Shown: piece after piece, positions 1 to 53,853 of the stretch
Layout of the letters: every line of letters starts with the position of its first letter
Numbering within the stretch: the first letter of the stretch is position 1
From: Brevundimonas sp.
GTDB lineage: Bacteria; Pseudomonadota; Alphaproteobacteria; Caulobacterales; Caulobacteraceae
DNA: 53,853 nucleotides
Assembly (NCBI RefSeq): GCF_004210735.1
Contig: NZ_SDZL01000014.1
Coordinates: 1 to 53,853 of the forward strand
Direction of reading: 5' to 3'
The notes under the pieces: model-generated
The model's input: the letters and a program-made list of their open reading frames with translations, nothing else
The model's database searches: none
Told to the model about the DNA's origin: nothing
Translations under genes and position numbers: made by a program

Positions 1-623
1 GTGGGCGCCGGCGCCGTTTCTGCGCGCGGCGCGGGGGTGGCGGTCGCCGTCGAGGCCGGGGCGGGCGCCGGGACGTCGGACGTCGCGGCGGCGTTCGCGG
101 TCTGGGCCGGGGCTTGAGCCGGCGACGCGGTGCGAGCGGGCTGGGGCGCAGTTTCGGCGCCGACAGGGCGAGCGGGTTGCGACGCGTCGCCTGTCGTCGG
201 TGCGGCCGACGGAGCGACAGGCGATACGGTCTCGTCGGACGGCGCATCAGCGTGGGGCGCGGGCGGCGCGGTGTCGATATCTGCGGAAGGGGTGACGGGC
301 GCGGCGACGGGCGGGGTCGTGCCGGGGGCCTCGCCCTCGGCGTTCACGCCCTGGCCGCCATCAGTCACGACGGGCGCAACGATCAGGGACGGCGTGACGG
401 CAGGCGGGGCGGACGTGGCGGGCTGGATGACGGCGTCGGTCGTTTCGGCCTCGTCCGTCTTGTCGTCCTTGTCGGGCGTCGCGGGCGGGAGCGCGCTCTT
501 GCTCCAGATCGCCACCAGCGCCTCGAACTCGGCCGCGACGTCGCTGCCCGGCGCGGACGCCGGGGCGCTGTCGCCGGTGGGCGCAGCGGGAGCGACGATG
601 GACAGCAGGCCTGCAAACGACAT
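1..623 (-). CDS. FliK-like flagellar hook-length control protein (partial)
   Basis: The reading frame is open on the minus strand from an ATG at 623 to the left edge, so the C-terminus is missing. The visible N-terminus reads MSFAGLLSIVAPAAP and is followed by about 190 residues very rich in Ala, Pro, Thr and Asp with no predicted globular segment. That composition, the divergent position next to flgK-flgL, and a sigma-54 promoter about 60 bp upstream fit the disordered N-terminal part of FliK, the molecular ruler that ends hook growth and switches export specificity. The conserved FliK C-terminal domain would lie outside the window, so the name rests on composition and context. Two other minus frames are open here but give Arg-rich translations typical of shadows. 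Confidence 0.6.
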   Translation of the reverse strand, partial: MSFAGLLSIVAPAAPTGDSAPASAPGSDVAAEFEALVAIWSKSALPPATPDKDDKTDEAETTDAVIQPATSAPPAVTPSLIVAPVVTDGGQGVNAEGEAPGTTPPVAAPVTPSADIDTAPPAPHADAPSDETVSPVAPSAAPTTGDASQPARPVGAETAPQPARTASPAQAPAQTANAAATSDVPAPAPASTATATPAPRAETAPAP

Positions 624-683
624 GAAGCGCCGGAAGTTGGGATGGAGCGGCGCCTGCTGCGCCTGACATTCGGCAGACCCTCC

Positions 684-698
684 GCAAACGCCGGGCCA
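684..698 (-). promoter_or_regulatory. sigma-54 (-24/-12) promoter for the fliK-like gene
   Basis: On the minus strand the sequence is TGGCCCGGCGTTTGC, an exact match to the TGGC-N-CG-N4-TTGC form of the RpoN promoter used by Caulobacter late flagellar genes. It would start transcription about 50 bp before the ATG at 623, which also supports that start. Confidence 0.7.
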
Positions 699-908
699 GT
701 TGGGCGGAGCCGATCAACTGACTGATATGTCGAGAAAATCATGTGATGTGGTCTGACAAGCGTTACCGATGACCGGCGCTTGTTGCCGCCCCCACGCGCA
801 TTTTTGCCCGGCGCCGGACCGAAATGCGGGCCGCGTCAGGGTCTGGTGAGGCTGTCCAGGGGTGTGGTGGTGCGGAGGCCGGTCTGCTGTGGCCGCATCT
901 GCCCGGCA

Positions 909-923
909 TGGCGCGAAGATTGC
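909..923 (+). promoter_or_regulatory. sigma-54 (-24/-12) promoter for flgKL
   Basis: TGGCGCGAAGATTGC matches the RpoN consensus TGGCRYR-N4-TTGC, with GG and GC at the required spacing. It lies about 145 bp before the flgK ATG, so the leader would be about 135 nt. FlbD-type activator sites would be expected nearby but I could not assign them. Confidence 0.68.
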
Positions 924-1068
924 GCTCCTGTCCGGTCATGAACCGCGCTCGAAATGCGAAAACCTTGAAAAACAACGGCCTGCCAACGGCCGCGACGGCG
1001 CGCGCCGGGCAAAAAGCGCGCGCAGGTCAGCAAGGCTTGCCGGGCGTCGCCGTGACGGGGAGGGCCTG

Positions 1069-3189
1069 ATGTCCCTGAATTCCATCCTCAACATCGCCAC
1101 GTCGGGGCTGAACACCGCGCAGCAGCAGTTGCGGGTCGTTTCGGACAACGTCTCGAACGTCAACACGCCCGGATACATCCGCAAGGTCGCCGACCAGCGC
1201 AGTCTGTCGACCCAGGGCGCGGGCAACGGCGTCGAGGTGGCGCGCATCCGTCTGGCCACCGATCGGTTCCTTCAGGCCGCCAGCCTGAATGCGGGCGCCG
1301 AGGCCAGCCGCCAGAACGTCCGCTATGAATTGTATGACCGCATCCAGTCGCTGTTCGGCGACCCGGGCGGGAACTCCAGCTTCTTCAGCCAAGTCGACGG
1401 CATCTTCTCGGCCTTTGGCGCGACGGTGGACAATGCGGCCTCGTCGCCGCTGCGTCAGGACGCCCTGTTCAAGGCCCAGGCCCTGTTCGAGGATTCAGCC
1501 CGCATCTCGAAGCAAATACAGGCCGCGCGCGAGGATGCGGACGGCCGGCTGACCACGGCGGTCGAACGCACCAACGCCCTGTTGCAGCAGATCGAGAAGC
1601 TGAACATCGAAATCGCCCGCGCGACGGTGAAGGGCGACGACAGCTCTGGGGCCGAGACGACGCAGGCCGCGCTGGTGTCGGAACTGTCCCAGTTGATGGA
1701 CGTCCGGGTCAGCGGCCGGTCCGTGGGCGGGGTGTCGATCCGCACCGGCGGCGGCGCCCTGCTGGCGGGGGACGGCTATGCGACGCTGTCCTATAACCGC
1801 GCGGGGTCGGTAAACGCGCAAACCAGCTTCAACGAGATCTGGGTCACGGAGCCCAGCGGTCAGAAGCGGGCCCTGCTGGACACTGTCAGCTCGGGCGAGA
1901 TCCGGGGCCTGGTCGAGCTGCGCGACGTGGAAGCGCCGCAGGCGGCCGAACGTCTTGGCGAACTGATGAGTAGGGTCGCGGACGAATTGAACCGCGCCCA
2001 CAACGCCAACACCAGCCTGCCGCCGCCGACCACGATGACGGGGCGCAATGTTGGCCAGTCGTTCGAAACCGCCATCGCGGGCTTCACCGGGCGCAGCACG
2101 ATCGCCGTGACCAACGCCGCGGGCGTGGTCCAGAACACGGTCGAGATCGTCTTCTCGGGCGCCACCATGACCATCAACGGGTCGCCGGCCACGCCCGCGA
2201 CCTTCCTCAGCGTGCTGAACACCGAGCTGGGCGGGGACGCGGTCGCCAGCTTCAACAACGGTGTGCTCAGTCTTCAGGCCACGGGCACGAACGGCATCGC
2301 CATCGCCGAGGACCCCGCCTCCGCCAGTGACAAGGCAGGTCGGGGCTTCTCGCATTATTTCGGCCTGAACGATCTGGTCACCACCAACGGGCCGTCGAAC
2401 TATGACCTGGGGCTGAAGCCGGGTTCGCTGCACGGTTTCACCGCCGGACAGGCGTTGACGCTGCGCCTGACGGGCGAGAGCGGGGCCAAGGCGCGCGACA
2501 TCACCATCACCGTGCCGCCGGGCGGGACGGTGGCCGACATGCTGGCTGCGCTGAACGACCCGGCGACAGGCATTGGCCGGTTCGGTCAGTTCAGCCTGGA
2601 CCCCACGACCGGCGCCGTGACCTACAAGTCGACGTCGCAGCCGCCGCTGCGTCTGTCGGTGCTGGACGACAACACGACCCAGACGCCTTCGGGCGTGTCT
2701 CTGAGCGACATGTTCGGTATCGGCGGAGGGGTGCGCGCGGCCCGGGCTGACGGTTTCTCGATCCGGTCGGATATCCGGGCCAATCCCTCGCTGCTGGCCC
2801 TGGCGCAGATCGACCTGTCGGTCGCGGCCGGCGTGTCGGCGATCAGCAAGGGCGATGGTCGGGGCGCGGCGCGGCTGGCCGACGCCGGTCAGCGCAGCAG
2901 CGTGTTCCAGGCGGCGGGCGATTCCTCCGGCGGGACGCTGTCGATCTCGCGCTACAGTTCGGAACTGTCGGGCGACATCGGCGGCAAGGCCAGTCTGGCC
3001 GAGACCCGCAGCAAGAGCGCGACAGCCCTGTTCCAGGAGGCCTCGGCCCGGCAGGCGTCCAGGGAGGGCGTCAACCTGGACGAGGAACTGGTGATGATGA
3101 CTGTCTATCAGCAGGCTTATAACGCCTCGGCGCGCCTCGTTCAGGCGGCCAAGGATATGTACGACGTTCTTCTGGGGATGGCGCAATGA
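1069..3189 (+). CDS. flgK: Flagellar hook-associated protein 1, FlgK
   Basis: A 706-residue hook-filament junction protein. The N-terminus (MSLNSILNIATSGLNTAQQQ, then VSDNVSNVNTPGYIR) is the classic flagellar rod/hook Flg_bb_rod-like motif. The C-terminus (EELVMMTVYQQAYNASARLVQ) is the matching heptad-repeat helix. The central part is longer than in E. coli FlgK (about 547 residues), as is common in alphaproteobacteria. The frame is open further upstream to 862, but the ATG at 1069 has GGGGAGGG just before it and begins exactly at the conserved N-terminus. Its stop overlaps the flgL start (ATGA), so the two are translationally coupled. Expression is probably sigma-54 dependent. Confidence 0.95.
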   Translation: MSLNSILNIATSGLNTAQQQLRVVSDNVSNVNTPGYIRKVADQRSLSTQGAGNGVEVARIRLATDRFLQAASLNAGAEASRQNVRYELYDRIQSLFGDPGGNSSFFSQVDGIFSAFGATVDNAASSPLRQDALFKAQALFEDSARISKQIQAAREDADGRLTTAVERTNALLQQIEKLNIEIARATVKGDDSSGAETTQAALVSELSQLMDVRVSGRSVGGVSIRTGGGALLAGDGYATLSYNRAGSVNAQTSFNEIWVTEPSGQKRALLDTVSSGEIRGLVELRDVEAPQAAERLGELMSRVADELNRAHNANTSLPPPTTMTGRNVGQSFETAIAGFTGRSTIAVTNAAGVVQNTVEIVFSGATMTINGSPATPATFLSVLNTELGGDAVASFNNGVLSLQATGTNGIAIAEDPASASDKAGRGFSHYFGLNDLVTTNGPSNYDLGLKPGSLHGFTAGQALTLRLTGESGAKARDITITVPPGGTVADMLAALNDPATGIGRFGQFSLDPTTGAVTYKSTSQPPLRLSVLDDNTTQTPSGVSLSDMFGIGGGVRAARADGFSIRSDIRANPSLLALAQIDLSVAAGVSAISKGDGRGAARLADAGQRSSVFQAAGDSSGGTLSISRYSSELSGDIGGKASLAETRSKSATALFQEASARQASREGVNLDEELVMMTVYQQAYNASARLVQAAKDMYDVLLGMAQ

Positions 3190-4106
3190 CCCGGGTATCG
3201 ACCCTCGGCAGCTACAATTCGGCCCTTCTGGACCTGATGGCGTCCCAGCGAAGGCTGAACGACGCCAATGAAAAGGTCTCGACCGAACGGGCGGCGACGG
3301 ACCTGGGGGGCTTTGGCCGGGGCGCAGAGGCGTTGACGGCGATGAAGTCCACGCATGCTCGCATCACAGGGTTCAAGGACACGGCCGACACGGTCGCGGC
3401 GCGGCTGGAAACCCAGGCGCTGGCGTTCGATCGGGTCATCGACGGCGCCAAATCGGCTCGTCAGGCGATCGCCGACGCCCTGGCGGCCGGACGGCTGGAT
3501 GGCCTGATGGCGGAGCTGCAGAACCAGTTCCAGTCGGTGCAGGACGGCCTGAACACAAAGCATCAGGGCCAGTATCTGTTCGCTGGCGGACGTGTCGACA
3601 ATGCGCCGCTGGACCAGATGACGCTGGAGGAAATGGCCGCGCAGCCCAGCGTTGCGGGCCTGTTCAATAACGACCAGTTGAAACAGTCGTCGCGCATCGA
3701 TGAGGGCAGCTGGATTCAATCCGGTTTCCTGGCCAGCGAGATGGGGACCGAGCTCTATGGAATCTTCCGCGATATCCAGCAGTTCCACGAGGCCACGGCG
3801 CTGGAAGGTTCGCCCACCCCGGCGATGCAGCAGTTCCTGACCGACCAGCTGACCCGTCTGGACCAGGCGCGGGACTCGATCATCAGCATGGGCGCCAACA
3901 ACGGCGCGATGCAGAACCGGGTCGACAGCGTCGTGGAGGCCCAGGAAAAGCAATTGCTCTCACTGGAGCAGTTGACCAAGGGCAAGACCCACGTCGATCC
4001 GCTGAGGGCCGTGACGGAGCTGCAACTGGCCCAGATGGCGATCCAGGCCTCGGCCCAGGTGGTCAGCCAGCTGCGCGACGTGTCTCTGCTCAACTATCTG
4101 AGATAA
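3186..4106 (+). CDS. flgL: Flagellar hook-associated protein 3, FlgL
   Basis: A 306-residue protein forming the second ring of the hook-filament junction. It shows the flagellin-like N-terminal helix (MTRVSTLGSYNSALLDLMASQ, with a heptad pattern) and a C-terminal helix (TELQLAQMAIQASAQVVSQL, then LLNYLR) that pack together as in flagellins. Length is normal for FlgL. It overlaps flgK by 4 bp and is the last gene of the operon; no clear terminator hairpin follows before the repair genes at 4170. Confidence 0.93.
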   Translation: MTRVSTLGSYNSALLDLMASQRRLNDANEKVSTERAATDLGGFGRGAEALTAMKSTHARITGFKDTADTVAARLETQALAFDRVIDGAKSARQAIADALAAGRLDGLMAELQNQFQSVQDGLNTKHQGQYLFAGGRVDNAPLDQMTLEEMAAQPSVAGLFNNDQLKQSSRIDEGSWIQSGFLASEMGTELYGIFRDIQQFHEATALEGSPTPAMQQFLTDQLTRLDQARDSIISMGANNGAMQNRVDSVVEAQEKQLLSLEQLTKGKTHVDPLRAVTELQLAQMAIQASAQVVSQLRDVSLLNYLR

Positions 4107-4153
4107 CCCGGAAAAAGATCATTCCAGTCACGCTGGACGCGGAATCCGTTATG

Positions 4154-4168
4154 GAACATAACGGGAAC
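4154..4168. promoter_or_regulatory. LexA (SOS) box
   Basis: GAAC-N7-GAAC on the plus strand is GTTC-N7-GTTC on the minus strand, the alphaproteobacterial LexA operator. It ends one base before the ATG at 4170, so bound LexA would cover the initiation region. The gene pair downstream is a DNA-repair type, which strengthens the call. Confidence 0.72.
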
Positions 4169-4169
4169 T

Positions 4170-5411
4170 ATGGCGCAAATCGATCTGAGACGAAAACTGG
4201 CGGTTCTGGCGGATGCCGCCAAATATGACGCGTCCTGTGCATCGTCGGGCACGTCGAAACGGGATTCGATGGGCGGCAAGGGCATCGGCTCGACCGAGGG
4301 GATGGGCATCTGTCACGCCTATACGCCCGACGGTCGCTGCGTTTCGCTGCTGAAAATCCTGCTGACGAATTTCTGCATCTACGACTGCGCCTATTGCATC
4401 AATCGGTCGTCCTCGAACGTCGAGCGGGCGCGGTTCAGCGTGGAGGAGGTGGTCGACCTGACGCTGAACTTCTACAAGCGCAACTATATCGAGGGGCTGT
4501 TCCTGTCCTCGGGCATTATCCGCTCGGGCGACTATACGATGGAGCAACTGGTCGAGGTGGCGCGCCGGCTGCGCGAGGATCACGACTTTCGCGGCTATAT
4601 CCATCTGAAGCTGATCCCCGAGGCGGATCCTCGGCTGATCGAGTTGGCGGGGCTGTACGCGGACCGGTTGTCGGCCAATATCGAACTGCCGCGCGACGAG
4701 GCGTTGGGCCGTCTGGCGCCGCAGAAGGACGCAGGCGTCATCCGCAGGGCCATGGGGCAGGTGCGGCTGAAGGTCGAGGCGGCCAGGCCCGAGCGACGCG
4801 ACCGGATCAAGCCGCCGAAATTCGCGCCAGCCGGTCAAAGCACCCAACTGATCGTCGGCGCGGACGGCGCGCCGGACACCGAGATTTTGGCCCGCAGCGC
4901 CTCGCTGTACGGCGGCTATGGCCTGCGCCGGGTCTATTATTCGGCCTTCAGCCCCATCCCGGATTCGTCGGGCGCCCTGCCGGTGTCGAAACCGCCGCTG
5001 ATGCGCGAGCATCGGTTGTATCAGGCCGATTGGCTGATGCGGTTCTATGGCTTCTCGGCGCCCGAGATCGGCGACGGGTCGGAAGACGGGATGCTGGACC
5101 TGGCGATCGATCCCAAGCTGGCCTGGGCGCTGCGTCATCGCGATCAGTTTCCGGTTGATGTGAACACGGCTTCACGCGAGGCCTTGTTGCGCACACCCGG
5201 ACTGGGGGTGAAGTCGGTGGACCGGATTATCGCCGTGCGCCGCTATCGCACGCTGAGGCTGGAGGACGTGGCCCGGCTGACGCGGTCGGTCGACAAGGTG
5301 CGGCCGTTCATCGTCGCGCTGGACTGGACGCCCGGCGGCCTGACCGATGCGGCCGATCTGAAGGCGCGACTGGCGCCCGCGCGCGCGCCCACGCAACTGA
5401 GCCTGTTCTGA
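4170..5411 (+). CDS. Putative DNA modification/repair radical SAM protein
   Basis: A 413-residue radical SAM enzyme with the [4Fe-4S] motif C69-x3-C73-x2-C76 (NFCIYDCAYC). A C-terminal helix-hairpin-helix segment (VNTASREALLRTPGLGVKSV, about residues 338-357) suggests DNA contact. It belongs to the family known to be encoded next to uracil-DNA glycosylase-like proteins and annotated as putative DNA modification/repair radical SAM protein; the reaction is unknown. Its stop overlaps the start of the UdgX fusion (TGATG), so the two are coupled. A LexA box touches its start codon, pointing to SOS induction. The start at 4170 fits the family N-terminus. Confidence 0.88.
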   Translation: MAQIDLRRKLAVLADAAKYDASCASSGTSKRDSMGGKGIGSTEGMGICHAYTPDGRCVSLLKILLTNFCIYDCAYCINRSSSNVERARFSVEEVVDLTLNFYKRNYIEGLFLSSGIIRSGDYTMEQLVEVARRLREDHDFRGYIHLKLIPEADPRLIELAGLYADRLSANIELPRDEALGRLAPQKDAGVIRRAMGQVRLKVEAARPERRDRIKPPKFAPAGQSTQLIVGADGAPDTEILARSASLYGGYGLRRVYYSAFSPIPDSSGALPVSKPPLMREHRLYQADWLMRFYGFSAPEIGDGSEDGMLDLAIDPKLAWALRHRDQFPVDVNTASREALLRTPGLGVKSVDRIIAVRRYRTLRLEDVARLTRSVDKVRPFIVALDWTPGGLTDAADLKARLAPARAPTQLSLF

Positions 5412-6871
5412 TGCGCACAGCGTCGCTGGCGGACGAAATCGACTTTGACGGTTGGCGCGAGGCGGCGCGGGCGTTCCGTGCGGCGGGCGTGCGGCCCTCC
5501 GACGCCCAGTTCGTCGTCCGCGGCGGGGCGGAGCAGGGCGGTCTGTTCGTCGAGCCTGTGGCCCCGTCCCCAGCGACGTCTGAGACGACGCCCTTCGCCG
5601 TGCCGCGCGCCTTTATCGATACGGCCCAGGCGGTCATCCTGCATCGGTCGGCCGACAGGTTCGATCTGCTGTACCGGCTGCTGTGGCGGCTGGGGGGCGA
5701 GCCGGATCTGATGAGGGTGGTGTCCGATCCCGACGTGGCCGATGCGCTGGATCGGGTGCGCAACGTCAGCCGCGCCAGCCACAAGATGAAGGCCTTCGTC
5801 CGTTTTCGTCAGGTCAGCGATGCGGCGGGCGAGGCATGGGTCGCCTGGTTCGAGCCGGCGCATCGGGTGTTGCGGCGCACGGCGCCCTTTTTCGCCCGGC
5901 GATTCACGACCATGCGCTGGTCGATCCTGACCCCCGACGGCACGGCGGGGTGGGATGGCCAGGCCCTGACCTTTGGCCCACCCGCGACGCGCGACATGGC
6001 GCCGCACGAGGACCAGATCGAGGAATTCTGGAAGACCTACTACGCCTCGACCTTCAATCCGGCGCGGCTGAAGACGCGGATGATGCAGTCCGAGATGCCG
6101 CGGCGATACTGGAAGAACCTGCCCGAGGCGGCGCTGATCCCGGAACTGGTGGCGCAGTCGGCGGTTCGGACCGACGCCATGGTCGCCGCGCCCGCTTCAG
6201 AACCCCACCATCGCCACGAACGGGTCGTAGCCCCCACTGTGTCGCGCCATGCGACCGATGAGGTCGCGCCCGACACGCTGACGGCGCTGGATGCGGCTGT
6301 TCAGGGGTGTCGCCGCTGTCCGCTGTGGCGCGATGCGACCCAAGGCGTGTGCGGCGAAGGTCCGGCGCGCGCGGACCTGATGATCGTGGGCGAACAGCCG
6401 GGTGATCAGGAGGATCTGGCCGGGCGCCCGTTCGTCGGTCCGGCGGGGCGGGTGCTGGACGCCGCGGTGGCCGAGGCCGGGCTGGCGCGGGATCGAGCGT
6501 TCGTCACCAACGCCGTCAAACATTTCAAGCATGAGCCGCGCGGCAAGCGGCGGCTGCACCGGACGCCGGACGCGGGCGAGGTGGCGGCTTGCCGCTGGTG
6601 GCTGGATCACGAACGACGGCTGATCCGGCCCAAGGTCATTCTGGCGCTGGGCGGCACGGCGGCGCTGGGCGTGCTGGACCGCAAGGTTGCAGTGACGAAG
6701 GAACGCGGTACGCCGATCCCGCTGGATGACGGGGCGCTGCTGATGATCACGGTCCACCCGTCCTATCTGCTGCGGATTCCGGACGAGGCGGGGAAGGCGG
6801 CGGAGCGCGCGCGGTTTGTGCAAGATCTGACCGCGACACAGGCCCTGTTGCACAGCTTGCAGCGTGGCTGA
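5411..6871 (+). CDS. UdgX-type uracil-DNA glycosylase fused to DUF4130 domain
   Basis: A 486-residue two-domain protein. Residues 1 to about 255 match the DUF4130 family that travels with the upstream radical SAM protein. Residues about 290-486 form a family-4-like uracil-DNA glycosylase with CxxC at 300-303, the GEQPGDQED motif at about 328, and HPSYLLR at about 449. The loop KRRLH at 379-383 corresponds to the KRRIH loop of UdgX, whose His becomes covalently joined to uracil-site DNA; here Ile is replaced by Leu. The expected role is irreversible capture or excision of uracil in DNA, together with the radical SAM partner. The TGATG junction and the shared LexA box argue for one SOS-controlled operon. 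Confidence 0.88.
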   Translation: MRTASLADEIDFDGWREAARAFRAAGVRPSDAQFVVRGGAEQGGLFVEPVAPSPATSETTPFAVPRAFIDTAQAVILHRSADRFDLLYRLLWRLGGEPDLMRVVSDPDVADALDRVRNVSRASHKMKAFVRFRQVSDAAGEAWVAWFEPAHRVLRRTAPFFARRFTTMRWSILTPDGTAGWDGQALTFGPPATRDMAPHEDQIEEFWKTYYASTFNPARLKTRMMQSEMPRRYWKNLPEAALIPELVAQSAVRTDAMVAAPASEPHHRHERVVAPTVSRHATDEVAPDTLTALDAAVQGCRRCPLWRDATQGVCGEGPARADLMIVGEQPGDQEDLAGRPFVGPAGRVLDAAVAEAGLARDRAFVTNAVKHFKHEPRGKRRLHRTPDAGEVAACRWWLDHERRLIRPKVILALGGTAALGVLDRKVAVTKERGTPIPLDDGALLMITVHPSYLLRIPDEAGKAAERARFVQDLTATQALLHSLQRG

Positions 6872-6952
6872 ACGAATACGGTCGAGCCGCGTTGTCGTCA
6901 CGCTCCAGGCTTGGCCATGGGCAAAAGCGCGGAGGCGATCTAGGTAGGGGGC

Positions 6953-8074
6953 ATGACGGGGGCAGCTGCGGATTTCCGGATCGACGAAACGGACGGCGGC
7001 GCCCTGCTGCGCCTGTCTGGCGACTGGACCACGACGGGGCTGGGCCGCGTCGGGGAACGGCTGCAACGTGACCTGGGTGAGCGTCCGCTGAAAGGCGTGG
7101 CGCTGGACGAGCTGGGACGGTTTGACACCGCCGGCGCCCTGGCCCTGGTCAAGGTGTCGGACGGACGCCTGCCCGAAAAGGCATGGCGCGAGCGACCCGA
7201 GGCCGGACGCCTGTATCGCACGGTCGAAAAGCTGGAGCGCAAGGCCGGATCGCCGCCGCCCCGGCCGAACTCGGTGGCGCGGACCTTCGCCAAGATCGGG
7301 CGGGGGGTCTATGATTTCGGGGCCGAAGCCCTGCTGTCCTTCGCCTTCCTGGGCCGGCTGATCACGGCGGTCGGTTCAGCCTTCAAGCATCCGCGCGCCA
7401 TCCGCTGGCCCGCCTGGGTCAGCCAGGCCGAGCGCGCCGGGCTGGACGCCATTCCTATCGTGGTGGTGACGAATTTCTTCATCGGCGCGGTGGTGGCCTT
7501 CATCGGCGTGGACCTGCTGACCCAGTTCGGGGCCCAGGTGTTCGCGGTGCAGCTGATCGGCGTGGCCGTGTTCCGCGAGTTCGCCGTGGTCATCGCGGCG
7601 GTGCTGCTGGCGGGGCGGTCCGCGTCGTCCTTTGCGGCCGAGATCGGGTCGATGCGGATGAACCAGGAGGTCGATGCCATGCAGGTCATGGGCGTCAATC
7701 CGTTCCAGGCGCTGGTGATCCCGCGACTGGCGGCGCTGGTCGTCATGATGCCGCTGCTGACCTTCCTGGCGATGCTGGGCGGCCTGCTGGGCGGTCTGGT
7801 GGTGTGCTGGACCCAGTTGAACCTGGGCCCGGCCTTCTTCTTCCAGCGGATGCTCGAGGACGGCTATATGCACCGGCACATGCTGGTGGGACTGGTCAAG
7901 GCGCCGGTCTTCGCCCTGGTGGTCGCGGCCATCGGCTGTCGTCAGGGCATGTCGGTGGCGGGCGACGTGGAATCGCTGGGTCGCCGAGTGACCTCGGCGG
8001 TGGTTCAGGCCATCTTCGCCATCATCCTGCTGGACGCCGTGTTCGCCCTGATCTTCATCGAGTTGGGCATATGA
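6953..8074 (+). CDS. mlaE: MlaE-family ABC lipid transport permease with N-terminal STAS-like domain
   Basis: A 373-residue inner-membrane permease. About residues 1-90 form an MlaB/STAS-like domain (LLRLSGDWTTTGL). The rest is a MlaE permease with several membrane segments and the family motif FREFAVVIAAVLLAGRSASSFAAE. E. coli encodes MlaE (260 residues) and MlaB separately; the fused form is common in alphaproteobacteria. It begins an operon with an ATPase, an MCE protein and a lipoprotein, the usual set for phospholipid transport between inner and outer membranes. Its stop overlaps the ATPase start. Confidence 0.9.
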   Translation: MTGAAADFRIDETDGGALLRLSGDWTTTGLGRVGERLQRDLGERPLKGVALDELGRFDTAGALALVKVSDGRLPEKAWRERPEAGRLYRTVEKLERKAGSPPPRPNSVARTFAKIGRGVYDFGAEALLSFAFLGRLITAVGSAFKHPRAIRWPAWVSQAERAGLDAIPIVVVTNFFIGAVVAFIGVDLLTQFGAQVFAVQLIGVAVFREFAVVIAAVLLAGRSASSFAAEIGSMRMNQEVDAMQVMGVNPFQALVIPRLAALVVMMPLLTFLAMLGGLLGGLVVCWTQLNLGPAFFFQRMLEDGYMHRHMLVGLVKAPVFALVVAAIGCRQGMSVAGDVESLGRRVTSAVVQAIFAIILLDAVFALIFIELGI

Positions 8075-8835
8075 GCGAGCCGGTCATCAAAGTGCGCGGC
8101 CTGCTCAGCCAGTTCGGCGAGCGCGTGATCCATCAGGATCTGGATCTGGACGTCGAGAAGGGCGAAGTGCTGGGTGTCGTCGGCGGATCGGGCACCGGCA
8201 AGACGGTGCTGCTGAATTCCATCATCGGCCTGAAGGAGCCCGAAGGCGGCTCCATCGAACTGCTCGGCTATGATCGCGCTGCCATGACCAAGGATCAGGC
8301 GGCTGAAATCGAGCGGCGCACAGGCGTGCTGTTCCAGCAGGGGGCCCTGTTTTCTGCCCTGACGGTGCTGGACAACGTCGCCTCGCCGCTGGTCGAGCAT
8401 ACCGACCTGCCGCGCGAGGTGATCCGCGAACTGGCCGAGATGAAGATCGCGATGGTCGGGTTGAAGCCGGAGGCCCACTATCTGAAGCCCGCTGAACTGT
8501 CGGGCGGCATGCGCAAGAGGGTCGGGTTGGCGCGGGCGCTGGCGCTGGATCCGGAACTGCTGTTCCTGGACGAGCCGACGGCAGGGCTGGACCCCATCGG
8601 TGCGGCGGCGTTCGACGATCTGATCCGTCAGCTGTCGGACGATCTGGGCCTGACGGTCTTCATGATCACCCACGACCTCGATAGCCTGTACGCCATCTGT
8701 GACAAGGTCGCCGTGCTGGCGGACAAACAGGTGGTCGAGAAGGCCACGGTTCAGGAACTGGAGCGTTCCGAACATCCGTGGATCAAGGAATATTTCCTGG
8801 GGCCGCGCGGACGCGCCGCCCACAAGGCCGCCTGA
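8071..8835 (+). CDS. mlaF: MlaF-family ABC transporter ATP-binding protein
   Basis: A 254-residue ATPase with Walker A GGSGTGKTVL, signature LSGGMRKRVGLARA, Walker B LLFLDEPTAGLDP and the H-loop MITHD. It powers the MlaE permease. The frame is open upstream to 7804, but the ATG at 8071 overlaps the mlaE stop (ATGA) and begins at the usual family N-terminus, so the longer start is rejected. Confidence 0.93.
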   Translation: MSEPVIKVRGLLSQFGERVIHQDLDLDVEKGEVLGVVGGSGTGKTVLLNSIIGLKEPEGGSIELLGYDRAAMTKDQAAEIERRTGVLFQQGALFSALTVLDNVASPLVEHTDLPREVIRELAEMKIAMVGLKPEAHYLKPAELSGGMRKRVGLARALALDPELLFLDEPTAGLDPIGAAAFDDLIRQLSDDLGLTVFMITHDLDSLYAICDKVAVLADKQVVEKATVQELERSEHPWIKEYFLGPRGRAAHKAA

Positions 8836-8850
8836 GGAGAGCGGGACGAG

Positions 8851-9789
8851 ATGGAAAGAGACGCCCATTACGCCGCCGTCGGCATCGCCACCGTGCTGTT
8901 GTTGACAGCGCTGGCCGTGTTCACGGTCTGGCTGGCCCGGTTGCAGTTCAACAACGACTACGACCTGTACGACATCGTCTTCTACGGGCCCGTGCGCGGC
9001 CTGTCCGAAGGTGGCGAGGTGCATTTCAACGGCATTCGCGTGGGCGAGGTCACCGATCTGAACCTGGATCCGAACAAGGGTGATCAGGTCATCGCCCGGG
9101 TCCGTCTGGACGCGACCACGCCGGTGCGCGTCACATCCCGCGCCCAGCTGGAGCCGCAGGGCATCACGGGCCTGAACTACATCCAGATCACGGCGGGCAC
9201 ACCCAACAGCGCTATCCTGAAGACCCAGTATCCCGAGAATGTGGTGCCGGTGATCCAGAGCCAGCCCAGCCCTATCGCCGAACTGCTGAGCGGCTCGGGC
9301 ACGGTGCTGGCCCAGACGGTGGACGCGCTGAACCGCATCAACCGGGTGCTGTCTGACGACAACGTGCGCTCCTTCTCCTCCAGCCTGAAGAACGTGGAAT
9401 CGCTGACGGCCGAGCTGGAGGCCCGCAAGGCCATGCTGCAACAGCTGGAGCAGGCCATCACCAACGCCAACAAGGCGGTACAGGAGTTCCAGGGGCTGGC
9501 GACGGACGTCCGTCAGGTGGTGAACAGCGACGGTCGTCAGGCCATCGCCAACATCAACCAGGCGACCAATGAGGCCCGCCAGGCCATCGCCTCGGTCAAC
9601 CGCAGCGTCACCGGACTGGAACAGCCGCTGGACAGCTTCGCCACCTCCAGCCTGCCGCAACTGAGCCAGACCATCGAGGAGCTGCAGGAGGCGACCCGCT
9701 CGCTGCAGTCGCTGATCGACGACGCGCGCGAAAGCCCGCGCGACCTGATCGCCCGTCCCCAATCCAAGGAACTGGAGGTCCAGCCGTGA
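8851..9789 (+). CDS. mlaD: MCE/MlaD-family substrate-binding protein
   Basis: A 312-residue protein with one N-terminal membrane anchor (about residues 9-31) followed by an MCE domain (VRGLSEGGEVHFNGIRVGEV) and a long helical, coiled-coil-like C-terminal part. MCE proteins form hexameric rings in the periplasm that pass lipid between the permease and the outer membrane. A GAGGAG ribosome site precedes the ATG. The stop overlaps the next gene (GTGA). The C-terminal extension makes it longer than E. coli MlaD (183 residues). Confidence 0.92.
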   Translation: MERDAHYAAVGIATVLLLTALAVFTVWLARLQFNNDYDLYDIVFYGPVRGLSEGGEVHFNGIRVGEVTDLNLDPNKGDQVIARVRLDATTPVRVTSRAQLEPQGITGLNYIQITAGTPNSAILKTQYPENVVPVIQSQPSPIAELLSGSGTVLAQTVDALNRINRVLSDDNVRSFSSSLKNVESLTAELEARKAMLQQLEQAITNANKAVQEFQGLATDVRQVVNSDGRQAIANINQATNEARQAIASVNRSVTGLEQPLDSFATSSLPQLSQTIEELQEATRSLQSLIDDARESPRDLIARPQSKELEVQP

Positions 9790-10457
9790 TCCGTTCTGTC
9801 CTGAAAGGCGGCGTCGTGGCCGGCGCCGCCCTGTCACTCGGCGCCTGCGCCCTGCTGTCCACGCCTGATCCGGTGCAGATGTATCGCTTCGGGGCGCAGA
9901 TGGACGCCCCGGCCCCGGCGGGCGACACGCCAGCGCCGCTGCTGGTGTCGATCCGCCGGATCGAGTTCCCTGACGCGTCCAAGGACGCCCGCATTCTGGG
10001 CGTGACGGGGACGGAAACCGCCTACATCGGCGGCGCGCGCTGGGTGTCGCCGGCCGAGACCCTGTTCGACGACAGCCTGAACGCCGCCTTCGCCGCGCGA
10101 CCGGATCAGGTGCGGGTGCTGGACCGGCGCGAGCCCGGCACAACGCCGCTGGTGTTGCGGGTGACGGTGTCCAGCTTCGAGGCGCGCTATCTGGACGGCA
10201 AGGACGCGGCGCCGACGGTGGTGATCACCGCCCGGGCGCAGCTGCGCAACACGCCGGAACGCGAGCGCGGCGCCGGCCCGATCCGCCCCGAGGACGGCCG
10301 CACGGTCGAGCGGGTGTTCAGCGTCACCCAACCGGCGGGTGAGAACCGCGTCTCGGCCATCGTTCAGGCGTTCGACGTCGCCACGCGCGACATCAACACC
10401 CGGATCGTGGACTGGAGCATCAGCTCGGCCCCGACCCCGCTGGCCGCCGCGCGATAG
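9786..10457 (+). CDS. ABC-type transport auxiliary lipoprotein
   Basis: A 223-residue exported lipoprotein. The signal sequence ends in the lipobox LSLGAC. The body fits the PqiC/DUF330-like auxiliary lipoprotein family that accompanies MCE systems, probably as an outer-membrane-facing partner of the MlaD-type ring. It starts with GTG overlapping the mlaD stop, so it is coupled to the operon. Confidence 0.82.
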   Translation: MIRSVLKGGVVAGAALSLGACALLSTPDPVQMYRFGAQMDAPAPAGDTPAPLLVSIRRIEFPDASKDARILGVTGTETAYIGGARWVSPAETLFDDSLNAAFAARPDQVRVLDRREPGTTPLVLRVTVSSFEARYLDGKDAAPTVVITARAQLRNTPERERGAGPIRPEDGRTVERVFSVTQPAGENRVSAIVQAFDVATRDINTRIVDWSISSAPTPLAAAR

Positions 10458-10470
10458 GGACCGGCGCGCG

Positions 10471-11109
10471 ATGATCCTGATCGGCCAGTACGATTCACCG
10501 TTCGTGCGCCGCGTCGGGATCGCTGCGGCCCTGTACGGCGTCGCGTTTCAGAACCAGCCGTGGTCGACGTTCGGCGAGGGCGACAGGATCGCCGCCTACA
10601 ATCCTACGCGGCGCGTGCCGGCCCTGGTGCTGGACGACGGCGCCGTGGTGGTCGACAGCGCCTGTTGCCTGGACTGGCTGGACGACCAGCAGCGGGCGGC
10701 GGGCGATGAGGCGCTGATCCCCGCCTCAGGCGTGGCCCGGCGCGAGATCCTGTATCGCACCGCATTGGCCACCGGCCTGTCCGACAAGATCGTGGCCCTG
10801 TTCTACGAAAAGGCGCTGCACGAGGTCCGGTCGCAGGTCTGGCTGGACCGCTGCCGCGCCCAGATCCACGCCAGCCTGACGGCGCTGGAGGCCCTGCGCG
10901 CCACGGCGACCGACGACTGGCTGATGGGCGACGCCCTGACCCACGCCGACATCGCCCTGGGCTGCGCCTTGCAACACGCCCGCGAGTCCAGCCCCGACGA
11001 GATCGACCTGACCGCCTGGCCCGCGCTGTCCGCCCACAATGAGCGCTGCGAGGCGCTGGCCCCGTTCCGCGCGATCTACAAACCCTTCACCGGCCCGGCC
11101 GACAGCTGA
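10471..11109 (+). CDS. Glutathione S-transferase family protein
   Basis: A 212-residue protein with an N-terminal thioredoxin-like GST domain (MILIGQYDSPFVRRVGIAA, then NPTRRVPALVLDDG and DSACCLDWLD) and an all-helical C-terminal domain. Substrate unknown. The frame is open upstream to 10339 inside the lipoprotein gene, but the ATG at 10471 sits at the conserved start of the fold. It lies 13 bp after the Mla-type operon and may be co-transcribed, though a link to lipid transport is not established. Confidence 0.85.
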   Translation: MILIGQYDSPFVRRVGIAAALYGVAFQNQPWSTFGEGDRIAAYNPTRRVPALVLDDGAVVVDSACCLDWLDDQQRAAGDEALIPASGVARREILYRTALATGLSDKIVALFYEKALHEVRSQVWLDRCRAQIHASLTALEALRATATDDWLMGDALTHADIALGCALQHARESSPDEIDLTAWPALSAHNERCEALAPFRAIYKPFTGPADS

Positions 11110-11196
11110 CGCCGCGCGGCGGATTACCGCGATTTAAGTGCTCGCGTCCGCAAACCTGACCTAGTCCTTGGCGGACACAAGGTCGGGGAGGGTGGC

Positions 11197-12450
11197 ATGA
11201 CGGCTGTGACAGCGGATGCGGAGACGGCGCCGGCGCAATCGATCGGCAAGCCCAAGGTGCGCGTTCAGACGCTGGATGTGATCCGGGGTCTGGCGATCCT
11301 GGGCATACTGGCGGTGAACGCCGACGGGTTCGCCCAGCCGATGTTCGGGGCCTTGTATCCCCTGACCTGGCCCTTCCCGAACGAGGGCGCCACGGCGATC
11401 TCCTATTGGGTGATGGACGCCTTCTTCCACCACAAATTCGTGGCGCTGTTCTCCATGCTGTTCGGCGTGTCGCTATTCCTGGTGGGCGGCGAGCGGACGG
11501 ACAAGGGCAAGGGCCGTGTGCTGTGGCGGCGGCTGGCGGTGCTGCTGGTGCTGGGCCTGATGCACGGGTTCGGCCTGTGGTGGGGCGATATCCTGGCGCT
11601 CTATGCCGTCACGGGCATGGTGATGCTGTTCTTCCGCTCGTTCGGGCCCAGGACGCTGCTGGTGATGGGCGCGGCGCTTTATGTCCTTATGGCGACAAAC
11701 GGGATGGACCCGGCGGTCCTGCCCAATGCCTCGCCCGAGGCGCGAGCCGAGGCGACCGTGGCCCTGATCCGCCCGCAAGAACAGATCGACGGCCTGCGGG
11801 CCATGGCGGCGGCGGAGACGGCCGAGGCCAAGTCGTCGTGGGCCGGCGCCTACCGGGTCAATACCGAGGCGTATCTGCGGCTGCTGTCCGGCAACCCGTT
11901 CCTGATCCCCCCGACGCTGGCGCTGATGATGATCGGCCTGTCGCTGTTCAAGTCGGGCTTCCTGGCGGGGCGTTCGCGTTCGTGGGTGTACGGCGCCGTG
12001 ATCGTCGTGGGGGCCGCCGGGCTGGGCTTGCAGGCCTGGCTGTCGTGGCAGGAGCATGTCTTGGGCGCGCCGGTGCTGGGCGGGCGACTGGCCGAGACGC
12101 TGATCTCGCCGATCATCGCCCTGGCCTACGCCAGCGTGCTGATCCTGATGATCAAGGCGGGCATGGCGATGCGGCCGCTGGCGGCGGCGGGGCGGATGGC
12201 CTTCACCAACTATCTGACCCAGTCGCTGATCATGACCGGCATCTTCTATGGCGGACGCGGCAGCCTGATGGGCGAGGTCGATCGACCCGCGCTGTGGGGC
12301 ATCGTGCTGGCCGTGTGGGCCCTGCAACTGACCTGGTCGCCGCTGTGGCTGTCGAGGTTCGAGATGGGGCCGTTTGAATGGATCTGGCGCTGCCTGACGC
12401 ACGGACGCTGGGTGCCGCTGGTGAAGCGAGAAGGGGCGCTGGCTGTTTAA
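11197..12450 (+). CDS. DUF418 / YeiB-like multi-pass membrane protein
   Basis: A 417-residue inner-membrane protein. The N-terminal stretch VQTLDVIRGLAILGILAVNA is the hallmark of the DUF418/YeiB family, and about ten hydrophobic segments follow. The C-terminal DUF418 part (GRMAFTNYLTQSLI and beyond) is present. Function is unknown; the fold is related to acyltransferase-3-type membrane proteins. A GGGAGG ribosome site precedes the ATG. Confidence 0.85.
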   Translation: MTAVTADAETAPAQSIGKPKVRVQTLDVIRGLAILGILAVNADGFAQPMFGALYPLTWPFPNEGATAISYWVMDAFFHHKFVALFSMLFGVSLFLVGGERTDKGKGRVLWRRLAVLLVLGLMHGFGLWWGDILALYAVTGMVMLFFRSFGPRTLLVMGAALYVLMATNGMDPAVLPNASPEARAEATVALIRPQEQIDGLRAMAAAETAEAKSSWAGAYRVNTEAYLRLLSGNPFLIPPTLALMMIGLSLFKSGFLAGRSRSWVYGAVIVVGAAGLGLQAWLSWQEHVLGAPVLGGRLAETLISPIIALAYASVLILMIKAGMAMRPLAAAGRMAFTNYLTQSLIMTGIFYGGRGSLMGEVDRPALWGIVLAVWALQLTWSPLWLSRFEMGPFEWIWRCLTHGRWVPLVKREGALAV

Positions 12451-12574
12451 CGCGCCAGCAGGAAGGCCAAGTTAAAGGCAGCACCGTAAGAACGGGCGAC
12501 GTCCTACGTCACGTCCCGAGCCGTCGTGTGATTGCTGGGCGGGGAGCTTTCGGAATTTGTGCTACCTGTGGGCG

Positions 12575-12943
12575 ATGAAAAGTTGGGTGTGGCTAGCGGC
12601 TGGCTGTATGGCTCTCATCGGGTGCGGGCCGGCGCTACCTGATGGATATGCGGTTACGTATGGAGATCGGGGTAAAGCTTGGCTTTCCAACCCGGACGGA
12701 ACCATCGCGCACGGGGCTTTGATCAAGCAGTTATATCGCGCGGAGGGTCAGCTTCTCTTGATCACCGTCGCTGCCACTATGGGCGGAGAAATCGAAGGGC
12801 CGCGCCCCCTGGACGACACTTGTTACGTCGCCTTGCTGATCGAGACCGAACGACAACTGGTCAGGCAGATACGAATGGCCGAGGCCAATCGGCTATCGTC
12901 GAAAATGAAGTTGGTCGAGTCATCCAATGCCGGTTGCCGGTAA
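12575..12943 (+). CDS. Small hypothetical lipoprotein
   Basis: A 122-residue protein of unknown function. The N-terminus MKSWVWLAAGCMALIGCGPA is a lipoprotein signal with cleavage before the Cys of LIGC. The mature part ends in a Cys-containing tail (SNAGCR). GC is lower than in the neighbours, hinting at acquired DNA. An in-frame ATG at 12557 would add six residues (MCYLWA) and spoil the signal sequence, so I prefer 12575. Confidence 0.55.
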   Translation: MKSWVWLAAGCMALIGCGPALPDGYAVTYGDRGKAWLSNPDGTIAHGALIKQLYRAEGQLLLITVAATMGGEIEGPRPLDDTCYVALLIETERQLVRQIRMAEANRLSSKMKLVESSNAGCR

Positions 12944-12961
12944 GACATGCAGGCGTCGTAG

Positions 12962-13531
12962 TCAGGGCAGCAATGAGCGGGCGCGTCGGTAGTGCGTGGC
13001 GACGACGCCGTTGCTGAACGGTGTGGCTGAGATCAGCTCAAGCCGTCGCGGATCGGGCAAGCCGCCTTGATACAGGGTCGGGCCGTGGCCGGCGATCCGG
13101 GGATGGATGAGGAATTTGTACTCGTCGATCAGATTTAGCCGGTCCAGTGCAGCCGCCAGCTGGCCGCTGCCCAGAAGAACGCCGGCGGGGGTCGCGTCCT
13201 TCAGCCTCTGCACGCCTGTGTGCAGGTCGCCGGTGATGGGGTGGCTGTTGGTCCAGGGGAAGACCGCGCGCGTCGATGACACCACATACTTTGGCTTGGT
13301 CTCCAGCTTGACCGCCCACTCGCGTAACGCCGGCGGGGCATCGACATCACCGTGGGCGACGGCGGGCCAATAGCTTTCCATCATTTCGTAGGTGACGCGG
13401 CCCCACAGCATCGCTCCGCTGTCATCCATTAGACGGGTGAAGAAGGCGTGCGTTTCGTCGTCGGCGATTCCCGCCTGGTGGTCGATACAGCCGTCCACGG
13501 TGACGTTGAGGCAGAAGGTCAGAAGTCCCAT
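12962..13531 (-). CDS. RibD C-terminal/dihydrofolate reductase family protein
   Basis: A 189-residue protein of the dihydrofolate-reductase-like RibD_C superfamily (YyaP/YwjB type). Features are the N-terminal strand FCLNVTVDGCID, the GAMLWGRVTYEMM motif and the C-terminal VLLGSGQLAAALDRLNLIDE. These are probably NADPH-dependent reductases of unknown substrate. It is transcribed alone on the minus strand. Confidence 0.85.
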   Translation of the reverse strand: MGLLTFCLNVTVDGCIDHQAGIADDETHAFFTRLMDDSGAMLWGRVTYEMMESYWPAVAHGDVDAPPALREWAVKLETKPKYVVSSTRAVFPWTNSHPITGDLHTGVQRLKDATPAGVLLGSGQLAAALDRLNLIDEYKFLIHPRIAGHGPTLYQGGLPDPRRLELISATPFSNGVVATHYRRARSLLP

Positions 13532-13597
13532 GCGGCGAGCCTAGGCCACAAAGGGACCGGATCGCCAGAGGGGCAAGGTTTACACAGAAACGCCGCA

Positions 13598-13625
13598 ACG
13601 GGCCGGAAGCGGACTTCCGGCCCGT
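13598..13625 (-). terminator. Hairpin terminator after scoAB
   Basis: ACGGGCCGGAAG and CTTCCGGCCCGT form a perfect 12-bp stem with a 4-nt loop, 16 bp past the scoB stop. The U-run is weak, so strength is uncertain. Confidence 0.6.
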
Positions 13626-13641
13626 GCGATGATGAACAGGC

Positions 13642-14292
13642 TCAGCCCAGGCCGGGCGCGACCGTGTAGTCGGCCTCGGTCTTGGCGGCGACCTCGTCCA
13701 GGGTGACGCCGTCGGCCAGTTCGATCAGTTCCAGGCCCGAACCGTCCGGCTTGACGTCGAAGACGGCCAGGTCGGTGATGATGCGGCTGACCACGCCCGT
13801 GCCGGTCAGGGGCAGGGTGCAGGTTTTCAGGACCTTGGACTGGCCATGCTTGTTGGCGTGATCCATGACCACGACTACGCGCTTGACGCCCGCCACCAGG
13901 TCCATGGCGCCGCCCATACCCTTCACCAGCTTGCCGGGGATCATCCAGTTGGCGATGTCGCCGTTCTGGGCCACTTCCATGGCGCCCAGGATGGACAGGT
14001 TGATGTGGCCGCCGCGGATCATGGCGAAGCTGTCGGCGCTGCTGAAATAGCTGCTCTCGGGGATTTCGGTGATCGTCTGCTTGCCGGCGTTGATCAGGTC
14101 GGGGTCTTCCTCGCCCTCATAGGGGAAGGGGCCCATGCCCAGCATGCCGTTCTCGGACTGGAGGGTGACCTCCATCCCTTCGGGGATATAGTTGGCGACC
14201 AGGGTCGGGATACCGATGCCCAGGTTGACGTAAAAGCCGTCCTGCAGCTCTTTCGCGGCGCGTTCGGCCAGTTGTTCGCGAGTGCGGGCCAT
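13642..14292 (-). CDS. scoB: 3-oxoacid CoA-transferase subunit B
   Basis: A 216-residue beta subunit of a succinyl-CoA:3-ketoacid (or acetoacetate) CoA-transferase. It carries the family motif SENGMLGMGP with the catalytic Glu that forms the acyl-CoA intermediate, and the NLGIGIPTLV N-terminus. With ScoA it activates acetoacetate for ketone-body or PHB-derived carbon use. The frame runs upstream to 14526 inside scoA; the ATG at 14292, 2 bp after the scoA stop, gives the standard subunit length. Confidence 0.93.
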   Translation of the reverse strand: MARTREQLAERAAKELQDGFYVNLGIGIPTLVANYIPEGMEVTLQSENGMLGMGPFPYEGEEDPDLINAGKQTITEIPESSYFSSADSFAMIRGGHINLSILGAMEVAQNGDIANWMIPGKLVKGMGGAMDLVAGVKRVVVVMDHANKHGQSKVLKTCTLPLTGTGVVSRIITDLAVFDVKPDGSGLELIELADGVTLDEVAAKTEADYTVAPGLG

Positions 14293-14294
14293 GA

Positions 14295-14996
14295 TTACGC
14301 TCCCTTCTGACGGACGGTGCGCTGTTCGATGCGCTTTTCGGACACGGTCTGGATCAGGCGGTCGACATAGACGCCCGGCGTGTGGATGTGGTCCGGGTCG
14401 ATCGAGCCGACGGGGACGATCTCTTCCACCTCTACAACCGTCACCTTGCCCGCCGTGGCCATCATCGGGTTGAAGTTGCGGGCGGTCTTGCGGAACACCA
14501 GGTTGCCGCGCTCGTCGGCCTTCCACGCCTTGACGATGGCCAGGTCGGCGACCAGGCCGGTTTCCATCACATAGTCGCGGCCGTTGAAATTGCGCACTTC
14601 CTTGCCCTCGGCGACCAGGGTGCCGACGCCCGTGGCGGTGAAGAAGGCGGGGATGCCCGCGCCGCCCGCGCGGATGCGCTCGGCCAGGGTGCCCTGGGGG
14701 TTGAACTCAAGCTGCAGCTCGCCGGCCAGATACTGGCGCTCGAACTCCTTGTTCTCGCCGACGTAGGACGAGATCATCTTGGCGATCTGGCGCGTCTCCA
14801 GCAGCTGGCCCAGGCCGAAGCCGTCGACGCCCGCGTTGTTCGAGATGACGGTCAGGCCCTTGACGCCCGAGGCTTTCAGCCCCGCGATCAGGTTTTCCGG
14901 GATGCCGCACAGGCCGAAGCCGCCGGACATGACGGTCATGCCGTCGAAAGTCAGGCCCTCCAGCGCGGACGTGACGTCAGCGTATACCTTGCGCAT
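14295..14996 (-). CDS. scoA: 3-oxoacid CoA-transferase subunit A
   Basis: A 233-residue alpha subunit of the same CoA-transferase, with the motif [13 protein letters not shown] and a C-terminal half typical of the family. The ATG at 14996 is preceded by GGGAGAG; the longer frame to 15071 has no ribosome site and an atypical extension. It is the promoter-proximal gene of the two-gene operon. Confidence 0.93.
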
Positions 14997-15203
14997 CGCT
15001 CTCCCTTTTTTCACCGTCTGATGAATATCGCGGTCTGTCTCGTCCCTAACCCGGCGCAAGCGCGGCGGCAAGCGGGCGAAAGGCTTAGACCCGCATGAAC
15101 AGCGTTAACCTTTTCTCTCGCCTGTGGCGCGCAGGCGCTGGCGCGACGATGTTCGTCGGGTAAGAAGGCCAGACTTTCATGCAACCGGCCGGCAGGGGGA
15201 CAC

Positions 15204-16070
15204 GTGCGGGCAGGCATCAACGCATTGGCGCTGACGTTCGTGGCGGGCGTCGCCCTTGGGCTGGCGGCGACGCCGGACGGGCGCGCCTGGCTGCGCCATC
15301 CCACCCTGTTGCTGGGCGGAGCGGCGAACGCCTCGGCCAGTGCGCCGGCGCCTGTCGCGCCGCCCGCGCCGGTCCCCGCCGCCGCGCCAGCCGTGACGGT
15401 CACGCCGCTGAAGGATCGGATGGCCGAGGGCCGGCTGCGGATCGGTGTGTTCGGCGACTCCATGGCCGACGGCCTGTGGGCCGGCCTGTACCGCGACCTG
15501 CGCGACCAACCGGGCGTCACGGTGACCAAGTTCAGCGAGGTGTCCACCGGCCTGACCCGCTACGACTATGTCGATATCGGCGCCAAGACCGCACGCCAGC
15601 TGGACGAACAGCCGGTGGATGCGGCGGTCATCCTGTTCGGGACCAACGACGCCCAGACGCTCAGTCTGGACGGGGAACTGCATCCCTTTGGTTCTGACGC
15701 GTGGAAGGCGGCCTATGGTCGGCGTGTGGATGATCTGGTCGCCCTGCTGCGGTCGCGGGACGTGGCGGTCTATTGGGTCGGCCTGCCGCGCATGAAGCGC
15801 GAGAGCTTCGACGCCCGGATGGCCGTCATCAACGGGGTGGTCGAGGCGCGGATGACGGCGCTGGCCGTGCCCTATCTGGCGACCGAAACCCTGACCTCCG
15901 ACCCCCAAGGTCGATACGACGCCTATCTGACCACCGAGGCGGGACGGCGTCGCCTGATGCGGGCCGACGACGGTATTCACATGTCGATGGCGGGCTATCA
16001 GCGGATCAGCGCGCCGGTGGCCGAACGTCTGATGCGCGACGCCGGTATGGCCGCCGGGGCCGCCGGCTGA
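15204..16070 (+). CDS. DUF459-type SGNH hydrolase
   Basis: A 288-residue exported or membrane-anchored protein. It has an N-terminal hydrophobic segment, an Ala/Pro linker (about residues 45-70) and an SGNH hydrolase domain with block I GDS (about 83-85), the FGTND block III (about 145) and the C-terminal D-x2-H (DDGIH). DUF459 proteins are periplasmic esterase-like enzymes. It begins with GTG after a GGCAGGGGG ribosome site and is the first gene of an envelope acylation operon. Confidence 0.87.
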   Translation: MRAGINALALTFVAGVALGLAATPDGRAWLRHPTLLLGGAANASASAPAPVAPPAPVPAAAPAVTVTPLKDRMAEGRLRIGVFGDSMADGLWAGLYRDLRDQPGVTVTKFSEVSTGLTRYDYVDIGAKTARQLDEQPVDAAVILFGTNDAQTLSLDGELHPFGSDAWKAAYGRRVDDLVALLRSRDVAVYWVGLPRMKRESFDARMAVINGVVEARMTALAVPYLATETLTSDPQGRYDAYLTTEAGRRRLMRADDGIHMSMAGYQRISAPVAERLMRDAGMAAGAAG

Positions 16071-16071
16071 G

Positions 16072-17310
16072 GTGCGGGCGGGGGCGCTCCTTGTCGCTGG
16101 ACTGCTGGCCCTGAGCGGGCCGGTCCGGGCCCAAACGCCTTATGTGGCCCTGTCGCCGCCGTCACCCGGTCACAGCCTGTGCCCGGGCGGATTGTGTGAC
16201 ACCGGAACACTGGCGGGCCTGTTCGAGGCGCTGGCGGCGGTCGAGGCGGGTGAGCAGACGCGGCCCGTCCACATCCTGCAACTGGGCGACAGCCATACGG
16301 CGGGCGACCGCATCACCGGCGCCGTCAGGGCGGCGTTGCAGGCCCGGTTCGGACGCGGTGGGCCGGGCGTATTGCCGCCGGGGCCGCTCTATTCCGGCTA
16401 TCGCCCGTTGCAGGTGGAGATGACGGTCGAGGGCTGGTCAGTTCAGACCGCCCCCTTGAGCGCATCGGGCGCCGTCAGCGGTTTCGGCTTGACCGGCGCC
16501 CGCGCGGTCGTGGCGCCGGGGCGGTCGCTGACGCTGCGGCTGGAGGGGCCGGCGCAATCCCGCACGATGGGACTGTGCGCCGATGTCGGCCCCGGCGTCG
16601 GCGCGGTGTCCGTACGAACGTCCGAAAGCGTGCAGATCGCCGATTTCGCAGCGCCCGAGCCGGGCGTGGCCTGTCGTGAGGTGGTGCTGTCGCAGCCCGT
16701 GGACGAGGTGACGCTGACGGGCGAGCAGGGCGTGACGACCCTGCACGACATTCGACTGACGGCCGTGTCGGGTGGCGTGGCCGTGTCCGGCCTAGGCGTG
16801 GTCGGGGCGACGCTGAACGATCTGGCGCAGCGGGACCCGGCGCTGACGGCGCTGCAACTGGCGGCATGGCGGCCGGACCTGATCATCCTGGCCTTCGGGA
16901 CCAATGACGGCTTTGACGCCCAACTGACGGCGCAGGGGTATGAGGTCCTGCTGCGCGGCCAGATCGCGCGGCTGCGGGCGTTGTCGCCGGGCACGGCGCT
17001 GATGATCCTGGGCGCGCCGGACGCGCTGAAGTCGGGCTTGAACGGCTGCGGCGCCGGGCGCGGGGCGCCGCCGGGTCTGGCGATGGTCCGGGACGTGCAG
17101 CGCCGGGTCGCCGCCGACACGGGTGTGGCGTTCTGGGACTGGCATGGACGAATGGGGGGTGACTGCGCGGCCGAGCGACTGGCGACCCTGTCCGAGCCGA
17201 TGATGCGGCCGGACCGGGTGCATTTCACCGCCACCGGCGCCGACTGGATCGGCGGTATGCTGGCCGATGACCTGATGACCGCCTTCGACGCCTGGAAGGG
17301 GGCGCGCTGA
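16072..17310 (+). CDS. Secreted SGNH/GDSL hydrolase
   Basis: A 412-residue protein with a cleavable signal peptide (MRAGALLVAGLLALSGPVRAQ). The SGNH domain has LGDSHTAGD (about 72), FGTND (about 274) and the D-x2-H of PDRVHF (about 381-385). The long insertion between blocks I and III is a carbohydrate-binding-like beta-rich segment. It starts with GTG one base after the previous stop and its own stop overlaps the MBOAT start. The likely job is acetyl transfer to, or removal from, an exported glycan. Confidence 0.85.
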   Translation: MRAGALLVAGLLALSGPVRAQTPYVALSPPSPGHSLCPGGLCDTGTLAGLFEALAAVEAGEQTRPVHILQLGDSHTAGDRITGAVRAALQARFGRGGPGVLPPGPLYSGYRPLQVEMTVEGWSVQTAPLSASGAVSGFGLTGARAVVAPGRSLTLRLEGPAQSRTMGLCADVGPGVGAVSVRTSESVQIADFAAPEPGVACREVVLSQPVDEVTLTGEQGVTTLHDIRLTAVSGGVAVSGLGVVGATLNDLAQRDPALTALQLAAWRPDLIILAFGTNDGFDAQLTAQGYEVLLRGQIARLRALSPGTALMILGAPDALKSGLNGCGAGRGAPPGLAMVRDVQRRVAADTGVAFWDWHGRMGGDCAAERLATLSEPMMRPDRVHFTATGADWIGGMLADDLMTAFDAWKGAR

Positions 17311-18713
17311 TGCTGTTCCCGACCCTGGCCTTCGGCGTCTTCTTCCTGATCGTCTATGTTATCAGCTGGTCGCTGGATCGCGAGAACGAGCGCCGCAAGC
17401 TGTTCCTGCTGTTGGCCAGCTGGTTCTTCTACGCCCAGTGGGACTGGCGGTTCGTCGGCCTGCTTATCGCCTCGGCGGTGCTGAACTGGGGCGTCGCGGC
17501 CCTGGTGGTGCGCCGGCCCGAGGGGACGGGGCGCAAATGGCTGGTGGGGCTGGGCGTCGCGGCCAACCTGCTGATCCTGGGCGTGTTCAAATACTATGGC
17601 TTCTTCGTCGAACAGGCGGTGGAGCTGCTGGCTCGGTTCGGATGGGAGCGGGACTTGCCGCTGCTGCAGGTGGTGCTGCCGGTGGGGATCAGCTTCTTCA
17701 CCTTCCAGGGCATCAGCTATCTGGTCGATGTCCATCGCGGTAAGACGCCGCCGGCGCGCAGCCTGCTGGACGTCATGCTGCTGATGAGCTTCTTCCCGCA
17801 TCTGGTCGCCGGGCCGATCGTGCGGGCGTCGGACCTGTTGCCCCAGTTCGCGCGCACACCCCGCCTGACGCGCGAGATGGCGACCCACGGCCTGCTGCTG
17901 ATCGTCTGGGGCCTGTTCAAGAAGACGATCATCGCGGCCGAGCTGGCGACCCGGCTGGTGGATCCGGTCTTCTTCGACCCGTCGGCCTATAGTGCGCTGG
18001 ACATCGCGGCGGCGACCTATGGCTATGCGGTCCAGATCTATTGCGACTTCTCGGCCTATTCGGACATGGCCATCGGGATTGCGGCGCTGCTGGGCTATTC
18101 ATTCCCGCGCAATTTCGACCAGCCGTACCGCGCCGGGTCGATGCAGCAGTTCTGGCGCCGCTGGCACATCAGCCTGTCCAGCTGGCTGCGCGACTATCTG
18201 TATGTGCCGCTGGGCGGGGGGCGTAAGGGGCTGGTCGCTTCCTGCGTCAATGTGATGATCACCATGCTGCTGGGCGGCCTGTGGCACGGCGCGGCCTGGA
18301 CCTTCGTCGCCTGGGGCGCGCTGCACGGTGGGGCGCAGGTGGTCGAGCGGGTCGGCCGTACGGTGCTGGGCGAGCGGCGGGCCATGCCCGCCTGGCTGGG
18401 CGTGCTGGTGACCTTCCATGTGGTCTGTCTGGGCTGGATTCTGTTCCGGGCCGAGACCTTCGGCCTGGCGATGCAGATGCTTCAGGGGCTGGGGCGGATC
18501 GGGCCGGTGGCGGTGGTCACGCCCTTCCTGCTGGGGCTGATCGTGATCGGCCTGGGCATGCACTGGCTGCCGCCGCGCGCGGTCGAGGGGCTGGCCGCGC
18601 GGTTGAAACCGGCGCATTCGGTGGTCCTGGGCCTGATGCTGGGTGCGGCCTTCCTGGTGGTCGAGGCGATGCGGCCCGAGGGCGTGGCGCCCTTCATCTA
18701 TTTCCAGTTCTGA
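17310..18713 (+). CDS. MBOAT family O-acyltransferase (AlgI/PatA-like)
   Basis: A 467-residue multi-pass membrane acyltransferase. Diagnostic segments are YFSFF-type motifs, FPHLVAGPI, the YCDFSAYSDMAIG motif, FWRRWHISLSSWLRDYLYVPL, and the catalytic His in GGLWHGAAWTFVAWG (about residue 326). AlgI/PatA-type enzymes move acetyl groups across the inner membrane to a periplasmic acceptor enzyme. Here the two SGNH genes just upstream are natural acceptors. Confidence 0.92.
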   Translation: MLFPTLAFGVFFLIVYVISWSLDRENERRKLFLLLASWFFYAQWDWRFVGLLIASAVLNWGVAALVVRRPEGTGRKWLVGLGVAANLLILGVFKYYGFFVEQAVELLARFGWERDLPLLQVVLPVGISFFTFQGISYLVDVHRGKTPPARSLLDVMLLMSFFPHLVAGPIVRASDLLPQFARTPRLTREMATHGLLLIVWGLFKKTIIAAELATRLVDPVFFDPSAYSALDIAAATYGYAVQIYCDFSAYSDMAIGIAALLGYSFPRNFDQPYRAGSMQQFWRRWHISLSSWLRDYLYVPLGGGRKGLVASCVNVMITMLLGGLWHGAAWTFVAWGALHGGAQVVERVGRTVLGERRAMPAWLGVLVTFHVVCLGWILFRAETFGLAMQMLQGLGRIGPVAVVTPFLLGLIVIGLGMHWLPPRAVEGLAARLKPAHSVVLGLMLGAAFLVVEAMRPEGVAPFIYFQF

Positions 18714-18730
18714 CGGGGAGGGAGGCGACC

Positions 18731-19231
18731 ATGAGCGATCATCACGACGACGACCCGCCGCCCGGCCCGTTCCCTACGGCGCTGACGCCCTCGCCGTTTC
18801 CGCCCCTGATGGATGTGATCCCGGACGCCCCGGTCGCGCCGCCGCCAGCCGACCCGCCCAGCGACTGGAACAATCAGGCGGACGCCCACGACCTGCCGAC
18901 GGCTGGGGCGCTGGCTGCGCTGGGCCGGTTTGCGTTTCCGCCGGCGCCCCCGCTGGACGAAGACGGCGCCGCCGCGCGTGAGCGTCGCTGGACCGGGCGG
19001 GTGATCGCCTGTGTCACGGTCTTTCTGCTGATCTTCAACATCGCCGCCGTTCAGGACTGGGCGCGTCGCCAGGAGCCCGGCTGGATCACCGAGACGGTCG
19101 AGGGGCTGGCGGATGTCTGGGCCGGTCAGATGGCCAAGCTGGGGGCGGATCAGCCCCGGTGGATGATCCGCGACGCCTATGACCGCCTGCGCGACCTGCG
19201 TTTCAACACCGCGTCGGACGCGGCGGAATAG
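18731..19231 (+). CDS. Single-pass membrane protein of the acylation operon
   Basis: A 166-residue protein of unknown family. It has a Pro-rich, acidic N-terminal half (about 1-80), one membrane segment (VIACVTVFLLIFNIAAVQDW, about 92-111) and a charged C-terminal tail. It lies 17 bp after the MBOAT gene with GGAGG ahead of its ATG. The arrangement suggests an accessory subunit of the acylation machine; that is inference only. Confidence 0.65.
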   Translation: MSDHHDDDPPPGPFPTALTPSPFPPLMDVIPDAPVAPPPADPPSDWNNQADAHDLPTAGALAALGRFAFPPAPPLDEDGAAARERRWTGRVIACVTVFLLIFNIAAVQDWARRQEPGWITETVEGLADVWAGQMAKLGADQPRWMIRDAYDRLRDLRFNTASDAAE

Positions 19232-19233
19232 GG

Positions 19234-19259
19234 TCGGGAGCGGTCGAAACCGCTCCCGA
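19234..19259. terminator. Bidirectional hairpin terminator
   Basis: TCGGGAGCGGT and ACCGCTCCCGA form an 11-bp perfect stem with a CGAA loop between two convergent genes (ends at 19231 and 19266). Confidence 0.65.
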
Positions 19260-19265
19260 TACCGG

Positions 19266-19856
19266 TCAGGCGCCGCGCTGGGCGTCGGCCAGTTGCACCC
19301 GGGCGCGCAGCGAAGCGTCGTTCGGCAAGGCGCCGGCGATGGCGTTGAAGCGATCGACCGCCAATCCCGACTTCTCGACGGCGCCGGCCATGGCGGCCTG
19401 CTGTTCCGGCGTCGGTTGGCCGTTCTGGATCTGTTGCGACAGGGTCCGGACCTCGTCATAGGCGGCGGCGAAGCTGGTCAGCTCGGCCTCGGTCGCTTCG
19501 GCGCCGATGGTGCCGGCGGGCGAAGGGTCGGCCGCGACCACGGCGACGCGGGCGGCCAGGACGCGGTCCTGCGACACGGCCGTGGCGATGGCGTTATAGG
19601 TCGCGACATCCAGACCCGACTGCTCGACCGCTGCGGCCATCGCTGTCTGCTGCTCGGGCGTGGGCTGGCCGTTCTGGACGCCCGCCGAGACGTCGCGGAT
19701 CTTGTCCATTGCGTCGGCGAATTGCTTCAGTTGCGCGTCGGTGTGGGCCGAGGCCGTGGCGGTTGCCTCAGCAGCGGCTGGTGCGGCGACGTCCTGGGCC
19801 AGGGCGGGGGTGCCGAAGAAAGCCGACGCAGCGGCGGCCATGAGAAGGGTTCGCAT
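19266..19856 (-). CDS. Secreted protein with two DUF4168-like repeats
   Basis: A 196-residue protein with a signal peptide ending ALAQ. The mature part is two homologous copies of about 65 residues: the first has FADAMDKI, QNGQPTPEQQTAMAAAVEQS and YNAIATAV; the second has FAAAYDEV, QNGQPTPEQQAAMAGAVEKS and FNAIAGAL. This pattern resembles DUF4168, a small periplasmic domain of unknown function usually present once. No neighbour indicates its role. Confidence 0.68.
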   Translation of the reverse strand: MRTLLMAAAASAFFGTPALAQDVAAPAAAEATATASAHTDAQLKQFADAMDKIRDVSAGVQNGQPTPEQQTAMAAAVEQSGLDVATYNAIATAVSQDRVLAARVAVVAADPSPAGTIGAEATEAELTSFAAAYDEVRTLSQQIQNGQPTPEQQAAMAGAVEKSGLAVDRFNAIAGALPNDASLRARVQLADAQRGA

Positions 19857-20096
19857 AGATTTACTCCTTGCGGGGGCTCCAGATTCGCAAGGTCGTCAGA
19901 CGACCAGGTGACGAACACAGGTCCGCCTTATCTTCCCCCGGGCTGGAGCCGGGAGGGTGGGGGAAGAGAGATAACCCTAGCCACAGATGGCGCCGAGACA
20001 AAGGCGTGGCACAATATAGGCGTCGATTTGTCTCCTGCTGACGCCCGGCCCGCGACCGCCTATAGCAGCGCGTCCATCCATCGGAGCCCGCCGTTC

Positions 20097-21080
20097 GTGA
20101 CCCTGCCGCCGTCGCCCGTCCAGGTCGCTGCCCTGTATCGTTTCGCGCCCATCGCCGACCGCGACGCCGTGCGGACGCGGCTGGAGACGCTGTGCGGCGA
20201 CGCGGTGCGCGGCACCCTGCTGATCGCGCACGAGGGGATCAACGGCACCGTCGCCGGCCCGGCTGACGCCATCGCACGGCTGTTGGACGGCGTGCGCGCC
20301 ATGCCGGGATTCGCCGATCTGGACGTAAAATATTCGACCGCCGGGGCCATGCCCTTCCTGCGGATGAAGGTGCGGTTGAAGGCCGAGATCGTGACCATGG
20401 GGGTGCCGGACATGGATCCGACGCGCGAGGTCGGGACCTATGTTTCACCTGCCGACTGGAACGCCCTGATCGCCGATCCGGACACCATCGTGATCGACAC
20501 GCGCAATGATTATGAGGGCGACATCGGCGCCTTTGAGGGGGCGATCCAGCCCAACACCCGGACCTTCCGCGAGTTTCCCGACTGGTGGCGGGCCGAGGGC
20601 GCGGCGCTGATGGACCGGCCCAACCCGCCCAGGGTGGCCATGTACTGCACCGGTGGCATCCGCTGCGAAAAGGCGACCGCCTTCCTGAAGGCCGAAGGCG
20701 TGCCGGACGTTTATCACCTGCAGGGCGGGGTGCTCCGCTATCTGGAAACGATCCCGCAGGCCGAAAGCCTGTGGCGCGGCGACTGTTTCGTCTTCGACGA
20801 ACGGGTAGCGGTGGGCCATGGCCTGACCGAGAGCGACCACACCCTGTGCCGGGGATGCCGCATGCCGGTCAGCCCGGAAGGGCGAGCGTCGCCCCACTAT
20901 GTCGAGGGCGTCTGTTGCGACCGCTGCCACGCCGACCGCACCGAAGACCAGCGCGCCGGCTATGCCGAACGCCACCGCCAGGTCCAGATCGCCGACCGCA
21001 TGGGCATCGACCACGTGGGACAGGCGGCGCGCCGGTCCGATGATGAGCCGCCTAGCCGAAGAACGCCGCGTAGACGCTGA
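20097..21080 (+). CDS. trhO: tRNA uridine(34) hydroxylase / rhodanese-like TrhO
   Basis: A 327-residue UPF0176-family protein: an N-terminal ferredoxin-like domain (LLIAHEGINGTVAG), a rhodanese domain with active-site MYCTGGIRCEKA (Cys about residue 184), and a C-terminal Cys-rich zinc-like segment (CRGCRMP...CCDRCH). TrhO performs oxygen-dependent hydroxylation of U34 in tRNA. The frame is open upstream to 19179, but family homology begins at the GTG at 20097, which has GGAG upstream. The last residues (PSRRTPRRR) overlap a small antisense reading frame. Confidence 0.9.
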   Translation: MTLPPSPVQVAALYRFAPIADRDAVRTRLETLCGDAVRGTLLIAHEGINGTVAGPADAIARLLDGVRAMPGFADLDVKYSTAGAMPFLRMKVRLKAEIVTMGVPDMDPTREVGTYVSPADWNALIADPDTIVIDTRNDYEGDIGAFEGAIQPNTRTFREFPDWWRAEGAALMDRPNPPRVAMYCTGGIRCEKATAFLKAEGVPDVYHLQGGVLRYLETIPQAESLWRGDCFVFDERVAVGHGLTESDHTLCRGCRMPVSPEGRASPHYVEGVCCDRCHADRTEDQRAGYAERHRQVQIADRMGIDHVGQAARRSDDEPPSRRTPRRR

Positions 21081-21183
21081 CGCTGAACGCAGCCAGCACC
21101 GCCAACGCTGACAGCGCCGCCCCGATGGCCCCGATGGCCAGGATGGCGATCAGCAGAACATCCTGGATCGGCGGGCGCTTCAT
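21052..21183 (-). CDS. Candidate 43-residue membrane microprotein
   Basis: The minus strand encodes MKRPPIQDVL followed by about 30 strongly hydrophobic residues (Ile, Ala, Leu, Gly) and ends AAFFG. This is a start with positive charge plus one membrane helix. It overlaps the 3' end of trhO by 29 bp. GGGGG directly before the ATG is a poorly spaced ribosome site. No family recognised; the coherent hydrophobic translation is the only evidence. Confidence 0.45.
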   Translation of the reverse strand: MKRPPIQDVLLIAILAIGAIGAALSALAVLAAFSVSVYAAFFG

Positions 21184-21620
21184 CCCCCAAGCGTAGCCTT
21201 GCCGCCTCCGGGCGTCGATCCCCGCGCAGGCGTTCCGTGTCTGCCCGGAGGGGCGATGATTTCAGGGATGTCTGGGGCCGGTGGCGGAGAGGGTGTCCGC
21301 CTCCAATGCAGCTATGCCAAGCTCTGAGTAGCCTGTACTGCCGCTTACCCCCGCGCCATCCCACGCGTTCGGCTGTCTGCTCCGTATCAGATCCAGACGG
21401 TGTATCAGGTGCGCTCTGACTCGTTGCGGACGCTCAGGAGGTCCGTTTCGAGGCCAAGGCCTCATGCGACCGCGAGGGCAGGGGGGAAGGTCCGCTTCTG
21501 ACTCACATCGGACATTCGAAGCGTCTCCTTCGAGAACGAAGACTTTCCTTAGTGGTCGCCGGACCAGATCTCTGCTTCTGACCGGTGCCGGTCGGAGAGC
21601 ACAAGTCACCGTGAGCCTGG
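21184..21620. other. Gene-free stretch at the left edge of the accessory island
   Basis: About 440 bp with no convincing gene; open frames here give low-complexity shadows. It contains one loose copy of a TCCGCTT-type intergenic motif (about 21490) also seen in related form near 35.4-35.5, 52.07 and 53.68 kb. Composition changes from the trhO side to the island side. Confidence 0.45.
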
Positions 21621-21953
21621 TCAGTGGACAGGCGGGCCGTCCAGCCGCGGGCTGAGCAGCCATCCGATGTTGCTTACAAACAGGTCTTTACCAACAGGAC
21701 CCATGTCCTTGGCGCGCGTTAGCAAGGCCGAGCGCAGGGCCTTGAGCCATGGCCGCTCTTCGGCCGGTTCGTTGTCGAGCGCGTCGAGTCGTACCGCACC
21801 GAGATAGACATGAGGGCTTCGCGCTGAACAGCCGGCGGCTGGACCACCAACCAGTCCACGAAGGTGCCGACATCGATGTGCTGCAGGATGGGCGTTCGGG
21901 CCCAGATGGCGTCCGGTCCGCGGCGTTAATGAGGCGGCGACAAACGGGTCCAT
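21621..21953 (-). pseudogene. Frameshifted remnant of a hypothetical protein
   Basis: The ATG at 21953 follows GAGGAG. The first residues (MDPFVAASLTP) and the last 60 (from YLGAVRLDALDNEPAEERPW to the stop) lie in one frame. The convincing middle (ILQHIDVGTFVDWLVVQPPA) lies in another. Two compensating indels therefore disrupt it, or the sequence has errors. The family is not recognised. It lies downstream of the SEC-C-like gene on the same strand. Confidence 0.4.
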
Positions 21954-22034
21954 GTCGGTTCTGAGCTCCTCAAACCGCCCTTGCGCTTGGGCCGGTCGCC
22001 GTCGGCGGTCTCGCAACCCACGATCGGCTGTGGC

Positions 22035-22718
22035 TCACGCCGTGAAGTTCGGTCCGCAGCAGTTGGCGAAGGTCTGCTGCGAGCGACAGAAGCACATGTC
22101 CCCGCTGGCGCAGGCGCCGGCCAGCTCAAGGATCAGTGCGGCTCTGGCCGCGCTACGCTGTTCGCCAGCTCGGTGCCATCGCTCGCCATGCTTCTTGAGG
22201 TATTCGCCCGTGGTTCGGTCTAAATAATTGTAGTCTTCATAGGCGGCGCGATAGGCCTGCGCCGCTAGCGACGAGGTCATCCAGTGGGTCATCGTCGGTT
22301 TCGCGTCGGCCAAGACGTCATTGACATCGAAGAGCGCGTCTTGGTCTTCGATGAAGGTGACCGACGCCACCTGGAGGGGAGGCGGGGTGATGTCGACCAG
22401 GGCTCCATCCGTGGAGCGCCAGACCGCGTGGTGGATCGCCTCGATGTTGACGCCAGGCCAGGTCCACAGCGCCCAACCAAATACGATACCTCCCTGGGAC
22501 GCCTCGAGATGATTTGAGACATTGTGGAAGCAACAGAGGGGCTTGGCCCAAGGGCTGGGTGCCACCGGAACGCCCACGGCGAGACGACCCGGTAGCGCTG
22601 GGAACTCCGGATAGGACCGGCCTGGATCAGCGGCCGTGGTATAGATTTTGCCGGTCGCGGCGGGGGTCAGGCGAAGGGGCATCTTGATCCCGAAGGGCGT
22701 GGGGTGCCCGCCGCGCAC
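22035..22718 (-). CDS. Hypothetical protein with C-terminal SEC-C-like motif
   Basis: A protein of up to 227 residues. The C-terminus CFCRSQQTFANCCG matches the Cys spacing of SEC-C zinc motifs (CxC...CC). The main part contains Trp/Tyr-rich segments and no known domain. The GTG at 22718 lies 48 bp after the YwgA-like gene; an in-frame ATG at 22682 is an alternative start. It is probably the fourth gene of the minus-strand run from 26132. Confidence 0.6.
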   Translation of the reverse strand: MRGGHPTPFGIKMPLRLTPAATGKIYTTAADPGRSYPEFPALPGRLAVGVPVAPSPWAKPLCCFHNVSNHLEASQGGIVFGWALWTWPGVNIEAIHHAVWRSTDGALVDITPPPLQVASVTFIEDQDALFDVNDVLADAKPTMTHWMTSSLAAQAYRAAYEDYNYLDRTTGEYLKKHGERWHRAGEQRSAARAALILELAGACASGDMCFCRSQQTFANCCGPNFTA

Positions 22719-22766
22719 CCAAGGTGGCCACGGGGGTAGCCGATGCCGCCAGAGGGCTGGTAGGCC

Positions 22767-23270
22767 TCAGAGGGCCGGGAGCGGAATCGGGGTCTGGATG
22801 GCCCTGAGCCTGTTCCAAAGTGCCTTCGCAAGGGCCAACCGCTCTGCGGTCGCCTTCTGCGGCTTGCGCCGTTGGGTCTCCTCCCACCAATCGGGAATGC
22901 CCGATCCCTTGAGGAAAGCCGCCGTCGCGGCGAGTTCCAATGTCACTGGATCGCTATCACAGGCCGTCGTGACCAGCCTTCTGGACCGTTCATCCACGGG
23001 ACCTTGGTAGGGCGTGGTGAAGATCGAGAAGGTGCCACCCCATTGGGCCACGACCTCATCCTCGATGATCAACTGGTCCAGGACAGCGTCCTTGGTCGCC
23101 GAGGCCACATCCTCGGAATAAGGCCCGTAGAAATGGTAGGTGTAGGAGAAGTCAGGGCTGAGACCAGCGATCTTGAGGATATAGGCCGTTTTCTGCAAAC
23201 GGGTCTTACCCACCAGCCGGCCGCCGGCGGCGGCGATCACGTCCCGGACGGCGTTCTCATAATCGGTCAT
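22767..23270 (-). CDS. YwgA-like protein
   Basis: A 167-residue protein. The N-terminal pattern RLVGKTRLQKTAYILKIAGL and YTYHFYGPYSEDV resembles YwgA and the SocA/Panacea-type fold found in several toxin-antitoxin and phage-related proteins. Its ATG overlaps the stop of the HD hydrolase by 4 bp. In Bacillus subtilis ywgA also neighbours an HD hydrolase gene (ywfO), so the pair appears functionally conserved. It may regulate or partner the hydrolase. Confidence 0.65.
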   Translation of the reverse strand: MTDYENAVRDVIAAAGGRLVGKTRLQKTAYILKIAGLSPDFSYTYHFYGPYSEDVASATKDAVLDQLIIEDEVVAQWGGTFSIFTTPYQGPVDERSRRLVTTACDSDPVTLELAATAAFLKGSGIPDWWEETQRRKPQKATAERLALAKALWNRLRAIQTPIPLPAL

Positions 23271-24658
23271 GTGCGTGCCTCGTCTATCAATTCTTGCACT
23301 AGGGTCTTGGCCGCGTCGTCATCGGGAGACACGTACATCCGGTATCCATGGAAAGGCTGCATCGCCCTGACGACATCGGACACTGCGGCGAGATCCGTGG
23401 GAACATCATTCGCCAGGATGTGGATGCGTTCAATGCCGCCCTTCGTCGTCTCATAGCCACGCCGCTTGTATGGACTCCGCTCAAACTTATCGATCAGGAT
23501 TCGGTGAACCAAAGATTGATCGTTGCCTACCTTCTCGTTCCAGAGGCGCTTGAACTTGAGCATCCTCTGTTCGATCTCCACTCCTGCATCCACCCGACCA
23601 TTTCCCAGGGCGCTTCGGACGTCGATCGCCTTGCAGAGCGTGCGGGTCCGCAGCCTTTGCGCCGATTCGGCGATGATCGGGTCGGTAGACTGGGCCAGCT
23701 GGGCCAACGAACCCCACACGACAGAATCGTCCAGGTCTGCGTAGTTCGCGATCGCGCTGCCATCGCGGATGAACCGGACCAGCGGGTGGGTTGCGCTCAG
23801 CCCCGTCTGATCGACCCCGCCTTCCTCGATCCTCGACTTCAAACCACGTAGCAGCAAGGAGAAGACCTTCTCCGCACCTCGCGTCGTCTTGTGGAAATAG
23901 ACGGCTGGATAGAGGTGGAACAGCGACAGGACATAGCTCTCCCCTGCCCACAACGCCTTGGGTCCCAGCACGAAGGTGGAGACCTCGGCGAACTGCTGGT
24001 CGTCAGAACCGATCTCGATCTTGCGGACCTCCAGGTTCCGGACCAACCAAGTGAAGTCGATCCCCCCGAGTTGTGTCCCGCTCATCATCCGGTCACGGCG
24101 CATGTAGTCGAGCCGGTCGGCATCAAACTGGCTCGATACGACCGACGAATAGACGTCCGGTGATGTCTCGCTGGTGAATACCGAAGCAACTTCCTCCCCG
24201 AAGCCGGCCCTGTAGCTGTTGAGTCTCTCGTAGACCGCGGTCTCTCGGATGAACCGCAAGGTCCATTCCTCGTGCTTGGCCACCCGGCCGAGCGCGTCCT
24301 CGAACGCATGGCTGAAAGGCCCGTGTCCCAGGTCATGGATGAGCGCCGCGGCGATCGCCACGTCCGCCCGATCGGAATTGAATTCTAGGCCAAGCTTCTC
24401 CTTCAGCACCGCGCACAACAGCCTGGCCGTATGGAAGACCCCGACGCTGTGCGCGAACCGTGAATGGGTCGCGCCCGGGAACACGAAATCCGAGAAGCCC
24501 AGCTGCCTTATGCGACGCAACCGCTGGAACTCCGACGTCTCCAACAGGCTCCAGATCATCCGCTCGAAAGGCGAATCGGCGAACTCGATCAAGTCGTGGA
24601 CCGGGTCTCTCAGGCGTTGAAACATTTCGATCCGATTCGCGTCCTGCGGGTGGTTCAC
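23267..24658 (-). CDS. HD-domain phosphohydrolase (COG1078, dNTPase-like)
   Basis: A 463-residue protein of the dGTPase/SAMHD1-like HD superfamily. It begins DPVHDLIEF and has metal ligands H65 and H70 (THSRFAH), H108-D109 (IHDLGHG), H117 and D184 (DADRLDYMRRD). Members such as the E. faecalis enzyme EF1143 hydrolyse dNTPs; others are uncharacterised. It overlaps the YwgA-like gene and follows the radical SAM gene after about 100 bp. In an island beside a thymidylate kinase it may control or degrade dNTPs. Confidence 0.85.
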   Translation of the reverse strand: MNHPQDANRIEMFQRLRDPVHDLIEFADSPFERMIWSLLETSEFQRLRRIRQLGFSDFVFPGATHSRFAHSVGVFHTARLLCAVLKEKLGLEFNSDRADVAIAAALIHDLGHGPFSHAFEDALGRVAKHEEWTLRFIRETAVYERLNSYRAGFGEEVASVFTSETSPDVYSSVVSSQFDADRLDYMRRDRMMSGTQLGGIDFTWLVRNLEVRKIEIGSDDQQFAEVSTFVLGPKALWAGESYVLSLFHLYPAVYFHKTTRGAEKVFSLLLRGLKSRIEEGGVDQTGLSATHPLVRFIRDGSAIANYADLDDSVVWGSLAQLAQSTDPIIAESAQRLRTRTLCKAIDVRSALGNGRVDAGVEIEQRMLKFKRLWNEKVGNDQSLVHRILIDKFERSPYKRRGYETTKGGIERIHILANDVPTDLAAVSDVVRAMQPFHGYRMYVSPDDDAAKTLVQELIDEART

Positions 24659-24758
24659 GATAGCTCATCTCTCGCCTCTTGGTAGCAGCGAAGTTCGGCG
24701 CCGGGATCGCCTGTCGTTCATGCTTTGTTCTAATCCCGCAACTCAAGGTCCGCAAGGC

Positions 24759-26132
24759 TCAATCGGTCCGAAAGGGGAGGCTCTCCTTGGCGGACACGTA
24801 TATATCCGCGTCATAAGCCTGACGATCGTAACCCCGCGGATAATAGGAGAACGCCTTCAGTTCGAAGTAGGCGTCGGCATCCATGTATCGGCGCGAGAGG
24901 CCAAGGCTGATGTCCTCCGCGGCCTCTGCCCCGATCGTGGCGCTGGGATGGATCCGCGTGATGCCCGTCCGGCCCGCGCTATCCGGGTCGACGACCCGTG
25001 CACCGAGGGCCTCCAGGTCCGCCACGAACGTCCCCGTCGTCGAGGGCGGGCCGAAGGCCACGACCGGTCCTACCGACACCCCCTTGATGGCATCAGCATG
25101 ATCGTCTAGCCAGGCTTGTGTCTCGGCGATCGTCTCCATTGTCTCGCCGGCGTAGAGCAGGACGTTTGCCTTCACCCAGACGCCGTTCGCCTGACAGGCC
25201 CTCAGCAGTTCGGATGCGGACCGGAGGTACCTGACCGGGTCCTTGGCTTTGCGCATCGCGAGGACCTGGCTCGGCGACGCACTCTCCAGGCCAAGGTCAA
25301 TCACCTTCAGTCCTGCAGCAGCCAGATGCCCGATCGTCTCGGGCTTCATCGCGTCGACCCGTGTCTCACAGCGCCACGGCGTCACGACGCCGCGAGCTGC
25401 GACCTCTTCGGCCAGACGCGCTGCCCAGCGTGGATTCGGGAGGAAAAAGGACGACTGGAGGTACGGATGGATCTCCCCGCCGCCGTATTGGGCCCTGGTT
25501 TCGGCGAGCAGGTCGGCAAGCCGTGCCGGATGACGAAGTGGCGACAATGGGATGTCCCTTTCCTCACAGAATGCGCACCCCATGCCGCAGCCCCTGGACG
25601 TCTCGATGCTGGGCTGGAATGTCAGGAAGTCCTCCACAAGCCTGTGGTCCAAACCTATATCGGGCATGGCCGGGAGGAGCGCCGTCGGGGCGGGCGCCCC
25701 GACAAGGCCGCCGATCACGGCCTCACCGAGACCTGGGACGATGACATCAGCTTCGGGCACCAACCCGTGCAGCCAAGCAGGGTCCGGGCCGGTCACCCAT
25801 CTTCCGCCAATGACCAACCGTGATCGCGGATAGCGCGCGCGCAAGATGCGCGCGAACCCCTGCGTCCAGGACAGGGCGTAGAAGCTCGGCATGGACAGCA
25901 TCACCGGATATCGTGATGGAAGCAGGCCTAGCCCTTCCAATCGATCGACTAGGTCCTCCGGCTCGTCATGCGCGCCGTGGAATAGGATTGCGGGCGTTCC
26001 AGCTGCCGAAAGCTGGGTCGCGAGCGTAAGTGCGCCGTAGTTGAGGTACTGCTGGCGACGCGCCAGCGCGTGGTCTCGCTTCTTGGGCGCGAGCATTCCC
26101 GCCGAGACGAACACGACGCTTTGGGGTTGCAT
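24759..26132 (-). CDS. B12-binding-type radical SAM protein
   Basis: A 457-residue protein. The N-terminal half (VVFVSAG to about residue 160) looks like a cobalamin-binding-type Rossmann domain (LVIGGRWVTG and VPGLGE). A radical SAM core follows with C182-x3-C186-x2-C189 (SRGCGMGCAFCEE). The C-terminal part has GLESASPSQV and LLYAGET, typical of the class. Substrate unknown. The frame extends to 26411 over the divergent thymidylate kinase gene; the ATG at 26132 avoids that overlap and matches the domain start. Confidence 0.78.
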   Translation of the reverse strand: MQPQSVVFVSAGMLAPKKRDHALARRQQYLNYGALTLATQLSAAGTPAILFHGAHDEPEDLVDRLEGLGLLPSRYPVMLSMPSFYALSWTQGFARILRARYPRSRLVIGGRWVTGPDPAWLHGLVPEADVIVPGLGEAVIGGLVGAPAPTALLPAMPDIGLDHRLVEDFLTFQPSIETSRGCGMGCAFCEERDIPLSPLRHPARLADLLAETRAQYGGGEIHPYLQSSFFLPNPRWAARLAEEVAARGVVTPWRCETRVDAMKPETIGHLAAAGLKVIDLGLESASPSQVLAMRKAKDPVRYLRSASELLRACQANGVWVKANVLLYAGETMETIAETQAWLDDHADAIKGVSVGPVVAFGPPSTTGTFVADLEALGARVVDPDSAGRTGITRIHPSATIGAEAAEDISLGLSRRYMDADAYFELKAFSYYPRGYDRQAYDADIYVSAKESLPFRTD

Positions 26133-26186
26133 GGGCTGTGTAACCGGGGAACTGTTGCGTTTGACAACCTCAAGTAAGGACACTCC

Positions 26187-26807
26187 GTGCCATTTGTAAG
26201 CTTCGAAGGCATCGATGGATGCGGGAAGACCACCCAGTTGGATCGCCTCGCCAGTCGGCTGGAGGGGGAGGGTAAGATCGTGCTCCGCACCAAGGAGCCA
26301 GGGGGTGGGGCCTTGGGTGGCGTCGTGCGGGCGATCTTCACGCGCAAGGACGCACCGCCGATGTCGCATATGGAGCAGATGCTTCTCGTCAATGCCGCCC
26401 GGTTCGACCATGTCCGCTCGGTGATCATACCGGCCTTGGCCGATGGAGCCTGGGTCCTGACGGATCGGTTCTACGATTCCACCTTCGCCTTACAGGTGTT
26501 CGAGACTGACGTCCCAACAGCCCTCTTCGAGATGCTCCGCGACGCCGTGGTCGGCGAGGTCCGACCAGACCTGACGTTCGTCCTGGACCTGCCAGCTGTG
26601 AGTGCCCACGAACGCCGAGGCGGCCGACCGTCGGATGATCCCCTCGAGCAGCACCGGGATTTCGAGCGCATTCGCCGGGGGTTCCGTGCTGCCGCGGCCA
26701 GCGACCCGGCGCGGTGCAGGCTGATCGACGCCAGTGGTTCAGAGGAAGTGGTCGGAGCGGCGATACACCGCGAGCTTTGGACGCGGTTCTCGGACGGCCG
26801 GGGATGA
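26187..26807 (+). CDS. Accessory thymidylate kinase-like protein
   Basis: A 206-residue nucleoside monophosphate kinase of the dTMP kinase family: P-loop FEGIDGCGKTT (8-16), KEPGGG, LTDRFYDSTFA and a lid-like segment (HERRGGRPSDD). It starts with GTG after AAGGA, 54 bp from the divergent radical SAM gene. The Cys in the P-loop and location in an island suggest it is not the housekeeping tmk but an accessory copy, possibly phosphorylating a modified nucleotide. Confidence 0.85.
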   Translation: MPFVSFEGIDGCGKTTQLDRLASRLEGEGKIVLRTKEPGGGALGGVVRAIFTRKDAPPMSHMEQMLLVNAARFDHVRSVIIPALADGAWVLTDRFYDSTFALQVFETDVPTALFEMLRDAVVGEVRPDLTFVLDLPAVSAHERRGGRPSDDPLEQHRDFERIRRGFRAAAASDPARCRLIDASGSEEVVGAAIHRELWTRFSDGRG

Positions 26808-26985
26808 AAGCGGAGGCGTTGCGTCCGCTGTCGATGTCCGGCGTGCTCGGATCAATGCACCGGTCCTCGGCCCCCTTTGATCGCGGGGGCGATGCCCAAC
26901 AGCTGGTGACTAGGAACAGCGATTGCAGCCTACGTTGGCAGTGGGTGGGCCCTCCGGCTGGGAACGGGACCAGATCAGTACCATT

Positions 26986-27294
26986 TTAGGCGGCCGGCCG
27001 TGATACCTCCAGCAAGCGCCAGCTGGGCACGTGGGCGGTCATCAGAGCTTTAAATAACCGGCCATGGTTCGGCACACGCAAGTGAAGAAGTTCATGCGCG
27101 ATGACGAAATCCTGAAAGCTTTCCGGTTGGTCGAGAAGATCGAACGCGAGTGTAATGGTACCCATTCTAGAGCATGAACCCCACTTGCGTCTCATCGGCT
27201 GGATTCGGATAAGACGAGGGTTGACCCTAAGTGTGATTGCCCATCGGGCGACCCGCTGCTTGAGCGCATCTTGTTCTGATAAATATTTCGCCAT
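26986..27294 (-). CDS. Mini YgjP-like (M48/DUF45) metallopeptidase-domain protein
   Basis: A 102-residue protein with the DUF45/YgjP zinc motif HELLH (67-71) and a third ligand in PNHG (His78). The preceding MRRKWGSCS signature is also typical. Full-length YgjP proteins are about 230 residues; this short form lacks the N-terminal half. It lies 7 bp after hsdR on the same strand. DUF45 peptidases are often encoded with type I restriction systems; their role there is unknown. Confidence 0.8.
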
Positions 27295-27301
27295 AATAAA
27301 G

Positions 27302-30235
27302 TTATTGGCTCAGTACGTTGACGATAATGAGATCCACAAGGTGAGCGCGGGCTTCGTTTGGAAGGCTGATCAGGGGTCGATATAGCGAGGCGCGAAGCTG
27401 CCGCTGTTCGTCAGGGTTGACCTGCGCGTTCGGGAACCGCGCCAAAAGCTTTTCGATCTCCTTGGCGAGTTCGAGCGCATCTAACCCACTTTTCTTCATC
27501 GCCGGGTTGTCTTGAAGCGCCCAGAATGCAGCGAACGCCTTTGGAGTAAGCCCGGTATCTTTCGCGGCCTGTGAAGCCGCGTCTTTCTCCACCGCGAGCG
27601 CGGCGAGTAGATCCATCGCAGCAAGTCCGGTGGTGTTCCGGTTCTCCAAGTCTTTGAGGATACGTTCGGCACGATCCTTAAGCGGCTGGAGCACTGGCGC
27701 GGCGTCGGCGCTTTCGTCGATCTCCTTCTGCAAGCCGCGGACAAGATTGAACACTTTGCCTTCGTCAGAGCCTTTGTCTAAACGAAGGGTTTCAAGCGTT
27801 TTGACATCAAAGGTGACGCTTTTGGTCAAAAGGCCGAGGCCGTCCTGCGTGGCGTTCTGTTCGACGAGCTGGCGCGTTTTGTAGGCAAGATCCGCCACAA
27901 ACCCGATCTTGTCAGCATAGGCATTACGCACCGTGGCGTAGAGCTGCGCCAGCCGCTTGAAGGTGCCGATGTGGTCGACGAGCTCTTTGGACGGCGACAG
28001 GATTTCCCAGAGATTTTCGATATCCTTGTAAGCCTCGAAGAACGCCTTTCGCGGTTCTGGCTGTAGGAATCGACCATAGACGAGACGTTCGAGCCGTTCG
28101 TCAGCGTCACCCCCTTCGCCGGCATCGAGATAATCGACCGAAGCCTTCGCGATCTTTTCGAGAAAGTCCTTCATCAGGAGATCGAGATCCTCGATCACCC
28201 CATCAACATCCGAAGAGTCGAACTGCAAGGCCTTCTTAAGTTCGCGCAACACGCCGACAAAATCGATGACCAAGCCGACCTGCTTGCGAATGCCTTCCTT
28301 GTCGACGTACGGCCTGTTCACACGGGCGACCGCTTGAAGCAGGACGTGATCTCGCATCGGCTTGTCGAGGTACAGGCAATAGAGCAGCGGAGCGTCGTAG
28401 CCGGTGAGCAGCTTGTCTGTAACAATCAGGATTTTTGGTTCCTTGTCGGCCTTCTTGAACAGAAGGCGGACATCTTCTTCGCGTTCATCACTCAGTTGCA
28501 GTTGGGCGACCAGCGGTCGATCTACGACGTCGGCCGCGTTCTCGGTATATACGGCCTCGGTCCATTCCGGCGGCAACAGCTTGTCGAGCGCCTGTTTGTA
28601 TTTGGCGCAGGCCTCGCGATCGACCGCGACCACAAACGCCTTGTAGCCGAGCGGCAACACGTTTTCTCTGAAGTGTTCGGCTACAAACGCCGCTACCTTT
28701 GCGACGCGATCGTCCGCTTTCAGGAAGGCGCGCAGACCCACCGCCCGGTCCAGAACCTTGTTCAGCTCATCGATATCCGTCACGCCTTCAGCGGCGGCGA
28801 GTTCGAAGAATTCTTTGTCTAGCCGGTCAACGGGCACCGTCATCTCGCTTGGTGCCAGGACATGCTTGATCGGCAGAGTGGTTTCGTCGGCGATCGATTC
28901 CTTGATGGAATATTTGTCGAGGAAGCCGGCCTCGTCTTCGGTACCGAAAATCTTGAACGTGCCGGTGCCCTGTTCGGTATTGGCTATCGGCGTGCCCGTG
29001 AAGCCGATGATAGTGGCGTTCGGCACCGACGCCATGAGATAGGTGCCGAGATCCTTTGCGACTGACCGGTGCGCTTCATCGATGAACACATAAATGTTGT
29101 CGCGGATGGATGAATCCTTTCGGATCGCCTCGAACTTATGGATCATCGCGATGATCAGGCCGCGAAAGTCCGCGTCGAGAAGCTGCTGAAGCTCCGCCTT
29201 GGTGTTCGCCCGCTTGATGGCGATATCCTGGTTCTGCATCTCGCCGAGCACGCGCTCGACCCAGCCCTTCAACTGGCCTTCAAGCTCTGTTCGATCGACG
29301 ACAAGGATCACCGTCCCGCTCTGGAAGCGCTCCTTCTGTTCGAGGATCAGCTTCGCGGCCGTGAGCAGCGTGAATGTCTTGCCGGAGCCTTGTGTGTGCC
29401 AGACGAGGCCGCGGTTCTTGGTGGGATCGGCACAGCGAGCGACGATCGCGTCGATGGCACGACGCTGGTGCTGGCGCAGGATCGACTTCCGCGTTTCGCC
29501 ATCCTGCACATAGAACAGAATCCAGTGCTGAACCGTGCGCAAGAAATCCGTGCGCTCGAAGAACGCCTGCACAGCGAAGCGATAGGCCTCGTCCGGCGTC
29601 TGCTTCCAGCGCGCCATGTCGCGGCGAGTGGCGTTCCAAGTAACGCCATACCAATAGTCGAGCAGGTGCGTGACGTTGAAGATCTGCGGTGCGCCGATCA
29701 GTTCCGGCGTCTCGATCTCATAGCGGCGCAGTTGCTTGATGCCGCGCTCGATGGCGTCGCCGTCCTTCGGGTTCTTGTGTTCGACGATGCAGACCGGCAC
29801 GCCGTTGATGAGAAACATCACGTCCGCCCTGTTGCCCTTGCGGGCAGGCGGCTTCAGCGTCCATTCCCATGAGACGTGAAACTCGTTCGCGTCTGGATTT
29901 CCGAAATCGATCAGCTGAACGCGGCGATGGCGCTTTTCGGCTTCGTCGTACCAGCCGCGTTCGCCACGCAGCCACATCAGCATTTCGCGGTTGCCATCGA
30001 CCGTGGCCGGGATTGCGTCGAGCGTCTCAATGATCGAGCGCAGCGCCTCGGCCGAAAGCCAGGGATTGAACTCCGACAGCTTCGCTTCGAGTTCGTCGCG
30101 CAGCAGCATGCCCGCTTCGCCGCCGCGCTTCTGCTTGGCGACTTCGGGGGTGAGTGGTGTCCAGCCGATTTCGACGGCGTGCTTCACCATCGGAAACTGA
30201 ACGGTGCCGGCTTCGCTGATCTTGAGGTCGCTCAT
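27302..30235 (-). CDS. hsdR: Type I restriction enzyme R subunit
   Basis: A 977-residue motor/nuclease subunit. It has a PD-(D/E)xK-type nuclease region near residue 150 (VCIVEHKNP), Walker A ([10 protein letters not shown], about 280), DEAH box (FIDEAHRS, about 385) and GFTGTPI, then a helical C-terminal domain. It translocates DNA and cuts when the MS complex meets unmodified sites. Its ATG overlaps the hsdS stop. Full length and intact. Confidence 0.93.
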
Positions 30236-31536
30236 GCGGCAACTCCTTCGAGCGAGGCCTTGCCGAGCGCCGAGAGATCGAGATCGGCCACGCGGATTTC
30301 GCCGGTCATCAGCTTGTGCAACAGGGCTTTGAAGAGGTTTTCAAGGAGCGCGCGTTTGCGCTTGTGCAGGTCGATCTTACGGTCGAGCGCATTGAGGATT
30401 TCAACGATTTCATCCGCTTCGGTCGGATCGGACGGGCACGGGACTCTGAACGTCTCGATGTCGTCGAGGTTCAGCGTCATTGTGCCGTGAGCCGAGGGCA
30501 CAATCCGAGAAAGCAGGCGGTCCTTGGCGCAGTGGATCGCGGAGCGAATGTAAGTGCCTGAGAACTCACCGCGAGAGACGAGGGCCTTCAAATCCTGATT
30601 GAACGCCATTGGGCGTGAAATCACCGCTACCGGCAGATCCTTCGCCAGGCCCATGCCACGAACTAGGATAAGCACAGCGTCCGTAGGCGCGATGCGACTT
30701 CCAGCTTCTGCTCCCTCTCGGCTCACATGATCGATGGTGTCATGCAGAGTTGGGACTTTCAGGTCTTTACCCGAAGCCCAGGGGATTTCACCGATCCAGT
30801 AGTCGGCGACGGACTTTCGCGGCGTTCCACCGCTCTGAATTTCGCAAAGATCAACAATTGGCCGAGCTTGCCAGTTCTCCGGCATGGTGCCGATTTCGGT
30901 TTCCTTCTGTGGCTCCCCGCGTAGCCCTCGCGCGAATAACTCTCGCATCGCCGCGCGCTTGAGCTTCCAGGATGCCCGCTCGCAATGGGCTTCCAGAGCC
31001 GATGCCCGCTGAATTGCTTCAAGGGCATCTGCGATTGCGAGCTGATCTTTCGGGTCAATCGCCGGGATGGGCAAATCAAGCAATACGTTTTCAGGCACAC
31101 GTTTGCGGCCGGTTGATCCTTCCATCCGTTCCGTAACGTAGTGACGGACATCAGGGTGAAGCAAATAGAAGAACAGAAGTCGCGGGTCGTGTTGATCGGA
31201 GCGCGGATGAAGAGGGATCACTTCTGTCGTTGCGTATCCAAACGGGGCGGCCAGTTCTTGCACCAGAGCCTGCTTCCCGTTTTCGAACGACGGCGTAATC
31301 TTTCCAACGAGCACGTCTCCGCGCTCGAAGTAAGTACCGCTCGCAATCTCATCAGGGGCCTTCATCGTGAAGGCAGGCAAATAGCTGCCATCCTGCGGAA
31401 TGGCTTCCATTGCTGCGAACGGAATTATCGGAAAAGTCGCCCGGCCAAGTCCACGCTGCTTCTTCGTCACTTCATAGCCGTCGCCGACACGAGACCAATG
31501 CCGATCCCCGCCAAGTTGCGTATCAAGCAGGCTCAT
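30232..31536 (-). CDS. hsdS: Type I restriction-modification specificity subunit
   Basis: A 434-residue protein with two target-recognition domains joined by conserved helices ([15 protein letters not shown] and the second [20 protein letters not shown]). The second half opens with QSGGTPRKS and WASGKDLK, standard for HsdS. It sets the DNA sequence methylated and restricted. It overlaps hsdM by 14 bp and hsdR by 4 bp. Confidence 0.9.
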
Positions 31537-33358
31537 CGATCAGCCCCGCAAGCAGCTTGGAGATTGTTACCGAAAGGCGATGCGTTTCTTTGTCGAGTTC
31601 GCTCAGTTCACGGACAAGCGCACTGACCGATCCGACCTCAGTGGAGCTGGACTGCCCAACCCATCGGCTCGGGCTTAGATTGTAGTCGGCCCCTTCGGCC
31701 TGTTGACGTGTGATGACAGCAATCTCCGCCTCGACAGGCTCGCCTTTGAGATATGCAGCTGCGAGCGGACGGATGGCCTCCTCAGGCATGTAGTTTTTTG
31801 GCTTGCCTTTCTTTAGCCGCTTGCTGGCGTTCAGCAGGACAATCTTGTCCTTGCGCGTTGCAGGCTTGCGTTTGTTCAGCACCACGATCACGCCGGCGGC
31901 GTTGGTGTTGTAGAAGAGGTTATCCGGTAGCAGGATCACGCCGTCGATCAGATCGTGATCGACGAACCATTTTCGGATGTTGCGCTCCTTGTCCTCATTC
32001 TTCGACCCAGAGCCGCGCGTGACCGCGCCGGTATCGAGAACCACCGCCGCGCGGCCGTGATCGTTGAGGCAGGCAAGGGTGTGCTGAAGCCAGGCCCAGT
32101 CGCCCTTGCCGGTGGTCACGCCGCCGGTGGTGCGGAAGCGATCGAACGGATCGTTGGAAAACACATCCGGCGCGAAGGGCTGGTTCCACATCGGATTGGC
32201 GACGACGATATCGTGGCCGCGCACCTTGCCCTCGTTGGTGCGGAATTTCGGGTTGATCATCGTATCGCCGCGCGCGATCTCGATCTCCATGTCGTGGATG
32301 ATGCCGTTCATCTGCGCGACGGCGTAGCTCTCGGCCTGAAGTTCTTGACCGGTGAGCTTCAAAGGCACCTTGGCGGTAGGATCAAGTTCGCGGGCCACGA
32401 GTTGCAGCTTCACCAACAGCCCGGCCGATCCGCAGGCATAGTCATGGCAATCCTCGCCGGGACGGGGCCGCATGATATGCGCCATCAGGAAACCGACTTC
32501 CGTCGGGGTGAAGAACTCGCCCGCGCTCTGGCCCGAGCCTTCCGCGAACTTCCTCAGCAGATACTCATAGGCGCGCCCGAGGAAGTCAGGCTGCACATCG
32601 GCTAAGCCCAGCCTATAGCGCGGATCTGAAAACGTCTCGACCACGAGGCGGAGCTTCGCCGGGTTGATATCGCGCTCGCCATTCCGCTCGGCGGCGAAGT
32701 CCACCACATCGATCACGCCGGACAGCATGGGGTTTTGCTTGACCACCGCGCGCACTGCCTTGGTTAGGTGCTCGCCGATGTCCCTAGGCTTCGTGCTCTG
32801 CCCCTTGTCGTCCAGTGGCCACTCGATGGCTTCGCGCCCGCTGATTGCGCCCCATCGCGCTTCCGGCGGCATATAGAAACGCAGGAGCGAGTGATCGCCC
32901 TCGGCGATGTCGAGTGCCGTACCGCGATCGCCGTAGTCCTCCGCAAGGCGCGCGATTTCATCGTCAAAGACATCCGACAGCCGCTTCAAAAACAAGAGTG
33001 GAAGGAGATAGTCCTTGAATTTGGCGGCGTCCTTCTCCCCGCGGATCGAGCAGGCGGCGTCCCAAAGCATCTGCTCCATCGGTTTTGTAGACTGCGAAGG
33101 CCGCGCCGCGCGCCTTCGGCCTGCCACGCCGGCTGCGGCATCGCGTTCATCGATCCCATCCTCCACGGCAACATTAGCCTCAAGCGCCAGCGCTGTGATT
33201 GCCGCGCGCGCTGCTGCCTGCGGCTTGTTTGCGCCACCCTCCCACCGGTTGACCGTCGCGAAAGACACGCCAAGACGATCCGCGAGCTGCTCTTGGGTCA
33301 AATCCAGCTTCGAACGGATTGCGCGCATCACGGCTGAGAAATTTGCTATGTTTGTCAT
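31523..33358 (-). CDS. hsdM: Type I modification methyltransferase with N-terminal XRE HTH
   Basis: A 611-residue N6-adenine methyltransferase. About residues 1-65 form a Cro/C1-type helix-turn-helix ([21 protein letters not shown]). The HsdM core follows with the SAM motif [10 protein letters not shown] (about 305) and catalytic [10 protein letters not shown] (about 388, NPMW in place of the usual NPPF). The HTH fusion suggests the subunit also represses its own operon. It is the first gene of the M-S-R order, and an inverted repeat overlaps its start codon. Confidence 0.92.
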
Positions 33359-33375
33359 GTTTGTTATATGACAAT
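33352..33375. promoter_or_regulatory. Inverted repeat at the hsdM start (candidate operator)
   Basis: TTGTCA-N12-TGACAA is a perfect 6-bp inverted repeat spanning the hsdM ATG and its upstream AT-rich region. It is a plausible binding site for the XRE domain fused to HsdM. Confidence 0.4.
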
Positions 33376-33406
33376 ATCGAGCTTGGCGCGGTCAAGGAGA
33401 TTTTTG

Positions 33407-33546
33407 TGAATTTGGTTCGAGACGCAAAAATGCTGAAAGCGCAGGCTCTCAGTTCTGTCCGACGAGGGCTTTCGGCGTTCAATGCCTTCGACGATGACGG
33501 TCGGACCACGGCGCGACGTAGTGATCGCGCGAAAGACGGTACCTAA
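33407..33546 (+). pseudogene. Decayed 5' fragment of a DUF3644/HEPN-like gene
   Basis: AAGGAGAT precedes a GTG that starts VNLVRDAKMLKAQALSSVRR and continues GLSAFNAFDDDGRTT before the frame becomes unlike protein and stops. The start resembles DUF3644-type HEPN proteins, where a helix ending FN...DDDGR opens the domain. A functional protein would be several hundred residues longer, so this looks like a remnant left by deletion. It is divergent from hsdM. Confidence 0.4.
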
Positions 33547-33691
33547 TATGAAGAACGGATGCGGCCAGCTCGAGGCTCTCGCCGAGCACGCCGTCACTCG
33601 GTCTATCCGTCACGACCTTGCCATCGCCGTCCAATTCTAATCTGGTCGATCTCGATGCGGGAATCGCGTCTGGGTAGTCTAGGGATTTAGC

Positions 33692-35392
33692 GTGGCCAAA
33701 GCCGAAGCGACTGTTGAAGAACTCGTCGGGATGGTCGAACGGGGCGAACTTCGTCTCCCGGAGATGCAGCGGCAGTACGTGTGGAGATCGCCTCGCGTGC
33801 GCGATCTGATGGACTCCCTGTATCGAGGCTATCCGTCCGGGGCGATCCTGCTTTGGGAAACCAATGAGGCTGTGCCGTTGCAGGACATGGCGGTCGCCCA
33901 GGCCGCCAACCCCTATGCGGCGACGCGCCTACTTCTGGACGGCCAGCAACGGCTGACATCGCTTTCGGCCGTCATACGAGGTCAGCCTGTCAAGGTCAGA
34001 GGGCGGGTCAAGCCGGTCGAACTGCTGTTCAACCTTGAACATCCTGAACGCCAGGAGATCGTCACCGAGGTGAACGAAGACGCAGACGACGAAGCCACCG
34101 AGATCGACGAAGCCGATTCCACGGACGACGAGCTGCAGAGGCGCTTTGAGCGCATGACTTTCGTAGTCGCCACCAACAAGCTGGCGGCGCTGCCTCAGTG
34201 GGTGAAGGTATCCGAGGTCTTTCAAGGAGAAAGCGATACCGCCTTCCTCAGGAGGGCGGGCATCACCAGTTTTGACGACCCACGCTATGAGAAATACACC
34301 CACCGGCTCGCCAAGCTGCGGCGCGTACGCAAATACGTCTACCGTATGGATGTTCTCGAACGGACCCTGTCCTACGAGGAGGTCACCGAAATATTTGTGC
34401 GGGTAAACTCGCTCGGCGCAAAACTGCGCAGCTCAGACCTTGCCTTGGCCCAGATCACCGCGCGGTGGCGGCACTCTCTGGAGATCTTCCAAAAGTTTCA
34501 GGCCGACTGCGGCAAGCTCGGCTTCGACCTCGATCTCGGGGTTCACCTGAAAACCTTGATCGCGTTTGCGACCGGACAGTCCCGCTTCCTTACCGTGTCG
34601 AGCCTTTCGCTTGAGCAGCTGCAGACCGGCTGGGCCGAAGCGACGGAGGGCATGCGGTTCGCCATCAACTTCCTGAAGAGCAACGTCGGCATCGATAGCC
34701 CCGCTCTTTTGTCGTCCCCATTCCTGATGATCGTGGTCGCTTACTATGGTCACGCGACGGGCTATATCCTGTCGCCCGCAGAGTCGGACCGGTTGCGCCA
34801 ATGGGCGCTTCTGGCCAACACCAAGGGCCGCTTCTCGCGCGGCTCCAGTGAAACCCTGCTGGACCAGGATCTAGCGACGATTGATCGAGGAGAAGGAGCC
34901 GAAGCTCTCATTGACCGCGTCCGATTGCAGTTCGGTCGGCTGAGCGTAACGGCCGATGACCTTGAGGGGCGCGACCAACGAAGCTCGCTGTTCAAGACGA
35001 TGTTCCTAGCCTTCCGCGCCGGGGGAGCGAAGGACTGGACCTCGAACCTGCAAATATCGCTCGACCATTCCGGTGCACAGCACAAGCTGCAGTTCCACCA
35101 CTTCTTCCCTAAGGCCCTGCTCACGAAAAGCGGCGTCACCTCCCGCGAGGCCGACGACATCGCGAACCTGACCTTCATAAGTGGACGGACCAACCGAAAG
35201 ATCAGCGATAAAGCGCCGGCAATCTATCTGTCGGAAATCATCGAGCGCCAAGGGCCAGACGTTCTTGGGCTTCAAGCCATCCCGAATGAGCCAGCGCTCC
35301 TGGACCTTCCCAAGTATTCCGACTTTCTCGCCGAAAGACGGAAGCTTCTAGCAATTCGATTGAATGAATTTCTCGGCGTGACCCCCGAATAA
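33692..35392 (+). CDS. DUF262 and HNH (DUF1524-like) domain protein
   Basis: A 566-residue protein with an N-terminal DUF262 ParB-like nucleotide-hydrolysing domain (LRLPEMQRQYVW, YPSGAILLW, and DGQQR at about 82-86). It ends in an HNH-type nuclease domain (HHFFPKALL at about 469, then IANLTFISGRTNRKI). This is the architecture of GmrSD/SspE-like type IV restriction proteins that cut modified or foreign DNA. It starts with GTG after AGGGA. Its place beside the type I system supports a defence role. Confidence 0.85.
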   Translation: MAKAEATVEELVGMVERGELRLPEMQRQYVWRSPRVRDLMDSLYRGYPSGAILLWETNEAVPLQDMAVAQAANPYAATRLLLDGQQRLTSLSAVIRGQPVKVRGRVKPVELLFNLEHPERQEIVTEVNEDADDEATEIDEADSTDDELQRRFERMTFVVATNKLAALPQWVKVSEVFQGESDTAFLRRAGITSFDDPRYEKYTHRLAKLRRVRKYVYRMDVLERTLSYEEVTEIFVRVNSLGAKLRSSDLALAQITARWRHSLEIFQKFQADCGKLGFDLDLGVHLKTLIAFATGQSRFLTVSSLSLEQLQTGWAEATEGMRFAINFLKSNVGIDSPALLSSPFLMIVVAYYGHATGYILSPAESDRLRQWALLANTKGRFSRGSSETLLDQDLATIDRGEGAEALIDRVRLQFGRLSVTADDLEGRDQRSSLFKTMFLAFRAGGAKDWTSNLQISLDHSGAQHKLQFHHFFPKALLTKSGVTSREADDIANLTFISGRTNRKISDKAPAIYLSEIIERQGPDVLGLQAIPNEPALLDLPKYSDFLAERRKLLAIRLNEFLGVTPE

Positions 35393-35726
35393 ATTCGGCC
35401 GCTCTTGGCGTAAGGGGAACCAGACGGTCTCTCGGATAGGCGATGAGGTCCTTGGCTGAATGCAAGCAAGCTGATGCCCTCGACACCTTCGGATGTCGCA
35501 AAATCCGACTGACCGCCAATGTCGGTTTCTGGCGCGTATCGGACTTCCCTAGGTTAGGGCTTCGATCCAGAAGGCTCCGCAGATGCTGAACCATTTTGCG
35601 TGTGAACATGCAGCATGACGCAGCGGTTGGAGGTCGATGATCGACCCGGCCTCTGAACACTCTGCTGGAGCCGTCGCAAGCCCGGAAGGGTCAGCGCCGG
35701 GACATCCGAAGGACCTCAGCCCATTG
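35393..35726. other. Gene-free stretch at the right edge of the island
   Basis: About 330 bp without a convincing gene. It contains CCGCTCTTGGCG (35399-35410) and a related TCGGTTTCTGGCGCG (about 35521), members of a short intergenic repeat family. No integrase or tRNA is visible. Confidence 0.45.
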
Positions 35727-38096
35727 TTATGGGGCATGGGCGTGGTGTTTTTCGACCACTTCGTACCGGTCCCAGACCGCGCGATCCGCAAGAGACCGGA
35801 GGAGCTTCAGATACTCTGCATGGGTCCAGGCCAGAGGCGTGGCCGAGTTGGTGCCCTGGCCCATCGTCTCATTGTGGCGGGTAGGGGCGCCGACGCCGTC
35901 CCAGACCTGCTCGGGCAGCAGCAGGCCAGCGTTGGCGAACCGCTCCATGCCCCGCACATAGGTCTGGCGAATGCCGTCCAGGGTCGCGGAATCGATGCTC
36001 CCGGCCTGTAGGGCGCGGGCCAGTTCATAGTGACCGCGCTCGCCGGTGAAGAAGGGCCAGACCCGGCCGCGCTGGCCAGGCGCCATCACGCCGCCGACGC
36101 CATAGCCCTTGCCGTCTGACACGTCCTCTCCATAGCCATCGACGCCATAGCGCCGCCAGCCGGGCGTCTGATCGCCCTCGGGGCCGAAGTCGTAGCGAAC
36201 GCGGTGCATGTCCTCGCGCGCCGTGTCGTCATACTCGCCCAGGGTGTCGAGGATGTGCGGATCGTCGGCCCTTCGCACGCCATAGCGCACCAGCTCCAGA
36301 AAGCCGCCGTCGATCACCTGGTCCTCGGGCGGCGCGATCTGGCCGTTGGCCTCGCCGATCAGGGCCTTGTCGTTGGGGTCGGTGTTGCGGGTGATGCGAA
36401 CATAGTAGCGCCCGTCGCCGAAGTCGCCGCTGGTCGTGAACATCGTCGCCTCGATCTGTGAGGCATAGCGGTCGGCGGCGGCCTGATAGCGATCCGCGCC
36501 GGCCGAGTCGCCCACCGCCCGCGCCATCTCGGCGGCGACCGTCAGGCCGGCCACAACCGAGGCGGTGGTGGAGGGCGAATAGCCCTGCTGCTCCTCCCAC
36601 CGCTCCTGCTGGGTGAAGGGCGGGCGGATCTCGTTCTGGTTCCAGTCGATGTCGACGACACCGCCGTCGACCAGGAAGTCGGCCGCAGGTTTCAGCATCC
36701 TGGCGTACATGTCGCGCATGTCCGCATCGCTCAGCCAGCCCAGCGTCCAAAGGCGGTGGCCCAGCATGATCGGCATGGCCGTCTGGTCCAGCTGGACCGC
36801 CATCCACTCCAGCGTGCCATCGACGTGGGTCTTCTGCAGGAACCAGCCGCCGTCGCCCTTGTTGCCCGGCGTTTCCTGGCCGACCTGGACCTGCGGCAGA
36901 TAGTGGAAGGCGGCGAGCGGGGTCTCACGGTCACCCAGCGCCGCGAAGGCCATGGCGACCTGATAGAAGTCGCGCGGCCAGACGGCCTTGTAGCCGGTCG
37001 AGGGCCTGGACGCGTCAACCGTGTCGCCCCACGGGTTCGACAGCGACGCGATCAGGGCGCCGGCGTAGGTGTGGTCTTCCAGGGCCTTGATCATCAGGGC
37101 CGAGGAATAGGCCAGCTTGCCGCCGTCCGTGCTCTGCGCCGCCAGGCGCGGCAGTTCGGACAGGGAGGCGATATAGTCCTCCCAGCCCAGGTGTTCGCCT
37201 TCGCCGTTGAAGCGCCTCAGCACCTCGTCCAGGCCGACGGCCAGGGCGGCGTCGGCCTGGCTCTCAGCCGCCGCGCGGCTGTCGCCGAAACCGATGACGA
37301 AGTCGCGGCTCAGGCTCTGACCCTCTTCCAGGCGCGGCAGGGCGCCGGTCAGCATGATGTTCCCGCTCGTCTCGCCGGTGGTCGAATAGGCGGGCAGGGC
37401 GCCGGCCTTCAGCCCGGTCAGGCCGTCGGACACGCCCAGGAAACCGACGCTGGCGGCCTCGAACGGGGCGCTGGGGCGCAAGGCCAGATGGACGTTTCCT
37501 TCATGGGCGTAGAGGCCGGTCGCGGCGGCCTCTCCCTGATCGTCCACGCCGGTGTTGGCCATGTGCGGCTCCAGCAGGACATAGGGCGTCGCGCCGCCCT
37601 TCAGCGCCTGCACGGTGACGCGCAGGACCAGCGCCTGCCGGTCCGGATCGGTGAAGACCTGCTTCTCGATGGCGAAGCGCTCGGCCCTGTCCGTCGTCGT
37701 CACGCGATAGGCAGGCGACAGGGGGCGGCCCTCGGCGTCCTTGTGCAGATAGTCGATGGCGAAGTCGGTGTCCGTCCCTTCGACCGCCAGGCCTTCGTCG
37801 GTCATCACGGCGAGCCGCAGCTGCTTGATCTGGGCCTCGTGGATAAGTCCGTACATCGTCTCGGTCAGGACGCCGTCGGCGATGGAGAACCAAACCTTGG
37901 ACACGGTCCCGGTCGGACCTCCGTCGCGATAAGCGCCATCGACATAGGCCTCATAGGCGGTTCCCGCGCCGACCTTGGCGGCATAGGCCCAGGTCGGGGT
38001 CTCGCCGGGCGCGCCCGGCGCCACTTGGGCGTTGGCGGCTCCGGTCAGGACGGAGGCGGCGGCGCCGGCCAGGATCAGGCTCTTGAAGATGGTCAT
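35727..38096 (-). CDS. GH15 glucodextranase/glucan 1,4-alpha-glucosidase
   Basis: A 789-residue secreted enzyme with a signal peptide (MTIFKSLILAGAAASVLTGA, ending NAQ). The N-terminal beta-sandwich domain is followed by the (alpha/alpha)6 barrel. WPRDFYQ, the general-acid region QERWEEQQGYSPSTTAS (about 498-514) and the base region WPFFTGERGHYEL (about 685) mark GH15. It releases glucose from the non-reducing ends of alpha-glucans. A GTG at 38111 would add five residues; the ATG at 38096 starts the signal peptide. It is the last gene of the minus-strand operon from 42645. Confidence 0.9.
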   Translation of the reverse strand: MTIFKSLILAGAAASVLTGAANAQVAPGAPGETPTWAYAAKVGAGTAYEAYVDGAYRDGGPTGTVSKVWFSIADGVLTETMYGLIHEAQIKQLRLAVMTDEGLAVEGTDTDFAIDYLHKDAEGRPLSPAYRVTTTDRAERFAIEKQVFTDPDRQALVLRVTVQALKGGATPYVLLEPHMANTGVDDQGEAAATGLYAHEGNVHLALRPSAPFEAASVGFLGVSDGLTGLKAGALPAYSTTGETSGNIMLTGALPRLEEGQSLSRDFVIGFGDSRAAAESQADAALAVGLDEVLRRFNGEGEHLGWEDYIASLSELPRLAAQSTDGGKLAYSSALMIKALEDHTYAGALIASLSNPWGDTVDASRPSTGYKAVWPRDFYQVAMAFAALGDRETPLAAFHYLPQVQVGQETPGNKGDGGWFLQKTHVDGTLEWMAVQLDQTAMPIMLGHRLWTLGWLSDADMRDMYARMLKPAADFLVDGGVVDIDWNQNEIRPPFTQQERWEEQQGYSPSTTASVVAGLTVAAEMARAVGDSAGADRYQAAADRYASQIEATMFTTSGDFGDGRYYVRITRNTDPNDKALIGEANGQIAPPEDQVIDGGFLELVRYGVRRADDPHILDTLGEYDDTAREDMHRVRYDFGPEGDQTPGWRRYGVDGYGEDVSDGKGYGVGGVMAPGQRGRVWPFFTGERGHYELARALQAGSIDSATLDGIRQTYVRGMERFANAGLLLPEQVWDGVGAPTRHNETMGQGTNSATPLAWTHAEYLKLLRSLADRAVWDRYEVVEKHHAHAP

Positions 38097-38111
38097 GGGG
38101 AAGTCTTTCAC

Positions 38112-39053
38112 TTAGGCAGGCGTCAGCAGGAATTTCAGCGGCACGTCGAGGCGGCTGTTCCACGACGCCTCATTGTGCTGGGCGCCGGGGAACAGCAGGG
38201 TCTGGAAGTCGCGCGGACCATAGCCACGCTCGCGGAAGACGGCGTCGATGCGGCTCTGGAAGGTGGCGTAGAACTGATCCAGCGTCTCGTCGCCCCGGTC
38301 GAAATAGAAGCGGTGCGAACCGGGCGCTGGCAGGCCGTTCGCCACGACCTGGGTCCAGGCCTCGACCACCTTTTCGCGCCAGACCGCGAGCGCCGCCGGA
38401 TCGTCCAGCCCGTCGATGCGTAGCGGCCAGTGCGTCGACAGACAGGCGGCGGCGCCGAAGACCTCGGGGCGCTTCATCACCGCATAGAGGGAGATCAGCC
38501 CGCCCATGCTGGAGCCCGCGGTCATCGTGTCCGCCGGGCCCGTCAGGGTGCGATACGCGCCATCAATAAAGGGCTTCAGCTCCTCGACCAGGAAGCGCAG
38601 ATAGTCGTCCGACAGGGGCGCGCCGCCATAGAGGGTCTGGACGTCCTCGCGCACCTCTGCGGGCAGGGCGGCGATCAGATCGGCGGGCACGTATTCGCGC
38701 AGGCGCAGCGACGTGTTCCACACCCCGACCACGATGGGCGCGCGCACCTGGCCGTTGCCGATCAGCCGCCCCAGATGCTCGTCCACGCCCCATTCGCCGA
38801 AGGCGGTCTTCGAGGCGTCGAACAGGTTCTGTCCGTCGTGCATGTAGAGGACGGGGTGGCGATCCGATCCCGCCTCATAGCTGGGCGGCAGCCAGACAGT
38901 GACGTTGCGCGGCCGGACATGGGCGGAGGCGAGGTCGGGATGTTCGACCAGCCTGCCGTCGATCGGAGCCTGCGCCGCCGCTCGGCCCGCGAAGGGCAGG
39001 GCGGCCAACAGGCCCAGAGCTGTCCGGCGCGACAGGCCCGCGCCCCCGATCAT
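38112..39053 (-). CDS. Alpha/beta-hydrolase-fold esterase (Esterase D/IroE type)
   Basis: A 313-residue exported protein. The N-terminus has a twin-arginine-like signal (LSRRTALGLLAALPFAGRAAAQ). The domain shows VTVWLPPSYE, LYMHDGQNLFD and the nucleophile elbow GSSMGGLIS, with a C-terminal His in GAQHNEASW. Such putative esterases accompany starch-use loci and may remove acyl groups from the glucan. The ATG at 39053 overlaps the stop of the MFS gene. Confidence 0.87.
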   Translation of the reverse strand: MIGGAGLSRRTALGLLAALPFAGRAAAQAPIDGRLVEHPDLASAHVRPRNVTVWLPPSYEAGSDRHPVLYMHDGQNLFDASKTAFGEWGVDEHLGRLIGNGQVRAPIVVGVWNTSLRLREYVPADLIAALPAEVREDVQTLYGGAPLSDDYLRFLVEELKPFIDGAYRTLTGPADTMTAGSSMGGLISLYAVMKRPEVFGAAACLSTHWPLRIDGLDDPAALAVWREKVVEAWTQVVANGLPAPGSHRFYFDRGDETLDQFYATFQSRIDAVFRERGYGPRDFQTLLFPGAQHNEASWNSRLDVPLKFLLTPA

Positions 39054-40585
39054 GCCCTGTGCTCCCTCACGAACAGGGCCGAGACGGCGGCGATGAAGAA
39101 GCTGATCCCGCCGATGATCAGGGCGTAGAGCGCCTGCCCCTCGAACAGATGGCGCAGGATCAGCCCCAGTATGGTCGCGGCCAGCAATTGCGGCACGACG
39201 ATGAAGATGTTGAAGACGCCCATATAGACGCCCATCTTCCGCCCCGGCAGAGCGCCCGCCAGGATGGCGTAGGGCATGGACAGGATCGAGGCCCAGGCGA
39301 AGCCCACCCCGATCATCGGCAGCCACAGCAGGGCCGGATCGCGGATCAGCGTCAGGCCGATCAGACCGAAGCCTCCCAGCACCAGATTGATCGCATGGGC
39401 GCCGCGTCGTCCCGTGCGCCGGGCCAGGACCGGGATCAGGAAGGCGGCCAGCGCCGCCACGCCGTTATAGACGCCGAACAGCATCCCCACCCAATCGGCG
39501 CCGGCGTTATAGGCCGCACTGGTCGGATCGGACGAGCCGTAGTGGACTGAAGTCACCGTGGCGGTGGTGTAGATCCACATGGCGAACAGGGCGAACCAGC
39601 TGAAGAACTGGACCACGGCCAGGCCCTTCATGGTGTCCGGCATGGCGAAGATGTCGTCGAGAATTTCGGTCAGGCCGTTGGTGCGCGCCGCGCGCCGGAA
39701 AGCCGCCACGGCCAGTTGCAGGGCGCCGAACAGGGCCAGCGCCCCGGCCAGGATGTAGAGCTCCTTCTCCCAGCCTGCGGCGAAGACCACGGCGGCGATC
39801 GCGACGCCCAGCCCCAGGAAGGTCAGGCCGCCCAGACCGTAGAGGCCCGCGTCGCGCTGGGGCGAGGTCGGGACCGGGTCGTTTTCGGCCGCGCCGTCAA
39901 AGGCCGCGACCTGGGCGGGGCTGTATTCCTTCGTTGTGAAGACGGTCCAGAGCACCGCGCCCAACAGACCCGCCGCCCCGATATAGAAGGCGACCTTCAC
40001 GGACAGGGGCACGGCCCCCTCCGCCGCCGTAGAGGCGAGGTTGAAGACATTGGACAGCAGCCACGGCAGGACCGAGGCGAAGACCGCCCCCGCCCCGATG
40101 AAAAAGCTCTGCATCGCATAGCCGGTCGTGCGCTGCTCCTCGGGCAGATTGTCCCCGACGAAGGCGCGGAACGGCTCCATGGTGATGTTGATGGAAGCGT
40201 CCATGATCCACAGCATCGCTGCCGCGAACCACAGGGTCGGGCTGTTCGGCATCAGCACCAGAGCCGCCGAGGTCAGCAGCGCCCCGACCAGGAAATAGGG
40301 CCGGCGGCGGCCCAGCCGCCCCCAGGTCTTGTCGCTGAAATGGCCGATGATCGGCTGGACCAGAAGCCCCGTCACCGGCGCCGCGATCCAGAGGATGGCC
40401 AGGCTGTCGATCTCGGCGCCCAGGGTCTGGAAGATGCGGCTGGTGTTGGCGTTCTGCAGGCCGAAGCCGATCTGGATGCCGAAGAAGCCGACGCACATGT
40501 TCCAGATCGCCCACATCGACAGGCGTGGGCGCACCGCGCGCGGCGTCAGGGTCTCAGCGGACAGGACGGGGGCGGCCTGGCTCAT
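39050..40585 (-). CDS. MFS maltose/oligosaccharide transporter (SLC45-like)
   Basis: A 511-residue carrier with about 12 membrane segments. The start (LSMWAIWNMCVGFFGIQIGF), QPIIGHFSDKTWGRLGRRRP, and the later RRTGRR loop are typical of the GPH/SLC45-like maltose transporters found in Caulobacter and Xanthomonas TonB-linked maltose loci. It brings maltose or maltodextrins into the cytoplasm. It overlaps both neighbours by 4 bp (GH97 upstream, esterase downstream). Confidence 0.88.
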   Translation of the reverse strand: MSQAAPVLSAETLTPRAVRPRLSMWAIWNMCVGFFGIQIGFGLQNANTSRIFQTLGAEIDSLAILWIAAPVTGLLVQPIIGHFSDKTWGRLGRRRPYFLVGALLTSAALVLMPNSPTLWFAAAMLWIMDASINITMEPFRAFVGDNLPEEQRTTGYAMQSFFIGAGAVFASVLPWLLSNVFNLASTAAEGAVPLSVKVAFYIGAAGLLGAVLWTVFTTKEYSPAQVAAFDGAAENDPVPTSPQRDAGLYGLGGLTFLGLGVAIAAVVFAAGWEKELYILAGALALFGALQLAVAAFRRAARTNGLTEILDDIFAMPDTMKGLAVVQFFSWFALFAMWIYTTATVTSVHYGSSDPTSAAYNAGADWVGMLFGVYNGVAALAAFLIPVLARRTGRRGAHAINLVLGGFGLIGLTLIRDPALLWLPMIGVGFAWASILSMPYAILAGALPGRKMGVYMGVFNIFIVVPQLLAATILGLILRHLFEGQALYALIIGGISFFIAAVSALFVREHRA

Positions 40586-42645
40586 CGACGCGGCCTCCGC
40601 CCCAGCGGAACGAAGCGGATCGCCTGGCCGCCGCCGGGCGCTAGGTTGAGAGTCAGGGTGTCGGTCGACGTCACCTCGCGCTGCTCGATGACGATGTCCT
40701 CGCGACGGTCGGTGAAGTTGGCGTCCGGCCCGTCGCGGTAGATCTCGGCCCTATAGCGGCGGCCCGCATCGAGGAAGGTCAGCGGCGCCGACAGGCTCCG
40801 CGGATGCTCGTCGGTCACGGCGCCCAGCGCCCAGACATCGGAGTTGCGGTCCTTCCGGGCGATGGTGACGAAATCGCCGATTTCGCCGTTCAGCACCCGT
40901 GTCTCGGCCCAGTCGACCGGCACGTCCTTGATGAACTGGAAGGGGCCGGGGTTGGCCTCATAGTGGACCAGCAGGTCCGCCGCCATCTGCAGGGGGCTGT
41001 AGATGACGACATAGAGGGCCAGTTGCTTGGCCCAGGTCGTCTGGATGCCGCCGGGGCTGCGCGTCTCCATGCCGAAGATGCCGGGCGTGTAGTCCATCGG
41101 CCCGGCCAGCAGGCGGGTGAAGACCAGATTGGCCTCATGTTCAGGCGGATTGCCGGGCTGGCCCCAGGCGCTGAACTCCATCCCGCGCGCGCCCTCGCGC
41201 GTGATCATGTTCGGATAGGTGCGGCGCAGGCCGGTGTCCTTGAACGGTTCGTGCGCATTGACGGCGATCCGGTGACGGGCGGCGGTCTCGATGACGCGCA
41301 TATGGTGCTGGGCCAGGGGCTGGCTCTCATGCCAGGCGAAGACCATGCGGCCGTCCGGCCCGGCCACGCGCGCACCTCCGGCGTCGGCTACATAGCCGGT
41401 CTTCACCGAACCCACGCCGAGCCGCTCATAGAGGGCCATGGCCGCGTCCAGCTGCTTCTCGTAGTGATAGGCGTTGCCGCCCGTCTCGTGGTGGCCGATC
41501 AGCTGCACGCCCTTGGATCGGGCGTGCGCCGTCACCCGCTCGATGTCGAAATCAGGATAGGTTTCCGTGAAGCTGAAGTCCGAGCCGTTGGCGAACCAGT
41601 CGCCGTCCCAGCCCTTGTTCCAGCCCTCGACCAGCACCCCGCCGAAGCCGTGCTCGGCGGCGAAATCGATGTGCTTGAGGGCGTTCTCGGTGGTGGCGCC
41701 ATGCTTGGGGCCGGAGCCCCAGGACTTCACTTCCAGGTGCATCTCCCACCAGACGCCGACGTACTTCATCGGCTTGAACCAGCTGACGTCGCCCAGCCGG
41801 TTGGGCTCGTTCAGGTTCAGGATCAGGCTGGATTCGGCCAGGCCCGCCGCCGTGTCGCTGATCTGAAGGGTTCGCCAGGGCGTGTGGAAGGGGGCGTCGC
41901 GCACCACGGCGGCGTTGGTCAGGCCGGGCGTCAGCTGGGCGCGGAAGTCGAGCCCCTCGGACCGGCGCAGGTTCATGCCGGAATAGTCGATCAGCGCGGC
42001 CTCATGGATCGAGACGTGCAGGCCGGATTCGCCGCGCACAGTGATGGGCGTCTGGGCGCTGCCGACCGCGCTGATGCGGGTGCGGTTGTAGAGATATTCC
42101 TCGCGGTTCCATTCCCAAGCGGGAATCCACCAGGCGTCGCCGTCCTCGGCCAAGTTGAACTGGGTCAGTTCGGCGCCGATGCGGACCGTCTTCAGACCGT
42201 CCTGTTCGGGGAATTCGTAACGGAAGGCCACACCGTCGTCATATAGGCGCCAGACCAAGTCGAAGCGACGGCGCAGCCCGGCCCGCTCGACATAGGAGAC
42301 GCGCCATTCGCTGTAGTGGTTGCGGACGTAGCGGCGCTCGCCCCAAGGCTGCTCCCAGGTGTCGTCCACTGTGACCGGCTGGCTGGCCGTCAGGGTCAGG
42401 TTGCGTTCCAGCATGGGGGCGTCCGTCAGCAGGAAGCCCAGCCATGAAGTGTTCACCACGGTCCGGCCCAGACGGCTGACGCTGTAGGTGGGGCGACCGT
42501 CGTTGTCGGTCGCCATCTCGACGGTCAGAACCCCGCCCGGCGACGAGGCCCGCACGGCGTTCGAAACGGTCTGGGCGGCGACAGGAGCGCCAAAGGCCAA
42601 GGCGGAAACAGTCCCGAGAGCCAGGAACGAGCGACGCTTCAACAT
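40582..42645 (-). CDS. GH97 alpha-glucosidase
   Basis: A 687-residue secreted enzyme. The N-terminus MLKRRSFLALGTVSALAFGA is a twin-arginine-like signal. GH97 marks are GGVLVEGWNKGWDGDW, VKTGYVADAGG and AVNAHEPFKDTGLRRTYPN; the Glu in the last motif fits the inverting GH97a (SusB-like) type. It cleaves alpha-glucosidic bonds of maltodextrins. First gene of a four-gene overlapping operon (GH97, MFS, esterase, GH15). The ATG at 42645 is preceded by GGGGAAG; the frame upstream to 42699 lacks one. Confidence 0.92.
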   Translation of the reverse strand: MLKRRSFLALGTVSALAFGAPVAAQTVSNAVRASSPGGVLTVEMATDNDGRPTYSVSRLGRTVVNTSWLGFLLTDAPMLERNLTLTASQPVTVDDTWEQPWGERRYVRNHYSEWRVSYVERAGLRRRFDLVWRLYDDGVAFRYEFPEQDGLKTVRIGAELTQFNLAEDGDAWWIPAWEWNREEYLYNRTRISAVGSAQTPITVRGESGLHVSIHEAALIDYSGMNLRRSEGLDFRAQLTPGLTNAAVVRDAPFHTPWRTLQISDTAAGLAESSLILNLNEPNRLGDVSWFKPMKYVGVWWEMHLEVKSWGSGPKHGATTENALKHIDFAAEHGFGGVLVEGWNKGWDGDWFANGSDFSFTETYPDFDIERVTAHARSKGVQLIGHHETGGNAYHYEKQLDAAMALYERLGVGSVKTGYVADAGGARVAGPDGRMVFAWHESQPLAQHHMRVIETAARHRIAVNAHEPFKDTGLRRTYPNMITREGARGMEFSAWGQPGNPPEHEANLVFTRLLAGPMDYTPGIFGMETRSPGGIQTTWAKQLALYVVIYSPLQMAADLLVHYEANPGPFQFIKDVPVDWAETRVLNGEIGDFVTIARKDRNSDVWALGAVTDEHPRSLSAPLTFLDAGRRYRAEIYRDGPDANFTDRREDIVIEQREVTSTDTLTLNLAPGGGQAIRFVPLGRRPRR

Positions 42646-42755
42646 TAGAAAAACTTCCCCACTGAGAGCCCCTTGCCATCCGCCCGCGGAGAGGCGCATG
42701 AAAGAGCAAGATTTGCAGCAAATTTTGCAACGACTGGTTTTGGAGCATCCGTCCC
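42646..42755. promoter_or_regulatory. Divergent promoter with candidate LacI-family operator
   Basis: This gap between the GH97 operon and the lacI-type gene contains TTTGCA-N6-TTTGCAACGAC at about 42712-42734, including the palindrome GCAAATTTTGC. Close copies occur at about 47276 and 47440 in the other divergent promoter region of the locus. Confidence 0.55.
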
Positions 42756-43769
42756 GTGAGCCGAAAGCCCACGCGCCTGGAGGACATCGCCCTGTTGGCG
42801 GGCGTGTCGATCTCCACGGCGTCCCGCGCCCTGAATGATCATCCGGCCGTCAATGACCGCACCAAGCAACTGATCTGGAAGCTGGCGCGCGAGCACGACT
42901 ATCCGTTCCGCCGCTACATGCCCGCAGGCCCCATCGGTGCGGAGGCGACCATCGCCCTGGTCGTGCCCCGTCCTCAGGGTCGCGAAGGTCGATTGAGCGA
43001 TCCGTTCTTTCTGGAGCTGCTCGCCGGCGTCGGCGAGGCCGCGCGAGAGCGGGGCTGCGACCTGATCATGAGCCATCTGGCGCCGGCCACCTACGAAGAC
43101 GTCGCGGCGGCGATGACGACCAGTCGGGCCGACGGCGTCATCTTCCTCGGACAAAGCACGCTTCACGCGGCGTTCAACCGCATGGTCGAGACCGAGGCCC
43201 GCTTCGTCGTCTGGGGCGCCGAGCTGCCGGATCAGCTCTATTGCTCGATCGGATCCGACAACATCAACGGCGGCCGCCGGGCGACCCTTCACCTGGCGCG
43301 GCTGGGTCGAAAGCGGATCGTCTTTCTCGGCGATCTTGATCCGCCCGAAGCGATGCAGCGGCATCGTGGCTATCTGGACGCGCTGGGCGAACTGAAGGTC
43401 GCCGTCGATCCGGCGCTGATCGTGGACGCCCATTTCGAGGTCGAGTCGGCGGAGGCTTCCGTCGAGGCCCTGATCCGGCGCGGCGTGGCGTTTGACGGCG
43501 TGGTCTGCGCCAGCGACCAGATCGCGCTGGGCGCGGTGCGCGCGCTTCAACACGCGGGGCGTTCGGCGCCGGGCGACGTGTCCGTCATCGGCTTCGATAA
43601 TGTGCCCTTCAGCCGCTACAGCAGCCCGGCCCTGTCCACGATCGCCCAGGACACGATGAAGGCCGGTCGCCTGATGGTCTCCAAACTGCTGGACCACGGC
43701 GGCGACACGGTCGGCCGCTCCGAACGGGTGCCCACCGAGCTGATCGTTCGCGAAAGCTGCGGCGGCTGA
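42756..43769 (+). CDS. LacI-family transcriptional regulator
   Basis: A 337-residue repressor: an N-terminal HTH (TRLEDIALLAGVSISTASRA) with hinge helix, then a periplasmic-binding-protein-like sensor domain (GGRRATLHLARLGRKRI, SVIGFDNVPFSRYSSPALST). It starts with GTG. Its position among the sugar genes makes it the probable local regulator, with a maltose-type sugar as inducer. It is convergent with the GH13_23-like gene, ends 7 bp apart. Confidence 0.9.
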   Translation: MSRKPTRLEDIALLAGVSISTASRALNDHPAVNDRTKQLIWKLAREHDYPFRRYMPAGPIGAEATIALVVPRPQGREGRLSDPFFLELLAGVGEAARERGCDLIMSHLAPATYEDVAAAMTTSRADGVIFLGQSTLHAAFNRMVETEARFVVWGAELPDQLYCSIGSDNINGGRRATLHLARLGRKRIVFLGDLDPPEAMQRHRGYLDALGELKVAVDPALIVDAHFEVESAEASVEALIRRGVAFDGVVCASDQIALGAVRALQHAGRSAPGDVSVIGFDNVPFSRYSSPALSTIAQDTMKAGRLMVSKLLDHGGDTVGRSERVPTELIVRESCGG

Positions 43770-43776
43770 TCCCACC

Positions 43777-45420
43777 TCAGCCGTCCTGCTTCATCAGGAC
43801 GGCGCCCAAAGGCGGCAAGACGCCGGGCAGATGACCCGGATTGACCGCGTCGATCAGGCTGTAGCCCTCCGGCGCCGTCCAGGACTGATCCTCGTGACTC
43901 AGGTTGAACGCGGCTATCAGCCGCTCGCCGGCGCCTTCGCGGGTGAACACCAGAACCGGCTCGATCGACTGCACCGTCATGTCGCCGACCTTCAGCGCCG
44001 GATGGGCGTGACGCAGCGCCAGGATGCGGCGGGTGGCGTTCAGCATGGAGGCGGGATCGGCGTCCTGCGTCTCTACCGCCATGGCGGGATGGCGAGGATC
44101 GACAGGCAGCCAGGGCTCGACGGTCGAAAAGCCTGCGAAGGGCGCTGTCGCGCTCCAGGGCATGGGGGTGCGAGCGCCGTCGCGCCCCAGGGTCTGCGGC
44201 CAGTTGACGATGGCCTCGGGGTCCACCAGTCGATCGTACGGGACCTCGCCCTGCGGCAGGCCCAGCTCTTCGCCATAGTAGATGAAGGCGTTGCCGCGCA
44301 GGGATGTCAGCAGCAACATCAGCATTTCGGCGAGGGCGCGCGGATCGCGGCCCTCGGTCCAGCGCGAGATCGCGCGCGGCGCGTCGTGGTTCGAAAAGGT
44401 CCAGGAGGGCCAGCCTTCGCCCTCCGCCCCGGGCCACATGGCGGCGCCCTGGCGCACGAGTTCGGCGACCATCCGGCTCGCATACAGATACAGAAAGCCG
44501 TAGGCGCTGTGCAGGTGGCGATTATCGGCCGTGTATTCGGCCATCTCCCGGTCAGCATGGTCGCCTCCCACCTCGGCCACGGTGAAGCGGTCGCCCGGAT
44601 AGGCGTCGGTCAGCGCCCGGACCCGTGCCAGGAAGGGCGCGATGTCGGCGTGGGACTGATTGTGGATCTTGTCCTGGAAATCGAAGGGGCGGGTGCGCTT
44701 GCCGCCCGGAGGCAAGGCCGGATTGTCCTTGAGGTCGGGATCGTGCATCGAGAAATTGATGGCGTCCAGACGAAAGCCATCCACACCCCGGTCCAGCCAG
44801 AACCGCCCCGCCGCCAGCAGAGCGTCCTGCACCGCCGGATTGTGCCCGTTCAACTGGGGCTGCTCCGGCAGGAAATTGTGCATGTAGTACTGGCCCCGTC
44901 GCGCATCCCAGGTCCAGCCAGGTCCGCCGAACACCGACTGCCAGTTGTTCGGCGGCGAGCCGTCGGCGCGGGCGTCGGCCCAGACGTACCAGTCCGAATA
45001 GGGACCGGTGCGGTCAAGGCGGCTGGCCTTGAACCAGTCGTGCTGATCGGAGGTGTGCGACCAGACCTGGTCGATGATGATCTTCAGTCCAAGGCCGTGC
45101 GCCTTCTCCACCAGCCGGTCGAAATCCGCCAGGGAGCCGAATATCGGATCGACATCGCAATAGTCGGCGACGTCATAGCCGAAGTCCTTCATGGGCGAGG
45201 TGTAGAAGGGCGAGATCCAGACGCCGTCCACGCCGAGCGATGCAATATGCTCCAGATGGGCGGTGACGCCGTTCAGATCGCCGATGCCGTCGCCATTGCT
45301 GTCGGAAAAACTACGGGGATAGACCTGATAGATGACCGCGCCGCGCCACCACTCCTGATGAGCATCTTCGGCCTGCCGGCCTTGCGGCGCGGTGACGACA
45401 TTAAGGGTCGCAAGAGTCAC
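43777..45420 (-). CDS. GH13 alpha-glucosidase (GH13_23-like)
   Basis: A 547-residue enzyme without a signal peptide, so probably cytoplasmic. Motifs are YQVYPRSFSDSNGDGIGDL, the nucleophile region GVDGFRLDAINF, the acid in FTVAEVGG and FSNHDAPR. It hydrolyses short malto-oligosaccharides imported by the MFS carrier. The GTG at 45420 overlaps the stop of the upstream amylase (GTGA) and gives the normal family length; the longer frame to 45531 lies inside that gene. Confidence 0.92.
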   Translation of the reverse strand: MTLATLNVVTAPQGRQAEDAHQEWWRGAVIYQVYPRSFSDSNGDGIGDLNGVTAHLEHIASLGVDGVWISPFYTSPMKDFGYDVADYCDVDPIFGSLADFDRLVEKAHGLGLKIIIDQVWSHTSDQHDWFKASRLDRTGPYSDWYVWADARADGSPPNNWQSVFGGPGWTWDARRGQYYMHNFLPEQPQLNGHNPAVQDALLAAGRFWLDRGVDGFRLDAINFSMHDPDLKDNPALPPGGKRTRPFDFQDKIHNQSHADIAPFLARVRALTDAYPGDRFTVAEVGGDHADREMAEYTADNRHLHSAYGFLYLYASRMVAELVRQGAAMWPGAEGEGWPSWTFSNHDAPRAISRWTEGRDPRALAEMLMLLLTSLRGNAFIYYGEELGLPQGEVPYDRLVDPEAIVNWPQTLGRDGARTPMPWSATAPFAGFSTVEPWLPVDPRHPAMAVETQDADPASMLNATRRILALRHAHPALKVGDMTVQSIEPVLVFTREGAGERLIAAFNLSHEDQSWTAPEGYSLIDAVNPGHLPGVLPPLGAVLMKQDG

Positions 45421-47225
45421 TGGGCAGAGCTTTCCGAAACGCAGATCATGTAGTCGAGGGGCGGCAGGGTGACGCGCACGACGCCCGGCGCGACGGAGGT
45501 CGCGGGACATTGGCCTCGGCTGGTCGTCCAATGGGTGGAGGCCGGATCGATGGCGATATTGGCCGTCAGGGGCGTCGTTCCGGTGTTGAAGATCACCAGG
45601 GTCTCGCCGGGCTGATCCGGCAGGCGTCGGCTGAAGGCGAACAGGCCGGGCTCTTCCGCCGCCGCCCGGCCGAACTGGAGCCCTCTCCGAAGAGCCGGGT
45701 CGGAGGCGCGCAACCGGGCCATCTCGGCGATGCGGCCATAAAGCGGGGCGTCACGATCATAGGGCGCGCGCAGGCCGCCGATGCGGCGTTCGGTGCGGTA
45801 GGTCTCGACCTGACCTTCCCACATGTCCTGGCGACCGCCGCCGTAGCCGCCTTCGCCCGCGAAGCCCTGTCCATCGCCGTAATAGAGCGTCGGCACGCCG
45901 CGGCTGAACATCATCAGGGCGTGGGCCAGCGTCGTACGAGCCAACAGTTCTTCGTCATCCGCGTTCGGATGGGCCTTCAGCACGAACCCGCCGATGCGGC
46001 CCATGTCGTGGTTTCCGAGGAAGGTCGGCAAATGCAAGGCGGCCTCCACCCCGCCCTCGTAAAGGGCGTCGGCGTCGAACATCGTCTGCAGGGCGTCCGG
46101 CGCTTTTGCGCCGTTGGCCACATCAGTCGCCACGGACTGGAAGGCGAAGTCCAGCACGGCGGGCAGGCCGTCGACGCGGGTGTGTCGCGCCAGCGCCGCC
46201 GGGTCGGGGTCGTAGACTTCGCCGAAGATGTGGAAGTTCGGGATGCCGCGTGCCTTCGCACGCTCCATCATCGCTGGTACGAACGCCTGCCAGAACTCTG
46301 GATTGACGTGTTTGGCCGTGTCGATGCGGAAACCGTCGATCCCATATTCGTCGATCCAATCGCCGAAGATCTCGATCATGCCCTGAACCACGCGCGGATT
46401 CTCGGTGAAGAGATCGTCCAATCCCGCGAAGTCGCCGTAGATGGAGTTCTCGCCTCGGAAGGTCGAGTCGCCGCGGTTGTGGTAGAGCAGGGGATCGTTC
46501 AGCCAGGCGGGGACCTTCACCGTCTCCTCTCCGGCCGGGATGTAGGGGGTGTAAGCCCAAGTCGGATCGGTCAGCCGCGCGAAGTCGTCCGCGCCGCCGT
46601 CGCCGCGAAATCCATCGTTGATCGCGACGCCTTCAGGGCCGCCGCGTCGGGTCCAGGGATAGTCCGCTATCGACCGATAGGCGCAGGCGCTGGTCGGACA
46701 TTCGCGATACTGGATCACGTCGGCGGTATGGTTGGTGACGATGTCCAGATAGACCTTCATGCCGCGCGCATGGGCCGCTTCGACCAGGGCCTTCATGGTC
46801 TCAGGCTCGCCGAAGTGGGGGTCCGGGCGCGTGAAGTCCGTGATCCAGTATCCATGGAATCCGGCCATCATCCGCCCCGCCGTTGGCTGAACGGGCTTGT
46901 TCTTGAAGATGGGCGCGAGCCAGACCGCGGTCGCTCCGAGGCCCTGGATGTAGTCGAGCTTCTGGATCACCCCGGCCAGATCGCCGCCGTGATAGAATTC
47001 CGGGTTGGCGGGATTGAAGCCGCTCCGCAGCGGATCCGGCCCATAGCCTCCGTCGTCGTTGCCCGGATCGCCGTTCGCGAAGCGGTCAGGCAACAGGAAA
47101 TAGATGACCTCGTCCTGTGGCGGCCGCTGACGGAAGTCCGTCTCTGGGGCTTGGGCGAGAGCGGACGACGCCATGACGGCGGCGACGCTCGCTACGGCTA
47201 ACCGCATTGCTGCTGAATTTCTCAT
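45417..47225 (-). CDS. Secreted GH13 alpha-amylase
   Basis: A 602-residue enzyme with a signal peptide (MRNSAAMRLAVASVAAVMAS, ending ALAQ). GH13 motifs are VYLDIVTNHT, the nucleophile YGIDGFRIDTAKH, the acid HIFGEVYD and FLGNHDMGR, with a C-terminal beta domain. It cuts starch or dextrins outside the cytoplasm. The ATG at 47225 is preceded by GGAGGA; the open frame to 47759 runs antisense to the TonB receptor and is not used. Confidence 0.92.
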   Translation of the reverse strand: MRNSAAMRLAVASVAAVMASSALAQAPETDFRQRPPQDEVIYFLLPDRFANGDPGNDDGGYGPDPLRSGFNPANPEFYHGGDLAGVIQKLDYIQGLGATAVWLAPIFKNKPVQPTAGRMMAGFHGYWITDFTRPDPHFGEPETMKALVEAAHARGMKVYLDIVTNHTADVIQYRECPTSACAYRSIADYPWTRRGGPEGVAINDGFRGDGGADDFARLTDPTWAYTPYIPAGEETVKVPAWLNDPLLYHNRGDSTFRGENSIYGDFAGLDDLFTENPRVVQGMIEIFGDWIDEYGIDGFRIDTAKHVNPEFWQAFVPAMMERAKARGIPNFHIFGEVYDPDPAALARHTRVDGLPAVLDFAFQSVATDVANGAKAPDALQTMFDADALYEGGVEAALHLPTFLGNHDMGRIGGFVLKAHPNADDEELLARTTLAHALMMFSRGVPTLYYGDGQGFAGEGGYGGGRQDMWEGQVETYRTERRIGGLRAPYDRDAPLYGRIAEMARLRASDPALRRGLQFGRAAAEEPGLFAFSRRLPDQPGETLVIFNTGTTPLTANIAIDPASTHWTTSRGQCPATSVAPGVVRVTLPPLDYMICVSESSAQ

Positions 47226-47496
47226 CGTTCCGTTCCTCCGCATGGCTGCCCTCCCGATGCGTGCCAGGGGGATCGATTTGCAAGTTTTTGCAGCGACGGT
47301 TTTGAGTGTCAACCCTAGCGTTTTGAGGGCTTTCAGCCTCGAATGCCCGTTTTGCAGTGCAATATCGATCCTTTGGAGTTCAACATCCCTCGACACCTTT
47401 AGGGCCGGAGCATTAACTGCTTGCAACCTTTCCATATGTTTGCATAGATTTGCGAACGACCGCTTCGCGAGAGGGCGGCGGACATGGGAGGACGAG
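47226..47496. promoter_or_regulatory. Divergent promoter region with two candidate operators
   Basis: This gap drives the amylase (minus) and TonB receptor (plus). It holds TTTGCA-N4-TTTGCAGCGAC (about 47277-47297) and TTTGCA-N4-TTTGCGAACGAC (about 47439-47460), near copies of the sequence beside the LacI-family gene. The second copy is within about 60 bp of the receptor ATG, a good place for repression. Confidence 0.55.
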
Positions 47497-50298
47497 ATGT
47501 TCACAGCATACAGCCGCCGTGCGCGCCTGATGACCGGAGGCGCCGCCTGGCTGGCGGCCAGCCTGGCTTTGACGGGGGCGGCCCACGCGCAATCCACGAC
47601 CCCGGCGCCGGGCGATGCCGAGACCACCCAGGTCGATGAGATCATCGTCACGGGGATCCGCAGCGCGATCGAGGCGTCGATTTCGGCCAAGGCCAACAAC
47701 ACCTCCATCGTCGAGGTGATCTCTGCCGAGGACATCGGCAAGCTGCCGGACGTCTCCATCGCCGAGTCCCTCGCCCGCCTCCCTGGCGTGACTTCGCAGC
47801 GCCTCGACGGACGCAGTCAGGCCATTTCAATTCGCGGTCTGGGTCCGGATTTCACGACCGCCCTGCTGAACGGGCGCGAGTTGGTGACCACCGGCGACAA
47901 CCGCGGCGTCGAGTTTGACCAGTTTCCGTCGGAGCTACTGGGCAGTGTCGTCGTCTACAAAACGCCGGATGCGGCGCTTGTCGGACAGGGTCTGGCAGGC
48001 ACTGTCGATCTTCGAACCGTGCGTCCGCTCGACTATGGCCGGCGCGCCATGGCGCTGAACTATCGCCATGAATGGAACGACATCGGCGCGCTGAACTCGG
48101 GCACTACCAATCGCGGCGACCGCTTCACCCTGTCCTATATCGACCAGTTCGCGGACGATACGATCGGTCTGGCGCTGGGCTATGCGCACATGAGCTCGCC
48201 CTATCAGTCTGAGCGTTTCAACAGCTGGGGCTATCCGGAATACAGCGACGGCAATCTGATCACCGGCGGCGTCAAGCCCTATGTCATGTCGTCTGAGCTT
48301 GAGCGCGACGGCTATATGGGCGTGCTGGAGTGGCGGCCGAACGACCGCTTCCACACGACGCTTGACGCCTTCTACTCCGAGTTCAAGAACACCCAGGTCC
48401 TGCGCGGCATCGAGTTTCCGCTCGCCTGGGGCGGTTCGTCCGGCGACTGCGATTCCGTCGGCAATGTCGCGACGCCTGACGTCTGCCGTCCCGGCCCGTC
48501 GCTGCGTCCCGGCTACACGGTGCAGGACGGTCTGATCGTCGCGGGGGTCTGGGACAACATCAAGGGCGTGGTGCGCAACGATCTCAACAAGCGCGACAGC
48601 AACATCACCGCTCTCGGCTGGAACACCCAGTTCTTCGCCAATGAAGACTGGAGCTTCGGTCTCGACCTCAACTATTCCAAGGTCGAGCGCAACGACCTCA
48701 TCCTGGAGACCAACGCCGGAACCGGGCGCAACATCAACGGCGCGCTGGACAGCCTGGGCTTCGAGCTCACCAGCGACGGGGTGACCCGCTTCACGAGCCA
48801 ACTGAACTATGCCGACCCGACGCTGATCCGGCTGACCAGCCCGCAAGGGTGGGGCGGCGATGTGATCCCCGAAGGCCAGGCCGGCTACATGAACACCCCC
48901 TCCATCGAGGACGAGATCAAGGCGGTCCGGATGACCGCGCGCCGGGAGCTTCACCAGACGCCGTTCAGCGCGCTGGACTTCGGGGTCAACTATTCCGAAC
49001 GAAGCAAGACCTTCGTCAACGACCAGTTTTACCTGGGCGTCCCCGGCGGCGGAGACCTGGCCGTGCCGTCGCAGTTCCTGCTGGATCCGACCGACCTGGG
49101 CTATCTCGGCATCTCGCAGGTCCTGAGCTACGACGCCCTGGCGCTGGTCAACAGCGGCGCGCTCAACCTGATCCGCAACCCGAACGCCGACGTCGCCGCC
49201 GGAAACTGGGATGTGGTCGAGAAGGTCACCACCGCCTACCTAAAGGCCAACATCGACCACAACCTGTTCGGCCTGCCGCTGACCGGCAATGTCGGCATTC
49301 AGCTCGTCTACACGGACCAGCAGGGGCGCGGCTTCGAGGCGCAGCAGATCAGCGCCGGCGTCGCGGCCGTGGAGGAGGTCACCGGAGGCGCAAAATATCT
49401 GGAGGTTCTGCCCAGTTCGAACTTCATCCTCGAGGTCGGGCAGGATCTTTTCGCGCGCTTCTCGGTGTCACGCACCCTGGCGCGGCCGCGCATGGACGAC
49501 ATGCGGGCGGGTCGAAATTTCTCGTTCAATCCGGGTAATAACAACGGCAGCGCCACGCCCGAACAGAACTCACCGTGGGGCGGCGGGGGCGGCAATCCCG
49601 AACTGATGCCGTTCATCGCCAATGTCGCCGATCTGTCTTTTGAAAAATACTTCGCCAACCGCCGCGGCTATGTCTCGTTGGCCGGCTTCTACCGGGACCT
49701 CGAAAGCTACGTCTTCGCCTACAACCGCATCTTCGACTTCACCGGCTATCCGACCGGCGGCGTCATCCCGGTGATCAACGAGGGGATCATCTCCACCCCC
49801 GAGAACGGGAACGGCGGCTGGATCAAGGGGGTCGAGTTCTCCGTATCGGCGCCCTTCGACATCCTTCATCCGGCGCTGGAAGGCTTCGGCGGCCTGTTCA
49901 GCGCCTCGGTGACCGACAGCGAGGTGCAGCCTGATCCGGCGAACCCGCCGACCACCATGCCGGGTCTTTCGGAAACCGTCCTCAACGGCACCCTCTATTT
50001 CGAACGGGCCGGCTTCCAGTCGCGCGTCTCCGCACGCTATCGGTCGGATTACCTGGGCGAGGTCGCCGGTTTCGGCAATGGGCGAACCCTGCGCTCCGTG
50101 GCCGAGGAGACCGTGATCGACGCCCAGATCGGGTACGAATTCCAGTCCGGACCTCTGGAAGGCCTGTCGATTCTGGCCCAGGTCAACAACCTGACCGACG
50201 AGCCGTTCAAGACCTTCGAGAACGGCGATGAACGCCGGACCATCGATTACCAATCCTACGGCCGCACCTTTGCGGTCGGCCTCAACTACCGCTTCTGA
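47497..50298 (+). CDS. TonB-dependent receptor, maltodextrin type
   Basis: A 933-residue outer-membrane receptor. The signal peptide ends AAHAQ; the TonB box region is VDEIIVTGIR. The plug has VISAEDIGKLPDVSIAESLARLPGVTSQR and ISIRGLGPDFTTALLNGRE, and the barrel ends with the Phe-terminated strand FAVGLNYRF. This subtype is the one used by Caulobacter for maltose (MalA). GGGAGGA precedes the ATG at 47497; the open frame upstream to 47173 is the amylase promoter side and is rejected. A strong terminator follows. Confidence 0.93.
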   Translation: MFTAYSRRARLMTGGAAWLAASLALTGAAHAQSTTPAPGDAETTQVDEIIVTGIRSAIEASISAKANNTSIVEVISAEDIGKLPDVSIAESLARLPGVTSQRLDGRSQAISIRGLGPDFTTALLNGRELVTTGDNRGVEFDQFPSELLGSVVVYKTPDAALVGQGLAGTVDLRTVRPLDYGRRAMALNYRHEWNDIGALNSGTTNRGDRFTLSYIDQFADDTIGLALGYAHMSSPYQSERFNSWGYPEYSDGNLITGGVKPYVMSSELERDGYMGVLEWRPNDRFHTTLDAFYSEFKNTQVLRGIEFPLAWGGSSGDCDSVGNVATPDVCRPGPSLRPGYTVQDGLIVAGVWDNIKGVVRNDLNKRDSNITALGWNTQFFANEDWSFGLDLNYSKVERNDLILETNAGTGRNINGALDSLGFELTSDGVTRFTSQLNYADPTLIRLTSPQGWGGDVIPEGQAGYMNTPSIEDEIKAVRMTARRELHQTPFSALDFGVNYSERSKTFVNDQFYLGVPGGGDLAVPSQFLLDPTDLGYLGISQVLSYDALALVNSGALNLIRNPNADVAAGNWDVVEKVTTAYLKANIDHNLFGLPLTGNVGIQLVYTDQQGRGFEAQQISAGVAAVEEVTGGAKYLEVLPSSNFILEVGQDLFARFSVSRTLARPRMDDMRAGRNFSFNPGNNNGSATPEQNSPWGGGGGNPELMPFIANVADLSFEKYFANRRGYVSLAGFYRDLESYVFAYNRIFDFTGYPTGGVIPVINEGIISTPENGNGGWIKGVEFSVSAPFDILHPALEGFGGLFSASVTDSEVQPDPANPPTTMPGLSETVLNGTLYFERAGFQSRVSARYRSDYLGEVAGFGNGRTLRSVAEETVIDAQIGYEFQSGPLEGLSILAQVNNLTDEPFKTFENGDERRTIDYQSYGRTFAVGLNYRF

Positions 50299-50305
50299 GC
50301 CGACT

Positions 50306-50339
50306 GGGGCCGCGTCTTCGGGCGCGGCCCCGCTTTTTT
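50306..50339 (+). terminator. Rho-independent terminator after the TonB receptor
   Basis: GGGGCCGCG and CGCGGCCCC form a 9-bp perfect stem with an 8-nt loop, followed by GC and six T. It separates the receptor from the hexose transporter. Confidence 0.88.
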
Positions 50340-50451
50340 GTCGGATGTTCTTCGCCGATGTGTCTGCAGCGTCTTAGCCGCTGCTGCGTCGCCGGTTGAG
50401 GATGAGGCAATACAAGAAACAAGTCCGCCTAGCGGCGTTTGGGAGCGATTC

Positions 50452-51735
50452 ATGAGCCAGCTTCAGACCAGCGGTCGTCGCGGCACGGGACTGGCCTTCG
50501 CCTATGTCACCAGCCTGTTCTTCGCCTGGGGCTTCGTCACCTCCCTGATCGACCCCTTGATCGCGGCGGTGCGCCGCGTGTTCGACCTCAGTCTGGCCGA
50601 GGCGATGCTGACCGCTTCGGCCTGGTTCATCGCCTATGGCGTGGCCTCATTGCCCGCCGCCTGGATCCTGTCACGGCTGGGCTACAGCCGCTCGATCATC
50701 GCCGCCTTGGCGACAATGGTGGCGGGCTGCATCATCGTGCCTCTGGCGACGATCGCAGACGTCTATGCCGGGGTTCTGTTCGCCCTGTTCGTGATCGCCT
50801 CGGGCGTCACCCTGCTCCAGGTCGCGGCCAACCCCCTGTCCGCCGCCCTGGGCTCCCGCAAGAGCGCCCATTTCCGCCTGACTTTCTCGCAAGCGTTCAA
50901 CTCGCTCGGCACCACCCTGGGGCCGATCATCGGCGCCAGCATCCTGCTGACTGGGGGCGTCTTCGCGGCGGACGCCGTGATCACCTCGGCGACTCGCGGC
51001 GAGTCGCTGCGCTCCATCGACTTCGCCTTCCTCGCCGTCGGGGCCTTCTTCGCTCTGGTCGCCGTGTTCATCTGGACCGCGCGCAAGCGCATCGACGCCT
51101 CCGTCGCCGACTCCCCAGTGGAGGTCGTCTCGCCCTTGTCAGCCTTCCGTTCGCGCTGGGCCGTCTTCGGCGCCTTGGCCATCTTCGTTTACGTTGGGTC
51201 CGAGGTCGCCATCGGGGGGCTGCTGATCCCCTTCCTCAGCGAGGGGAACATTCTGGGGATCGAGGAGCATCAGGCCGGTCATATGGTCGGCATCTACTGG
51301 GGCTGCGCCATGATCGGTCGATTCATCGGCAGCGCGCTTCTGACCCGCGTGCGGGCAGGCGTCCTTCTGTCGGTCTGCACCGTGGCCGCAGCGGCCCTGG
51401 CTCTGGTGGTGACCCAAACCAGCGGCTCGACCGCCGCCTATGCGGCCCTCGGCATCGGCCTGTTCAACTCGATCATGTTCCCGACCATCTTCACCCTGAC
51501 GCTGGAGCGGTCGAGCGCCCCGGCCTCGGCGACCTCGGGCCTGCTCGTGTTCGGCATCATCGGCGGCGCGGTCCTGCCATGGGTCGCCGGCCGCATTGCG
51601 GATGAGTTCGGCAGCGTGACGCCGGCGTTCTTCGTGCCTCTGGCGGGATACCTAGCTCTGACGATCTTCGCGGTCGCTTGCGCCCGCACCCGTGCGCGGC
51701 TGCAGGATGGGGAGACGACCCTCAGTCCTCACTGA
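50452..51735 (+). CDS. FucP/GluP-family sugar MFS transporter
   Basis: A 427-residue inner-membrane carrier with about 12 segments. LFFAWGFVTSLIDPL, LLQVAANPLSAALG and LTFSQAFNSLGTTLGP are family marks of FucP/GluP hexose:H+ symporters. In this locus it probably imports glucose set free by the secreted glucosidases. The ATG at 50452 follows GGGAG; the frame upstream to 50338 has no family similarity. Confidence 0.9.
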   Translation: MSQLQTSGRRGTGLAFAYVTSLFFAWGFVTSLIDPLIAAVRRVFDLSLAEAMLTASAWFIAYGVASLPAAWILSRLGYSRSIIAALATMVAGCIIVPLATIADVYAGVLFALFVIASGVTLLQVAANPLSAALGSRKSAHFRLTFSQAFNSLGTTLGPIIGASILLTGGVFAADAVITSATRGESLRSIDFAFLAVGAFFALVAVFIWTARKRIDASVADSPVEVVSPLSAFRSRWAVFGALAIFVYVGSEVAIGGLLIPFLSEGNILGIEEHQAGHMVGIYWGCAMIGRFIGSALLTRVRAGVLLSVCTVAAAALALVVTQTSGSTAAYAALGIGLFNSIMFPTIFTLTLERSSAPASATSGLLVFGIIGGAVLPWVAGRIADEFGSVTPAFFVPLAGYLALTIFAVACARTRARLQDGETTLSPH

Positions 51736-52288
51736 CGCTCATGCTTCTGATCCAAATGGTCTTGGTGCGGTGAGATAGCGGCGTGACTGTGTGGTGAACG
51801 GTCAGCATCGGAGACGACTTCCCACGCCTTCCAATGCCGACTTCTCAGCAGCAGGTGGCGGAGGCCTGCTGGCCCTGACTACACGCAGTGATCTGGAGGA
51901 TGTGGCGCATGCATTGCTGTTCATAAACACGCGTGAGATCACAAAAGACGTGCTGGACGGATCGGCCGTGGTGAAACAGCGCCGTGAGAGCCCGTAAAAA
52001 CGTTCGCGAAGAGTCGGAAGCAGCCGTCGGCCCCCACCGAATGTCTGAAATTCGGCAAACTGCCAAAGTCCGCTCTTGGCGCATAGGTGAAGTGTGAGTT
52101 CACCGAACAGTGGCGTTGCGAGCCGGGCTGAGCTATGAGCTGCCTCCCGATAACGAGACGACCCATGTACGGCACCTACGCCACCTTGAGCCTGCCCATG
52201 CAGCTCGACCGCCAGCCGGTCGAGGGCAATGTCGCATGCGCGGAGGGAGTGTAGGGGCGAACCGGTCTGACCGTTTCGGATTTCCAGC
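51736..52288. other. Long intergenic stretch before rtcB
   Basis: About 550 bp without a confident gene. A minus-strand frame of 193 codons (51802-52383) has a composition unlike a real protein. It includes GTCCGCTCTTGGCGC (52068-52082), one half of a direct repeat around rtcB, and a 29-codon plus-strand frame (52165-52254, MYGTYATLSLPMQLDRQPVE...) just before a hairpin, which may be a small peptide but has no other support. Confidence 0.4.
52068..52082. repeat. 15-bp direct repeat, left copy at rtcB
   Basis: GTCCGCTCTTGGCGC, identical to 53678-53692; a 12-bp core also appears at 35399. Confidence 0.6.
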
Positions 52289-52322
52289 AACCCCTCCCGC
52301 CACCGGCCGGAGGGGTTTCTTG
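52289..52322 (+). terminator. Hairpin terminator upstream of rtcB
   Basis: AACCCCTCC and GGAGGGGTT form a perfect 9-bp stem followed by a short T-rich stretch. It ends whatever transcript enters from the left, only about 60 bp before the rtcB ATG, so the rtcB promoter would have to be very close, or the hairpin acts as an attenuator. Confidence 0.6.
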
Positions 52323-52381
52323 TATCCGCGAGAGCTCCGCCGGCCGGTCCGAGAGGATCAGACGAAAGAGGAGAAACGACC

Positions 52382-53602
52382 ATGTCGCACTACGACGTGA
52401 TCGAAGGTCCGGAGCACGTGCCGATCAAGGCATGGACCCGGGGAGTGCCCATCGAGGATGCCGCGCTCAAGCAGCTGAAGAACGTCGCCTCACTGCCGTT
52501 CATCCACAAGCACGTAGCGGTGATGCCGGACGTGCACTGGGGCATGGGCGCGACGGTGGGCTCGGTGATCCCGACCGTGGGAGCCATTATCCCGGCCGCC
52601 GTGGGCGTGGACATCGGCTGCGGCATGATGGCCGTGCGGACCTCCATCCGCGCCGAGCACTTGCCGGACGACCTGTCGGCCATCCGCTCCGCCATTGAGG
52701 CGGCGGTGCCGCACGGGCGCACCGACAACGGCGGCCGCAACGACAAGGGCGCCTGGGCGTCCGAGCCGCCTACCTCGGCCCATTCCCGTTGGGAGGTGCT
52801 GAAGGCCGGATACGACGCCGTCGTGGATAAGCACCCCAAGGCGGCGCACGCGCGCGGCTATGGCCACCTGGGCACGCTCGGCACAGGCAACCACTTCATC
52901 GAGCTGTGCCTCGACGAAGCGGGCGACGTGTGGGTGATGCTGCACTCCGGCTCTCGCGGCGTGGGCAACCGGTTTGGGACCTACTTCATCGAACGGGCCA
53001 AGCACGAGATGCGCCGCTGGCACATCAACCTGCCGGACCAGGACCTGGCCTACTTCCCCGAGGGGACCGAAGGCTTCGTCGATTATGTCCGGGCGGTGTC
53101 GTGGGCGCAGAAATACGCCCGCGCCAACCGCGAGGTGATGATGGATCAGGTCCTGGGGGTGCTGCGCGCCTTCTGGCCCGACTTCGAGACCACAGCTGAG
53201 GCGGTGAACTGCCACCACAACTACGTCACGAAGGAAAAGCACTTCGGCAAGGACGTCTACCTGACCCGCAAGGGCGCGGTGTCGGCCAAGGACGGAGAGC
53301 TGGGCATCATCCCCGGCTCGATGGGGGCCAAGTCCTTCATCGTACGCGGCAAGGGCAATGCGGACTCTTTCTGCACCTGCTCGCACGGCGCCGGTCGGGC
53401 CATGAGCCGCACCGAGGCCAAGCGGCGCTTCACGGTGGAGGACCACGTCCGCGCCACCGAAGGCGTCGAATGCCGCAAGGACGCCGAGGTGATCGACGAA
53501 ACGCCGATGGCCTACAAAGATATCGACGCGGTTATCGCGGCCCAGATCGATCTGATCGAGGTGGTTCACACACTGCGTCAGGTAGTGTGCGTGAAGGGAT
53601 GA
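52382..53602 (+). CDS. rtcB: RNA-splicing ligase RtcB
   Basis: A 406-residue protein, close to E. coli RtcB (408). It carries the metal and guanylylation residues: VDIGCGM (Cys about 80), GTGNHF, HSGSRGVG, CHHNYV and the GMP-linked His in CSHGAGR (about 335). RtcB joins 2',3'-cyclic phosphate or 3'-phosphate RNA ends to 5'-OH ends, repairing cleaved tRNA or rRNA. GAGGAG precedes the ATG. No archease, RtcA or RtcR gene lies beside it in the window. Confidence 0.95.
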   Translation: MSHYDVIEGPEHVPIKAWTRGVPIEDAALKQLKNVASLPFIHKHVAVMPDVHWGMGATVGSVIPTVGAIIPAAVGVDIGCGMMAVRTSIRAEHLPDDLSAIRSAIEAAVPHGRTDNGGRNDKGAWASEPPTSAHSRWEVLKAGYDAVVDKHPKAAHARGYGHLGTLGTGNHFIELCLDEAGDVWVMLHSGSRGVGNRFGTYFIERAKHEMRRWHINLPDQDLAYFPEGTEGFVDYVRAVSWAQKYARANREVMMDQVLGVLRAFWPDFETTAEAVNCHHNYVTKEKHFGKDVYLTRKGAVSAKDGELGIIPGSMGAKSFIVRGKGNADSFCTCSHGAGRAMSRTEAKRRFTVEDHVRATEGVECRKDAEVIDETPMAYKDIDAVIAAQIDLIEVVHTLRQVVCVKG

Positions 53603-53606
53603 CGGG

Positions 53607-53636
53607 AGCCGGTTCCGCAGCGATGCGGGGCCGGCT
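53607..53636 (+). terminator. Hairpin terminator after rtcB
   Basis: AGCCGGTTCCGC pairs with GCGGGGCCGGCT (two G-U pairs) around a 6-nt loop, starting 4 bp past the rtcB stop; the T-run is short. Confidence 0.6.
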
Positions 53637-53677
53637 TTCGTCGTTCAGGGACGTCCAGTTTTGGCGATGAAGCGAGT

Positions 53678-53692
53678 GTCCGCTCTTGGCGC
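53678..53692. repeat. 15-bp direct repeat, right copy at rtcB
   Basis: GTCCGCTCTTGGCGC, identical to 52068-52082, with similar bases on the left (AGT/AAA before it). It lies about 75 bp after the rtcB stop. Confidence 0.6.
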
Positions 53693-53803
53693 TTAGTTGA
53701 CGCCCGGATAACGGCCGAGCTGAACAGCCGCTAAGGGTGGTTAGCGGACGTTATCCCGCCCTGACGTTTTGGTATAAGTTGAAGGCGTCATTAGAGGGTT
53801 GGG

Positions 53804-53853
53804 ATGCTGAACCGCTTAGAAGCTGGCCTCGGATACGTCGCCTATCAAGCTTG
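53804..53853 (+). CDS. Start of an unidentified gene (cut by right edge)
   Basis: GAGGG precedes an ATG at 53804 followed by an open frame MLNRLEAGLGYVAYQA to the window end. Too short to identify. Confidence 0.4.
   Translation, partial: MLNRLEAGLGYVAYQA

Follow-up and report, generated by a model that had tools for sequence, protein, structure and literature searches.

A radical SAM gene and a thymidylate kinase (TMK) gene, placed head-to-head, form a divergent pair that is met again in unrelated genera and in plasmid copies, and this pair is the recurring unit in the window, i.e., the 53,853-nucleotide stretch of Brevundimonas sp. DNA analysed here. The pairing itself, the separate clade of the kinase, the predicted fold of the radical SAM protein, the exchange of partner genes and the defence setting were all computed. 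We tentatively propose, with confidence falling just short of an even balance, that the pair is the core of a two-gene antiviral module, in which the radical SAM enzyme, together with a TMK-family kinase of its own, would make a modified nucleotide and a third gene would complete the response.

The window had been read before from its sequence alone, and the five ORFs described in that sequence-only reading are all present (Table 1), including the 4-bp overlap of the HD and YwgA-like genes and, on the plus strand 54 bp from the radical SAM gene, the GTG-started TMK gene. The restriction genes that it had placed nearby proved to be hsdR, hsdS and hsdM, together with a GmrSD-type gene. The host genome (G000) comprises 2,826,095 bases in 165 contigs.

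Table 1. Genes of the radical SAM-TMK region and its neighbours, in window coordinates
Feature	Position	Strand	Basis
Radical SAM enzyme, 457 aa, CX3CX2C at C182/C186/C189	24759..26132	-	Pfam, alignment, predicted fold
Divergent intergenic region, 54 bp	26133..26186	.	Between radical SAM and TMK starts
Thymidylate-kinase-family enzyme, 206 aa, GTG start	26187..26807	+	Family models, alignment
HD phosphohydrolase, 463 aa; motifs HSRFAH, HDLGH, FDADRLD	23267..24658	-	Pfam, PDB sequence match
YwgA-like protein, 167 aa	22767..23270	-	Weak DarG matches, names of relatives
SEC-C motif protein, 227 aa	22035..22718	-	Pfam at cut-off
Short YgjP-like metallopeptidase-domain protein (context)	26986..27294	-	Family search
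hsdR, type I restriction (context)	27302-30235	-	Pfam/PADLOC
hsdS, type I restriction (context)	30232-31536	-	Pfam/PADLOC
hsdM, type I restriction, N-terminal HTH (context)	31523-33358	-	Pfam/PADLOC
GmrSD-type protein, PADLOC HEC-05 158 bits (context)	33692..35392	+	Pfam/PADLOC

Recurrence of the divergent pair

Twenty intact loci, the window included, carry a radical SAM gene whose product is >50% identical to that of the window, and in 19 of them a TMK gene lies head-to-head beside it. Seventeen loci came from scanning a single genome per species, and all 14 that were intact and >50% identical have this arrangement; the same pair, with tmk annotated, is found on plasmids of Sphingomonas, Rhizobium, Burkholderia and Pseudomonas (4 records). 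L015 and L019 gave no TMK, the former having its radical SAM gene split into two overlapping pieces and the latter reaching 26% identity; both were excluded from the set, along with L018, whose contig begins within the radical SAM gene. The Nostoc locus L024 (28% identity) also stands outside it. The plasmid comparison covered records H1-H3, H5 and H6 of 12, with H4, which is another plasmid from Burkholderia glumae, and H7-H12, at 33-47% coverage, left aside. Measured from the nearest in-frame ATG or GTG of each gene, the space that separates them spans 39-55 bp in 18 related loci, and the window has 54 bp. The 20th locus (G785, radical SAM 58% identical) has no TMK, and its radical SAM gene is preceded, in the same direction, by a gene for polyphosphate kinase 2 (PF03976, 350 bits).

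Counting the genome of the window each time, the radical SAM gene occurs in 1 of 150 relatives, in 2 of 385 genomes from the class and in 3 of 398 from the phylum, where two of the three are weak radical SAM core matches. This rare and scattered occurrence, together with the plasmid copies, points to horizontal transfer of the gene. The five genes had been proposed to form one cluster, and of that proposal the radical SAM-TMK pair stands, whereas the full set is absent from every other locus compared; L003 has four of the five genes and gave no SEC-C match.

Sequence and predicted fold of the radical SAM enzyme

The window radical SAM protein scored 43.5 bits against PF04055 (cut-off 29.5) and 17.3 bits against the B12-binding family PF02310, under its cut-off of 32.1; PF02310 is precomputed for 21 of 120 radical SAM relatives among the matches listed. 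Alignment with 55 relatives places the start at or near 26132, in a frame that is open to 26411. Its predicted fold is nearest to AprD4, MgmA and OxsB, with AprD4 as the best match, and residues 2-457 align to the AprD4/OxsB-like two-domain fold, i.e., an N-terminal Rossmann domain and a radical SAM domain with CX3CX2C, which is the layout of class 1 cobalamin-dependent radical SAM enzymes. The Rossmann domain is of cobalamin/AprD4 type and might bind cobalamin, in keeping with the earlier claim of a cobalamin-type domain that sets the protein apart from viperin. AprD4 itself works without cobalamin.

Prokaryotic viperins, makers of ddhNTPs near which a nucleotide kinase is sometimes encoded, are like the present system in their radical SAM core, defence setting and expected chain-terminating product. 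The window enzyme differs from them in its predicted Rossmann domain, and searches of Pfam, NCBIfam and PADLOC (E <= 0.01) gave no viperin match; on these two grounds we take it not to be a viperin. OxsB and AlsB are alike in being radical SAM enzymes with a Rossmann domain, and their substrate is a deoxynucleotide. Unlike the window protein, OxsB has about 730 aa and an extra N-terminal domain, and neither OxsB nor OxsA was among the PDB sequence matches listed for the radical SAM protein and the HD protein, respectively. The available part of the source on oxetanocin A biosynthesis describes OxsB as acting together with an HD phosphohydrolase, OxsA, and describes no dedicated TMK, in which it differs from the window (PMC13331322).

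PADLOC PDC-M51 likewise combines a radical SAM enzyme with a TMK-like kinase. The window proteins reached 16.2 and 36.6 bits against PDC-M51A and PDC-M51B, respectively, models that are unspecific at low scores, since 108 of 349 genomes match PDC-M51A at 1e-10 and 13 of 14 control genomes match PDC-M51B. In G000, PDC-M51A has no match at 1e-10 and PDC-M51B scores the housekeeping TMK above the window TMK (46 vs 32 bits). A full-scoring member in G362 (radical SAM 567 bits) has tandem genes with a 1-bp overlap, compared with the divergent genes of the window, and the proteins are 23-24% identical over parts. Membership of PDC-M51 was rejected on the low scores of the window proteins to both models. 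The Nostoc plasmid radical SAM gene (L024) is directly preceded by an AAA_17-type kinase gene, and the neighbours are DpdE/DrmD-, DrmMI- and DruE-like genes. Three radical SAM-kinase forms were thus met: the divergent TMK pair, the Nostoc AAA_17 form once and PDC-M51 once. No radical SAM-TMK defence system is described in the titles and abstract starts listed by searches of open-licence PMC papers, and one may exist elsewhere in print.

An enzyme of this fold might instead act on a target other than a nucleotide (tRNA, protein, lipid or, as AprD4 does, a sugar), with the kinase merely supplying dTTP or a dTDP-sugar donor. We consider this unlikely: no glycosyltransferase or dTDP-sugar family was found among ten window proteins scanned, other kinase families accompany related radical SAM genes, and some partners of the pair are of the HD dNTPase type.

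A dedicated thymidylate kinase

The window TMK scored 129.8 bits against PF02223 and 130.2 bits against TIGR00041 (cut-off 83.25). It keeps the P-loop and the DR motif, with Lys replacing the Arg of the REP motif and Leu the Tyr of the AYQ motif. A second TMK is encoded elsewhere in the host (C148:42256-42840, 167 bits), so the dTMP kinase of the window is an extra one, as had been claimed, and not the sole one of the genome.

To place the linked kinases, 30 housekeeping TMKs were used as controls, namely the host's own and 29 taken from elsewhere in the class. The 19 linked TMKs form one clade (SH-aLRT 100) apart from these controls. All 19 keep the P-loop, the DR motif and the AAR motif, whereas the residue before EP is Lys in 19/19 linked TMKs compared with Arg in 30/30 controls, and the residue before Gln is Phe, Leu or Ile in 19/19 compared with Tyr in 30/30. 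The window TMK is odd at one site, with TKEPGGG where the other 18 have TKEPDGG. From mycobacterial TMK, with Tyr103 and Arg74 as pocket residues, we take the Tyr of the AYQ motif to lie close to the sugar on its 2' side, and thymine to be read by the Arg of the AAR motif. A linked kinase that still reads a pyrimidine and meets a different sugar would fit these changes. The separate clade and the two motif changes argue that the linked TMK-family kinase is a specialised enzyme.

Exchange of the third gene

Over the 19 pair loci, the third gene encodes a nuclease-STAND-TPR protein in 11 and an HD protein of the type that we label COG1078 in six, the window included; in L021 it encodes a dGTPase-annotated HD protein, and in one further locus no third gene was seen. 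In L004 and L007 the contig stops just behind the TMK gene, so that any STAND gene there is out of view. A STAND protein (P0173) of Duganella Leaf126, the strain of L007, is listed on another contig.

The STAND partner has a nuclease-like N-terminus that resembles Avs4 and restriction nucleases, an ATPase region with GIGGIGKS and, in the members scanned successfully, TPRs; two members gave no PADLOC match. The likeness to Avs-type STAND nucleases thus lies in the partner of 11 loci, and the window has no STAND gene. Avs-type STAND proteins sense phage proteins; one PDB title names Avs4 bound to a phage portal.

A constant core with alternating partners, one of them with a nuclease-STAND-TPR build and an Avs4-like, restriction-nuclease-like N-terminus, would also suit a signalling module, in which the modified nucleotide switches on the STAND nuclease or HD partner without poisoning a polymerase, as in CBASS or Thoeris with swapped effectors. 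We regard this as distinctly improbable. Sensing of phage proteins would make a small-molecule signal needless, the HD protein of the window matched HD-family domains only (PF01966, 40.8 bits; HD_assoc_2, 25.7 bits) and no sensor, and one event could account for the swap of partners.

The best PDB sequence match of the window HD protein is 2o6i (181 bits), followed by SAMHD1 chains. We take 2o6i to be EF1143, with dNTPase activity, and from its motifs and this match the window protein is a predicted COG1078/EF1143-type dNTPase. It shares these features with the EF1143, SAMHD1 and dGTPase HD proteins, and differs from them in its linkage to a YwgA-like gene and the radical SAM-TMK pair.

The HD-YwgA pair also stands alone. 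In G003, of the same genus, its two proteins are 62% and 53% identical to those of the window and the genome gave no radical SAM match; in G159 they are 44% and 43% identical, with no radical SAM gene within 18 kb. These two are the only cases of YwgA beside HD among the 29 HD loci L027-L055. The surroundings in G159 are ordinary chromosomal genes (uvrB, fatty acid hydroxylase and others). In the HD tree, in which long branches were flagged, the window HD is sister to that of G003 (99), and the six pair-linked HDs with the two free HD-YwgA HDs are split from 27 others by a 100% branch. The linked label takes three changes on this tree, two of them forced, and the placement implies that the free HD-YwgA pairs lost the link or that the linked ones gained it.

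The free HD-YwgA pairs and the sister position of the G003 HD favour a reading in which the radical SAM-TMK pair, HD-YwgA (perhaps toxin-antitoxin-like) and SEC-C are separate, chance neighbours in a defence island and the HD enzyme of the window takes no part in the chemistry of the radical SAM protein. Consistent with this, among the matches listed only the window contig is common to radical SAM and YwgA (118 of 120 YwgA entries compared), and in L003 the HD-YwgA pair runs opposite to the radical SAM gene that it adjoins. Against it, the window and L003, whose radical SAM proteins are sisters (93/91), both have HD-YwgA beside the pair, the linked and free COG1078-type HDs share one side of the 100% branch, long branches notwithstanding, and a second HD family, the dGTPase-annotated one, occupies the same place in L021. 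On balance chance neighbourhood seems rather doubtful to us, if a serious contender. We read HD-YwgA as a module of its own standing next to the radical SAM-TMK pair in the window, one that may or may not have a part in the system.

The YwgA-like protein has no Pfam match at 0.01 and weakly matches part of the DarG models (20 and 24 bits in NCBIfam and PADLOC). Several of its relatives are named YwgA and one a SocA-like Panacea domain. Panacea is a promiscuous antitoxin domain in the part of the source available (PMC8832971), and this naming makes it possible that the YwgA-like protein restrains the HD enzyme in the window. The SEC-C protein matches PF02810 exactly at the cut-off (20.4 bits), its gene has no tblastn match in the other loci compared, and it is probably outside the module.

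Proposed mechanism

In the antiviral module that we favour, the radical SAM and TMK genes would be transcribed head-to-head from the gap of ~40-55 bp. The radical SAM enzyme, in chemistry modelled on viperin, OxsB or AprD4, would abstract a hydrogen from a nucleotide sugar and then rearrange or deoxygenate the sugar. The kinase, which keeps the TMK catalytic motifs and is changed at residues that line the nucleotide pocket, would phosphorylate this product, or a precursor of it, on the way to an active di- or triphosphate, and phage polymerases would misuse the altered compound. A partner of the HD dNTPase type (in the window and six other loci) might lower competing dNTPs or clear excess product; in 11 other loci the nuclease-STAND-TPR protein takes its place beside the pair. 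The nucleotide substrate, the sugar modification, the antiviral effect and the partner roles are what we infer from the computed features. The set may, as the sequence-only reading suggested, make or destroy a modified pyrimidine nucleotide; nothing in this analysis points to a DNA modification role, which that reading had also entertained. A more specific version would amount to a new class of nucleotide-based immunity: the radical SAM enzyme, with its cobalamin-type domain, and the dedicated TMK would make a hitherto unknown sugar-altered thymidine-type nucleotide that acts both as a poison of phage DNA synthesis and as the licence for an exchangeable STAND or HD effector. It has little probability in our estimation.

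Whether the product of the pair is a nucleotide we judge to be about evenly balanced. If it is, the pair would represent a second radical SAM route, besides viperin, to bacterial antiviral nucleotide analogues, and one that comes with a dedicated activating kinase. OxsB, a structural relative of the radical SAM protein, makes oxetanocin A, a compound described as antiviral in the available part of its source (PMC13331322). The exchange between HD and STAND partners provides a direct handle on the question of poison versus signal.

Defence setting

Twenty neighbour proteins from 14 loci, a non-random sample picked by size and place (two after a Pfam scan), were compared with PADLOC at 1e-5; 13 matched and seven did not. 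Strong matches were KwaB (391 bits, L005), a type IIG restriction enzyme (1469 bits, L006), LmuB and LmuA (401 and 149 bits, L008) and MkoA (150 bits, L010). Some others were weak, e.g., 25 bits in L013, and two of the 13 were only TniQ of Tn7-like elements (L004 and L011). With TniQ left out, defence matches occur in 8 of the 14 sampled loci. Within the window, the defence genes are the type I restriction genes and the HEC-05-like gene, and the defence-like setting noted earlier is borne out by these and by the sampled loci. Past 35.7 kb, the window carries a glucan-use locus.

Organization of the radical SAM-TMK pair and its neighbors

The start codons of the divergent radical SAM and thymidylate-kinase-family (TMK) genes are 39-55 bp apart, in the window (26133-26186) and in 18 related loci. 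A gap of this size apparently leaves too little room for two distinct promoters, so those of the pair may overlap or sit inside the opposite gene. The 900-aa genes adjoining the pair belong to one family, nuclease-STAND-TPR proteins, in which PADLOC found no match in either of the two members scanned.

Only one intact radical SAM locus, L096, lacks TMK; here, a PPK2-family polyphosphate kinase is encoded upstream of the radical SAM gene, in the same direction, and is possibly a replacement nucleotide kinase. In the same locus, the C-terminal part of a DarG-like macro-domain protein resembles, as judged by eye, the YwgA protein of the window. The distant radical SAM gene of the Nostoc locus L024 lies with an AAA_17-type kinase gene in an island that has DpdE/DrmD-, DrmMI- and DruE-like genes, and this kinase matched part of the PADLOC dCTPase model (43 bits).

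Within the window, the N-terminal helix-turn-helix domain of HsdM suggests that the type I system is self-regulated. The YgjP-like protein has only the C-terminal part of its domain. The RtcB RNA ligase gene lies outside the glucan locus as well as the defence island.

Coordinates of the features described
Feature	Location	Remark
Nuclease-STAND-TPR protein (example)	L008:6567-9269	adjoins pair
PPK2-family kinase and radical SAM genes	L096:8955-9866 and 10033-11406	G785; same direction
DarG-like protein	L096:15673-16776	
Distant radical SAM gene and AAA_17-type kinase	L024:9354-11458	plasmid pNLP1
YgjP-like protein, short	window 26986-27294	between TMK and hsdR
HsdM	window 31523-33358	
RtcB	window 52382-53602	right edge
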